This document shows, piece by piece, positions 1-50,418 of a stretch of 50,418 nucleotides of DNA. Source of the stretch: Planctomycetota bacterium (lineage in GTDB: Bacteria > Planctomycetota > Phycisphaerae > Sedimentisphaerales > Anaerobacaceae). Location of the stretch: assembly GCA_014384025.1 (NCBI GenBank), contig JACNGQ010000178.1:1-50418 (forward strand), read 5' to 3'. Position numbers and translations under genes: made by a program. Numbering within the stretch: the stretch's first letter is position 1; each line of letters begins with the position of its first letter. The notes under the pieces are model-generated. The model was not told the origin of the DNA. It made no database searches and saw only the letters and a list, made by a program, of their open reading frames with translations.

Positions 1-250
1 TCAGCGATTACAGAACGAAAATAATGTTGACTTAAAGGCCTTAAATATGTTAGAATAGGTAAAATTATCAAATTGGATGCAGGGCTAAGCGGTAAAAAGC
101 TAAGGTCAAGGGAATATAAGACCAGCTTTATGCATCGTAAAGAGGGATTCATATCCGAACCAGATGCCAAGGGCCGGAAGTGCTTGAAATAAATAAAGTT
201 AACAATTTCCACATCCTTCTATACAAAGTGGTTATATAACGAAGGTTGTT

Positions 251-1096
251 ATGTTTGAGGGTAAATCATTAAAACCGACTTCCGGGCAGAATACTGGTTC
301 TCGTAAAAGAAGTGCGGGTACCGGAAAAATACCTGATAAGCTGCCTGACAAAACTCTTAGATGCCGCCATGAGCTTAAGTACCACATAAGCGAATCAACG
401 GCCGAGGGGATTATCCAGTTCATTAAACCTTATCTGCCTTTGGACCGGTATTGTAAATTACACCGAAGTCGTGATTATCCGATTGTGAGTCTTTATCTGG
501 ATTCAAGTAACCTACAACTCTGCAAAGAAAGTCTCGGGGGACTTCAAAACCGCTACAAACTACGAATCCGCAGTTACACCGACGAACCGGATTATCCCCG
601 CTTTTTTGAGATTAAGCGCCGGATAAATACTATCATTATGAAAAGCCGGGCCCGTGTCATGAGTAGTGATGTTCCGATTTTGCTCGGAGGTCTGCCACTG
701 CCACCACAGAATTATACAGCCGATACAGATTCAATCAATCAGTTCCAGTTATATATGCATAACATACGAGCAAAACCTGCAGTATTAATTCGTTACACCC
801 GGCAGGCATACGAAGGCGGCTCAGAAAACAAAGTAAGAGTAACATTCGACCGTGAGCTTGCTTACTGTGTTACCAAAGAACCTGAAGTTAGACTTGACGG
901 CAGCGGCTGGCAACGTAATCCCTTTACAAGAGGCGGTGTCGTTTTGGAAATAAAATTCACTGATTGTTATCCTTTTTGGCTCAGCCAAATGGTCAAGTGC
1001 TTTAATTTAAGGCAACGCTCAATATCAAAGTACGCTTCTTCAATTCAAGATTCTTGTTTGTTAAAGTTTTGTGCGCCCCAGTTAGCGAGTATGTAA
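251..1096 (+). CDS. VTC-domain protein (polyphosphate polymerase-like)
   Basis: 281 residues. After a basic N-terminal tail of about 35 residues comes a VTC-type triphosphate-tunnel fold: ELKY at 41-44, the RYKLRIR strand at 101-107, EIK at 120-122, TFDR at 198-201, LEIKF at 232-236 and SKY at 259-261. These match the basic and acidic tunnel residues of the yeast VTC4 polyphosphate polymerase core, so an active nucleotidyl or phosphoryl transferase is plausible. There is no signal peptide or membrane segment, so it should be cytoplasmic, probably docked on the DUF4956 membrane partner that starts 3 bases after its stop. The ATG is preceded by GAAGG five bases upstream. In bacteria VTC proteins often sit beside DUF4956 proteins. 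The polyphosphate product is inferred from the family, not shown. Confidence 0.85.
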   Translation: MFEGKSLKPTSGQNTGSRKRSAGTGKIPDKLPDKTLRCRHELKYHISESTAEGIIQFIKPYLPLDRYCKLHRSRDYPIVSLYLDSSNLQLCKESLGGLQNRYKLRIRSYTDEPDYPRFFEIKRRINTIIMKSRARVMSSDVPILLGGLPLPPQNYTADTDSINQFQLYMHNIRAKPAVLIRYTRQAYEGGSENKVRVTFDRELAYCVTKEPEVRLDGSGWQRNPFTRGGVVLEIKFTDCYPFWLSQMVKCFNLRQRSISKYASSIQDSCLLKFCAPQLASM

Positions 1097-1099
1097 ACT

Positions 1100-1798
1100 A
1101 TGGATAGGATGTGGCAAATACTGGAAGGTCCTTCTTCATCAGGTGGGATTTTTACACCCGAAGCAATCATTTTGTCCTTACTGCTTGCCTTTGCCCTCGG
1201 ACAGGTCCTGGCGTGGGTTTATTATTTTACTCACAGCGGTTTGTCCTATTCAAAATCCTTTGTCCAATCACTGATTCTAATCACGGTCGTAATAGCGATG
1301 GTTATGACAGTCATCGGTTCCAATATTATCACCGCAGTTGGGCTTATGGGTGCTTTAGCAATTGTACGTTTTAGAAACATCATCAAAGATACCAGGGACA
1401 TAGCCTTTATTTTTTGTTCACTTGTAGTTGGTATGGCGGCAGGCTCTCAGCGTTATGATGTCGCTATCATCGGAACTATAATTCTGAGTTTGATAGCAAT
1501 ATATCTGTATCTTACCGGGTTTGGTACACACCAGCCACACAATGGCTTTTTGCGGTTCAGTTTCAGGGGCCACATTGGACCTGATAATCCAATTTCCGCT
1601 ATTCTTAAACGTTTCTGCGGCAGTTTTACTCTAATATCGGCACAAGCCAGCGGCTTTGGCACTGCTGAAGTAGAATACGCCTATCAGTTGATGATACGAA
1701 ATGCTGCAAAAAACCAACAGATGCTGTCCGAACTGCAACAGGTCGAAGGCCTCGAAAACATCAATCTGACAATGCAGGAGCAACTGCTGGAGGTCTAA
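1100..1798 (+). CDS. DUF4956 family membrane protein
   Basis: 232 residues. Four hydrophobic segments lie between about residues 18 and 142, followed by a soluble C-terminal region of about 90 residues. The stretch GALAIVRFRNIIKDTRD after the third segment is typical of DUF4956 proteins, whose biochemical function is unknown. Its position directly after the VTC gene and directly before a HlyD adaptor suggests that it is the inner-membrane component of this cassette, possibly the channel for whatever the VTC protein makes. That role is an inference from gene order. There is only a weak purine-rich ribosome site, so translation may be coupled to the upstream gene. Confidence 0.8.
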   Translation: MDRMWQILEGPSSSGGIFTPEAIILSLLLAFALGQVLAWVYYFTHSGLSYSKSFVQSLILITVVIAMVMTVIGSNIITAVGLMGALAIVRFRNIIKDTRDIAFIFCSLVVGMAAGSQRYDVAIIGTIILSLIAIYLYLTGFGTHQPHNGFLRFSFRGHIGPDNPISAILKRFCGSFTLISAQASGFGTAEVEYAYQLMIRNAAKNQQMLSELQQVEGLENINLTMQEQLLEV

Positions 1799-1805
1799 GC
1801 CGCGT

Positions 1806-2981
1806 ATGAAAATAATAAGCCCAATAAGTTTTCTCTCTCGTTTACGCCGGCACATTCTGCCTATCCTGGTTTGGCTAAGTGTCGTCGCATGCGTGGTTGG
1901 GCTTTTCACTCGCCGCTCACAACATTTTGAAGTTTTGGGCATTGCGCAGGGACAGGTTCGCCAGATTGCAGCCAACTGCACAGGACGTCTGACAAGCATG
2001 CCGGTCCAATTGTTTGACCAAGTCAGCCTGGGACAACCGGTGGCTGTTGTTGACACTATCCTCGACAACGAACAGCCACAAGACCAGTTGCAGGCACAAT
2101 TATCCACTATCTTAGCAGAAATAGAACACTTGACGTCACAATTAGTGCCAACACAGGACGACCTGCTCGCTGAAAAAGCGGACCGTGAAACCAGCCGTCT
2201 CAGCGACAGTAGAAGATTTTCAGTTGACGTTGAAAGCGCCCGACTTGAGATACTAAGGTACAGAGCACTAATCGAAACTGATCGAATAATGCTGGAAGAC
2301 CTGGCTTTGGAAGTACAAACCATCAAGGAGCTCCTGGCACAGGAGGCCGTAGCACCTTATGAACTTCAGAAAGCACAAATTCAATACGAAACACTGGCAA
2401 AAAAGATTGAAGAAAACGAGCAACTCCTGGAGCAGGCTAAAATCGCTCTTAAACAAACCCAGCATCGGTATGATGAATATATCCGATATCAACCTCACCA
2501 TCCCTCGGTGGACAATGCTCTTGACGTTATCCGCAAAGCAATAAAAATTCAGGAGCGGCGGATGGACGAATTATTAGTACAAATTGAGGCATTAGAGCCA
2601 CGGAAAACATTGAAGCTAACGGCTCCAATTGACGGTGTTATAAGCCAAATTCTGCATTGGCCTGGAGAAGCTGTATCAGCAAGCCAGCCGATACTCACAA
2701 TAACTGAGGTTAAGCCCACTGAAATCCTCGCTTATGCCGTAGAGAGCCAGGTGAATCAAATTCAGAAAGGAATGGCCGTAGAACTCGCAAAAAGAGGCGG
2801 TTCAGAAAAGATTGAGATTGCACGTTCCCAGATAACATACATTGGACCGATCGTTGAACAATTACCGGCAAGGCTGTGGCGAAATCAAAATATCCCTGAG
2901 TGGGGGAGACCATTCTTGATTAAAGCTCCACCTCAAATGAAGCTTATAACAGGTGAGGTCGTCGGGATACGCAAGCTTTAG
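1806..2981 (+). CDS. HlyD-family periplasmic adaptor (membrane fusion protein)
   Basis: 391 residues. One N-terminal membrane anchor (about 17-38), then a first lipoyl half with the pattern VSLGQPVAVVD, a long alpha-helical hairpin with coiled-coil character (about 95-270), a second lipoyl half beginning LTAPIDGVISQI and ending in a GEAVSASQPILTI strand, and a beta-barrel tail. This is the standard layout of membrane fusion proteins that bridge an inner-membrane pump to a TolC-type channel. It starts 7 bases after the DUF4956 stop, with GGAGG inside the end of that gene. No ABC, RND or MFS pump is encoded nearby, so the partner may be DUF4956 itself or a pump elsewhere in the genome. Confidence 0.87.
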   Translation: MKIISPISFLSRLRRHILPILVWLSVVACVVGLFTRRSQHFEVLGIAQGQVRQIAANCTGRLTSMPVQLFDQVSLGQPVAVVDTILDNEQPQDQLQAQLSTILAEIEHLTSQLVPTQDDLLAEKADRETSRLSDSRRFSVDVESARLEILRYRALIETDRIMLEDLALEVQTIKELLAQEAVAPYELQKAQIQYETLAKKIEENEQLLEQAKIALKQTQHRYDEYIRYQPHHPSVDNALDVIRKAIKIQERRMDELLVQIEALEPRKTLKLTAPIDGVISQILHWPGEAVSASQPILTITEVKPTEILAYAVESQVNQIQKGMAVELAKRGGSEKIEIARSQITYIGPIVEQLPARLWRNQNIPEWGRPFLIKAPPQMKLITGEVVGIRKL

Positions 2982-3063
2982 ATAAGACTCAAGGCTTTGC
3001 AGGTAAATCTAAAGAGTGAGAAGGAACTTGAAAGCTTGATTATAGAGAATAGAAATTATATAT

Positions 3064-4668
3064 ATGATTTGCACTTATTTTACCAAACAATCGGCTTATA
3101 TGATTATATGCGGTCTTGTCTGTTTGTTTAATTTGGCAGGGTGCACTCAGCATAACTATAAAAAAGAAGCTGACGAAAAAGTCTATAACATCATAGATCA
3201 AAAATGGCGGGTAGATTACGGCACAAAAGCCAACTATAAAATCAGCGATACCACACCGTTACCCAGTGACATACAAATTGAAAAAGCCGTTCCTTCTTCA
3301 GGCATCCTGAGCCTCTCACAGGCCGTAGCTCTCGCAACCGCTCACAATCGTGAATATCAAACCAACAAAGAAGAGTTGTATATCAAGGCCCTTGACCTGA
3401 GCCTGACACGTTATGAATTTGAAAGACAGTTTTTCAGAGTGGTAGAAGGTGGATATGCCGCCGACCGTAATGACGAGGTATTGGGTATTGAAGCCAATTA
3501 TGGTTTCAATCAATTGTTAGCCAGCGGCGCCAGAATCAGCACAAAAGTTGCCACCGCCTGGGTAGAAGTGCTCAGCGGTAATTTGCGGAGCGGCCTGGCT
3601 TCGCTCTTAAGCGTTACAGTTATACAACCTTTGCTCCGCGGGGGCGACCGAAGAATTGTCCTGGAAAACCTCACTCAGGCCGAACGTGACACACTTTACG
3701 AAGTGCGCTCGTTCAATCGATATCGTAAAAAATTCGTAGTCTCGGTTATCAGTCAGTATTACGATGTGATGCAGAGGCTTGATGCGGTAAAGAATGCCCG
3801 GACAAATTACAATACTCTAAGCCAGGTCTTTGGACGGATAGAAAAATTAGCCAACGCCGGACGTTTACCTCAGTTCGAGCTGGACCAGGCCGGACAGGAA
3901 AAATTGAAAGCATTCGATATCTGCATCCAGGCAGAAAAAGAATACAAGCAGGCCCTTGATGAATTTAAGATTACTCTGAGTTTACCCACTACAGCGGAAT
4001 TCCAATTAGATGAAAATGAGCTTGAAGCTTTAAGGGCTGCAGAAATGGCCAAGCCTGATTTTTCAGAGGCTGAGGTAATTGAAGCGGCATTGCTCCGACG
4101 CCTCGATATGGCCAACAATTCTGATGCAGTCATCGACGCCCAGCGTAAAGTTTTTGTTACCGCCGATGCACTCCGCGCCGAGTTGAACATAATTGGCAGT
4201 GCCGATGCTGTTTCATCAAGACGAGCCGACCGCAATAATATAGGGTCACTTAGAGAAGAGTATGGTCTTGGCTTTGAACTTGATTTACCGCTGGACCGTG
4301 TGCCTGAGCAGCACGTATATCGCAAGGCTCTGATAACTTTGAACCAGCGGCAGCGAGAATACGACCTGGCCGCCGACATAGTGCGTCTTGAGGTGCGCCA
4401 GGCCTACCGCGATCTTGATGAAGCCGCCGAACGCCACAAAGTACAACTGGAAGCTCTTCAATTGGCAGAGAAGCGCTTTAACAAGACATACCTGCTGCTT
4501 CAGTACGGCCGGGCAAGCAGCCGTCGTGTGCTCAGCGCCCAGAACGACCTGTTTGACGCACAGAATGAAGCTACGCAGACTTTGGTGGATTATACTATCG
4601 CAACCTTGAACTTTTATCGCGATACCGGAGTGCTCCATGTCCGTCCGGATGGAATGTGGGAGCGTTAA
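3064..4668 (+). CDS. TolC-family outer-membrane lipoprotein
   Basis: 534 residues. The N-terminus has a hydrophobic signal ending in the lipobox LAGC, with the acylated cysteine at about residue 27. The mature part is mostly long amphipathic helices and contains two related halves typical of outer-membrane efflux proteins, including the LSLSQAVALATAHNREY opening near residue 80 and a late LEVRQAYRDLDEA helix. It should form the trimeric channel that works with the HlyD adaptor 82 bases upstream. The start has no clear Shine-Dalgarno; an internal ATG at 3100 would still leave a short lipoprotein signal, so the exact start is uncertain. Confidence 0.85.
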   Translation: MICTYFTKQSAYMIICGLVCLFNLAGCTQHNYKKEADEKVYNIIDQKWRVDYGTKANYKISDTTPLPSDIQIEKAVPSSGILSLSQAVALATAHNREYQTNKEELYIKALDLSLTRYEFERQFFRVVEGGYAADRNDEVLGIEANYGFNQLLASGARISTKVATAWVEVLSGNLRSGLASLLSVTVIQPLLRGGDRRIVLENLTQAERDTLYEVRSFNRYRKKFVVSVISQYYDVMQRLDAVKNARTNYNTLSQVFGRIEKLANAGRLPQFELDQAGQEKLKAFDICIQAEKEYKQALDEFKITLSLPTTAEFQLDENELEALRAAEMAKPDFSEAEVIEAALLRRLDMANNSDAVIDAQRKVFVTADALRAELNIIGSADAVSSRRADRNNIGSLREEYGLGFELDLPLDRVPEQHVYRKALITLNQRQREYDLAADIVRLEVRQAYRDLDEAAERHKVQLEALQLAEKRFNKTYLLLQYGRASSRRVLSAQNDLFDAQNEATQTLVDYTIATLNFYRDTGVLHVRPDGMWER

Positions 4669-4845
4669 GTCTTCAACTCGGCAAATATAGGCATTGAAGT
4701 CTATTCAGCCAACAACATCAAAATAAAAAACACGCCAAAGTTCACACCAGCTAATAGACGATGAAATTTAGTGGATTTTCACATATTTTTAATTTATTGT
4801 GTAAGAAAAGATTGTTTTTTCATTGATAAGGAGCAGTAAATACAG

Positions 4846-7410
4846 ATGTATTCAAAGAAGGGGCTTTATAAATTCGGCGAAATTGAAAAGAAGTGGCAGG
4901 ACTTCTGGCAAGAACATAAAACGTTCAAAGCGTATGACTGCGATGAGACCAAGTGCAAATATTACGTGCTTGATATGTTTCCCTATCCCAGCGGCCAGGG
5001 TCTGCACGTGGGACATCCTGAGGGCTATACAGCAAGCGACATAGTTGCCCGCTATAAGCGAATGAAAGGGTTCAATGTCCTGCATCCCATGGGTTGGGAT
5101 GCCTTCGGGCTGCCTGCAGAACAATATGCCGTTAAAACGGGAACCGCTCCTAAAGAAACGACACAAAAGAACGTAGATAATATCCGCAAGCAAATTAAAT
5201 CCCTCGGTTTCAGCTATGACTGGGACAGGGAAGTGAACACTACCGATCCGAATTACTACAAGTGGACACAGTGGATTTTTCTGAAATTCTTTAACAGTTA
5301 TTTCGACGAAGCCGAACAAAAAGCGAAACCAATCGAAGAGCTGCATACTCCGGAAGGATTGAGTGAACAAGATAAACAAAAATACATAGGGGAGCATCGT
5401 CTGGCGTATGAAGCAGAGGCTGCGGTCAACTGGTGCCCTGAGCTCGGGACGGTTTTAGCCAATGAGGAAGTTATAGGCGGGCTGAGCGAACGCGGCGATC
5501 ATCCGGTAATCAGAAGGCCGATGCGGCAATGGATGCTGCGGATAACAAATTACGCCGAAAGGCTGCTTGAAGATTTAGCCGAAGTTGACTGGCCGGATTC
5601 TATTAAAAAACTGCAACAGGACTGGATAGGTAAAAGCATTGGCGCCGAAGTTAAATTTGAAATAGAAAATTGCGACCGGGACATCTGGGTATTTACGACC
5701 CGGCCGGATACGCTTTTTGGTGCTACTTATATGGTGTTCGCCCCAGAGCTTGAAGCGGTGGATATCATTACAACCGATGACCATAAGGAAGAAGTTAAAG
5801 AATATCGTGAGCAGGCGGCTCGGAAAAGTGACCTTGATCGAACTGATTTGGCAAAAGAGAAAACCGGAGTTTTTACCGGCGCTTATGCAATAAATCCGGT
5901 TAACGGCGAAAAGATTCCCATCTGGATAAGCGATTATGTTTTGATTAGCTATGGAACGGGCGCAATTATGGCCGTCCCCGCTCATGATGAACGCGACTTT
6001 GAGTTTGCTACTAAATTTGGTTTGCCGATTGTCCCGGTTGTTTCGCCGCATGACAGTGAACAAGCTGAACTGGTTAGGCAAGGAAAGTTATGCTTCGCCG
6101 GCGATGGCAGGGCGATTAACAGCGGGCAATTCGATGGCCTGAGTACGGCGGAATTCAAGGAGCAAATCACGGACTGGCTCGCAAAGAAAGGCCAGGGGAA
6201 AAAAGCTGTTAATTATAAGCTGCGCGACTGGCTTTTCAGCAGGCAGCGTTACTGGGGTGAGCCATTTCCGATATTACATACTGAAAATGGAGACATCATA
6301 GGGCTTTCGAAAGAAGAACTTCCTCTGGAACTGCCCGTGGTCAAGGATTATAAACCCACCGGTACAGGTGAACCCCCGCTGGCAAGTGTTGAAGACTGGG
6401 TAAACGTAACACTACCCGATGGTTCAAAAGCCAAACGCGAAACAAACACAATGCCGCAATGGGCCGGCAGTTGCTGGTACTATCTCAGGTATCTTGACCC
6501 GGATAATAACCAGCAAGGCTGGTACCCGGAAAAGGAAAAATACTGGATGAGCGACACCGGAGTCGATTTGTATATCGGAGGGGCCGAACATGCCGTCCTG
6601 CACCTTTTGTATTCGCGATTCTGGCACAAACTCCTTTATGACCTTGGTTACGTCGGCACGAAAGAACCATTCAAGAAGCTCATCAATCAGGGAATGATTT
6701 TAGGCGAGGACGGGCAGAAGATGAGCAAGTCCCGTGGCAATGTAGTCAATCCGGACAAGGTTATTGTAGATTATGGCGCCGATTCTATGCGGCTTTACGA
6801 AATGTTTATGGGGCCTCTTGAGGCAATGAAGCCCTGGAGTATGCAGGGAGTCGAAGGCGTGTATAGGTTTTTACAGAAGACATGGCGGACAATTGTTGAT
6901 GAAGAAACAGGCGAGCTTGCCGGGCAGATACAAGAAACCCAGGCCGATGAGGCAACGCTTAGACTGTTGAATCAGACAATTAAAAAAGTAGGCTATGACA
7001 TCGAAACTTTTGGCTTTAATACTGCAATAAGTGCAATGATGATTTTTATCAATCACCTCAGCAAACAAAACATCAAACCAAAAACAGTTGTTGAGAAGTT
7101 CGTAATGATTCTCGCTCCATTTGCGCCTCACATTGCCGAAGAACTCTGGGAATTATTGGGTCATTCGGACAGCCTGGCTTACGAGCAATGGCCCGAATAT
7201 GACAAGAACCTTATCAAAGAAAAGGAAATTGAATTAGCGGTACAAGTCAACGGCAAAATAAAGGACAAAATCGTTGTCGGCGCTGAAGAAGACGAAGAGC
7301 AAATAAAGCAAAAGGCATTAGCCAGCGAAAAAGTAATCGCTGCTTTGGCCGGCAAAAGCCCCAAGAAAATTATAGTTATTAAATCGCGACTGGTAAATAT
7401 TGTTATTTAG
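4846..7410 (+). CDS. leuS: leucyl-tRNA synthetase
   Basis: 854 residues, the usual bacterial length. It charges tRNA-Leu with leucine in the cytoplasm. The class I signatures are HVGH at 54-57 and KMSKS at about 625-629. The CP1 editing domain shows [12 protein letters not shown] and the [19 protein letters not shown] segment, whose aspartate is needed for post-transfer editing. A conserved [14 protein letters not shown] zinc-type insertion and a complete anticodon-binding and C-terminal domain are present. AAGGAGC lies about 10 bases before the ATG. The next gene begins at the base after the TAG stop, so the two are probably cotranscribed. Confidence 0.98.
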
Positions 7411-7947
7411 ATGTGCACTGAAATCGAAACAAAGCTAAAGGTCGATTCGCTGTCTGAAGTAGAACATAAGCTTGGCGAGCTTGGTGCAAAGTTTATGGCA
7501 GAGCAGTTACAGACTGATTACTTTTTTGACGATGTAAATGCAACACTGACTAAAGCCGACAGATGTCTTCGTTTACGGAAGCAGATAGTCGAAGAGAGCG
7601 AGAGTTGTTTTCTGACTTATAAAGGCGCCAAAGAAAAAAGCAATCTTAAAAGAAGACAGGAGATAGAATCTGAAATAAATGATGCCGATTCAGTTTATAA
7701 ACTGCTTTTGGCATTAGGATACGAACAAGTTTTGATAGTTGAGAAAAAACGCTGTCTTTGGCAGCTTGGCAATTGTGAAGTTGCTTTAGACCGGTTGCCG
7801 CTGTTAGGTGATTTTGTGGAAATAGAAGGGCCCAACGAAGAAGAAATAACCAATGTGCAAAATAATTTGGGACTGAATGGCCTGCCACATATCTCAAAAA
7901 GTTATGCGTCCTTATTGAAGGAGCGGCTACAGCAGCCTATTAAATAA
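7411..7947 (+). CDS. cyaB: CYTH-domain protein (class IV adenylate cyclase / triphosphatase type)
   Basis: 178 residues. The N-terminal EIETK at 4-8 is the CYTH hallmark (ExExK). It is followed by a DYFFDD strand, RCLRLRK, FLTYKG and a C-terminal EVALDRLPLLGDFVEIEG, all tunnel-lining motifs of the CyaB-like branch. Members make cAMP from ATP or hydrolyse inorganic or thiamine triphosphate, and sequence alone does not separate these activities; the cyaB symbol is therefore provisional. The ATG abuts the leuS stop with no space, which suggests translational coupling. It shares the triphosphate-tunnel fold with the VTC protein at 251-1096, although the two are not close relatives. Confidence 0.82.
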   Translation: MCTEIETKLKVDSLSEVEHKLGELGAKFMAEQLQTDYFFDDVNATLTKADRCLRLRKQIVEESESCFLTYKGAKEKSNLKRRQEIESEINDADSVYKLLLALGYEQVLIVEKKRCLWQLGNCEVALDRLPLLGDFVEIEGPNEEEITNVQNNLGLNGLPHISKSYASLLKERLQQPIK

Positions 7948-7986
7948 ATCATAGCTCTTTTGTTAAAAAAGCTCAGAGCCACAATC

Positions 7987-8931
7987 ATGAAACCGGAAGA
8001 TGGTTATATTGCTTATATCGTAAATCCCAAATCCGGCGCGACGAGCAGTAATTTACTCGGACGCCGTTTTGAACAATACCTTCATAAAAAAGGCTTTTAC
8101 GTCAAAGTTAGCCTGACTACTTCCCTTGAAAATGCCCGTGAATTATCTGCTAATTCGTCAATAGATTATGACTGTGCAATGGTTGTCGCTGTCGGTGGTG
8201 ATGGAACCGTTAGAGAGGTTGCTCAAGGCCTTGAAGGCAGCAACAAGCCGTTGCTGATAGTCCCGCAAGGAACTGAAAATCTTCTGGCAAATGAATTAGG
8301 TTTTGATGAAAGACTGAAAACAATAACAAGGGCTTTCGAAGCAGAATATGTTCGACATCTGGATATGGGAAGGGCAAATGGTAAATGTTTTACAACCATA
8401 GCCGGCTTTGGATTTGACGGACAAGTAGTCAATCGAGTAAGCGAGCAGCGAAAGGGACACATAGATCACTTCGATTATTTCTGGCCGATATGGCGAACAT
8501 TCTGGAACTACAAATTCAACCCTATGAAAGTAGAGATTGACGGTGAAGAGGTTTTCAACGGCCCCAGCCTGGTTTTTGTAGGAAACATTTCGAGATATGC
8601 CGTAGGTATTCAGATATTGCGTTTTGCCGATTACGGAGATGGTTTACTGGATGTGTGCATTTATAAATGCTCATCAAAGGTTCGTCTGGCCAAACATTCA
8701 ATGATGACTGTTTTGAAGCAACATGCCAAAGCCGGCGACGTTATTTATCGGCAGGGAAAGAGCATCATTGTAAGCTCCAATACTGATTCAGTCATGACTG
8801 AAATTGACGGCGACCCCGGGCCGACTTTGCCGGTGCATATCGAGGTAATATCTCAGGCAGTCAATTGCATTGTTCCCGAAAATGCAAAACCCGCAGGAAT
8901 AAGAACAAGAATAATTAGAGCCATAGGATAA
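7987..8931 (+). CDS. diacylglycerol/lipid kinase family protein
   Basis: 314 residues from the ATG at 7987; a TTG at 7960 would add nine residues but the conserved domain begins right after the ATG (YIVNPKSG). The nucleotide-binding GGDGT motif is near residues 68-72 and PQGTENLLANELG follows, as in the YegS/DgkB family. These enzymes phosphorylate diacylglycerol, sphingosine-like or related lipids with ATP at the inner face of the membrane. The C-terminal half has the expected beta-sandwich with MTEIDGDPG near the end. The natural lipid cannot be predicted. It lies 39 bases after the CYTH gene on the same strand. Confidence 0.88.
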   Translation: MKPEDGYIAYIVNPKSGATSSNLLGRRFEQYLHKKGFYVKVSLTTSLENARELSANSSIDYDCAMVVAVGGDGTVREVAQGLEGSNKPLLIVPQGTENLLANELGFDERLKTITRAFEAEYVRHLDMGRANGKCFTTIAGFGFDGQVVNRVSEQRKGHIDHFDYFWPIWRTFWNYKFNPMKVEIDGEEVFNGPSLVFVGNISRYAVGIQILRFADYGDGLLDVCIYKCSSKVRLAKHSMMTVLKQHAKAGDVIYRQGKSIIVSSNTDSVMTEIDGDPGPTLPVHIEVISQAVNCIVPENAKPAGIRTRIIRAIG

Positions 8932-8976
8932 AACAAAAGATGCACACTCGAGTTGTTGGCTAAAGGAAACAACAAA

Positions 8977-9792
8977 ATGGACTTTACAATCGGCAAGGTT
9001 AAAATTGGTTTGGACACTCCTTTATTCTTAATGGCAGGACCTTGTGTTATTGAAAGTGAAACCTGCTGTTTGGAAATCGCCAACAGACTTGTCGATATTA
9101 GCGCAAAGGCCGATGTAGGAATAATTTTTAAGGCAAGTTTTGACAAAGCCAATCGCTCCAGCCTGCACAGCTATCGCGGTCCCGGCATAGAAAAGGGACT
9201 GGACATTCTTGCAGCCGTGCGAGAGAAGACCAACCTGCCCATTATGACCGATGTTCACGAGCCCTCTCAAGCCGCTGCAGCAGGTAAGGTTGTGGATTGT
9301 CTCCAGATTCCAGCTTTTTTGTGCAGGCAGACTGATTTGCTTTGCGCCTGTGCGATAACAGGTAAACCGATAAATATAAAGAAAGGCCAATTCCTCTCGC
9401 CCGAAGAGATGAAAAATGCAGTTGAAAAGATTCGTACCTGCGGCAACGAACAAATATCACTCACAGAGCGAGGTACATTCTTCGGTTATAATCGGCTGGT
9501 CAATGATATGACAGCTATCGAACAAATGAAAAATCTCGGCTATCCGGTTATTTTTGATGCCACCCATAGCACACAGCACCCTGGTGGATTCGGCAATGCC
9601 AGTGCGGGCCGACGGGAAATGGCGCCGATACTTGCCAAAGCGGCAATCGCAGCAGGCGCGAACGGACTTTTTATCGAAGTCCATACAGAACCTGAAAAGT
9701 CAAAATCAGATGCCGCCTGTATCATGCCGATAGACTGGCTCGAAGATTTATTGAAAGTGTGCAAAAAAATATTTGAGGTCATCCGCGGATAA
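8977..9792 (+). CDS. kdsA: 3-deoxy-8-phosphooctulonate synthase (metal-dependent class)
   Basis: 271 residues from the ATG at 8977, which has AGGA nine bases upstream; an in-frame TTG at 8953 is less likely. The enzyme condenses phosphoenolpyruvate with arabinose 5-phosphate to give KDO 8-phosphate for lipopolysaccharide. AGPCVIESE near the N-terminus, FKASFDKANRSS, GTFFGYNRLVNDM and FDATHSTQHPG identify the family. Cys23, His197, Glu234 and Asp245 match the four metal ligands of the metal-dependent class; the metal-free enterobacterial class has Asn in place of the cysteine. It implies that this organism makes KDO and so an LPS-bearing outer membrane. No other kds gene is in the window. Confidence 0.95.
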   Translation: MDFTIGKVKIGLDTPLFLMAGPCVIESETCCLEIANRLVDISAKADVGIIFKASFDKANRSSLHSYRGPGIEKGLDILAAVREKTNLPIMTDVHEPSQAAAAGKVVDCLQIPAFLCRQTDLLCACAITGKPINIKKGQFLSPEEMKNAVEKIRTCGNEQISLTERGTFFGYNRLVNDMTAIEQMKNLGYPVIFDATHSTQHPGGFGNASAGRREMAPILAKAAIAAGANGLFIEVHTEPEKSKSDAACIMPIDWLEDLLKVCKKIFEVIRG

Positions 9793-9795
9793 AAA

Positions 9796-10728
9796 ATGTC
9801 TGGTGAAAAGAAATATTTCTATGGGCCTGTGCCTTCACGAAGATTGGGATTAAGTTTCGGCATTGATATCGTACCATTCAAGGTCTGTACGCTTGATTGC
9901 ATATACTGCCAGCTCGGCAAATCCACCGATTTGACCATAGAACGAAGTAACTATGGTCCCATTGAGCCTATTTTAGTGGAATTAAAAGAGATTTTATCCA
10001 AAGGTTTAAAAACTGAGTTTATCACTATCGCCGGTTCCGGCGAGCCGACATTAAATTTACAACTGGGCAAACTTATAGAAGGCATAAAGAAAGTTACCGA
10101 TATTCCCGTGGCTATTTTAACAAACGGCACACTTTTTTATAAAGAGGATGTTCGCGTCGATTGCGCAAAGGCTGATGTGGTAATACCCTCACTTGATGCC
10201 GGTGATGCAGAAACTTTCCAGAAAGTAAATCGGCCACACCGTGATATTAATATTGAAAACCTGATTTCCGGATTAAGTGAGTTCAGAAATGAATTTTCCG
10301 GCCAGATATGGCTCGAAGTGTTTTTTGTCGAAAGCCTCAATACAAAATCAGACCAAATTGCCAAAATCAGAAATGCCATAGATCGCATCCGGCCGGACAA
10401 AGTCCAGCTTAATACAGCCGTGCGCCCGACAGCAGAGCCCAATCTCAAGCGTTTGGATATCGAAGCACTCCGTACTATAGCTGCCCAATTAGGCCCACAA
10501 TGTGAAATTATTGCTGACGTTTCCACACTCCATCATGTGAAATATTCTAAAAATAAGGCTGAAAACGTATTATCAATACTGAAACGCAGGCCTTGCTCAC
10601 TGAATGACATATCCTCAGGACTGGGTATCGACCGCAACGAAGCAATGAAATATATCAGAGACCTCCAGCAGCAGGGTCTTATTCACTCCAAGCACAAAGA
10701 CGGAATAATCTTCTTCAAGGTCAATTAA
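9796..10728 (+). CDS. radical SAM protein (COG0731-like) with C-terminal winged helix
   Basis: 310 residues. A [4Fe-4S] motif CTLDCIYC has cysteines at 31, 35 and 38, so the enzyme should cleave S-adenosylmethionine to a radical. GSGEPTLN about residue 78 is the GGE-type SAM-binding strand. The YGPVPSRRLGLSFGID opening is characteristic of a widespread group of short radical SAM proteins related to COG0731. The last 60 residues (KRRPCSLNDISSGLGIDRNE) look like a winged-helix domain, which could bind nucleic acid or a partner. The substrate is unknown. The ATG is 3 bases after the kdsA stop, and no separate ribosome site is evident, so coupling is likely. Confidence 0.85.
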   Translation: MSGEKKYFYGPVPSRRLGLSFGIDIVPFKVCTLDCIYCQLGKSTDLTIERSNYGPIEPILVELKEILSKGLKTEFITIAGSGEPTLNLQLGKLIEGIKKVTDIPVAILTNGTLFYKEDVRVDCAKADVVIPSLDAGDAETFQKVNRPHRDINIENLISGLSEFRNEFSGQIWLEVFFVESLNTKSDQIAKIRNAIDRIRPDKVQLNTAVRPTAEPNLKRLDIEALRTIAAQLGPQCEIIADVSTLHHVKYSKNKAENVLSILKRRPCSLNDISSGLGIDRNEAMKYIRDLQQQGLIHSKHKDGIIFFKVN

Positions 10729-10814
10729 GAGCAATTCCCTCCTCGCCAAGTTACTCTGATAAAATAAATTTATCTAAATTTATCCTCAATCTACCAACAT
10801 TCCCATTCATTTTG

Positions 10815-10842
10815 TAAAGCCGGTAGTCTTATTGGCCGATAA
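10815..10842 (+). promoter_or_regulatory. sigma-28 (FliA)-like promoter, box 1
   Basis: GCCGATAA at 10835-10842 is identical to the -10 element recognised by flagellar sigma-28 factors. TAAA at 10815-10818 sits 16 bases upstream, one more than the usual 15. It lies about 170 bases ahead of the small gene at 11013. Function is inferred from the match only. Confidence 0.35.
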
Positions 10843-10927
10843 AAGCGTTGTAATGTTTCCCAGAGTATCGATTTTATCACCTTTATTAAAGAAAATTGAA
10901 TTTTTGGCTTTAGTTAGTTCATTTTAG

Positions 10928-10935
10928 GCCGATAA
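10928..10935 (+). promoter_or_regulatory. second GCCGATAA box
   Basis: A second exact GCCGATAA lies 93 bases after the first in the same intergenic region. Both copies are preceded by G and followed by a near-identical AAGCGT segment, so the similarity extends beyond the promoter core. No convincing TAAA -35 is present at the right distance here, so it may be a regulator site or a decayed duplicate instead of a promoter. Confidence 0.3.
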
Positions 10936-11012
10936 CAAGCGTAAGTGTTTATAGCAAATAATTAACGGACTGTATTAGGTAACTGATTTCGCTCGAACTT
11001 AAAACTGTTCTT

Positions 11013-11252
11013 ATGAAAAAAATGAAGCGACAACTCGTTTTGAATAAGGGAGTAGAGAAGTTTATATTCCGCTACGATAACGGTTGCGAAGATGAACTTC
11101 TGGATGCTTTGATTGTGCAGGCAAAGGATAAGCGTACAGACTTCGATTGGTTTGATGCCGCGGTGCTGAGTTTCAAACTAACACAGTCGCTTATTGGCCA
11201 GGCGGATGAACTCTTAGACGAAAATACAGATGCCCAGATTCATGCGAAATAA
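11013..11252 (+). CDS. small protein of unknown function
   Basis: 79 residues. A basic start (MKKMKRQL) is followed by a mixed, rather acidic body with no signal peptide or membrane segment, so it is probably a small cytoplasmic helical protein. No family is recognised. A second ATG three codons in is also possible. It sits alone between the radical SAM gene and the Xer recombinase, preceded by a 284-base gap with two sigma-28-like boxes, and is separated from the recombinase by 93 bases. Codon use looks normal for the window and the frame is open throughout, which supports a real gene. Confidence 0.6.
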   Translation: MKKMKRQLVLNKGVEKFIFRYDNGCEDELLDALIVQAKDKRTDFDWFDAAVLSFKLTQSLIGQADELLDENTDAQIHAK

Positions 11253-11345
11253 TCTCGGTAACATCTGTAAAATTATGAATCAAAACAATCGTGTGATTTT
11301 AGAATTTTAAGAAAACCCTTGACAAATTAAACAGGTAGGAAAATT

Positions 11346-12374
11346 ATGGAAGACCGCACAAGCATCCAACATTTCTTAGATTACTTGAAGTATGAAAGGC
11401 GTTTCTCTGAACACACAGCCAAGTGTTATGGCGCCGACCTGACACAATTCAGTGAGTTTCTGTTGAACGCTTCCGAGAGCAGCCATGTGGATACCGACTC
11501 GATTTCACAGTCCGGTCATCATGGAGATTCGGCTACAGCCGTTGCAATTGCAGTTAAACCGAAAATCGATGAGTTGCTCCTTTCTGCAGGAACAGATGTA
11601 GTAAGAGCATATCTTGCTTTTCTCAATGAGAAACAGTATTCCAAAGCAACAATAGCTCGAAAGCTGGCTACCCTGCGAAGCTTTTATAAGTTTCTTGTTA
11701 AAAGAAACCAGCTTACCTCCAATCCTGTTGTAGCTGTCAGGACTCCCAAGCAGGACAAGAAGCTGCCGCGTTTTCTTGATTATGAAGAAGTAAAGAAATT
11801 ACTTGATACTCCATCACTCGACAATTGGCTGGGCGCCAGAGACAGAGCAATCATGGAGACGCTTTACAGTACCGGTATAAGAGTCAGCGAGCTTGTGGCG
11901 TTAAATATGGATGACATAGACTTCATGGGCGAGGTCGTTCATGTCAGAGGCAAAGGCAAAAAGGAAAGAATCGCACCTATTGGCTCATCCGCCTTGCAGG
12001 TCATTCAGCATTATATGGAGTACAGGAATAAACGAGCACAAAACAATATTAATTTTGACTCCAAAGTTCTTTTCGTGAATAAGCATGGAAGACGACTCAG
12101 TACTCGTAGTGTTCGTCGCAAGATGGACAAATATCTTAAAATGGCCGGTCTGGATCCGGCTATCAGCCCGCATACTCTGCGTCATAGTTTCGCAACGCAT
12201 ATGTTAAACAACGGTGCTGATTTAAGGAGTGTCCAGGAACTGCTCGGTCATCAGTCCCTGTCAACAACCCAGATTTACACACATCTTACGACAACTAAGC
12301 TCAAAGACGTCTATGAAAACGCTCATCCACGAAGTGGCGACAATAGTGAGCATCAGGAAACGAACGACTATTGA
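11346..12374 (+). CDS. tyrosine recombinase, XerC/XerD type
   Basis: 342 residues. The catalytic set is complete: Arg179 (STGIRVSEL), Lys203 (GKGKKER), His276 and Arg279 (HTLRHSFATHML), His302 (LGHQSLSTTQ) and the nucleophile Tyr311. The N-terminal core-binding SAM-like domain begins FLDYLKYERRFSEHT. Such proteins resolve chromosome dimers at dif together with FtsK; no phage or integron context is seen, so a housekeeping role is likely. XerC and XerD cannot be told apart here. Unusually, a polar insertion of about 35 residues rich in Ser, His and Asp (about 43-78) interrupts the N-terminal domain. AGGA lies six bases before the ATG, and a hairpin terminator follows the stop. Confidence 0.92.
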   Translation: MEDRTSIQHFLDYLKYERRFSEHTAKCYGADLTQFSEFLLNASESSHVDTDSISQSGHHGDSATAVAIAVKPKIDELLLSAGTDVVRAYLAFLNEKQYSKATIARKLATLRSFYKFLVKRNQLTSNPVVAVRTPKQDKKLPRFLDYEEVKKLLDTPSLDNWLGARDRAIMETLYSTGIRVSELVALNMDDIDFMGEVVHVRGKGKKERIAPIGSSALQVIQHYMEYRNKRAQNNINFDSKVLFVNKHGRRLSTRSVRRKMDKYLKMAGLDPAISPHTLRHSFATHMLNNGADLRSVQELLGHQSLSTTQIYTHLTTTKLKDVYENAHPRSGDNSEHQETNDY

Positions 12375-12400
12375 GTTTTGTATTATTAACAGTGAACCAA

Positions 12401-12428
12401 AAGGCCGTTTTGAAAAGCGGCCTTTTTT
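12401..12428 (+). terminator. rho-independent terminator after the Xer gene
   Basis: A stem of ten pairs (AAGGCCG plus three weaker pairs, one of them G-U) closes a TGAA tetraloop and is followed by seven T residues. It begins 27 bases after the recombinase stop and ends that transcript. Confidence 0.85.
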
Positions 12429-12522
12429 TGTAGATACCGGTAATTTATTGTTCCTTATCGTGTTTTCGAAAATATTAATAGTTTGTAATTGAAATCCGCA
12501 TAGAAATATTATAGATATTGGC

Positions 12523-12550
12523 TTGTTTTTTTAACTTATGTCGATATAAT
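12523..12550 (+). promoter_or_regulatory. candidate sigma-70 promoter
   Basis: TTGTTT at 12523-12528 and a perfect TATAAT at 12545-12550 are 16 bases apart. Transcription would start near 12557, giving a leader of about 36 bases before the ATG at 12593. It lies just after a terminator, where a new promoter is needed. Confidence 0.45.
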
Positions 12551-12592
12551 ATCAGTTTTATGTGCGTGTTGTAAAATAGAACGGATTCGGCT

Positions 12593-13387
12593 ATGGCGCG
12601 GAAACGAGGCAAAAAGGCTCTTTATGAGGTAATGAGCAAGGCTCGCAATAAACCCGGTTTCGGCCGTACTTTGGAAAAAATGCGCCCGAAAAAGCCGGTC
12701 CCCAAAAAAGATGAACCGGTTACGAACAAGAAGTCTGCAGCAGATGTAGAAACATCCAAAACAGCAGCAAAATGGTGGAGAAAGCCAAGAGTTGTTCAGT
12801 TCAATGTAGGTAGAGTTGAATTCTCTATGCCGTATCAACTTGGCGTTGCGTTAGTACTGGGCTCTGTTTTATTGATTGTGGCAGCTTTTAGACTCGGTCA
12901 GTTGTATTATGTAACCGATAGTAATCAAAACGAGCCGGCTGAGAATGTTATGGAGACAATTATTCAGGAAAAACCGGTAGAGCAACTGAAAGTAGCTAAT
13001 GTCATAGAACAGGCTTCACCGGTTGAAGAAGAAGAAAGTGCTTCACTGGAAACTGAAGAACCAGAGCCAGCCGAGCCGGTAGCGCCTAAATCGACAGGTA
13101 ACAATGTAATCGTAATCCAGCAGTGGGGAGCAAAAGAAGATTTGCGGCCTGTGCAGGCACATTTCGACGAGTACGGCATCAAAACTGAAATTGTGCTGGA
13201 AAACGGCAATTACTTCTTGCAAACAAAAAACAAATATGATAATCCGAGAACACCCGGCACAGATGGATACAGAGCATTACAAAAAATTATCGAAGTAGGA
13301 GCCAAATATAAAGGTCAAGCTCCTCCAAATTATGTAACTTTTGCACCGAACTTTTTTAGAGACGCTTACGGTAAAAAAGCAAATTAA
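12593..13387 (+). CDS. bitopic membrane protein of unknown function
   Basis: 264 residues. The N-terminal 80 residues are very basic and probably cytoplasmic (KKALYEVMSKARNKPGFG). One transmembrane segment spans about 82-106, then an acidic Glu/Pro-rich linker runs to about 168, and a compact C-terminal domain of about 95 residues follows (VIVIQQWGAKEDLRPVQAHF). That last domain has the alternating strand-helix look of SPOR-like peptidoglycan-binding domains, but the match is too weak to claim. The layout, a cytoplasmic tail with a periplasmic domain on a linker, fits an envelope or division factor. It is followed 34 bases later by the PVC small basic protein. Confidence 0.7.
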   Translation: MARKRGKKALYEVMSKARNKPGFGRTLEKMRPKKPVPKKDEPVTNKKSAADVETSKTAAKWWRKPRVVQFNVGRVEFSMPYQLGVALVLGSVLLIVAAFRLGQLYYVTDSNQNEPAENVMETIIQEKPVEQLKVANVIEQASPVEEEESASLETEEPEPAEPVAPKSTGNNVIVIQQWGAKEDLRPVQAHFDEYGIKTEIVLENGNYFLQTKNKYDNPRTPGTDGYRALQKIIEVGAKYKGQAPPNYVTFAPNFFRDAYGKKAN

Positions 13388-13421
13388 ATTTAAGGTAAAA
13401 TAGTTTTAGGAGAAAATTTTA

Positions 13422-13664
13422 ATGTCTATAGATCGTTCTTTAAAAATCAAAGGAGCTTTGAGCAGACACCGAAACGTTCTGTCGCGTGCCGAACGTATTG
13501 AAAAGCTAAAAGATGAAGAGCGATGGTCTGAGGGCGATTCTTTACTGGGTCTGCCGAAGGTTGCTCATCGCAAGAGTCATGCCGGCCGAAAAGACAAAGA
13601 AGATATCGAAAAAGAGGCCACGACTGAAGCTGCCCCCGGAGTTGAAGCACCAAAAGCCGATTGA
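13422..13664 (+). CDS. small basic protein, TIGR04137-type (PVC superphylum)
   Basis: 80 residues. The segments LSRHRNVLSRAERIEKLK and WSEGDSLLGLPKVAHRKS match a short, highly conserved family known from Planctomycetota, Verrucomicrobiota and Chlamydiota. Its strong conservation and charge suggest a role in a core process, perhaps on ribosomes or RNA, but no function is established. The first 55 residues are the conserved part; the last 25 are a variable Glu/Ala/Pro-rich tail. AGGAG lies about ten bases before the ATG. It is the best single taxonomic marker in the window. Confidence 0.88.
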   Translation: MSIDRSLKIKGALSRHRNVLSRAERIEKLKDEERWSEGDSLLGLPKVAHRKSHAGRKDKEDIEKEATTEAAPGVEAPKAD

Positions 13665-13686
13665 AAAGAAAGTTAGCATTGCAATA

Positions 13687-13770
13687 CGTATCTCATGCGT
13701 AATATGTCATATATTGCATATTGTATATTATGCGTTGTATTTAATATCTTATCTTTCGTATTTCATATCT
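13687..13770. repeat. degenerate 7-bp-period tandem repeat
   Basis: Twelve consecutive heptamers fit a loose consensus YRTATNT without any gap, from CGTATCT at 13687 to CATATCT at 13764-13770. Position 7 is T in all twelve units and position 3 is T in eleven. It lies between the small basic protein and the next gene and is very AT-rich. Confidence 0.7.
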
Positions 13771-13943
13771 CATCATAGCAGGTCGGTAAGGCAGGAGGAT
13801 ACTAATTAACGGTTGATTATTGAGGACTTTCTTATCGTCATGGTTGAGCCGAAAGTTAGAAATCAGTTAATCTTCATCATATTGGCTGGAAGAAATGTCA
13901 GGTCTGCATTCAGTATCAGTGAAAATAAGAGAGGGGCATTTCA

Positions 13944-16052
13944 ATGAGAATAATTTCAAGTTTACTGCTAATCACTTATTTTTCTCAATTCGTATTTGCA
14001 GGGCATACAGAGTTCGAATGGAAAACAGCATCGCCTGAAAGTGAGGGCATGTCGCCCGAGAAGCTTGATGCAACAAAAGATACCCTTGCTCTAAAAGGCA
14101 CAAAGACATTCATGGTTATAAGAAATGACAAAATCGTATATGAATGGTATGCCTCCGGGTTGGGTCCGACGCAGCGTCATTACACAGCTTCACTTGCTAA
14201 ATCATTAGTAGGCGGGGTTTCTCTAATGTTTGCTCTAAATGACGGGCAGCTTAGCATAGATGAACCTGCATTTAAATATATTCCAGAATGGAATGGAAAT
14301 CCAAAGAAATCAAAAATTACTATTCGTCATTTAGCGACACATTCCTCGGGCATTGAAGATGCTGAGCAGGACGAGATTCCTCATTTTGAATTGCCGGGGT
14401 GGAAGGGTGAATTTTGGAAGAAAGACCCGGACCCCTTCACTGTCTCCCGAGACAAAGCCCCAATAATTTTTCCACCCGGGACAAAGTTTGCTTACAGTAA
14501 TCCTGGCATGGCAATGCTTTCCTATGCCGTCACCGCCAGTTTGCAGGGTACAAAGTATAGTGACTTGAGGACACTGCTGCGAGAACGTATTATGCGCCCC
14601 ATTGGTGTGAAGGATGATGAATGGTCTGTCGGATACGATCAAACATACAAAGTAAACGGTTTGAACCTGGTTGCCAACTGGGGCGGGGGTAGTTACACTG
14701 CCCGTGCAGTTGCGCGGGTGGGCCGGCTGATGCTGCGAAAAGGTAACTGGCAGGGTAAGCAGCTTATCGAATCAAAGTGTATCGAAGAGATAGTTAAGTA
14801 TGCGAGCACTCCTTTACCCGACAGGCCTGAGAATGAACCTAATCCCGGCTCCGGATTGGGGTGGTGGACAAATTTTGACGGTGTATGGGCTAAAGTGCCC
14901 CGTGATGCCTTTGGAGGGGCAGGGGCCGGCAACCAGGTACTTTTGGTAGTGCCCAGTCTCGACCTTATTATCGTGCGTAACGGCTCAAATCTTTTTAACC
15001 CTTCTCAAGGTGAAGGGTTCTGGGGCGGCCTGGAAAAATATCTGTTCAATCCGGTAATGGAGGCCATAATTGAACCGCCTTATCCCCGAAGCAGCTTGGT
15101 TGTAAAAGCCAGCTTTGAGCCTGCTTCTTCAATTGTGCGCAAAGCCGAAGGCAGCGATAACTGGCCGATTACCTGGGCGGACGATGATAATCAATACACA
15201 GCTTATGGTGACGGCTGGGGATTTGAGCCAAAAACAAAAAAGAAATTGAGTCTTGGTATCGCAAAGATTGCAGGCTCGCCACCTGATTTTCGGGGAGTTA
15301 ACATCCGCACTGATACCGGCGAACGGATAGGGCAGGGCGCTGAAGGCGCGAAAGCCAGTGGGATTATTTGTGTAGATGGCGTGCTTTATATGTTAGTTAG
15401 AAATACCGGCAATTCGCAGATAGCCTGGTCTGAAGATCATGGCAAAAGCTGGAAGTGGTGCGACTGGAAGTTTAGAACGAGTTTCGGTGCTCCAACATTT
15501 TTGAATTTTGGCAGGAATTACGTCGGTGCGAGAGACGATTTTGTTTACATCTATTCACACGATAGTAACAGTGCCTATGAGCCGGCGGACAGGATGGTAA
15601 TGGCACGAGTACCGAAAGACAGGATTCGCAAGCGGAACGCTTATGAATTCTTCAATGGCTTCAACGATTCGGGCAAACCGATGTGGACAAGGAACATTCG
15701 CGAAATGAAGGCTGTGTTTATTAATCCCGGTAAATGTTATCGCTCAAGCATCAGCTATAATGCCGGGCTTAAAAGGTATCTATGGTGTCAGATTCTTCCT
15801 TTCAGCAAGGATGAACGGGGGCCGCGGTTTCAAGGTGGCTTCGGCATATATGATGCTCCTGAGCCTTGGGGGCCATGGACGACTGTATATTATAACCAGC
15901 AATGGGATGTCGGGCCGGGGGAGACAAGTTCGTTTCCGGTTAAGTGGATGAGTAAGGATGGCAGGAGCTGCTATTTACTTTTTTCAGGGGACGATTGTTT
16001 CTCAGTGCGAAAGGTGTCGCTTTTGGGACAACGGACAGAAGGCCATAAGTAA
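13944..16052 (+). CDS. secreted serine hydrolase (beta-lactamase fold) fused to a DUF4185-like domain
   Basis: 702 residues. A signal peptide ends near residue 19 (SQFVFAG). Residues about 25-370 form a class C beta-lactamase/esterase-type domain with the nucleophile motif SLAK at 83-86 and YSN at 184-186, plus HSSGIED after the active-site helix. From about 390 to the end a second region rich in Trp, Gly and Tyr (NWPITWADDDNQYTAYGDGWG) resembles the DUF4185 propeller-like domains. The first half probably hydrolyses an ester or amide; the second may bind or cleave a glycan. The pairing is unusual. GAGAGGGG lies seven bases before the ATG. It appears monocistronic. Confidence 0.8.
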   Translation: MRIISSLLLITYFSQFVFAGHTEFEWKTASPESEGMSPEKLDATKDTLALKGTKTFMVIRNDKIVYEWYASGLGPTQRHYTASLAKSLVGGVSLMFALNDGQLSIDEPAFKYIPEWNGNPKKSKITIRHLATHSSGIEDAEQDEIPHFELPGWKGEFWKKDPDPFTVSRDKAPIIFPPGTKFAYSNPGMAMLSYAVTASLQGTKYSDLRTLLRERIMRPIGVKDDEWSVGYDQTYKVNGLNLVANWGGGSYTARAVARVGRLMLRKGNWQGKQLIESKCIEEIVKYASTPLPDRPENEPNPGSGLGWWTNFDGVWAKVPRDAFGGAGAGNQVLLVVPSLDLIIVRNGSNLFNPSQGEGFWGGLEKYLFNPVMEAIIEPPYPRSSLVVKASFEPASSIVRKAEGSDNWPITWADDDNQYTAYGDGWGFEPKTKKKLSLGIAKIAGSPPDFRGVNIRTDTGERIGQGAEGAKASGIICVDGVLYMLVRNTGNSQIAWSEDHGKSWKWCDWKFRTSFGAPTFLNFGRNYVGARDDFVYIYSHDSNSAYEPADRMVMARVPKDRIRKRNAYEFFNGFNDSGKPMWTRNIREMKAVFINPGKCYRSSISYNAGLKRYLWCQILPFSKDERGPRFQGGFGIYDAPEPWGPWTTVYYNQQWDVGPGETSSFPVKWMSKDGRSCYLLFSGDDCFSVRKVSLLGQRTEGHK

Positions 16053-16247
16053 GCTTCAAGATGGTGGATATACTCGGCACAGCCAGCGTTTTGGGTATGT
16101 AGATATTATAACCAAACCGAAAGTGGGATTATAATTTACACGCAGCTCAGGCATTTGGGCAGATAAATAAATCTTACAATGCTACTTAGTATTCCAACTT
16201 TAAATCTCAATATGAAATTATAAGTCATGTAATATAAGAGGCGACAA

Positions 16248-16748
16248 ATGAAATCCATTTCTCGGCAAATGTTTCAATTTGGATTTGTACTTGCGAGTGT
16301 GGTCATAGTGGTTTTGCTCGTTGGTAATTTCAAAAACAAAAATGAAATCGAGCGATTAGAAATAAATAACCGGGAACTTTTAGAAAAACTCGAGCAAAGC
16401 AATAACGAATCCATTGAGAGAAAAAGAGGACTGGATAAGACAGGCCTCAGCGTAAATAAACCGGCCAATACCATCGAACTTCATAGCTGGGAGAAAATAA
16501 AGGGGCTTAAAGACCCAGTTAAGGATATTATTTCCGATTTGAGGCAGCACAGGGAACTGATTCCATACGAGGGAAGTCTGGGCGGAACAATGAATTTTTA
16601 TTCCGAAGGCCAAATCTGGATATTAACGAAAAAGTGGGTACTCGCTTACTTTGAGGATGGTCACAATGGGGGGTATTTATTACTAGAGTATGAAGTGACA
16701 AAAGACGGTAAAATTAAATGGAATACCGTGACTTCATATATTGCCTGA
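16248..16748 (+). CDS. small membrane-anchored protein of unknown function
   Basis: 166 residues. An uncleaved N-terminal anchor (about 8-27) is followed by a short coiled coil (about 30-60, repeated Glu/Leu/Asn) and a globular C-terminal domain of about 90 residues (YEGSLGGTMNFYSEGQIW), presumably outside the cytoplasmic membrane. No family is recognised. It lies 195 bases after the serine hydrolase and 138 bases before the aminotransferase, with no evidence for an operon with either. GAGG lies about eight bases before the ATG. Confidence 0.65.
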   Translation: MKSISRQMFQFGFVLASVVIVVLLVGNFKNKNEIERLEINNRELLEKLEQSNNESIERKRGLDKTGLSVNKPANTIELHSWEKIKGLKDPVKDIISDLRQHRELIPYEGSLGGTMNFYSEGQIWILTKKWVLAYFEDGHNGGYLLLEYEVTKDGKIKWNTVTSYIA

Positions 16749-16886
16749 AAATATGCACCACACACTCTTTAAATTATCGCTTGGGATGACCTGCAACAAA
16801 TTATAGAAGGACCTGTTTTTTTCAGTGGAAAGCATAGAAGGATTTCTCGTTGACGATTTAAGAATGCGGAGTTAATATGTCGGCAA

Positions 16887-17996
16887 ATGAAAAATGTACT
16901 CGCAAACAGAACAAGTAAAATCGACGCAAGCGGGATTCGTAAGGTCTTTGCGCTGGCTGGGTCACTGAAAGATCCGGTGAATTTTTCGATAGGTCAGCCG
17001 GACTTCGATGTACCGGAACCGTTAAAAGAAGAAGCGATAAACGCAATCAGGGCAGGGCAAAATAAATATTCACAAACGGCAGGTGACGCTGTCCTGAAGA
17101 AACGAATAGCAGAACAGCTACAAAACGAATTCGGCTGGTCAAATCCGGCAGTTCTGATAAGCAGCGGTGTGAGCGGGGGGCTTCTGCTGGCGTTCCTGGC
17201 GCTTATTAATCCCGAAGATGAAGTGATTATACCCGACCCGTACTTCGTCATCTATAAGCACGTAATCAATATGTTGGGGGGAAGATGTGTCTTTGTAGAT
17301 AGTTATCCGAATTTTGAACTGCCCATCGAGAAAATCGCCGATGCAATAACTGACAAAACCAAGATGATTATTCTCAATTCACCGAGTAATCCGACCGGTG
17401 TCGTATATTCAAAAGAACAGATCAAGAGATTAGCTGAAGTTGCGGCCAAAAAAGATATACTCGTTATGACCGATGAGATATACGAGAAATTCTGCTACGA
17501 CGGCGAATGCCCAAGTATAGCTAATTACTACGAGAAAACGCTTTTACTTCGGGGTTTCAGCAAATCTTATGCGATGACCGGCTGGCGGCTGGGTTACGTG
17601 GCGGCCGGCGAGGCTCTTAAAAACGTAATCGAAGAAATGACCAAGATACAGCAATATACCTTTGTCTGTGCGCCTGGGCCTTTCCAGATAGCAGCTATTG
17701 CAGCTCTTGATTACAAAATAAGAGATTTGGTTGATTCATACAGAAACAAAAGGAACCTTCTCTATGATGGATTAAAGGACAAGTTCGAGCTTGTCAAGCC
17801 GGGCGGAGCGTTTTATGCGTTCGTTAAAGCTCCCGGCGGCTCAGGAAGCAAATTTGTAGAAAAGGCTATTGCCAGCAATGTGCTTATTATACCGGGAAAT
17901 GTGTTCAGCGAAAAAGATACACATTTCAGGATAAGTTATGCGACCAGTGACGCCAAAATTCAAGAGGGGATAGATATTCTTAGCCGCCTTGCATAG
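16887..17996 (+). CDS. class I/II pyridoxal-phosphate aminotransferase
   Basis: 369 residues. The fold type I signatures are complete: the N-terminal FSIGQPDFDVP, SPSNPTG before the middle, TDEIYEKF with the aspartate that contacts the cofactor nitrogen, the Schiff-base lysine in RGFSKSYAMTGWRLGY, and an arginine in HFRISYA that binds the substrate carboxylate. It belongs to the aspartate/aromatic aminotransferase superfamily and would move an amino group between an amino acid and a 2-oxo acid in the cytoplasm. The substrate cannot be assigned from the sequence. It stands alone between the small unknown and the phosphate transporters. Confidence 0.9.
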   Translation: MKNVLANRTSKIDASGIRKVFALAGSLKDPVNFSIGQPDFDVPEPLKEEAINAIRAGQNKYSQTAGDAVLKKRIAEQLQNEFGWSNPAVLISSGVSGGLLLAFLALINPEDEVIIPDPYFVIYKHVINMLGGRCVFVDSYPNFELPIEKIADAITDKTKMIILNSPSNPTGVVYSKEQIKRLAEVAAKKDILVMTDEIYEKFCYDGECPSIANYYEKTLLLRGFSKSYAMTGWRLGYVAAGEALKNVIEEMTKIQQYTFVCAPGPFQIAAIAALDYKIRDLVDSYRNKRNLLYDGLKDKFELVKPGGAFYAFVKAPGGSGSKFVEKAIASNVLIIPGNVFSEKDTHFRISYATSDAKIQEGIDILSRLA

Positions 17997-18115
17997 ACGA
18001 AACAGTACCTGTTTTCTGTCTTTTATTTTTTTGCTTGACCACTTGTGCAAAAAAAGACAAAATTACCTCGCAATCTATGTGCAATGCTATCTACAATACA
18101 GCCTGAAGGAATAGA

Positions 18116-19843
18116 ATGGTCAAAGAGATGATTTTTGGAACAATAGGGGGGTTGGGGCTGTTTTTATATGGTATGATTCAGATGTCCGATGGTCTTAAAA
18201 AGGTCGCGGGCAAAAAACTCAAAAACATCCTCGAATCAATGACAAAACATCGTGTCCTTGGCTGCCTGGTTGGTGCGGGCGTAACGGCTTTAATCCAGTC
18301 AAGCTCTGCTACAACCGTCATGATTGTTGGTTTTGTGAACGCGGGGCTTCTCACCCTTAAGCAGGCAATACCTGTGATAATCGGTACGAATATCGGCACG
18401 ACAGCCACCGCATGGCTGGTTTCTATATCGGGCTTTGAAGCATTCAAAATCACCTCTTATGCGCTACCGGCCGTTGGGGTGGGCTTTGGGTTGCAGATCT
18501 TCGGCAAGACACGAACGCTCAAAAACATAGGGTCAGTCATCTTCGGGTTTGGCATACTGTTTCTGGGTATAAGTTTTATGAAAGAAGCATTCGCCGGCCT
18601 GGAGCAAAACTCGGGCACGCAAGAGGTTTTTAAGAAGGCAGCCGAGAATCCTTTTCTGGCTATAATGGCGGGGTGCCTTGTGACGATGCTAATTCAAAGC
18701 AGTTCGGCAGCCGTTGCGAGTGTTCAGTTACTGGCCATGGCCGGAGCATTTGGAACCAACTGGGATATAGCACTAAACGTGTCAATACCTTTTATTTTAG
18801 GCAGCAATATCGGCACGACGATAACGGCTCAGCTTGCGGCGTTACGTGCAAATCTGAACGCACGCCGAGCTGCGTGGGCACATACGACATTCAATGTTAT
18901 CGGCGCGCTGATCTGCGTGTGGTTTATCAGATGGGTGGCCAGGTTAGTATATATTATCGCTTGGTGGGAACCCGGAGGAGAGACTATCGGCCTATCTATA
19001 GCGGTTGCCCATACGACTATAAAAGTCTTCGAGGCCGTATTTTTCCTGCCGTTAACCGGGATTCTGGAAAAAATAGTGGTTCGACTGGTTCCGTCAAAGC
19101 CGGGAGACATGCTGACAAGGCCAACGGCATTGGAACAGCACCTGCTTCAAACGCCAGAGCTTGCTATGAACCAGGTACGGCGTGAGATAGTTCGCATGGC
19201 GCAGACATCGAAGAGAGCAGTCAATCAGGCGGTCCAGGGGCTTCTTGAAAATAACATGAGAAAGCTTGAGGCAGCGCGAACGACAGAGGATGTTACAGAT
19301 ACTTTGCAGTATGAAATCACCTCATATCTTGCAGCTTTGTCAACAAAGGAGCTTTCCAAAGAGATGTCGGTGGAACTTCCGGTGCTGTTGCATACGATTA
19401 ACGACCTCGAGCGTATCGGTGATCATGCGGTTAATATTGTCGAAATCGCAGAGCGTAAAATCGAGCAGAAGCTATCGTTCAGCAATTCAGCCGAAACAGA
19501 AGCAAATCAACTGAAAAGCGAAGCGGAGCAGATGTGTGATTATATCATATTAGCTCTTAAGAATAATGATGTCAATGCAGCGAAATCAACTCTGGATAGT
19601 GAGAATAACCTCAACCGGATGCAAGTAGATTTTCGTCGCAGCCATGTCCAGCGTATGACCGAAGGTGTCTGCACAGCGGAAACCGGCCTGATATTCATCG
19701 ACCTGGTTGACAATGTCGAAAAAATCGGTGACCACCTGACCAATATCGCACAGGCAGTAATAGGTGGTCTGCAATGGGAAGGGGTTGAGGTGAAGATCTC
19801 TCGCAGCGTCCAAAAAGGCAGTGAAAAAAAACAATCGCAATAA
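18116..19843 (+). CDS. Na/Pi cotransporter with C-terminal PhoU-like domain (copy 1)
   Basis: 575 residues. The membrane half (about 1-320) has two inverted repeats, each with the NptA/NPT2 signature QSSSA (ALIQSSSATTVMIVG near residue 60 and LIQSSSAAVASVQ near 200) and a GSNIGTT or GTNIGTT turn. The last 220 residues form a PhoU-like helical bundle with NDLERIGDHAVNI and DNVEKIGDHLTNI. It should import phosphate with sodium, with the bundle controlling activity. AAGGA lies five bases before the ATG. A close paralogue starts 97 bases downstream, so the pair arose by tandem duplication. Confidence 0.93.
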   Translation: MVKEMIFGTIGGLGLFLYGMIQMSDGLKKVAGKKLKNILESMTKHRVLGCLVGAGVTALIQSSSATTVMIVGFVNAGLLTLKQAIPVIIGTNIGTTATAWLVSISGFEAFKITSYALPAVGVGFGLQIFGKTRTLKNIGSVIFGFGILFLGISFMKEAFAGLEQNSGTQEVFKKAAENPFLAIMAGCLVTMLIQSSSAAVASVQLLAMAGAFGTNWDIALNVSIPFILGSNIGTTITAQLAALRANLNARRAAWAHTTFNVIGALICVWFIRWVARLVYIIAWWEPGGETIGLSIAVAHTTIKVFEAVFFLPLTGILEKIVVRLVPSKPGDMLTRPTALEQHLLQTPELAMNQVRREIVRMAQTSKRAVNQAVQGLLENNMRKLEAARTTEDVTDTLQYEITSYLAALSTKELSKEMSVELPVLLHTINDLERIGDHAVNIVEIAERKIEQKLSFSNSAETEANQLKSEAEQMCDYIILALKNNDVNAAKSTLDSENNLNRMQVDFRRSHVQRMTEGVCTAETGLIFIDLVDNVEKIGDHLTNIAQAVIGGLQWEGVEVKISRSVQKGSEKKQSQ

Positions 19844-19940
19844 TCACAGTAAAATTCGGTTGACTGGTCAAAACAAAACAATTAGAAGTTCCATATAGTT
19901 TGAATTCTTTCGCTTTTCAAGGACCATTTAAGGAACCACA

Positions 19941-21659
19941 ATGACAACAGAGTCAATTTTAAAGGAGATGTTATTCGGAACAGTGGGGGGGTTGGGTTTG
20001 TTTTTGTTTGGCATGGGTCTAATGTCGGACGGGCTAAAAAAAGTCGCCGGCCAAAAGCTCAGGAAGATACTTGAGTCAATGACCAAGAGACCCCTGACTG
20101 CTTTTTTTGTCGGCGCAGGTGTTACGGCTTTAATTCAATCCAGCTCCGCTACGACCGTTATGGTCATCGGTTTCGTTAATGCCGGGCTGCTTACCCTAAA
20201 ACAGGCAATATGTGTAGTAATCGGGACAAATGTCGGTACGACAGCAACGGCGTGGTTAGTGTCCATATCAGGAATTGGCGCCCTTAAGATAACGACGTAC
20301 GCTCTGCCGGCTGTGGGTGTAGGATTCCTTCTTGAGGTATTGGGCAAAACGCGAAGGACAAAAAGTATAGGGCAGATACTGCTGGGTTTCGGAATCCTGT
20401 TTGTCGGCATTGACTTTATGAAGGCCGGTTTCGATCCACTAAAAGAAAGCCCGAAAGTACAAGAGCTTTTCGTGGCTCTGGGCAGCAAGCCTCTATTAGC
20501 GATTTTGGCCGGGACAGTAATAACAACACTTCTTCAAAGCAGCTCAGCCGCCATCACTATTGTGCAATTGCTGGCCATGGGAGGGGCTTTCGGGAACGAC
20601 TGGCAAACAGTGCTCAATGTTTCGGTACCATTTGTGTTAGGCAGCAATATCGGAACAACAATTACAGCTCAGCTTGCGGCACTGCGGGCAAATCGAAATG
20701 CGAAGCGCACGGCCTGGGCACACACAATATTTAATATTCTTGGCGCATGCATAGCTTATCCATTTATTTATGTGGGTTGGTTTGGTGCTGTGGTTTATAT
20801 ACTTTCTCCCTGGAAACTCGGACCCGGCACTATTGCGGCCAATATTGCAATCGCACACACTCTCTTTAACGTAGTCAATTCCGGGATATTTCTACCAATG
20901 TCAGGCCTGTTGGAAACAATAGTGGTCAGACTGGTGCCGGATAAGCCGGGCGATATGGCGTCCAGGCCTGTAATCCTCGAAGAACATCTTCTTGATACAC
21001 CGGTACTAGCACTGGAACAGGCAAGGCGTGAAATAATACGTATGGCAAGAACTGCAAAAACGGCCCTTGAGCAGTCTATCAACGGAATTGTTAATGATGA
21101 CAGAAGAAAGCTCGAATCGGTAAGACAAATAGAGGATTTTATAGACGAATTCCAAATCGAAATTACATCATATCTTTCAGCGTTATCTCGGAGACACTTG
21201 TCGGATGAAGTATCTAATGAGCTGCCGGTACTCTTGCACACAGTCAACGACCTTGAGCGTATCGGCGACCACGCGGTTAATATTGTCGAAATCTCTGAAC
21301 GGAAAATTGAAAAAAAGATTTCATTTAGCGACTCGGCACTGGCTGAGATTGAACAACTTAGAAGTGAAATAGAGCAGATGTTTGCATACATTATAGAAGC
21401 TTTGGAGAACAGTGACAATAAGGCAGGCAAGTCAGCTCTGGTCAATGAAAACAATATCAACAAGATGCAGATGGAGTTCCGCCGCAGCCATGTCCAGCGT
21501 ATGAGCGATAGCGTGTGCTCATTAGAAGCAGGATTAGTATTTATCGACCTGGTTGATAATGTCGAGAAAATCGGCGATCACCTCACGAATATCGCACAAG
21601 CGGTAATAGGCGGGCTGCACTGGGTCGGAATCAAGCCGAAAGCGTCGAATTCATCATAA
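19941..21659 (+). CDS. Na/Pi cotransporter with C-terminal PhoU-like domain (copy 2)
   Basis: 572 residues, same architecture as the upstream copy: two QSSSA repeats (ALIQSSSATTVMVIG and LLQSSSAAITIVQ), GTNVGTT and GSNIGTT turns, and a PhoU-like bundle with NDLERIGDHAVNI and DNVEKIGDHLTNI. The two proteins are collinear from end to end, with differences concentrated in the loop before the second repeat and in the PhoU linker, which points to old duplication with divergence, perhaps for different affinity. AAGGA lies seven bases before the ATG. No Pst system, pho regulator or phosphatase gene is adjacent. Confidence 0.93.
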   Translation: MTTESILKEMLFGTVGGLGLFLFGMGLMSDGLKKVAGQKLRKILESMTKRPLTAFFVGAGVTALIQSSSATTVMVIGFVNAGLLTLKQAICVVIGTNVGTTATAWLVSISGIGALKITTYALPAVGVGFLLEVLGKTRRTKSIGQILLGFGILFVGIDFMKAGFDPLKESPKVQELFVALGSKPLLAILAGTVITTLLQSSSAAITIVQLLAMGGAFGNDWQTVLNVSVPFVLGSNIGTTITAQLAALRANRNAKRTAWAHTIFNILGACIAYPFIYVGWFGAVVYILSPWKLGPGTIAANIAIAHTLFNVVNSGIFLPMSGLLETIVVRLVPDKPGDMASRPVILEEHLLDTPVLALEQARREIIRMARTAKTALEQSINGIVNDDRRKLESVRQIEDFIDEFQIEITSYLSALSRRHLSDEVSNELPVLLHTVNDLERIGDHAVNIVEISERKIEKKISFSDSALAEIEQLRSEIEQMFAYIIEALENSDNKAGKSALVNENNINKMQMEFRRSHVQRMSDSVCSLEAGLVFIDLVDNVEKIGDHLTNIAQAVIGGLHWVGIKPKASNSS

Positions 21660-21751
21660 TCAACGCTTTTTTATTTGGCAGGGATGACAATATTATTTGC
21701 GAACCACTATTTACATTGCCAAACCGGTAATATAAAGGTAAAATTCTCATT

Positions 21752-23323
21752 ATGAAATCTGCACTTCGAAAAATCGCGATTGTTCTGCCGTGCCTGTTAT
21801 TGCTTTGGGGGGCTGTTATGGCAGAAGAGTTCAGTAACGCCCCCGCAGGGACGCAAGGTGTAAAGGCAGCGGTAATTGTCTGCAAAGACATGATTGACAA
21901 TGGACTTTATAAATCCATCCAGCGCAGAACCCAAAAAGCCCTTGATGAAGGTGTGGAATACCTGATCTATGAAATTCAAACATATGGAGGACTTGTTTCC
22001 GCTGCTGACGAAATATCCAAATATTTTCTCAAGTCTGGCAAGGAAGCACACACAGTCGCCTACATAACAACTGAGGCGATATCAGCGGGAGCAATGATAA
22101 GTGTCCATTGCCAAGACATAATAATGCTGGAGAATGCCACGATAGGTGATTGCGCCCCGATTGTACTTGTACCCAGTCAAAAACTTGAAGGTGTCGAACG
22201 GGAAAAAACCGAGAGTTTTATCCGCGGTATTTTCGACCGGGCCGCGAATGCAAACAGTTATCCTCGAGCATTGCTCAGGGCAATGGTGACCATGCAAATT
22301 GAGGTTTACAGGGTCAAGAATATACAAACAGGTGAGGACGAGTTTTTTGAAAGCATTGAATTGTCGAACAAGGACCCAAATATATATGACCTAAATAACA
22401 AAGAAATAGTTGTCGAAAGCGATAAGCTGCTAACGCTAATCGCTCCTGATGCTCTCGAATACGGCATAGCAAGGGCGGTAGTGAAAGACCTGGGAGGGGC
22501 TCTTGAGTTTTTTGAAAAACGTGATGGTGTAAGTTTTGCCGGCGAGCCGATGGTGCTTGAAACCAACTGGTCGGAAGAGATGGTTCGATGGATCAATTCT
22601 CCGGCGGTTATGGCCGTTCTTGTTATGCTTGCCTTGTTGGGGGTATATATTGAATTTAACACCCCGGGTGTGGGGTTGCCCGGCCTGGCGGCGGTTATAT
22701 GCTTTACAATCATAATTGGCAGTAAATACCTCATCGGGCTGGCTAACTGGGTGGAAGTAGCGATATTTGTTTTAGGAATACTTCTGCTCCTAATCGAATT
22801 TTTGGTCCTGCCCGGTTTCGGTATAGCAGGTTTTGCAGGAATAATATGTATTTTCGCGGGCTTATTCGGTATGCTCATCAAAAATCCACCTAACAAACCA
22901 CCCTGGCCCCAGGATGCAATTGCCTGGAGTGATTTCACATGGGGGGTCGTTGGATTAACGCTGGGTTTTGCCGGATTTGTTGGTCTAGCGTGGTTGTTGT
23001 CAAAATATCTGCCGCGGATTCAGTTCCTTAGCGGTTTGATACTTGCCCCGGCGGTGCCAAGGCAAAGCGGTGAAATACCATTGAGCATAACCACTCCGCC
23101 TGAAAGTAAAACAGTAAGCGTAAAAATGGGCGATTCCGGCGAGGTGGTTTCGAAACTGAGACCTACTGGAAAAGCTAAATTCGGCGATGCGATAGTCGAT
23201 GTGGTGGCTGAAGCCGACTTCCTTGACAAAGGCACAAAGGTTGAGATAATTGAGATTCACGGCAACAGAGTGGTCGTCAAAAGACAGACGACAGAGGACA
23301 GACAACAGAGCCGCGATCGTTAG
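21752..23323 (+). CDS. NfeD-family membrane serine protease (ClpP-like N-terminus)
   Basis: 523 residues. Signal peptide to about residue 24; ClpP-class protease domain about 35-270 with the nucleophile Ser111 in AISAGAMIS and a lysine at 152, the same 41-residue spacing as the Ser97/Lys138 dyad of the archaeal homologue; four or five membrane segments about 285-430; an OB-fold NfeD domain about 450-510. Such proteases cleave stomatin-type partners and are paired with flotillins, as here (FloA follows after one gene). The last eleven codons run through a 7-bp tandem repeat, so the C-terminal tail (RQTTEDRQQSRDR) is probably recent and non-conserved. Confidence 0.9.
   Translation: MKSALRKIAIVLPCLLLLWGAVMAEEFSNAPAGTQGVKAAVIVCKDMIDNGLYKSIQRRTQKALDEGVEYLIYEIQTYGGLVSAADEISKYFLKSGKEAHTVAYITTEAISAGAMISVHCQDIIMLENATIGDCAPIVLVPSQKLEGVEREKTESFIRGIFDRAANANSYPRALLRAMVTMQIEVYRVKNIQTGEDEFFESIELSNKDPNIYDLNNKEIVVESDKLLTLIAPDALEYGIARAVVKDLGGALEFFEKRDGVSFAGEPMVLETNWSEEMVRWINSPAVMAVLVMLALLGVYIEFNTPGVGLPGLAAVICFTIIIGSKYLIGLANWVEVAIFVLGILLLLIEFLVLPGFGIAGFAGIICIFAGLFGMLIKNPPNKPPWPQDAIAWSDFTWGVVGLTLGFAGFVGLAWLLSKYLPRIQFLSGLILAPAVPRQSGEIPLSITTPPESKTVSVKMGDSGEVVSKLRPTGKAKFGDAIVDVVAEADFLDKGTKVEIIEIHGNRVVVKRQTTEDRQQSRDR
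23283..23310. repeat. 7-bp tandem repeat at the end of the NfeD gene
   Basis: Four contiguous heptamers with consensus GACAGAS; the fourth starts with A in place of G. They fall in the last codons of the NfeD protease gene, ending ten bases before its stop codon. Confidence 0.85.
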
Positions 23324-23371
23324 GGAGCGGTTTTCTAACAAAGGTTTGATATTATTGAGTAAGGAATAGAA

Positions 23372-23866
23372 ATGACCTGGTGGCTGGTTTTTGCGGTTTT
23401 TCTTTATTTTGCCTGTGCGGTTCTGATAATAGCCGAGATATTCGTTCCAAGCGGCGGATTGATAAGTCTCTGCGCGCTGGTGTGTGTAATCGGCGGTGCA
23501 GTGATTTTCTTCCATTACAGCACAACGGCAGGCTGGATTGGAATAGGCATCGCAATTGTAATGATACCATCGGTCCTGATTTTTGCTTACAGGATATTCC
23601 CAAAAACCAGATTCGGCAAAAGCGTTACTCTTACTCCGCCGGAACGGCAGCAGGGCGATGCTATACCGGATACGTCCGAGCTAAAAGAGCTGCTTGGTAA
23701 GGTTGGTATAGTACTTACACCGCTGCGGCCTGTTGGAATGTGTGATTTTGCAGGACATAGAGTTGAATGCGTAGCTGAAAGCGGATATGTTGAAAAAGAT
23801 AAAAAAGTCAAAGTCATCAATGTTGAGAGTACACAGTTAACCGTTCGTACAATAGAAGAAAGTTAA
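23372..23866 (+). CDS. short NfeD-family membrane protein
   Basis: 164 residues. Two to three membrane segments (about 1-70, including [18 protein letters not shown]) precede an OB-fold domain (about 95-162, [30 protein letters not shown]), the layout of truncated NfeD proteins that lack the protease. Such proteins pair with flotillins and are thought to assist their assembly in membrane microdomains. The gene follows the full-length NfeD by 48 bases and precedes floA by 16. AAGGA lies six bases before the ATG. Confidence 0.87.
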
Positions 23867-23882
23867 TGAAAGGACACAAATT

Positions 23883-24893
23883 ATGAACTTAATAAAGATG
23901 ATCATGGCGGCAGGGGACCCCATGCAAATAGTCGGAATAGCTCTTCTGGTAATAGTTATCCTTGTAGCGTTCGTGTTTCTGATGCTGTTCTTAAAATTCT
24001 TCCGGCTGTGGCTGCAGGCTAAGCTGTCGCGGGCCGATGTTAAATTCTCAGAGCTTATCGGAATGTGGCTTCGAAAGGTCGATACCACGACCATAGTTAT
24101 AAGTAAAATAACCGCAATTCAGGCAGGTCTGACACTAACGACAAGAGACCTGGAAAGCCATTATTTGGCCCGCGGCAATGTTCCAAATGTTGTTCGCGCT
24201 CTGATCGCCGCCAGCAGGGCAAATATCGATTTGTCTTTGCAGACGGCCACGGCAATCGACCTGGCCGGTCGCGACATTCTCGAGGCGGTCCAGACAAGCG
24301 TTAATCCTAAGGTAATCGATTGCCCCGACCCTCAAAAAAGCAGAGGCACGATAGATGCAGTTGCTCAGGATGGCATTCAGTTGAAGGCAAAAGCGCGTGT
24401 TACCGTCCGAGCCAATATCGAAAGACTCATTGGCGGTGCTACTCAGGAAACAATTATCGCCCGCGTAGGCGAGGGAATTGTTACTACTATCGGCAGTGCA
24501 ATAACATACAAGAGTGTCCTGGAAAATCCAGATGATATTTCAAAATCAGTTTTAGCCAAAGGGCTTGATGCCGGAACGGCTTATGAGATTCTTTCTATTG
24601 ATATTGCCGACGTCGATGTAGGTGAAAATGTCGGCGCCCAACTGCAGGCGGCCCAGGCTGAGGCGGATATGCGAAGAGCAAAAGCCGAGGCCGAAAAACG
24701 CCGGGCAATGGCAGTGGCCCGTGAGCAGGAAATGCGGGCACTTGTAGTAGAAAACGAATCGAAGATACCCTTAGCTATGGCCGAAGCTTTCCTGAAAGGC
24801 AATATCGGGATTATGGACTATTACAGAATGAAAAACATTATGGCCGATACGTCGATGCGTGATTCTATCTCGAAACCCAAAAATAAAGAATAA
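23883..24893 (+). CDS. floA: flotillin-like protein FloA
   Basis: 336 residues. An N-terminal membrane hairpin (about 10-38) is followed by a SPFH/PHB domain and a C-terminal Ala/Glu-rich coiled coil ([19 protein letters not shown]). The stretch [21 protein letters not shown] and the block around [19 protein letters not shown] are diagnostic of the FloA/YqfA branch. It should form membrane microdomains on the cytoplasmic face and works with NfeD proteins, encoded directly upstream. AAAGGA is eight bases before the ATG. Length and order nfeD-floA agree with Firmicutes operons. Confidence 0.95.
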
Positions 24894-24930
24894 CAGCAGT
24901 AAAATAGTAAGTTCTTAACAGGCTAATTAT

Positions 24931-25566
24931 ATGTTCTATTCATTGGCACAAATAATTATAATTGCCCGCGGTAATGACGAAGGTTGGATGAATATACTTG
25001 TCCTGGTGGTCTTGGCGGCTGTTTATGGCCTTGGCGCTCTTATCAAGGCCAAGGGCAAAAAAGCAGAAGATCAGGCTCAAGAACCACAGGCCCGCAAACC
25101 TCAACGAAAGCCATCAGCAGGCGGCAGGGGGATACTGGAACAGCTTTTTAGAGAGATTCAGCATGCAGCCGAGGGCAAACCGAGTCGTGTAAATCACGCG
25201 ACCAGCCAAACGACACCCCAGCAAATAGCTCGCCCTCAGACCGCTATTCGAAAATATGCTTCCCAAGCCAAACAGGCAAATCGTGTTCAACCCATAACAG
25301 CACCAGCAAAACCTAAATTATCGAAACCAACTCCACAGGTACAAACGGACTTTGAACAATTATCAGGTTTTGATACAGGCATTCAATCGCTTCCGGAATT
25401 TAAGAGTAAGGATATGCCTGCCAAAGCTGTCGAATCGGGGTATCTTTCCGAAGTTTTGTCCGATTATGAAGACCCCGAAGATCTGAAAAGGGCGATTCTG
25501 CATTACGAAATATTAGGTAAACCTTTGTCGCTGCGCGATCCATCAAGAGTTTTTATCGGACTTTGA
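24931..25566 (+). CDS. membrane-anchored protein of unknown function at the end of the floA operon
   Basis: 211 residues. One transmembrane segment about 19-38 (MNILVLVVLAAVYGLGALIKA), a long low-complexity linker rich in Gln, Lys, Pro and Ala (about 42-150), and a short conserved-looking C-terminus (EDPEDLKRAILHYEILGKPLSLR). The final segment resembles a terminal motif seen in Planctomycetota hypothetical proteins. It starts 37 bases after floA and is likely cotranscribed. Its role may be tied to the flotillin domain, but that is inferred only from position. Confidence 0.7.
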   Translation: MFYSLAQIIIIARGNDEGWMNILVLVVLAAVYGLGALIKAKGKKAEDQAQEPQARKPQRKPSAGGRGILEQLFREIQHAAEGKPSRVNHATSQTTPQQIARPQTAIRKYASQAKQANRVQPITAPAKPKLSKPTPQVQTDFEQLSGFDTGIQSLPEFKSKDMPAKAVESGYLSEVLSDYEDPEDLKRAILHYEILGKPLSLRDPSRVFIGL

Positions 25567-26004
25567 TAGTGTTTTTTAATACTTTGTCTTAGCAGCGTTG
25601 ATTTTATTTCGATAAATTCTTGCCCAGATATGATGAGATTGTTTGCTGGTTAGATCAATGTGATCATCATAAAGATGTCCCTTATTGCATTCAATTCTCT
25701 ACCAAAAACAAATTAAATCGACTCATCAAAATATAATGAGGACTACGGAAAGGACATTTGAAATGTGTAGGATGTTGAAGGATTGTAGTAGAAGATAAAA
25801 AGAAAAAAAGCCCAGAATAATCAATCACAAGAATCAAAACCCTAAATAACCATTAAATTCCTAATAATTACAATTCTGAGCCACTTCTTTGATGCCCAGC
25901 CATTAACGTCCTATAATATATGTTATGTTTCATTCGGCTATTTTTTCATACTTACAATCAAGGCTATTTGTTGATCTTCGTTTTTTTGGATTACTTTTGC
26001 GGCT
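25567..26004. other. gene-free convergent gap
   Basis: 438 bases between the floA operon (plus) and the TPR gene (minus). AT-rich, no open frame with family features, no tRNA-like fold and no clear terminator hairpin on either strand. Confidence 0.6.
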
Positions 26005-27633
26005 CTACAATTGGAATGGATAGTCGGTGTTAATCGCCTGGCCGGCGGTATCCGAAAGGTTGTCCCACATAGTAGTTACCCTGTCTAAAAGGCCTAAGTT
26101 CTGCAGGACGATTGATATGTTAACTGCTGCATCGGGGCGAGCGAAATTATTCTCAAGATGACGCTCAAGGTTCATCAGGGACGATGCGAACTTTACTTTA
26201 TCGCAATAGAGCAAGGCCGTTTTATAGTGCAAATCGAGCGTATCCTTATCGAGATGGTCAGGTACGCAAAGATAAATGAGAGCTTCAGCATTACGACCGA
26301 TTTCAAAAAGACAGATTGCTAATTTATTTCTGGCTCTGTGATGATCGGAATTAATCTCAAGGGCAGTTTGGAATGAACGAATTGCCTCGTCTAACCTCCC
26401 GACACTCATCATTAATACACCAAGCCGATAGTGTAAATCGGGATTTTGCGGACGTTGTGTAATTTGCTGAATATGTGCATCAACAACCGTTCTGGTTAGA
26501 TTTACAGGTTCATCCTGTACACTATCGTATTCATTGTCAAAAGGCAAATTCTTCCGAAGGCCTTCCTGGAATTGCAAAGTAGCCGTCTCAGCGAATAACA
26601 TCGAGCTGTTTGGCTGTATTGCCGCAGCAAGAGATAATGTTCCGATTGCGTCATTTGTATAGCCTGCTAATTTTTGCGCGGTTGCCAGCCCTAAATATGC
26701 GTCCACTATTTTATCATTTATCTCAACGGCCTTGTTGAATTGCTGTGCAGCAAGTTGCTCCTGATGCAACTGTAGATATTGTGTCCCAAGCTTTATAGTG
26801 GCCTCGAGGAAGTCCGGGCAGAGCTGCAGGGCCCCTTCATATTGCGAAACAGCCTCATTGGTGTTTCCCAGCATACGAAGGATATCGGCATGCTTCATCA
26901 ACAAATCGGCCCTGTTGGGCTGATCCTCTAATAAGTATTCAAGCTGCTCCAATGCCTCGTGGAATTGGCCATCGGCAAAGAGTTGATCCACATTGTCATC
27001 CTGAGAGTGGTAATTGTCCGGATGTATCAAGATAGCATTATTGAAGATTTCGATGGCCTTCATAAAATTTTCAGCGGCAATATACAGATGCCCAAGAGTT
27101 ACAAGCATCGATATGTCGTCAGGATATTCAGTTTTCAACATCTCATACTGCTCTATGGTTTTTTCGGTCTGACCCTTTTTGAAATAAATGGCGGCCAACC
27201 GCTGGGCAGGAAGCTGTAAATAGCTTTTGAACTTCAGACAGTCCTGATAAAATTCGATTGCCTGTGACTCTTTGCCAAGCCGTTCATAACAATAGCCGAG
27301 AGCATAAAGAGCCATTGTATTATTCGGCCTGCGCAGATAGACCGAGTTTAATTCTTTGATTGCCTCGGTCAATTTGTTGTTGTGCAGATAAATAGCAGCT
27401 ACCGCCAGGCGGCCATATGTACAGGAAGGATTCTCGAACAGATACATCCTTAGCTGCTCGGTGGCGGCATCGAGCTTCATATCTCCAATAAGCTCTATAG
27501 CCTTATTCAACTCGCGATACTGAACAGCCTGGCTGTCGTCTTTTAGAGGTTTTACCGTATTTAACCAATGCCATATCAAATCGGTAATATCGATGGTGAT
27601 CGCCCGGCCGAGAATTTCCAGTAACTGACTCAT
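26005..27633 (-). CDS. tetratricopeptide-repeat protein
   Basis: 542 residues, almost entirely helical TPR units with the usual Gly/Ala/Tyr/Pro spacing, for example ALYALGYCYERLGKESQAIEF, YRLGVLMMSVGRLDEAIRSF and MLVTLGHLYIAAENFMKAIEI. About twelve repeats run from residue 35 to the end. There is no signal peptide or membrane segment, so it is probably cytoplasmic and a scaffold for protein contacts. A run of short acidic residues near 360 breaks the repeat array. GGGAGGG lies three to nine bases before the ATG. The leader upstream contains a perfect 8-bp inverted repeat. The partner is not predictable. Confidence 0.85.
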   Translation of the reverse strand: MSQLLEILGRAITIDITDLIWHWLNTVKPLKDDSQAVQYRELNKAIELIGDMKLDAATEQLRMYLFENPSCTYGRLAVAAIYLHNNKLTEAIKELNSVYLRRPNNTMALYALGYCYERLGKESQAIEFYQDCLKFKSYLQLPAQRLAAIYFKKGQTEKTIEQYEMLKTEYPDDISMLVTLGHLYIAAENFMKAIEIFNNAILIHPDNYHSQDDNVDQLFADGQFHEALEQLEYLLEDQPNRADLLMKHADILRMLGNTNEAVSQYEGALQLCPDFLEATIKLGTQYLQLHQEQLAAQQFNKAVEINDKIVDAYLGLATAQKLAGYTNDAIGTLSLAAAIQPNSSMLFAETATLQFQEGLRKNLPFDNEYDSVQDEPVNLTRTVVDAHIQQITQRPQNPDLHYRLGVLMMSVGRLDEAIRSFQTALEINSDHHRARNKLAICLFEIGRNAEALIYLCVPDHLDKDTLDLHYKTALLYCDKVKFASSLMNLERHLENNFARPDAAVNISIVLQNLGLLDRVTTMWDNLSDTAGQAINTDYPFQL

Positions 27634-28017
27634 ACACCCTCCCTCGGAGCCAAATTCGATTTTTTATTAACAATCGGGTCCCTGTTGCCCTTTTACTATT
27701 TTCGTACAATTCGGGACCCGCTTTTTATCAACAAAATTACAAGATTGCCCGAAAACGTTAACTTAAGTATCGACAATAGACAAAGGCGTATTAAGCCTTA
27801 TTTTGGTAATTAACCGCCTACTTTTATATTTTGTTATTTCGTTATGGCGATTGTGTGTGATGTGCGGATTGTTACGATTTTAGAACGCGGTTATCGGGTT
27901 TATTATCCCCCTCTGCCCCCCCCAAAAAAACAAATTGAGGGGTGACATATAATTATTTGTACGCAGTCCAATAACGGCAATTACCGCTCGTTCAAATATA
28001 GCCTATAAATACAATCC
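27634..28017. other. gene-free gap with inverted repeats
   Basis: 384 bases upstream of the TPR gene. It holds the 27675-27720 inverted repeat and a second weak stem (CCCCTC at 27908-27913 with GAGGGG at 27937-27942) that encloses a run of eight C followed by seven A. No coding frame is convincing. Confidence 0.6.
27675..27720. repeat. inverted repeat in the TPR gene leader
   Basis: CGGGTCCC at 27675-27682 and GGGACCCG at 27713-27720 are exact reverse complements around a 30-base spacer. Each arm is itself almost a palindrome, so the two could also be twin operator half-sites. The nearer arm lies 42 bases upstream of the TPR start codon. On the plus strand the second arm is followed by CTTTTT. 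Confidence 0.6.
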
Positions 28018-28500
28018 TTAATCGGACTTTGCCATTTGGGCCTGTTTTTCTATCTCGCTCAAATATGCCAATGTGCGCTCGAGTTTGTCACTTAAGTGTT
28101 TTAATTTCAGCATAGTTTTAATCCGCGTTAACAACTCAAGCTTGTTTACGGGTTTACTGAGAAAATCATCAGTGCCCGAATCAATAGCTCGCTCAATGTC
28201 ACCAAATTCGTTAAGTGCGGTCACCATTATGACGGGAATATCACTGGTTTTGGGGTCATTCTTTATTCTCCTGCAAACCTCAAAGCCGCTCATTTTAGGC
28301 ATCATCACATCCAGCAAAATTAAATCCGGAGGCTCTTTAGCTATAATATCCAGGGCTTCGGGCCCATCACATGCCGGTATGCTTTGGCAATCCACATCCT
28401 CAAGATATACCTGCAATAATTCAAGATTCTGCTGATTGTCATCCACAACCAGGACAATAGGCGTTTTGTCCTGCCTTGTGTTGTCTTTTATCTTGTTCAT
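28018..28500 (-). CDS. single-domain response regulator
   Basis: 160 residues. A CheY-like receiver covers about residues 14-130, with the acidic pair Asp20/Asp21, the phosphoacceptor Asp64 in LILLDVMMPKMSG, Thr94 and Lys116 (FLSKPVNK). A coiled-coil tail of about 35 residues (LKHLSDKLERTLAYLSEIEKQ) replaces an output domain, which suggests signalling through protein contacts. No histidine kinase is adjacent; the nearest is at 31567 on the opposite strand. AGGAG lies nine bases before the ATG. It follows the DJ-1 gene by 27 bases on the same strand. Confidence 0.92.
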   Translation of the reverse strand: MNKIKDNTRQDKTPIVLVVDDNQQNLELLQVYLEDVDCQSIPACDGPEALDIIAKEPPDLILLDVMMPKMSGFEVCRRIKNDPKTSDIPVIMVTALNEFGDIERAIDSGTDDFLSKPVNKLELLTRIKTMLKLKHLSDKLERTLAYLSEIEKQAQMAKSD

Positions 28501-28527
28501 ACAATAATGCTCCTATAATCTTATTTA

Positions 28528-29043
28528 TTACTTTCCAAGAGCTGTTAAGATAGCCACACAAAAGGCCGGCAAATCGTCCGGTTTGCGTGATGTAATCAAA
28601 TTTCCATCTACTACACATTCGGCATCCAAATACTCGGCCCCGGCATTTATAATATCATCTTTGATTGCCATAAAACAGGTTGCCTTTTTACCCTTGTAAA
28701 TAGGGGTGCTGCACAACAACCAACCGCCATGACAAATAGCTGCTATAATCTTGCCGGCATTTACCATATCATTCGCAAACCTTATGACGTCGGCGCTTCT
28801 TCGCATAAAATCCGGAGCAAAACCGCCCGGTATTACAATACAATCATAATCGTCGGCATCAGCTCTGGCCGCTGCAACCTCTGAGATACAGGGATAACCT
28901 TCCTTTGAATAATATTGCTTTTTTGCCTCGGCGGCAACAAAATTCACCTCCAGACCGGCTTCTTTGAGGCGATAGTAAGGAAACCAAACCTCAAGAACCT
29001 GATACATTTCGTCAACCATAATAGCTACCTTTTTAGCTGCCAC
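28528..29043 (-). CDS. DJ-1/PfpI family protein
   Basis: 171 residues. The nucleophile elbow AAICHGGWLL places Cys104 next to His105, and Glu18 matches the conserved acidic residue that polarises the cysteine. IVIPGGFAPDFMRR and GNLITSRKPDDLPAF are typical of the PfpI/YhbO branch, whose members act as glyoxalase or deglycase-like stress enzymes or as proteases. It starts at GTG; the AAGGAG ribosome site lies inside the last two codons of the upstream gene, whose stop is 5 bases before this GTG, so translation is probably coupled. Confidence 0.9.
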   Translation of the reverse strand: MAAKKVAIMVDEMYQVLEVWFPYYRLKEAGLEVNFVAAEAKKQYYSKEGYPCISEVAAARADADDYDCIVIPGGFAPDFMRRSADVIRFANDMVNAGKIIAAICHGGWLLCSTPIYKGKKATCFMAIKDDIINAGAEYLDAECVVDGNLITSRKPDDLPAFCVAILTALGK

Positions 29044-29048
29044 TTTTA

Positions 29049-31079
29049 CTACTCCTTTCCAGCAAGCATCGGCTCTTTGAGCCAGGCCAGATTGAAAACA
29101 TAATACTGTTTACTGCTGATAAGATGAATAAGCCCGTTCGGTGTTTGTGTAGCGGCCAGATATCCTCTTGGTTCAGCATGAGTTTCGTCCATTGTAAACG
29201 AGCCCGTATTGCCTCCGCCGTCAACTTTCTTAGCCGGCCCCCCTGCCGTAATGAGGCGTGTGCAGGGCCAGGTTTTGCCATCGTCAAAAGAAAGTGCCGC
29301 GAACATCCCAAAAACACGGCGATGATTGGCGGCAGCATCGGGGATAATCATACCTTTCCTGCGGTCGGTGAAGCTTACAAACAAAATGGGACCCTCCAGC
29401 AATCGCCTGAGAATCAATCGCTGCCCACCGCCGAGAGGTGGAAACTCACTTGCCGAATAAGACCAGGTGCGTCCCATATCCTGTGAAATACTCATCGGCA
29501 TACGGTCATCAATGTTGTTGCCGCGGCCAAAGGCCATTAAACTACCGTCTTTAAGCTGGACTACACCGGCGTGAATGCCGGCTATCCACCCCCCTGTTGA
29601 ATCTGAGACAAAGCCTGGATTTGGTTTTCCGGCGCCGTAGTCAATCCAGGTACTGCCGCCATCACGACTGATATGTACGGCCGTTCCACCATTGCCGCCG
29701 GTTACTGCATCGCAAGGTAAGATTATAAAGCCCTCCCGTGTTTGAAAGACTGATTCAACGGGCATGTGGCGAAGGCCGTGTTCAGGATTGATGATTTGTG
29801 CCTTCGACCAGGTAGCCCCGCTGTCAATCGAGGTTCGCATTATCGTAGCGAGGTTACCCCATGTAGCTGCTGCTGAGAGCCCGTTAAAGTGATAAATTGT
29901 ATCTCGGCCATTAAACCAAAACGCAGGGGCGTGGTCATTACGGTCAGGGGCATCCCAGAATACTGAGGCCGGCTCCCATTCATCGGCTCCATATCTTAAT
30001 CGGCTGGCTAAAATCGTTAGCTCACGGCCGGATTCTTCCAGGCATGAATACCAAATTGCCAGAAGGTCGCCATTGGGACAGTCAACTAATGCAGGGTCAT
30101 GGTTATGCTGGGAATACATAGGACCGTTAGAGTCCGGCGGAATTTTGACATATTCGGTCGGACCTTGAAAGTAAGGTTCATTCGAATCAGGGCCTTCGAG
30201 CAGATCAGCATGAATCCGCCAACTGACATGCTGGCGATTTAATGACGGCACGGGGGCAGGAAGCATCTCTGTATTCGGCATCCGACCAAGAACTACGCGG
30301 AAACCTATCAGCCAGCTTTTATCGTCTGGAAGTGTGCCAAGTCGGTTCGCCGAACGCAGGTATGAAAGCTTTGTACTGTGACTACCGCCACGAGTAACTT
30401 TGAAATCACCGGATTCAAAACCCACAGGGTCTGTTTGAGCATCTTTACGGTAAGGCCCATACCAATCGTAGCACCATTCTTCAACATTTCCGTGCATATC
30501 AAAAATGCCCCAGGGATTCGGAATAGTCTGGCTAACGGTAAGCGGCACCTGCTTGTCACTCAAGCGGCTGCGTGCCGGGTCGGGAAACCAGCTCATTCGA
30601 ACGTTCTTGTGAAACTCATCCGGTAAATCCGGGCCGGTGTGATAGGCTGTAGTCGTACCGGCACGACAGGAATACTCCCACTCGGCTTCAGTCGGCAAAC
30701 GATATGATTTGCCTTCTTTTTTCGAGAGCCATTCACAGAATTTAACTGCTTCGTGCCAGCTAACAAAAACGACTGCTTCATCATCCAGTTTGGATAGACC
30801 CAGCTTTCCACGAAGTTCGCGGTGTTCAGGATCAAACTGCTCATACTGAGTATTGGTAATTTCTGTTACAGCCATCCAAAAAGGTCTGGCGATAGTAACT
30901 CTGTGAACGGGTCTTTCGTCCCAGTCTCCACCGTCTTTTTGCCCCATCATAAAAGAGCCGGATTCTATGCGGACAAATTTCATACCAACTGAATTTACTA
31001 ATGTGTCCGCCGCTTTTGAGCCGTGGAACCACCCTGTCAAAAAGAGCAAAAATATTGCCGGCGATACTCTTTTCATCAT
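29049..31079 (-). CDS. secreted SUMF1-like domain fused to a sialidase-like propeller
   Basis: 676 residues from the ATG at 31079, which has AAGG seven bases upstream; a TTG five codons earlier is less likely. A signal peptide ends near SKAAD. Residues about 25-255 are a formylglycine-generating-enzyme fold (FMMGQKDGGDWDERPVHRV, RLPTEAEWEYSCRAGT, RGGSHSTKLSYLRSANR). The catalytic cysteines are absent: the RGGS region carries Ser and Leu where active enzymes have Cys, so the domain is probably structural or ligand-binding. The C-terminal part has four Asp-box motifs (SIDSGATW, SRDGGSTW, SQDMGRTW, SFDDGKTW), as in six-bladed sialidase propellers. It is likely an exported glycan-binding or glycan-cleaving protein. 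Confidence 0.87.
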   Translation of the reverse strand: MMKRVSPAIFLLFLTGWFHGSKAADTLVNSVGMKFVRIESGSFMMGQKDGGDWDERPVHRVTIARPFWMAVTEITNTQYEQFDPEHRELRGKLGLSKLDDEAVVFVSWHEAVKFCEWLSKKEGKSYRLPTEAEWEYSCRAGTTTAYHTGPDLPDEFHKNVRMSWFPDPARSRLSDKQVPLTVSQTIPNPWGIFDMHGNVEEWCYDWYGPYRKDAQTDPVGFESGDFKVTRGGSHSTKLSYLRSANRLGTLPDDKSWLIGFRVVLGRMPNTEMLPAPVPSLNRQHVSWRIHADLLEGPDSNEPYFQGPTEYVKIPPDSNGPMYSQHNHDPALVDCPNGDLLAIWYSCLEESGRELTILASRLRYGADEWEPASVFWDAPDRNDHAPAFWFNGRDTIYHFNGLSAAATWGNLATIMRTSIDSGATWSKAQIINPEHGLRHMPVESVFQTREGFIILPCDAVTGGNGGTAVHISRDGGSTWIDYGAGKPNPGFVSDSTGGWIAGIHAGVVQLKDGSLMAFGRGNNIDDRMPMSISQDMGRTWSYSASEFPPLGGGQRLILRRLLEGPILFVSFTDRRKGMIIPDAAANHRRVFGMFAALSFDDGKTWPCTRLITAGGPAKKVDGGGNTGSFTMDETHAEPRGYLAATQTPNGLIHLISSKQYYVFNLAWLKEPMLAGKE

Positions 31080-31090
31080 TACACTGCCTT

Positions 31091-31357
31091 TCAAAAAATT
31101 TGATTGTTGTAACTCTCGATAAATTGGCGGACTTCCGGCTTGATATATATCTGTTCAATGTCCACCACCTTCGGCACTGCCTGGGCACACATCGCTGCCA
31201 CTACCGTGGCTGGAGCCTGAGTATCCACGAAGAAAATCTGTCGGCCCTTCATAGAACAAAGCCCCCCGCCGCTTCCGCCGAGCGGTTCGTCGCGAATTAC
31301 AACGCTGTTTGCTTCCAACAACGCTAAAAGCTCTTCTAAAATCCTTTGTTCGTTCAT
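31091..31357 (-). CDS. 88-residue protein of unknown function
   Basis: A compact alpha/beta protein without signal or membrane segments. A helix (EQRILEELLALLEAN) is followed by a glycine loop PLGGSGGGLCSMKGR with one cysteine, then a strand IFFVDTQAP and a C-terminal part IYIKPEVRQFIES. The pattern of a glycine-rich loop followed by a hydrophobic strand resembles a conserved small protein seen beside other genes in Planctomycetota, but I cannot name the family. It ends 11 bases before the SUMF1-sialidase gene and is likely in the same transcript. Confidence 0.7.
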   Translation of the reverse strand: MNEQRILEELLALLEANSVVIRDEPLGGSGGGLCSMKGRQIFFVDTQAPATVVAAMCAQAVPKVVDIEQIYIKPEVRQFIESYNNQIF

Positions 31358-31566
31358 TTTCTCGTATTATGTATTTCGCACTGCTTATATCGTTGTTCAA
31401 GAAAAAACATGTTAAAAGTCGATATAAATACTTGTAAGCCATAAATTTTCCGGTAAATAATAACCGGCGACAGAGGGCACGCCCGAATAAGCTTTAGGGT
31501 GAAGCCCTGAGTTTTGTTAATTACACAAAGCTCATTAACGAGCAATTTTATAGCAGGAGCAGACAA

Positions 31567-32346
31567 TTGGCAAGTATTACAGGAAAACGCCTTTCTTTGC
31601 ATAAATATGTGGAAGAACAAAAACAGGAAAATGACGCTCTAAAATACCAGCTTGCACAGATCCAGCACCTTGCTAATACCGGAACCATCAGCTTTATGAT
31701 AGCCCACGAAATTAACAATCTGCTCACACCATTGAGGAATTATGCGGCTGTTGCTCTGGAGAATCCTGACGATAAGAGTTTTGTCGAAAAAGCACTTCAG
31801 AAGACGGTCAGAAATTGTGAACGTGCCTCTAACATTATGGAAAGCATGCTCGCAATGGCAAACGGGCAGACACAGGAAAAGAAAAATGCCCGGCTGCTTG
31901 CATTGGTTGAAGAAATTTTTACCTGTCTTTGCCGTGATTTTGCGAAAGACGGGATAACCGTAGAAATCAGCATTCCAGAAGAGTTGACCATTTGGTGTGT
32001 GCCGGTCCAGATTCAGCAGGTTATAATGAATTTAGTTCTCAATGCCCGCGACGCAATGCTGCCGCGCGGTGGTATTTTATGTATTAAAGCAAGTGAGAAT
32101 AGCGATGCCATCAAGATAGAAGTCAGCGACACAGGCGAGGGGATTGAACCGGCTAACTTAAAAAATATTTTTGACTCGTTCTTTACGACAAAAACAAACA
32201 AGAACACCCCATCCGGGTATTCGGGAGCCGGCCTTGGTCTGGCTTTTTGCAAAAAGATAATTGCCGAACACGAAGGCTTGATTTCAGTCGAATCCAAATC
32301 TACCAATGGAAGCAAATTCAAGATAACCCTCCCAAAACTCCGGTAA
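31567..32346 (+). CDS. soluble sensor histidine kinase
   Basis: 259 residues. It begins with TTG, supported by AGGAG seven bases upstream. The dimerisation helix carries the phosphoacceptor His47 in IAHEINNLLTP, and the ATPase domain has all boxes: N (NLVLNARDAM), G1 (DTGEGIE), F (FDSFFTTK) and G2 (GAGLGLAFCKKII). There is no sensor domain or membrane segment; the first 35 residues form a coiled coil, so input must come from a partner. It precedes the CNNM pair by 11 bases and may be in one operon. Its response regulator is not adjacent on this strand. Confidence 0.92.
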   Translation: MASITGKRLSLHKYVEEQKQENDALKYQLAQIQHLANTGTISFMIAHEINNLLTPLRNYAAVALENPDDKSFVEKALQKTVRNCERASNIMESMLAMANGQTQEKKNARLLALVEEIFTCLCRDFAKDGITVEISIPEELTIWCVPVQIQQVIMNLVLNARDAMLPRGGILCIKASENSDAIKIEVSDTGEGIEPANLKNIFDSFFTTKTNKNTPSGYSGAGLGLAFCKKIIAEHEGLISVESKSTNGSKFKITLPKLR

Positions 32347-32357
32347 GGCAATAGCTG

Positions 32358-33614
32358 ATGGCATTACAGTTTTACCAAATTGTTTTAATGTTATTTCTAC
32401 TTGCCTGTTCAGCTTTTTTTTCAGGAGCTGAGACCGCCTTTTTTAACCTGTCACACCGACAGATTAAAGTTTTTCGGAAATCCAAACATAAGGTCCAGAA
32501 TCTCGTTGCAAGTCTCTTGAACAAACCAGGGCATTTGCTTGACAGCTTTTTGTTTGGAAATATGACTGTCAACGTTCTGTTTTATGCCGTCTCCAGCATT
32601 TTAATAATGCGGGTCAAGGAACAGGGAAGCCTGGTCCTGGCAGTTATCATCGCCTTAACGAGTTTTGCCGCTCTCGTGCTGATAGGGGAGATACTGCCGA
32701 AATCTATAGCCTATGCAAATTCAAAGTCTGTGAGCCTGGCTGCCGCCCTACCGGCTTTTTTGTGCCTTAAAATCTTTACGCCACTTGAGTTCATGTTCAA
32801 ATTTATCATATTAGAGCCGACTCTTCGGTTGTTTCTGGGGCCGATTAGAAGCCCTAAGCCAATAACGGTCAGTGAATTTAAATCATTGATTGGTACAACG
32901 AGAAAGCAGGGATTGATCAGCGACGATGAAAACAAACTCTTAACAGAAGTTATCGAATTAGGCTTTCTGAAGGTCCGTCACGTTATGCGGCCTCGGGTGG
33001 ATATGTTAGCCTCCGACGTTACGGATTCACCACAGAAAGCCCACAAGAAGATGCAGGAAAATAACTTAACAAAGCTGCCGATTTACGCAGGAACGATAGA
33101 CAATATTGTTGGAGTTGTACACCTCAGACAACTTCTGCTTAAAGCCGGCACATCATTAGACAAAATTGTTCAACAGATCCATTTTGTGCCGGAGCAAAAG
33201 ACGGTCGAATCTCTTTTGGAATTTTTTCGGAGAAGTCGAACCGATATGGCTGTAGTTGTGGACGAATACGGCGGGATTGCCGGTTCTGTTCGGCTTGAGG
33301 ATATTGCCGAAGAATTGTTTGGTCAGATGGAACCTGCAGGCCACATAGAACCAATTAAACAGACAGGGCCTTTTGAATATCGTCTTGCCGGTAATCTGGC
33401 CATTCACGATTGGGCTGAGGTATTCGACATTGATTTGGCCGAGACGCGTCTTGCGACAGTCGGCGGTTTGGTCACCGCCCTTCTCGGAAAAATACCGAAA
33501 AGCGGTGACGTGACATATTTGAAGAATTTGAAGTTTACAATCGAAAGAATGCAAAAGCATCGTATTGAAACCTTAATATTAACTCTTGAGCCATTCAAAA
33601 CAGATGATCAATAG
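32358..33614 (+). CDS. CNNM/CorC-type transporter protein (DUF21, CBS pair, CorC_HlyC)
   Basis: 418 residues. The DUF21/CNNM membrane domain (about 1-165) has four hydrophobic segments and the conserved FSGAETAFFN. It is followed by a CBS pair (about 205-325, MRPRVDML and DEYGGIAG) and a C-terminal CorC_HlyC domain. These proteins are involved in magnesium or related divalent-cation export, regulated by nucleotide binding at the CBS domains. AAGG lies nine bases before the ATG. Its end overlaps the start of a second, shorter homologue by 11 bases. Confidence 0.92.
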   Translation: MALQFYQIVLMLFLLACSAFFSGAETAFFNLSHRQIKVFRKSKHKVQNLVASLLNKPGHLLDSFLFGNMTVNVLFYAVSSILIMRVKEQGSLVLAVIIALTSFAALVLIGEILPKSIAYANSKSVSLAAALPAFLCLKIFTPLEFMFKFIILEPTLRLFLGPIRSPKPITVSEFKSLIGTTRKQGLISDDENKLLTEVIELGFLKVRHVMRPRVDMLASDVTDSPQKAHKKMQENNLTKLPIYAGTIDNIVGVVHLRQLLLKAGTSLDKIVQQIHFVPEQKTVESLLEFFRRSRTDMAVVVDEYGGIAGSVRLEDIAEELFGQMEPAGHIEPIKQTGPFEYRLAGNLAIHDWAEVFDIDLAETRLATVGGLVTALLGKIPKSGDVTYLKNLKFTIERMQKHRIETLILTLEPFKTDDQ

Positions 33615-34629
33615 TATATCATTAATAATCGCAATTGCTTTCTTCATTATTCTTGCAGGCTTATTCGCCGGTTCTGAAACAGGTATGTATCGACTTAGTC
33701 GGCTTCGCTTACGACTGGGTATTGAAAAAAAGAAATTATCTTTCGTCATACTCGGCAGATGTCTGCACGACAGCAACGGCCTGCTTCTATCTATGCTGAT
33801 AGGTACAAATCTTGCACATTATCTTGCTACGAGCTTCATAACTTATATATTTTTCACGTATGTATTTCTAAGAAAGGCAGGCGCCGAACATAATGCTGAA
33901 TTATTTGCTACCCTTTTTACCGCACCGACACTGTTTATTTTTTCAGAACTAATTCCCAAAAATATTTTCTTTTACCGCTCAGATGTGCTTATGCCGTATC
34001 TGTCGCCGTTTTTATACACTTTCCATAAAGCCTTAAGCTGGTGTGGTATCATACCTCTACTCAAATTCATTTCAAGCCTGTTGATGAGATTATCAGGCAT
34101 GGCTTCTTCTTCCAAAACTGCAATAACATCGACACAAAGACATCAAGTCCAGGCAATCCTACAGGATACGCACGAAGAAGGCATTTTCAGCTCAGTTCAG
34201 ACCGAAATCATAAACCGTCTTGTCAGCATATCACACATTACTATAAGGTCAGTAATGATTGTTATTAACAATGTCCAAACAGTTGATATAAATTCTGACA
34301 ATACGGCACTATTGAACAAATTAAAAAAATATGCGTTTTCCCGCCTGCCGGTCATAGAGAGCCCATCTGGAAATATCATCGGCTTTGTAAATATCTATGA
34401 AACCTTAAGCTCTTCAGAACAGTTCACCAATCTGCATAATTTCATAAAACCAATCCTAAAACTTAATGCGAATACTACTGTTACAGATGCGATAAATATT
34501 ATGCAGAAAGAAAATCAGAAAATCGTCCTGGTCATGAAAATCAGCCGTACAGGCCAAGAGAAGCCTATTGGTATTGTAACAATGAAGGATTTAGTTGAAG
34601 AGCTGCTCGGCGAGCTGGCTGAATGGTAA
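33604..34629 (+). CDS. CNNM-type protein lacking the CorC_HlyC domain
   Basis: 341 residues from the ATG at 33604, which overlaps the upstream gene by 11 bases; an in-frame TTG at 33586 would give a longer start but removes the natural hydrophobic N-terminus. It has the DUF21 membrane domain with FAGSETGMYRLSR and a CBS pair that ends with TMKDLVEELLGELAEW, but no CorC_HlyC domain follows. The overlap means that the two products are probably made in fixed ratio and may form a heterodimer, as CNNM domains dimerise. Confidence 0.9.
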   Translation: MINSISLIIAIAFFIILAGLFAGSETGMYRLSRLRLRLGIEKKKLSFVILGRCLHDSNGLLLSMLIGTNLAHYLATSFITYIFFTYVFLRKAGAEHNAELFATLFTAPTLFIFSELIPKNIFFYRSDVLMPYLSPFLYTFHKALSWCGIIPLLKFISSLLMRLSGMASSSKTAITSTQRHQVQAILQDTHEEGIFSSVQTEIINRLVSISHITIRSVMIVINNVQTVDINSDNTALLNKLKKYAFSRLPVIESPSGNIIGFVNIYETLSSSEQFTNLHNFIKPILKLNANTTVTDAINIMQKENQKIVLVMKISRTGQEKPIGIVTMKDLVEELLGELAEW

Positions 34630-34677
34630 AATAATTTATTAATTTTCAATGTTCGTTTTCTTGTATACTTTAATCTG

Positions 34678-36228
34678 ATGATGTCTGTAAAAATATTCAA
34701 TACCTTAGTTATCTTAATACTCATTGTCCTATCCGTTGCAATCTTAGCCAATAGTATGTCAAAACCGCTTAGCCGTGATGAACAGATGTACTGCACCGGC
34801 AGTGCCCTATTGGCGCAGGGCAAGATGATTTACAAAGATTTTTCATATGCTGCCCAACTGCCCTACCACCCGTTACTATTCGCAGCTTTGTTGCGAATAT
34901 TTAACACAACGCACTATTTACTCATCGGCAGAATGCTCTCTGCTTTTTTTGATATTCTCGTGGTAGTGTGTATCGTCGGAATATATCGGTGTATTTTCAA
35001 GTCCTTTGCAATTACCGGAATGCTCTTGGGGCTGGCAGCGGCGGTTCTGTATGTATTCAATCCTCTGGTCGATTATGCCAACGGTTATGCCTGGAATCAT
35101 GATGCTGTAATCTTCTGTGTTGTGTTGGCTTTCTGGTTGTTCGTGTCCACCGATTTTACGCAAAAATCAAAATATTGGCGAATTGCCGCTATCGGCGCAC
35201 TGCTTACATTTGCAACCTGTATGCGTATAACTACGGCTTTGGTGGAGCTGTTATTTTTCGCGATAATTCTGAGCCAGCCGGCAGAAACAATAAAACAAAG
35301 ATTCAAGACCGCCCTGCCATTCTTAATTGCCGTTGCTGTTGTTTCGGCTTGGCCTGTTTGGGTGATAGCTCAAGCTCCACGGGCATTCTTTCTGAACCTC
35401 GTCAAAATACCTATGCTCTATGGCGAATGGCTGCATCAAATAGGAATGGTTTTCAACAAATTCGAGCTGACATTGGCCTGCCTTACACAGCCGGGATATT
35501 TTGCACTTGTTGTATTAGCAATATACCTATCGTTGATGATTGTGTGCCTTCGCCGCAGATTAAAGATAACGAACGGCAGGAACTTATTACTGGCCGTTCT
35601 GCTGCCGTTAACATTCCTAATAATCGCCCTGATTCCCCCGACAATGTGGAGGCAGTACCTTGCTATGCCGGTGCCCTTCCTGGTAACAGGCTTTGCTTTG
35701 CCTCTGCTGTATTTGCGCAAACTTGCCGGTAAAAGCGGTGCTAACATGCACTTCAAAATAGCTGCTGATTTAGTAGGTCTGTGTGTATTTGTGGCAGTCA
35801 CTTTTTATCCGTTTGTACTGTACAGAATTCCGATAGTTCTGGCACCTGAAAGATGGGAGCCAGTAGAAATACATAAGATTTCAGAAGATATCGCCAAAAA
35901 ACTCAAAACTCAAAACTCAAAACTCATACTTACCTTAGCCCCCCTGCTTGCTCTTGAGGGCGGCTGTGATATCTATACGGAGCTTTCCTGTGGTGCGATT
36001 ATCTATAGAGTTGCCGATTCTATGTCAGCTTCGCAGCGCAGTATTACCCACACTGCAGGTCTAAAAACACTTGGAGAATTGCTGGAAAAAACTCCGCCTT
36101 CAGCGGTGATACTTAACGTTGAACGCGGCAAATTAGCATTGCTTGAAGCCCCCCTTCGAGCGGTCGTCAAGCCTGACTGGGAAAGAGAAACCTATAACAA
36201 TGGCTTTGTAGCTTATTTCAAGCCATGA
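34678..36228 (+). CDS. polytopic GT-C-like membrane glycosyltransferase
   Basis: 516 residues with about ten membrane segments. An early extracytoplasmic loop has SRDEQMYCTGSALLAQG, where the DE pair matches the catalytic acidic motif of GT-C enzymes (PMT, ArnT family) that transfer sugars from polyprenyl-phosphate carriers. KDFSYAAQLPYHPLL follows as expected. The soluble C-terminus (about 400-516) includes the KLKTQNSKL segment encoded by the AAAACTC repeat. The acceptor is unknown. It may belong to the operon with the CNNM pair 48 bases upstream. Confidence 0.8.
   Translation: MMSVKIFNTLVILILIVLSVAILANSMSKPLSRDEQMYCTGSALLAQGKMIYKDFSYAAQLPYHPLLFAALLRIFNTTHYLLIGRMLSAFFDILVVVCIVGIYRCIFKSFAITGMLLGLAAAVLYVFNPLVDYANGYAWNHDAVIFCVVLAFWLFVSTDFTQKSKYWRIAAIGALLTFATCMRITTALVELLFFAIILSQPAETIKQRFKTALPFLIAVAVVSAWPVWVIAQAPRAFFLNLVKIPMLYGEWLHQIGMVFNKFELTLACLTQPGYFALVVLAIYLSLMIVCLRRRLKITNGRNLLLAVLLPLTFLIIALIPPTMWRQYLAMPVPFLVTGFALPLLYLRKLAGKSGANMHFKIAADLVGLCVFVAVTFYPFVLYRIPIVLAPERWEPVEIHKISEDIAKKLKTQNSKLILTLAPLLALEGGCDIYTELSCGAIIYRVADSMSASQRSITHTAGLKTLGELLEKTPPSAVILNVERGKLALLEAPLRAVVKPDWERETYNNGFVAYFKP
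35898..35925. repeat. perfect 7-bp tandem repeat inside a coding sequence
   Basis: Four exact copies of AAAACTC in a row, at about codons 407-416 of the membrane glycosyltransferase gene. Seven is not a multiple of three, so each unit gained or lost would shift the frame of the last 100 or so codons. Confidence 0.95.
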
Positions 36229-36272
36229 TACAAACACAATAATGCCGATTCATAGCAAGGTGAGAATGTACC

Positions 36273-37004
36273 ATGAGCAGAAAGAAAATAGTAACACAAA
36301 TTGGCTCCTTGCCATATGATGAAGTTGACAAAGCTGTAGAATACAGCCTCAGGCATGATATACCCTTTCTGCCGGAACTTCCCAGACTGGGTGATGCCAT
36401 GCTGGATTATATTGAAAAGCCCGGCAATTTAAGCTGTCTCGAAACCTTCAAGAAAATGGTGAATGGTTATGAGATAGTCAAAATACAATGTGTAGGTCCG
36501 GCGACTCTTATTCTCAGCGGATATGACCAGGATGAAGCCATCTCAAGAGCCTGTCAACACATCAATGCTGTTACCACCGGCCTGAATGCAGGGGAAGTCA
36601 TTCTTTTTCTGGATGAGCCTGCCCTGGGGCAGGTAGGATTCGATTACCTGCAGTTATGGTCAGCGCTTTTCGAGAGCTTCGACGTTACGCCGGGCGTACA
36701 TGTTTGCGGAAATATGAACTGGGACGAATTATTCCGTTCTGAAGTTGAAATTATCAGCTTCGATGCCTCACAATATGATATTACTAAATATCCAGGATAT
36801 CGAAACAGCAAGAAAATCGCCTGGGGAACGAAAACAAAAGGGGATGTCAAAGATTTCCGGGAAGGTGACTTATTGACATTACCATGTGGTATGGGACCGA
36901 AGTTCTATAGCGTTGACGATTGTGAAGTTAATCTTAACAACTTGTTAAAGATTTCCACTGGTTTTGGGGTTGAAAACGAGACAAATATTGGGACACAACA
37001 ATAG
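36273..37004 (+). CDS. small MetE/UroD-like barrel protein
   Basis: 243 residues. GSLPYDEVDKAVEYSL at the N-terminus and LFLDEPALGQ in the middle fit the cobalamin-independent methionine synthase / uroporphyrinogen decarboxylase superfamily. His143 and Cys145 (VHVCGN) and Cys205 (LPCGMGP) match the H-x-C and distal cysteine of the MetE zinc site, whereas the glutamate ligand appears to be Asp (SFDASQ). It is much shorter than MetE and has no N-terminal duplication, so it is likely a methyltransferase acting on a small thiol or corrinoid partner. The substrate is unknown. It ends 20 bases from the convergent PBP4 gene. Confidence 0.72.
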   Translation: MSRKKIVTQIGSLPYDEVDKAVEYSLRHDIPFLPELPRLGDAMLDYIEKPGNLSCLETFKKMVNGYEIVKIQCVGPATLILSGYDQDEAISRACQHINAVTTGLNAGEVILFLDEPALGQVGFDYLQLWSALFESFDVTPGVHVCGNMNWDELFRSEVEIISFDASQYDITKYPGYRNSKKIAWGTKTKGDVKDFREGDLLTLPCGMGPKFYSVDDCEVNLNNLLKISTGFGVENETNIGTQQ

Positions 37005-37024
37005 CAAGTGTCGCTGTCTGCTAT

Positions 37025-38419
37025 CTACTCTTCATCGATAATCGCCTTTGCGATATCGTTGATTACTCCACGGGTTGTGCCGTTGGTATTGTTGGTGAGA
37101 ATGGAGAATATATAATCGCCCTGTTCCGTGCCGCATACTCCTGAAAATGATTTGACGCTATTTATATATCCGGTCTTGCCTGAGATTTTACCTTTGTACT
37201 TTTGCTCTTTGAAATATTTGGCAATTGTCCCATCTACCCCCCCCACCGCAAGTGAATCCTTATACAGGTTCCAATTGTCGCTATGATACACATCAGACAA
37301 CACCTTTGTAATTGCATAAGAGCTAAGTTCGTTTTTCCTGCTCAGGCCGCTTGCATCATCGATATAAAACTGGCTTTTATCGATTCCAAGTCCAATGAGA
37401 AACTCAGAAACTAATTCCCTGCCTCGGTCCCAGCTACCGTGCTTCCCGCCAGGATTATTATTGGCGGCGATCGTCTTGAACAACGATTCGGCTGCCAATC
37501 CGAGACTGTTCTTGTTACAACGCGCCAAACAATCTTTTATTGAAGTTGAATATTGGCTGAGCAGCCTGAATTTGGTGTGATCGTCAAGCGTTTTTTCTAT
37601 GAGATGGCCATTTGTTTTTATTCCCGCTTTAGTGAGATTCTCGTACAGCAAAAATCCAAAAAATGCTGCAGGCCGTTCAATTGCAACGTCAAACGGCCCG
37701 ACTCTATTACTGCATTTGCCATAAATGACAATCTTATTAGGCTCTTTATTTCGATAAGTACCTACAGCACTTGTGCCCCTTGAAATCGGCTTAACTTTAT
37801 TGTCGAACTTTAGAAAAGAAGTCTGAGGTTCGAGGAAGACCGCTACTTTGCCGCCGGTTTTCTTTGTGCTTATCGCGATACAATTATCATTGAAATTCAA
37901 GCCGCTTACTTCACAGGCATACCACTTGTTCAGTTCACTCTTAGACCAGCTCGGATGGACGCGCTGGTCGTCAAATACACTGCTGTCAATAATAATATCT
38001 TCAATGGCTTTTATGTTATTTTGTTTTAACAATTGTGCTATGTCTTTGAAGAGCCAGCCTTTTTCCCGCCCATATTTTGCATCTGTTTTTTCGTCCCCCA
38101 ACAACGGGTTCCCGCTCCCTATTACTACAAGAGTATCATCACAAAAACCAACCTTTGTTGTGTATTCATAATCAGGCCCCAGATATTTCAGTGCCGCTGC
38201 AGAGGTGATTATTTTCATATTCGAAGCCGGTATCATCAACTCCCCCGCATTATGTTCATATACAGGGATGCCCGAATCAGCCTTTATGATATGAATGGAA
38301 AATTGAACTTTCTGCTGTAAAGAACGGCTGATAATACCATTAATTCGCTCCGCCAAATCAGCTTTAGCAAAGCTGCCAATACAGATGCTGAATAAAACTG
38401 CGACCAATATTTGTTTCAT
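37025..38419 (-). CDS. dacB: D-alanyl-D-alanine carboxypeptidase/endopeptidase (PBP4 type)
   Basis: 464 residues from the ATG at 38419; an in-frame ATG at 38431 adds four residues. The signal peptide ends at SFAKA. The penicillin-binding active site is complete: SNMK at 66-69, the SGLSRKN motif and SGKTG near the C-terminus. The large insertion between the first two motifs is typical of PBP4/DacB, which trims peptidoglycan cross-links in the periplasm. This matters because peptidoglycan was long doubted in Planctomycetota. AAGG lies five bases before the chosen ATG. Confidence 0.92.
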   Translation of the reverse strand: MKQILVAVLFSICIGSFAKADLAERINGIISRSLQQKVQFSIHIIKADSGIPVYEHNAGELMIPASNMKIITSAAALKYLGPDYEYTTKVGFCDDTLVVIGSGNPLLGDEKTDAKYGREKGWLFKDIAQLLKQNNIKAIEDIIIDSSVFDDQRVHPSWSKSELNKWYACEVSGLNFNDNCIAISTKKTGGKVAVFLEPQTSFLKFDNKVKPISRGTSAVGTYRNKEPNKIVIYGKCSNRVGPFDVAIERPAAFFGFLLYENLTKAGIKTNGHLIEKTLDDHTKFRLLSQYSTSIKDCLARCNKNSLGLAAESLFKTIAANNNPGGKHGSWDRGRELVSEFLIGLGIDKSQFYIDDASGLSRKNELSSYAITKVLSDVYHSDNWNLYKDSLAVGGVDGTIAKYFKEQKYKGKISGKTGYINSVKSFSGVCGTEQGDYIFSILTNNTNGTTRGVINDIAKAIIDEE

Positions 38420-38640
38420 TTTAACCTTCATAAGGTGATACATTATTCCATAACAGAAGCGACATATCAATGTTTTTTTCCACAGGCTCAAGATAGAGTT
38501 AGTTTATGTTTTAATAATAATTATATCGAAGGTTTAAGTTTGGCCGCCGAAGATATATACTTTACTCTTAATTTGCTTGAAACATACAGTAACTGATTGT
38601 AGAATTAAGTATATATATGGAAAAATATTACAATTTGTAA

Positions 38641-40782
38641 ATGATGTTGGATTTTTTATTATATCCTAAGTCTATAGCAGTAATTGGTGCTTCTCGGACA
38701 CCCGGCAAGGTGGGTTATGAGATATTGTCCAACCTGTTAGATGGCGGTTTTGCCGGACAAATCATACCGGTTAATCCTTCGGCTGACGAAATATTAGGAC
38801 TGAGTTGCCTGCACGATTTGAATATGTTCACAGGCACTATTGACTTAGCAGTTATCGCAGTACCTACAGCATCTGTTCTGGAGGCTGTAGAAAGTTCGAT
38901 TAAAGCAGAAGCAAAAGCGATAGCGGTTATCACCGCAGGCTTTAGAGAGACCGGCCCGGCAGGAACTAAATTGCAATCTGAGATCGCGCAGCTTTGTTCG
39001 AAAGCCGGTGCTCGTTTGTTAGGGCCCAATTGCCTGGGCCTGATTAATACCGGGCACCGCATGAATGCTTCGTTTTCAAAACGTATGCCAAAGGCTGGTG
39101 GTATATCAGTCCTGTCTCAATCGGGAGCGCTTTGTACGGCAATGTTGGATTGGGCTTTGGCTCGTGGACTCGGCTTGGCAAAAGTCGTAAGCATAGGTAA
39201 CAAGGCTGATCTGAATGAGACCGACTTCTTATCATCATTTACAGCCGATGAACAGACAAAAGTTATCGTTGGTTACCTTGAGAGTATCACATCCGGAGAC
39301 AAGTTCATTAAGACAGCGCGATCGGCAGCTTCGGCTAAACCATTAGTTCTTTTGAGGGCGGGGGTTACCAAGGCGGGAATGAAGGCTGCATCGGCACATA
39401 CCGGCGGCCTGGCTGGGGATGATATTGCCTATGCTGCAGCATTTAAGCGGGCCGGTGTGATACGAGCAGAAACTTTTGACTCGCTTTTCGACTACGCTGC
39501 GGCGCTCTCTATGCAGCCTTTGCCTAAAGGCAATCGTGTTGCAATCATCACAAATGCAGGAGGACCGGCGGTAATGGCCGCTGACGCAATTGAGCAATCC
39601 GGGATGAAGTTAGCTACTCTCAATGGCTATAATGCCGGTAATCTTAAGAAGGAACTACCACTTGCAGCTATCATCAGCAATCCAATTGACGTTTTGGGCG
39701 ATGCCGACCCGAAACGGTATGCCACTGCTGTTAGTGCTGCACTACAAGATGACTCTGTCGATGCTGTAATCGTGATTCTGACACCACATGCAATGACACA
39801 ACCAGCGGAAACCGTACGTGCTATAGCCGCATGCGGTTCTAATGACAAGCCGATACTTGCAGTTATCCTTGGTAGTGCCGATGCAATGCCTGAACGCAAG
39901 GAATTAGCCGATTGCAGTCTTCCCGATTACCCTTCACCGGAACGGGCAGTCGCAGCACTAAGGGCCATGTACGAATACGGCGTCTGGCGTAAGCATCCGA
40001 CGCGCGTTGTTACACGCTTTCCTGTTAACCGGCGCAGAGTCGAACGTATAATCTCACGGCATTTAAAAACAAATCACATCCAGATGGGTGAGGTTGAAGC
40101 CAAGGAAATCCTGCGAGCTTACGACTTTAATGTCCCGGATGGCCATGTTTCCAATACACCCGAAGAAGCGGTGGAAATCGCTGAAAGAATCGGATTTCCC
40201 GTAGCTATGAAGATTGTTTCTCCAGATATTGTCCATAAGTCTGATGTGGGTGGTATCAAGCTTAATATTTCCAGCCTCGACCAGGTGCGAGACACTTTTG
40301 ACCTGCTAACATTGCGGGTTAGCAGACGGGCACCTGAAGCCAGATTGAACGGCGTTTACGTAGAAAAGATGTGCATTCGGGAGCTGGAAGTAATTCTCGG
40401 TATGACATCCGATTCACAGTTTGGACCTATGCTTATGTTCGGCCTGGGTGGTACTTTTGTCGATGTACTTAAGGATGTTTCGTGTTACCTGGCACCTATA
40501 ACTGCCGATGAAGCGATGGAAATGTTGATGGAGACCCGGTCATACGCCTTGCTCAAAGGCGCCCGCGGCCAGGCCGACGTGGATTTGTCCGATATCACAG
40601 GCGGTCTGCAAAGAATAAGTCAACTGGCCACCGACTTTCCTCAGATTGAAGAATTGAATATCAATCCATTCTTTGTCGGGAGTGTTGGCACGAAAGCGAT
40701 GGTAGTAGATGCGCGAATATCCCTCCGCCGGGACCCCAAAACACAAGAGGAAGAATTTGATGACTCTACTGAATCCGGGTAG
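38641..40782 (+). CDS. ADP-forming acyl-CoA synthetase (fused alpha-beta)
   Basis: 713 residues. The order is CoA-binding Rossmann domain (SIAVIGASRTPGKVG), two succinyl-CoA-ligase-like flavodoxin domains with the phosphohistidine at His253 in SAHTGGLAGDD, and an ATP-grasp domain (about 475-695, FPVAMKIVSPDIVHKSDVGGI). The enzyme makes ATP and an organic acid from acyl-CoA, ADP and phosphate, or runs in reverse. It lacks the C-terminal GNAT domain found in bacterial Pat/YfiQ proteins; a GNAT domain of that type is instead fused to the next protein, 7 bases downstream. Confidence 0.92.
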   Translation: MMLDFLLYPKSIAVIGASRTPGKVGYEILSNLLDGGFAGQIIPVNPSADEILGLSCLHDLNMFTGTIDLAVIAVPTASVLEAVESSIKAEAKAIAVITAGFRETGPAGTKLQSEIAQLCSKAGARLLGPNCLGLINTGHRMNASFSKRMPKAGGISVLSQSGALCTAMLDWALARGLGLAKVVSIGNKADLNETDFLSSFTADEQTKVIVGYLESITSGDKFIKTARSAASAKPLVLLRAGVTKAGMKAASAHTGGLAGDDIAYAAAFKRAGVIRAETFDSLFDYAAALSMQPLPKGNRVAIITNAGGPAVMAADAIEQSGMKLATLNGYNAGNLKKELPLAAIISNPIDVLGDADPKRYATAVSAALQDDSVDAVIVILTPHAMTQPAETVRAIAACGSNDKPILAVILGSADAMPERKELADCSLPDYPSPERAVAALRAMYEYGVWRKHPTRVVTRFPVNRRRVERIISRHLKTNHIQMGEVEAKEILRAYDFNVPDGHVSNTPEEAVEIAERIGFPVAMKIVSPDIVHKSDVGGIKLNISSLDQVRDTFDLLTLRVSRRAPEARLNGVYVEKMCIRELEVILGMTSDSQFGPMLMFGLGGTFVDVLKDVSCYLAPITADEAMEMLMETRSYALLKGARGQADVDLSDITGGLQRISQLATDFPQIEELNINPFFVGSVGTKAMVVDARISLRRDPKTQEEEFDDSTESG

Positions 40783-40789
40783 CAATTAA

Positions 40790-42670
40790 ATGGCCGAACC
40801 GAATCCTGACTACAATAAAGAAACGTCCAAAAATTGGCAGGAACATTATAGCAGCATGATTGCATCGGCCCAAGAGGCAGTTGCCCGCATACGTCCCGGA
40901 CAAAGGGTGTTTATTGGTACTGGTTGCGCTCAACCTCAGGAATTGATTCAGGCATTAATAAATCGCGCTGCAGAATTAGAGGTTATAGACATTATACATT
41001 TGCTTACTTTTGGTGAGCCCTCCTACAGACATAAAGAATTGGCTAAACATTTTCATATCAACAGCTTTTTCATATGGGATACTATTAATGAATCGCAGGA
41101 ATTAGGGGATTTCACACCGATATTTCTCTCCGATATTCCACGCATGTTCAGCTCAGGGGAGCTACCCATTGATGTAGCTTTGATACAGGTTACTCCACCG
41201 AATGAAAAGGGAATGTGCTCACTGGGGATTTCTGTTGATATCACCAAGAGCGCTGCTGAGAACGCAGGCTTTGTCATCGCCCAGGTAAACCCAAATATGC
41301 CCTGGACAATGGGAGACAATCTGCTCTATGTCCACGATATCGACATCCTCGTACCGAGTGAGTGCCCTATTCTCGAAGTGACGCTGCCGGAACCAACCGA
41401 GACATCCCGGCGCATCGCCGAGTATGTCGCAGCTCTGATTCCGGACGGCTCCACCGTAGAATTGGGAATAAGGCCCATTCCGCTGGCAGTGGCTGAGTTT
41501 CTAAAAGATAAACGCGACCTCGGAATTCATACAGAAATATTTTCCGACGCTATCATTGATCTGGTTAAATCCGGAGTAATAACAGGAGCGAGAAAAAATA
41601 TCGACCGCGGCAAGATAGTCGCAAGTTTATGCATGGGCACACGCAAGCTTTATGATTATATTGACGGCAATCCCGCTTTTTCTTTCCGACCCGCTGAATA
41701 TGTCAGTGACCCGTTCCTGATACGCCTGCAGCATAATATGGTCGCAATCAGTGTCGCACAAGAGATAGATTTGACAGGACAGGTCTGTGCCCACTCGCTG
41801 GAAACCGGATTTTCCGGACTGGGCAGTCATATGGACTTTACTCACGGGACTTCCAGAGCCTCCGGAGGCAAATCAATCGTTGCGTTGGAATCCACTCGGA
41901 ACCACAGCGAAATCTCACGGATTGTTGCCCACCTTAGTCACCACGCCAGCATTGCCGCTACATGCTGTGAGGTACATTACGTAGCTACTGAATACGGTGT
42001 CGCCTATCTTTACGGTAAAAGTCTGCGGCAGCGTGCTTTGGCGCTTATCAGTATCGCCCATCCAAAATTCCGAGCCGAATTACTCAAAGAAGCAATCAAT
42101 GATAATTATATTAGTGCTGATTTGGCGGCTTTCGAAGGAAAAACCCTCGTCAGCCCTCAGGAATTGAAAACTTTGATGGTGCTGGAAGATGGAACACAGA
42201 TAAACTTTCGTCCCATGCACCCGACAGATGAAAAGCACATGCGTGACCTCTTCCACTCGCTTTCCGAACAGACCATACACTATCGTTTTATGTCGAACTT
42301 GGCCCGGATACCACAAAAACAGGTGCTGAACTTCTTATATACAGATTATCGAAACGATATGGCAATTGTGGGTACTGTACCTGAGGCACACGGCGAAGAG
42401 ATTATCGCTATCGGACGTTACTATCTGAATCCACGAACCAATACTGCCGAGGTAGCATTCATTGTTCGTGACCAGTGGCAAAAACGCGGCATTGGAACTT
42501 TTTTACTAAAATACCTCGTTACCATCGCAAAACGCAATGGCATTGCCGGTTTTACTGCTGAGGTTCTGATGGATAACAAATCTATGATAGCAGTGCTTCA
42601 TAAAAGCAATTGTAAAATTCGCAGTCAATTGGAAGACCGCGTTTACAGCTACGAGTTGGATTTCGAGTAA
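40790..42670 (+). CDS. acetyl-CoA hydrolase/CoA-transferase fused to a GNAT acetyltransferase
   Basis: 626 residues. Residues about 20-450 form a CoA-transferase of the acetyl-CoA hydrolase/4-hydroxybutyrate CoA-transferase family, with the probable catalytic Glu249 in HTEIFSDA and the oxyanion-loop-like GLGSHMDFTHG later. Residues about 465-626 form a GNAT domain with the acetyl-CoA loop QKRGIGTFLLKYL; it resembles the GNAT part of the protein acetyltransferase Pat. Together with the ADP-forming synthetase upstream it could interconvert acetate and acetyl-CoA and regulate the flux by lysine acetylation. Its end overlaps the convergent TRAP gene by 22 bases. Confidence 0.9.
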   Translation: MAEPNPDYNKETSKNWQEHYSSMIASAQEAVARIRPGQRVFIGTGCAQPQELIQALINRAAELEVIDIIHLLTFGEPSYRHKELAKHFHINSFFIWDTINESQELGDFTPIFLSDIPRMFSSGELPIDVALIQVTPPNEKGMCSLGISVDITKSAAENAGFVIAQVNPNMPWTMGDNLLYVHDIDILVPSECPILEVTLPEPTETSRRIAEYVAALIPDGSTVELGIRPIPLAVAEFLKDKRDLGIHTEIFSDAIIDLVKSGVITGARKNIDRGKIVASLCMGTRKLYDYIDGNPAFSFRPAEYVSDPFLIRLQHNMVAISVAQEIDLTGQVCAHSLETGFSGLGSHMDFTHGTSRASGGKSIVALESTRNHSEISRIVAHLSHHASIAATCCEVHYVATEYGVAYLYGKSLRQRALALISIAHPKFRAELLKEAINDNYISADLAAFEGKTLVSPQELKTLMVLEDGTQINFRPMHPTDEKHMRDLFHSLSEQTIHYRFMSNLARIPQKQVLNFLYTDYRNDMAIVGTVPEAHGEEIIAIGRYYLNPRTNTAEVAFIVRDQWQKRGIGTFLLKYLVTIAKRNGIAGFTAEVLMDNKSMIAVLHKSNCKIRSQLEDRVYSYELDFE

Positions 42671-44709
42671 TGCCCCCCCTGCCCTTCCAATGATTTAAGC
42701 CTTAGCTTCTGGACAAGATAAGATAAACCGTAAATAGCTATCCCCGCAATATACATATAATATCTGAAGCTGTAATCAAGATTGAAAATCTTCGTTACGA
42801 TAGCAGGCCAGAATAATATAAGTGAAGCGATAAGAAACAAGGGGATCTCATACCATTTATTCTTTGTTATGAACCATCCCTGTACTGCATTTGTAAAAGC
42901 CAACGCCCCGAATATGGCCATTATAAAAATTAGTAGTGCCTGAGGCCAGTTATTGATTTGATGAAGGATAAGCTCGGAATTAAACACAAACATAAACGGA
43001 ATGACTGCGGTCCTCAAATCATATATGAAGCCCTGTATTCCCGTTGATATGGGATCGGATTTTGCGATAGCCGCAGCAGCATAGGCGGCAAGTCCAACAG
43101 GTGGGGTATCATCGGCAAGAATACCAAAATAGAAACAGAATAAATGAGCAGCTATTGGAGGGATAAGAATAAAGCCGACCCCGTTCATAGGGCTTAATTC
43201 TCTGATTACAGGGACTGTTATCGACGCCATAACAATATATGTTGCCGTTGTCGGCAGCCCCATGCCAAGTATCAGACTCGCAACTGCTGTTATTAACAGC
43301 AGGGGAACAATATAGCCGAAAGAAAGCTGTGCTACAATCTCAACTACCATCCCGCTTATACCCATGAAAACGATACCGACAATAATACCCGCAGTAGCTG
43401 TTGCCAGCGCCACAGTGAGCATATTCTTCGAACCGGCAATTAATCCTTCCGTTATAGTTCTGACACTTTTCATTCCCGCATTTGTAACGCCTGTGCCCTC
43501 CTTTATCGCTTTGAGAATTTCCTGTATAAAGGTAATCACCATCAGGACAAGTATTGCATTAAAAGCCGCCAGATTTGGACTATGGCGCATAATTATTAAT
43601 TCATATATCAAGACAATCAGAGGGATAAGGTAATAAAATCCATTTTTAAGCACTGTAAGAAATCGGGGGATATCAGATTTCGGCAGGCCTTTCATTCCGA
43701 GTTTTGAGGCCTCAAGATGAGCGATATAAAACAAAGCAAAATAAGATACTAAGGCAGGAACAACCGCAGCCTTTACAACATCAAGGTAATCTATGCCCAG
43801 ATACTCGGCAATAATAAATGCCGCTGCTCCCATTATGGGAGGCATTAACTGGCCGTTGGTACTTGCAGCAACCTCGGTTGCCGCCGCAATCTTTCCGGGA
43901 TAGCCGCACTTCTTCATTAAGGGGATTGTAAACGTTCCAGTCGTAACAACATTGGCAATACTCGAGCCTGAGAAAAGACCTGTTAATCCGCTTGAGACAA
44001 TCGCCGCCTTTGCAGCACCGCCCTTAAATCGACCAAGCAAAGAGATGGCAAGGTCATTAAAAAAATGTCCGGCCCCGACTTTATCAAGCATCGAACCCAA
44101 CAGAACAAACAGAAAAACCGTATTGGCGGAAACATAAAGGGGAATACCATAAATCCCTTCCGTCGATAGAGCAATTTGGCTGAGATACCTTCTCAACGAT
44201 ACGCCTCGAAAAGCAAATACCGACGGCATATATGAGCCTAAGAAAGCATAGAGTGTGAACAAGATGGCAATAATGGCAAGGGCAGGTCCAATTGCACGCC
44301 TTGTCGCCTCCAACAGAAGCACGATTAGTATGACACTTATAACAATATCACGCCGAATGGGCAAACCAGCACGCATCGAAATTCCCGTCCAGTCAAAAAC
44401 GAAGTATAGTACGGAAAGACATGCCAGAGCTGACAGAATATAATCCATAAGAGGGACATGGCTTATTTCATCAGAGAAGTCTGTTCTCCGATTTTGTTTG
44501 GCCCGGAAACGGCGGGTCAAAAATACAAGTGTTATGGCAAAAGCCAGATGAATGGCTCTTACTGTGGTGCTGTCTAATATTATCAAACGAGGTAAAGCAA
44601 GTTGAAACAAAGCCCAGGCTATTGAGATAGCAGCGACAATGAGTCTTCCTGCCGTGACATGCTGTCTTCGGCACGGCTGGTCGGCTTTTCTGTTGTTTTT
44701 TGAAATCAT
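42649..44709 (-). CDS. TRAP transporter permease, fused 4TM/12TM subunits
   Basis: 686 residues with about 18 membrane segments. The DctM-type part carries the GSMLDKVGAG, SGLTGLFSGSSIANVVTTG and NGQLMPPIMGAAAF stretches and, in the second half, MGLPTTATYIV and DDTPPVGLAAYAAAAI. Fused small and large subunits of this kind go with TAXI-type binding proteins. The ATG starts at the base after the binding-protein stop codon and lacks its own ribosome site, so translation is coupled. The last codons overlap the convergent gene by 22 bases. Transport is sodium- or proton-driven uptake of an organic acid. Confidence 0.95.
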   Translation of the reverse strand: MISKNNRKADQPCRRQHVTAGRLIVAAISIAWALFQLALPRLIILDSTTVRAIHLAFAITLVFLTRRFRAKQNRRTDFSDEISHVPLMDYILSALACLSVLYFVFDWTGISMRAGLPIRRDIVISVILIVLLLEATRRAIGPALAIIAILFTLYAFLGSYMPSVFAFRGVSLRRYLSQIALSTEGIYGIPLYVSANTVFLFVLLGSMLDKVGAGHFFNDLAISLLGRFKGGAAKAAIVSSGLTGLFSGSSIANVVTTGTFTIPLMKKCGYPGKIAAATEVAASTNGQLMPPIMGAAAFIIAEYLGIDYLDVVKAAVVPALVSYFALFYIAHLEASKLGMKGLPKSDIPRFLTVLKNGFYYLIPLIVLIYELIIMRHSPNLAAFNAILVLMVITFIQEILKAIKEGTGVTNAGMKSVRTITEGLIAGSKNMLTVALATATAGIIVGIVFMGISGMVVEIVAQLSFGYIVPLLLITAVASLILGMGLPTTATYIVMASITVPVIRELSPMNGVGFILIPPIAAHLFCFYFGILADDTPPVGLAAYAAAAIAKSDPISTGIQGFIYDLRTAVIPFMFVFNSELILHQINNWPQALLIFIMAIFGALAFTNAVQGWFITKNKWYEIPLFLIASLILFWPAIVTKIFNLDYSFRYYMYIAGIAIYGLSYLVQKLRLKSLEGQGGHYSKSNS

Positions 44710-45714
44710 CTAATCAATTATTAGTTTCGGATCAATATATTTGTCAAGGCCGGCTTGCCTGTAATATTTTAAAGCACCCTTGTGAATTGGAGCTGAAAGC
44801 CCCTTTAGCATGTCTTGTTTTGTAAGTATCTTGTAAGACGGATGAAGTGACTTAAAAACTTCAAAGTTCTCGAATACTTCTTTTGTTACAACATAAACAA
44901 TACTCTCATCCGTATTCTTCGATGTAACAAATGTTGCCTTTACACCGATTGTTGAAACATCTTCTGTATTCAATGAGTAGGGATAAAATGAATGAGCTAT
45001 TATTGATTCCGCATAGTAAGAATAATTCGTAAGCATCTTATCTATGCCCGGCCCTGTAATGGGCACAATATATACCTTAATTCTTCCTGACGTCGCCTCT
45101 TTAATGTTGCCGTTGGGATGTCCCACGGTATAGAAAAAAGCATCGATTCTTCCATCCTGCAGCAAACCGGGTGCCTCAACCGCTTTAACATGCTCGGCAG
45201 AAAGGTCATTTTCCTCATTAAGACCTGCTGCTTTTAGTACGTCCCTTGAGTTTTGTAAATATCCGGAACCGGGATTGCCAAGATTCACCCTTTTACCTTT
45301 TAAATCTTCAATTCCCCTGATGCCGCTTTTCTCTGATGCGATTAAGGTGATTGATTCCGGATGAATTGAAAATACAGACCTAAGGTTTGTCTGTTGACCG
45401 TATGCGGACCATTCAGCTAATCCCTTATACGCCTGATATTGTCTGTCCGATTGAACAACACCAAATACCAGGTCCGTGTTTAACACCGCATTAACATTGA
45501 ATACGGAGCCGCTTGTCGATTCGACGGTTGCCTTAATATTGTACTCATTATATTTCTTATTAATCATGCGGCTTATAGCTACACCTGTAGGGTAATAGAT
45601 TCCAGTTACGGCTCCTGTACCGATTGTTACGAAGCTGACCTTTCTGTCTTTACATCCTCCAAAAAGAATGCTGATACAAACAAGCATAACTATATAAGAA
45701 TGCTCTTTCTTCAT
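44710..45714 (-). CDS. TAXI-family TRAP solute-binding lipoprotein
   Basis: 334 residues from the ATG at 45714, where AAAGG precedes the start; a TTG four codons earlier lies in the same frame. The lipobox FGGC puts the acylated cysteine at 21, unlike most soluble TAXI proteins. TIGTGAVTGIYYPTGVAISRM is the family signature, and LKGKRVNLGNPGSGYLQ lines the ligand cleft. Family members bind glutamate or other 2-oxo/dicarboxylic acids; the ligand here is unknown. It is followed without spacing by the permease. Confidence 0.95.
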   Translation of the reverse strand: MKKEHSYIVMLVCISILFGGCKDRKVSFVTIGTGAVTGIYYPTGVAISRMINKKYNEYNIKATVESTSGSVFNVNAVLNTDLVFGVVQSDRQYQAYKGLAEWSAYGQQTNLRSVFSIHPESITLIASEKSGIRGIEDLKGKRVNLGNPGSGYLQNSRDVLKAAGLNEENDLSAEHVKAVEAPGLLQDGRIDAFFYTVGHPNGNIKEATSGRIKVYIVPITGPGIDKMLTNYSYYAESIIAHSFYPYSLNTEDVSTIGVKATFVTSKNTDESIVYVVTKEVFENFEVFKSLHPSYKILTKQDMLKGLSAPIHKGALKYYRQAGLDKYIDPKLIID

Positions 45715-45842
45715 TTGCCTTTCCAATACGACTACTTAATGTTGATCTATACAGGCTATTATAAAAAAGATTTAACTTAAGCAAAACCAGATAACTGCAT
45801 AAATCTAATTTTACTTTTATGCATTCACTGCCCTTTAAAAAC

Positions 45843-45879
45843 AATCGGGGCTTATACCTAATTGATACAAGCCCCGATT
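45843..45879 (-). terminator. rho-independent terminator of the Fn3-domain gene
   Basis: A perfect 11-bp stem (AATCGGGGCTT and its complement) with a 15-base loop lies 48 bases beyond the stop of the minus-strand Fn3 gene. On the minus strand it is followed by GTTTTT, and on the plus strand by fewer T residues, so it mainly stops the minus-strand transcript. Confidence 0.85.
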
Positions 45880-45926
45880 TTATACAAATCACAGTATCTA
45901 ACAACAGATTAATTGTCACTTTCTAC

Positions 45927-48137
45927 TTAAGGCGTTGCAGGCTCAAGTGCATACAAACGAATATCATCGAAGTAAATCATGCCTGCTCCGCCGGCAACAG
46001 GATTGCTCCTGTTACCAAAACCAAGAGTAATCGAGTTGACATTTGCAAGGTTCACACCCTGGTCAGCAAAGCGCGTCAGGTCGATATTCCATTGGGTCCA
46101 GGAAGCTATCCGCGCCGCATCAGGATTATCATTGGTAACCACAGCGTTGCCGTTGAGAACAACATACATCGGTTCGGCAGCGTTAGCCGCACTACCTCGG
46201 AACCAAATTGTCAACGTGTTGATACCGTTGATGGTCCAGTCACGAGAGGAAGTCAATGACAAAGTCGCTTCGGATTTTCCAACGGCGTTGTCGTAAGACA
46301 TCGGCATCGATTGCAAACCGCCATGAACGATAGTCTGCTCGGCAAATGGAGCATTAGCATTACCAACGACAGAGCCGTTTGTAGCCGGATTGTCGAATCC
46401 GTCTATCCAGGCAAGATATATCCTGTTGCTCCCCGGCTCACCTTCATTAATGTCATTGTAGCTCTCCATATCATCCACAACAAGGAAGTTGGCCGTCGTA
46501 AAGCTCCAGATGTTGCCTTTCCACGGACTGTCGGCATTAGCGTTGTTAGCCTCATCAATACGCCAGTAGTACGTCGTATTCCATTCAAGGCTTCCTGCAT
46601 CATAGCTCTCGGCGCCCAGGTTCTTTGTACCTTTATACTCAGGTGAACTTGTGTCGGCATTTTTCACAGCATCTGCATCAGAACCGAAATAGACCTGATG
46701 TGAAGCAGCTAAGACTCCCGGCACCCAGGTAAGAACAGGTGTCTGGGTAACATCCACAGCGCCTTTAGCGGGCTCAGGGCTGCCCACAGCACCCTCAGTA
46801 GTAAAGCTCCAGACATTGCCTTTATGAGTAGTGAAACCATCGAACGAATCGACACGCCAGTAGTAAGTCTTAGCCAGCTCAAGCGGGCCGGGATTATAGC
46901 TTGTAGTTCCCTGGGGGAGTCCTACGGTAGCATTGTTCACATCGTCAAAATTGTCACCGAAGTAAACAGTGGACAGTTTCGCACCAAAACCTGCCGTCCA
47001 GCTAATCTTGGCATTCAGGTCGATAGACTCAGCAGTATCAGTCGGAACTGGTGAATAGGCGGTCTTGGGAGGGATACTGAAGCTCCAGACATCGCCTTTC
47101 CAGGGACTGTTCGGATCGGTGTCATTGACCTCATCAATCCGCCAGTAGTAAGTTGTACCCGGAATGAGACCATCCGGATATGAAAATCCGGGAAATCCAG
47201 CGATAATAAACGTTGCTGCCTGGTTGCCCAGAAAAGTACCTTCGGTTCCATTGTTAACATCGTTAAAATTATCACCCAGGTACACATCATGTGAAGCCGC
47301 AGATTCTCCGGGACTCCACGAAAGGTTAACCCAGGTATCCGCATAAATACTACCATCGGCAGGCACGGGATTACCGGCTTTTACGAGCTTCGAGCCGCCA
47401 ATCATATATCTGACCGCGTTGAGGAATACTTTTTCGCCATCGGGTGTGAGATTATACTCACCTCTGCCAATATCAGGTGATGACTCTTGTGTGCCGGCAG
47501 CAAAGAACATACGCGAACCACCAGCGATCTGTCCTGAGCCTTGGTAGTACTCAACTCCTGCTTCCCATTCGACAATCCAGACCACATCGTCTGTCACTTT
47601 GGCGAGCAATGTACCGTTGCCTGCGCCCACACCAGCGATGTCAGCGAATGAGCTTGGGCCAACAACTCCATCCGTAATCTGAACCGGTGAAGATACACCG
47701 GAAAATATAGGATGGCCGGCAGCCGAAATGTCCACCACAACATCAGATAAAGTCGGGAGGGTTGCAGTATTGAACCACAGCCATCGGCTGTTCCTTGTCA
47801 GATGGGTGGAACTCTGGATAATTGGAGTCGTGATTGAGTTCCATTGGGCTATCTCATCGCCATCGGTATAAGCAGCACTGTCGCTATTGCGACTTATGAT
47901 AATAAGATCCGCAGCGTTCAAAGCGGTGATCTTATCATCATCGAGGTCTTCCCATCCTGGCGTGTAGTCAACCGTATACCCCTTGGCTTCAAGCATGTCC
48001 ACCCAGGCCTGGTCATCCGGATCACCGTCGCCGTTGTCATCATAGAAACCGGAAACCCAGATGATATTCACCGCTTGCACCGACGAAACCATACAAAAGG
48101 CCAACAATAAAACCAAACAAATCAAATTCTTAGACAT
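45927..48137 (-). CDS. secreted multidomain protein with ThuA-like, Fn3-like and jelly-roll-like regions
   Basis: 736 residues. Signal peptide to about residue 22 (SSVQA). Residues about 23-245 resemble a ThuA/glutamine-amidotransferase-like domain (IIWVSGFYDDNGDGDPDDQ). Three Fn3-like modules follow, each ending TTYYWRIDEVND or KTYYWRVDSFDG before a W-GNVWSFTT strand. The last 190 residues (VVDDMESYNDINEGEPGSN, YFDDIRLYALE) form a beta-sandwich resembling carbohydrate-binding modules. No dockerin, PEP-type tail or anchor is visible. GGAG lies seven bases before the ATG. A role in polysaccharide binding at the surface is likely but inferred. Confidence 0.8.
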   Translation of the reverse strand: MSKNLICLVLLLAFCMVSSVQAVNIIWVSGFYDDNGDGDPDDQAWVDMLEAKGYTVDYTPGWEDLDDDKITALNAADLIIISRNSDSAAYTDGDEIAQWNSITTPIIQSSTHLTRNSRWLWFNTATLPTLSDVVVDISAAGHPIFSGVSSPVQITDGVVGPSSFADIAGVGAGNGTLLAKVTDDVVWIVEWEAGVEYYQGSGQIAGGSRMFFAAGTQESSPDIGRGEYNLTPDGEKVFLNAVRYMIGGSKLVKAGNPVPADGSIYADTWVNLSWSPGESAASHDVYLGDNFNDVNNGTEGTFLGNQAATFIIAGFPGFSYPDGLIPGTTYYWRIDEVNDTDPNSPWKGDVWSFSIPPKTAYSPVPTDTAESIDLNAKISWTAGFGAKLSTVYFGDNFDDVNNATVGLPQGTTSYNPGPLELAKTYYWRVDSFDGFTTHKGNVWSFTTEGAVGSPEPAKGAVDVTQTPVLTWVPGVLAASHQVYFGSDADAVKNADTSSPEYKGTKNLGAESYDAGSLEWNTTYYWRIDEANNANADSPWKGNIWSFTTANFLVVDDMESYNDINEGEPGSNRIYLAWIDGFDNPATNGSVVGNANAPFAEQTIVHGGLQSMPMSYDNAVGKSEATLSLTSSRDWTINGINTLTIWFRGSAANAAEPMYVVLNGNAVVTNDNPDAARIASWTQWNIDLTRFADQGVNLANVNSITLGFGNRSNPVAGGAGMIYFDDIRLYALEPATP

Positions 48138-48488
48138 AACAGTTCTCCATTAAAAAGTTGAAAATATATACGACCAATAATAAATGGCACAATTACTACT
48201 AAAAATAGAATATGCCTGCCTGAGACGTTTTAAGAGACTTGACCACGCCTCCTTCCTTCTAAAGCTTAAAAAACTACAGCATCTATCACATCAAAGAGTA
48301 AAAATCCACAGGCACCCCCTATGTGGATACAATCTTCACTAAGTTTATTTATACCAAATTGCCTATATACCAGTCAAGAGAAATTTGAAGATTACTGCTT
48401 TGTGTGTAGTTACAAATACCAAAGACGCACTCGCCTTACCCCCCTACCGGTAATCACAATATTGCAAATCCGAAAAAGAAATAGTCGC
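48138..48488. other. gene-free gap
   Basis: 351 bases between two minus-strand genes. It is AT-rich, should hold the promoter of the Fn3 gene, and shows no hairpin terminator for the upstream DUF6786 gene and no open frame worth calling. Confidence 0.55.
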
Positions 48489-49718
48489 TTATTTAGGAAT
48501 CGCTGACTTTATTTCAGCTATCGTTACTCCGAGCGTTGCTTTGGCAATCGAATTGAGTTCGGCCTCCGAACCCTGCAGATGATAAGTACGGTGTATGTGG
48601 GATATAGTTTGACCAGGTCTCAAGGCCGCCGCCGGAGAGGATGTTTCAAGCTCATAGAATGGCCCGAGAGGTTTAGCGCCAGGCTCAGAAGGACCATCGT
48701 TGTATGAATTAACAACATCGCCCTTGTAAGGTTCATCCTGAAGTTCCCACATTGAGTTGACATAATCAGCTGCAACCTCGGGCTTGTTGTACTGAACGAT
48801 TGTCAAGACTTTATTGACAATATCGTAACTACCAAGTATCGGCTTTGCACGTTGGGGAGAGAGACCTATTTTACTGCGGTATTGCCCATCACCACTAAAG
48901 AACATTACCCCTTCCTTGACAACCAGCCGGTTTGCCGGAACCTTGCCAAAATAGGCATCATTCACGGTCGGACCAAGTTCTTCTTTCGACCCTGCGTTAA
49001 ATGGAACCACAATCGTGGTTGTAGGCGATGGATTGAACATACCAAGTATCCATATCGAAAGAAGTCCGGTTTCTTTCTCCCAGGCATTTGTCCCTGTGTT
49101 GGTCATCTTGTTGTTTGATTCAAAAGCAACCATTTTCACTGTTTTGGCCGGCATTATTTCCAGGGCTTCGAGCGCTTCACTGCGCTCAAGAACTCGAATT
49201 TCACGGTCCACCAGAAGATTGAAAATAGTACCGGAGTAATTCTCTAACTGGATATCTTTTTGCAAAAGCACGCTGTTTTTAGATTTGGATTCCAGCTCGA
49301 ACGGCTCTGTGTCAATAGAAGCAGGAGTAAACCAGTGTTCAAGGTCGAACGGCACATTATTTTTAAAGAATATTGAAAATTGTCCACCCTCAGGACCAAT
49401 CCAGAAACGGTCTTCACCGCCATAAACATTGATGTGCTCAGCTACCTTGCCGGAGGCGATTAGCTCACGGTTAATCCAACCGAAACTTAATCCATCCAAT
49501 CCCTCGGCGGTACTGGTCATCACTCTTCCCTGCAATGTTGGTAAAACGGCCACCTGGCTGTTGCCGGATTCGTCTTCTATAATGACAACCTCCGTGTGCT
49601 TTTTAAGAAACGATAAGTCTTGACCGAAAGTTTTTTTTGCCATTTCCGTCTTTTCCTCCACGCAGCCTGCCGAAGTCGCAATACATATCAGAATAATCAA
49701 CAATTTTACATATCTCAT
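48489..49718 (-). CDS. DUF6786 family lipoprotein
   Basis: 409 residues. The lipobox TSAGC gives an acylated Cys19. The mature protein is mostly beta-strand and matches the DUF6786 family, with YGGEDRFWIGPEGGQFSIFF, ELETSSPAAALRPGQTISH and HIHRTYHLQG as strong conserved stretches. That layout resembles the galactose-mutarotase-type supersandwich of glycan-processing proteins, but no function has been assigned to the family. GGGAGG lies six bases before the ATG. The gene before it encodes the lamin-tail-domain protein at the window edge. Confidence 0.85.
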   Translation of the reverse strand: MRYVKLLIILICIATSAGCVEEKTEMAKKTFGQDLSFLKKHTEVVIIEDESGNSQVAVLPTLQGRVMTSTAEGLDGLSFGWINRELIASGKVAEHINVYGGEDRFWIGPEGGQFSIFFKNNVPFDLEHWFTPASIDTEPFELESKSKNSVLLQKDIQLENYSGTIFNLLVDREIRVLERSEALEALEIMPAKTVKMVAFESNNKMTNTGTNAWEKETGLLSIWILGMFNPSPTTTIVVPFNAGSKEELGPTVNDAYFGKVPANRLVVKEGVMFFSGDGQYRSKIGLSPQRAKPILGSYDIVNKVLTIVQYNKPEVAADYVNSMWELQDEPYKGDVVNSYNDGPSEPGAKPLGPFYELETSSPAAALRPGQTISHIHRTYHLQGSEAELNSIAKATLGVTIAEIKSAIPK

Positions 49719-49783
49719 TGTTTGCCTCCCTACTTATTCCATTCTTTCAACAATAACATTAATCTCTTCAGGAAAAAACGTTA

Positions 49784-49807
49784 ACTCAAAAACGACTGTT
49801 TTTGAGT
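49784..49807 (-). terminator. rho-independent terminator of the lamin-tail-domain gene
   Basis: A perfect 10-bp stem (ACTCAAAAAC with GTTTTTGAGT) and a 4-base loop lie about 87 bases past the stop at 49894 on the minus strand; the minus strand continues TAACGTTTTTT. It is AT-rich, so moderate in strength. Confidence 0.7.
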
Positions 49808-49893
49808 CCTTATAATAAAACACTCTGTAATACAGGTCAAGCTGCAAAATGACTGTTTTGTCAAGTGATTCGAGGATTAACAGGACTTGAAAT

Positions 49894-50418
49894 TTACTCT
49901 CCTGGCGAAGGTGCAGAGGCGGTCCAGTTGCCAGGGACATTGCCGTAATCGGATGAGACCTTGCGTGTAAGCGATTTGTTGCCGTCGTTCGGACCTGTCG
50001 GCCAGTGGTCAACTCCATCGGGGGAATTCTCAGGATGAACACCATCGCTGTAAGTAACCCTGTCAACGCGAATGTAATAAAGCGTGCCGGACTCATCCAC
50101 GTCACCCGGCATCGAAAGCTCCAGTCTCTCGCCGGCATTGTTCAAACTGCCGCCGTATGGGCCGAGAATCTTCTCAACAGGGACAGCCGGATACCGCCAG
50201 GCAAAAGCCTCCGGGTCTTTGACCACCAACAAATATCCCCCGGCAGGTATCATTACGGGAACATCAGCAGGGAAGATAAAGTCAATACCGTCGGTGAACT
50301 TCCACGGCTGAGCAGTCTCAAAATTATATAAAGAGACAGGTTCATTGCTGATGTTGTGAAGCTCAATATATTCGTACTGGTCATTCGTATATGAGCCGCC
50401 AACCGGCCAGGATGGATT
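49894..50418 (-). CDS. lamin-tail-domain protein, N-terminal part outside the window
   Basis: Only the last 174 codons are in the window; the frame is open to the right edge. The visible part is a lamin tail domain: YEYIELHNISNEPVSLYNF, FIFPADVPVMIPAGGYLLVV and GSLNNAGERLELSMPGD, then NWTASAPSPGE at the end. In Planctomycetota such domains sit at the end of large secreted proteins, often with CotH or Fn3 modules, and probably bind surfaces or other proteins. The stop comes right after the domain, a common ending for these proteins. An internal ATG at 50253 is not a start. Confidence 0.8.
   Translation of the reverse strand, partial: NPSWPVGGSYTNDQYEYIELHNISNEPVSLYNFETAQPWKFTDGIDFIFPADVPVMIPAGGYLLVVKDPEAFAWRYPAVPVEKILGPYGGSLNNAGERLELSMPGDVDESGTLYYIRVDRVTYSDGVHPENSPDGVDHWPTGPNDGNKSLTRKVSSDYGNVPGNWTASAPSPGE

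Follow-up and report, generated by a model that had tools for sequence, protein, structure and literature searches.

Four open reading frames, all on the plus strand, lie in a row near the start of contig JACNGQ010000178.1 of a Planctomycetota bacterium (assembly GCA_014384025.1; GTDB lineage Planctomycetota; Phycisphaerae; Sedimentisphaerales; Anaerobacaceae), which was analysed from position 1 to position 50,418 of the forward strand (hereafter, the window). These genes encode a soluble VTC-domain protein of 281 amino acids that is a predicted polyphosphate polymerase (251-1096; Pfam PF09359, E 3.8e-37), a DUF4956 membrane protein of 232 amino acids (1100-1798; PF16316), a HlyD-type periplasmic adaptor of 391 amino acids with an N-terminal membrane anchor (1806-2981; HlyD_3, E 1.1e-11), and a TolC/OEP outer-membrane factor, a lipoprotein of 534 amino acids (3064-4668; OEP, E 3.3e-17). 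All four Pfam matches exceed the respective cut-offs (128.5 bits against 23 for VTC, 49.8 against 30.6 for DUF4956, 45.9 for HlyD_3 and 63.3 for OEP). The gaps between the genes are 3, 7 and 82 bases, and the layout and coordinates given in a preliminary description of this DNA are exact. The contig and the window begin at the same base, which leaves 250 bases visible upstream of the VTC gene.

The VTC protein shows numerous similarities to the catalytic subunit of the yeast VTC complex. A profile constructed from 58 relatives matches yeast Vtc4 at E 5.6e-26, ahead of Vtc2 and Vtc3, and the AF2 model (pLDDT 88.6), which adopts the TTM tunnel fold, matches the Vtc4 crystal structure 3g3r in a Foldseek search (E 1.1e-15). 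In the computed alignment, K43, R105, R107, K122, K131, R184, R196, E233 and K260 are invariant in all 58 relatives and correspond, in that order, to the positions that we take to be K200, R264, R266, K281, K294, R361, R373, E426 and K458 of Vtc4; two further tunnel positions are less strictly kept (Y182 in 57 of the 58 relatives and S259 in 51). The full set of tunnel residues that had been ascribed to this protein is thus present. The profile match, the fold match and the tunnel residues all point to a VTC of the polymerase type, and the putative activity of the protein as a polyphosphate polymerase is well supported by sequence. According to Pfam, the 281-residue protein contains the VTC domain only, with neither an SPX domain nor a Vtc1-type membrane domain. 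No match to PPK1 or PPK2 was detected in the host genome, which is 95% complete; order-wide, PPK1 is present in 26 of 148 genomes vs. 90 of 148 for DUF4956. No biochemical work on bacterial VTC proteins or on DUF4956 was found in the literature searched, in which three papers mention DUF4956.

The second metal site of TTM triphosphatases is formed by three glutamates, namely Glu-2, Glu-4 and Glu-171 in AtTTM3 (PMC4641920). Among the positions of this site that can be placed by motif, the VTC family has Arg39 (52/58), Glu41 (58/58) and Lys235 (58/58), that is, basic residues in place of two of the three glutamates. Arg39 and Lys235 would fit a Vtc4-like polymerase, whereas Glu41 is a difference from Vtc4, from which it is missing. 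The window also encodes a CYTH protein of the same TTM superfamily (7411-7947), located downstream of the LeuRS gene and before a diacylglycerol-kinase-like gene; as read from the sequence, this protein keeps the ExExK and ExE motifs and has glutamate at all three second-site positions.

The DUF4956 protein is predicted, from the AF2 model (pLDDT 88.9) and the alignment, to consist of five membrane helices (residues 20-139; 1157-1516) followed by an ACT-like C-terminal domain (approximately residues 146-227; 1535-1780). Foldseek searches yield weak matches to ACT domains, including the C-terminal domains of MgtC (2lqj and 7qa5). The arrangement of membrane helices and an ACT-like domain is shared with the MgtC/SapB family, in contrast to the MgtC (PF02308) score of DUF4956, which is below the cut-off (21.4 vs. 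31.4 bits). MgtC is not, to our knowledge, a channel, and we know of no linkage of MgtC/SapB proteins with VTC, HlyD or CotH. The only invariant residues among 53 diverse DUF4956 members are R90, F91 and R92 (RFR), which are located in the most basic inter-helix loop, between helices 3 and 4. Because there are five helices, the RFR loop and the C-terminal domain would share one face of the membrane, the sidedness being suggested by the positive-inside rule.

Proteins of the HlyD type are known from multi-part export systems. The HlyD protein of the window produces RND_mfp and EmrA matches in NCBIfam, all below the cut-offs, and the OEP protein carries a lipobox that reads as LAGC, with Cys27 at 3142-3144. 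According to Pfam, none of the four genes encodes an inner-membrane pump or a glycosyltransferase synthase of the Bcs/Xcs type, and ABC, MFS and RND families are absent from the 25 most common families (of 105 in total) among 101 neighbour proteins of 42 cassettes. In the nearest relative of the cassette (locus L033, with 94% identity in DUF4956), the genes upstream are metabolic and located on the opposite strand, namely a homoserine dehydrogenase identified with Pfam and two genes reading as phosphoglycerate mutase and aspartate kinase; no pump is encoded upstream in this locus. The preliminary description of an adaptor and a channel with DUF4956 in the place of a pump is borne out insofar as DUF4956 adjoins HlyD and no pump is found in the set or among the most common neighbours, and the objection that a pump gene might lie immediately upstream finds no support as far as can be seen from the 250 bases available here and the region upstream of the cassette in the relative. 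In loci L042, L044 and L049, secretin or secretin-related genes of one cluster (with a Pfam Secretin match in L049) adjoin type-A trios that have no OEP gene.

The linkage of these genes was traced in an order-level sample of 89 non-identical loci with the window's type of DUF4956, the counts being given for loci with enough flanking sequence. The VTC gene precedes DUF4956 in 82 of 83 loci. HlyD follows it in 76 of 77, in most cases at a distance of no more than about 20 bases. Of 68 loci, 51 have an OEP gene at a distance of up to 4 kb, and all four genes are found together in 49 of 64. The four-gene set is not a chance arrangement given that the gene order is kept in relatives. The trio of VTC, DUF4956 and HlyD reaches other families, with 13 cases in 60 loci sampled phylum-wide, and an OEP gene adjoins it in a single case (L185); the OEP is not adjacent to about a quarter of the cassettes within the order or to nearly all trios elsewhere. 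This trio is the stable unit at the phylum level. The expected conservation of the order accordingly holds for the linkage in relatives and, phylum-wide, for the trio, but the complete four-gene order was found only in three families of the window's order.

A tree built from 85 DUF4956 proteins places the HlyD-linked members in one clade, of whose 35 rows they make up 34 (SH-aLRT 97), with 2 label changes compared to 26.8 in shuffles. Under midpoint rooting, this clade is nested among CotH-linked DUF4956 proteins and, therefore, HlyD looks like a derived partner, so that export through HlyD and the OEP looks like a derived version of the pair of VTC and DUF4956 that is associated with CotH. 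The scan of genome contigs returned Planctomycetota. Five Gram-positive plasmid loci contain VTC-DUF4956 without HlyD, and the VTC search of plasmids produced Gram-positive matches only. A plasmid from Hymenobacter (Bacteroidota) carries consecutive genes for a HlyD-like protein, DUF4956 and TolC (L223, 5715-8955), the HlyD-like assignment being read from the sequence and lacking a Pfam match; no VTC gene was found nearby. The DUF4956 search of viral contigs yielded one locus, and the phage records are four unannotated faecal contigs. On Sinorhizobium meliloti pSymA (L229, 5290-7657), a DUF4956-like gene directly follows a gene for a caspase-type-peptidase-like protein, with no VTC, CotH or HlyD genes nearby.

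A partner absent from the preliminary description is the CotH kinase: more widely, the VTC-DUF4956 pair is a CotH module. The second VTC-DUF4956 pair of the host genome is located after a CotH gene. In Gram-positive pel operons, CotH-VTC-DUF4956 has been described as a group of uncharacterised accessory genes (PMC7112168); NELoc-2 of C. perfringens contains VTC and CotH genes (PMC2879425). The pairing of VTC with DUF4956, and CotH beside some type-A cassettes and in the second locus of the host, are shared with these modules; the difference lies in HlyD and OEP, which replace or join CotH, and in the distinct DUF4956 clade. The association of VTC-DUF4956 with CotH is thus already known; the set of VTC, DUF4956, HlyD and OEP was not found in the literature searched, mostly non-subscription papers. 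In locus L198 (2785-5900), a BcsA-like glycosyltransferase (GT2-PilZ) is encoded directly before VTC-DUF4956, an exopolysaccharide link as in the Gram-positive pel loci.

Among 392 Planctomycetota genomes, DUF4956 is present in 112, VTC in 103 and CotH in 126; DUF4956 is shared with VTC in 98 genomes and with CotH in 103, while both DUF4956 and CotH are missing from 257. The three genes are near all-or-none in these genomes (odds ratios of 385, 128 and 99), which are related rather than independent samples, such that p-values overstate independence. In 18 of 69 type-A loci, the gene immediately before VTC, in the same orientation, encodes CotH; in three of these loci, the two genes overlap slightly, by a few bases. 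Counted anywhere nearby, CotH shows a modest enrichment (19 of 40 cassettes vs. 3 of 20 arbitrary 20-kb control regions; p 0.02); the association is better supported by the same-strand direct neighbours and by the co-occurrence across genomes. A simple hydrophobicity test detects a signal-like N-terminal segment in 82 of 91 CotH proteins compared to 1 of 164 VTC proteins. In loci L165-L168, DUF4956 adjoins CotH in genomes without a VTC match. The order DUF4956-TPR-CotH-VTC is seen in L170 and L191, where the intervening genes for proteins of 370 amino acids (8652-9755 and 8199-9302, respectively) were suspected to encode HlyD, a candidate that was rejected because the match is to TPR.

We propose, with a probability of about 0.4, that the set forms an export line for a phosphate polymer in which transport is coupled to the synthase. 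The cytosolic VTC protein would lengthen polyphosphate from ATP inside its tunnel, and DUF4956 in the inner membrane would receive the chain in the place that the yeast complex gives to its Vtc1/3/4 membrane channel. HlyD and the TolC-type lipoprotein could then extend the path via the periplasm and the outer membrane without a pump, the chain being pushed by its own synthesis. We infer each of the polymerase activity, the passage through DUF4956, the passage through HlyD and the OEP, and the identity of the polymer. This reading is suggested by the Vtc4-like VTC, the conserved linkage, the lack of a pump family among the most common neighbours and the lack of a PPK1 or PPK2 match, whereas the invariant Glu41, the MgtC-like outline of DUF4956, the cassettes and trios without an OEP, and the genomes that hold DUF4956 and CotH without VTC count against it. 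The Gram-positive loci without HlyD and the HlyD-DUF4956-TolC row in Bacteroidota are as expected if HlyD and TolC serve the outer membrane.

Known systems provide partial parallels. The yeast VTC complex translocates its polymer through basic-lined helices in a step coupled to synthesis (PMC9911596), and the set resembles this complex in the TTM tunnel fold, the catalytic residues and a cytosolic polymerase with a membrane partner, but differs from it in having a five-helix DUF4956 instead of the SPX and Vtc1-type domains and in the addition of HlyD and OEP. Cyanobacterial cellulose export has been modelled as XcsA-XcsB(HlyD)-TolC, a model that is unproven (PMC12430437). There, too, an inner-membrane synthase feeds HlyD and TolC without a pump; however, the synthase is a glycosyltransferase, in contrast to VTC plus DUF4956 here.

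The MgtC-like outline makes a regulatory role of DUF4956 a real rival, although we consider it rather doubtful: DUF4956 would be an MgtC-like regulator and no conduit, VTC would make polyphosphate or regulate phosphate/ATP in the cytosol, and HlyD-OEP would export another cargo with a pump encoded elsewhere. The sub-threshold MgtC score, the five helices with an ACT-like domain and its weak Foldseek matches to MgtC, and the DUF4956-CotH pairs without VTC are all consistent with such a role, as is the Hymenobacter locus, where HlyD-DUF4956-TolC occurs without VTC and, accordingly, HlyD and TolC need not carry the VTC product. However, HlyD follows this DUF4956 clade almost invariably and at a distance that is tight for an unrelated exporter, and no pump family stands out among the neighbours. 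A destination short of the cell surface is quite unlikely in our estimate; in this case, VTC-DUF4956 would put polyphosphate only in the periplasm, as a store, chelator or chaperone, with HlyD-OEP adjacent for other cargo. The cassettes and trios that have no adjacent OEP would fit this scheme, and HlyD as the constant third gene argues against it. Least probable, to the point of being improbable altogether, is that VTC is another TTM enzyme, a triphosphatase or nucleotide cyclase, with no polymerase activity: Glu41 is kept throughout the family as would suit such an enzyme, but the remaining placeable glutamates are Arg39 and Lys235, Lys260, the equivalent of the catalytic Lys458, is invariant, and the best match is the catalytic Vtc4.

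The tie with CotH suggests a purpose for export, namely phosphate supply to extracytoplasmic kinases. Under this possibility, which we regard as unlikely, VTC-DUF4956 would deliver polyphosphate outside the cytoplasm, where ATP is scarce, for secreted CotH-family kinases to use as a phosphate donor or as a substrate, and HlyD-OEP would extend the delivery to surface-bound CotH. Apart from the near all-or-none occurrence of the three genes, the same-strand CotH neighbours and the hydrophobic N-termini of CotH, this idea is compatible with B. subtilis, where the mother cell produces CotH and no VTC or DUF4956 matches were found. Furthermore, the ATP source of CotH in the spore coat has been called unanswered (PMC7821199). 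Against this possibility, CotH uses ATP in vitro (PMC7821199), 19 of the 392 genomes, themselves not independent samples, have CotH but neither VTC nor DUF4956, VTC and DUF4956 occur in the absence of CotH in Bacteroides ihuae, the CotH motif that was sought is missing from most CotH proteins beside type-A cassettes, and no CotH gene is found beside the cassette of the window's nearest relative.

Bacterial polyphosphate is usually thought to be made by PPK and to be intracellular. If the export line is real, a genome without PPK matches makes and exports polyphosphate in one act, via a VTC-type synthase and an outer-membrane route, and DUF4956, a family without a role, acquires one. It is conceivable, albeit improbable, that exported polyphosphate is the extracytoplasmic phosphate donor for secreted CotH-family kinases, with HlyD-OEP involved in one Gram-negative lineage, so that phosphorylation outside the cell would run on polyphosphate, not ATP. 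The near-perfect phylum-wide tie of VTC, DUF4956 and CotH provides a testable handle on the phosphate source of extracytoplasmic kinases. Elsewhere in the window, at 35898-35926, AAAACTC is repeated four times in tandem.
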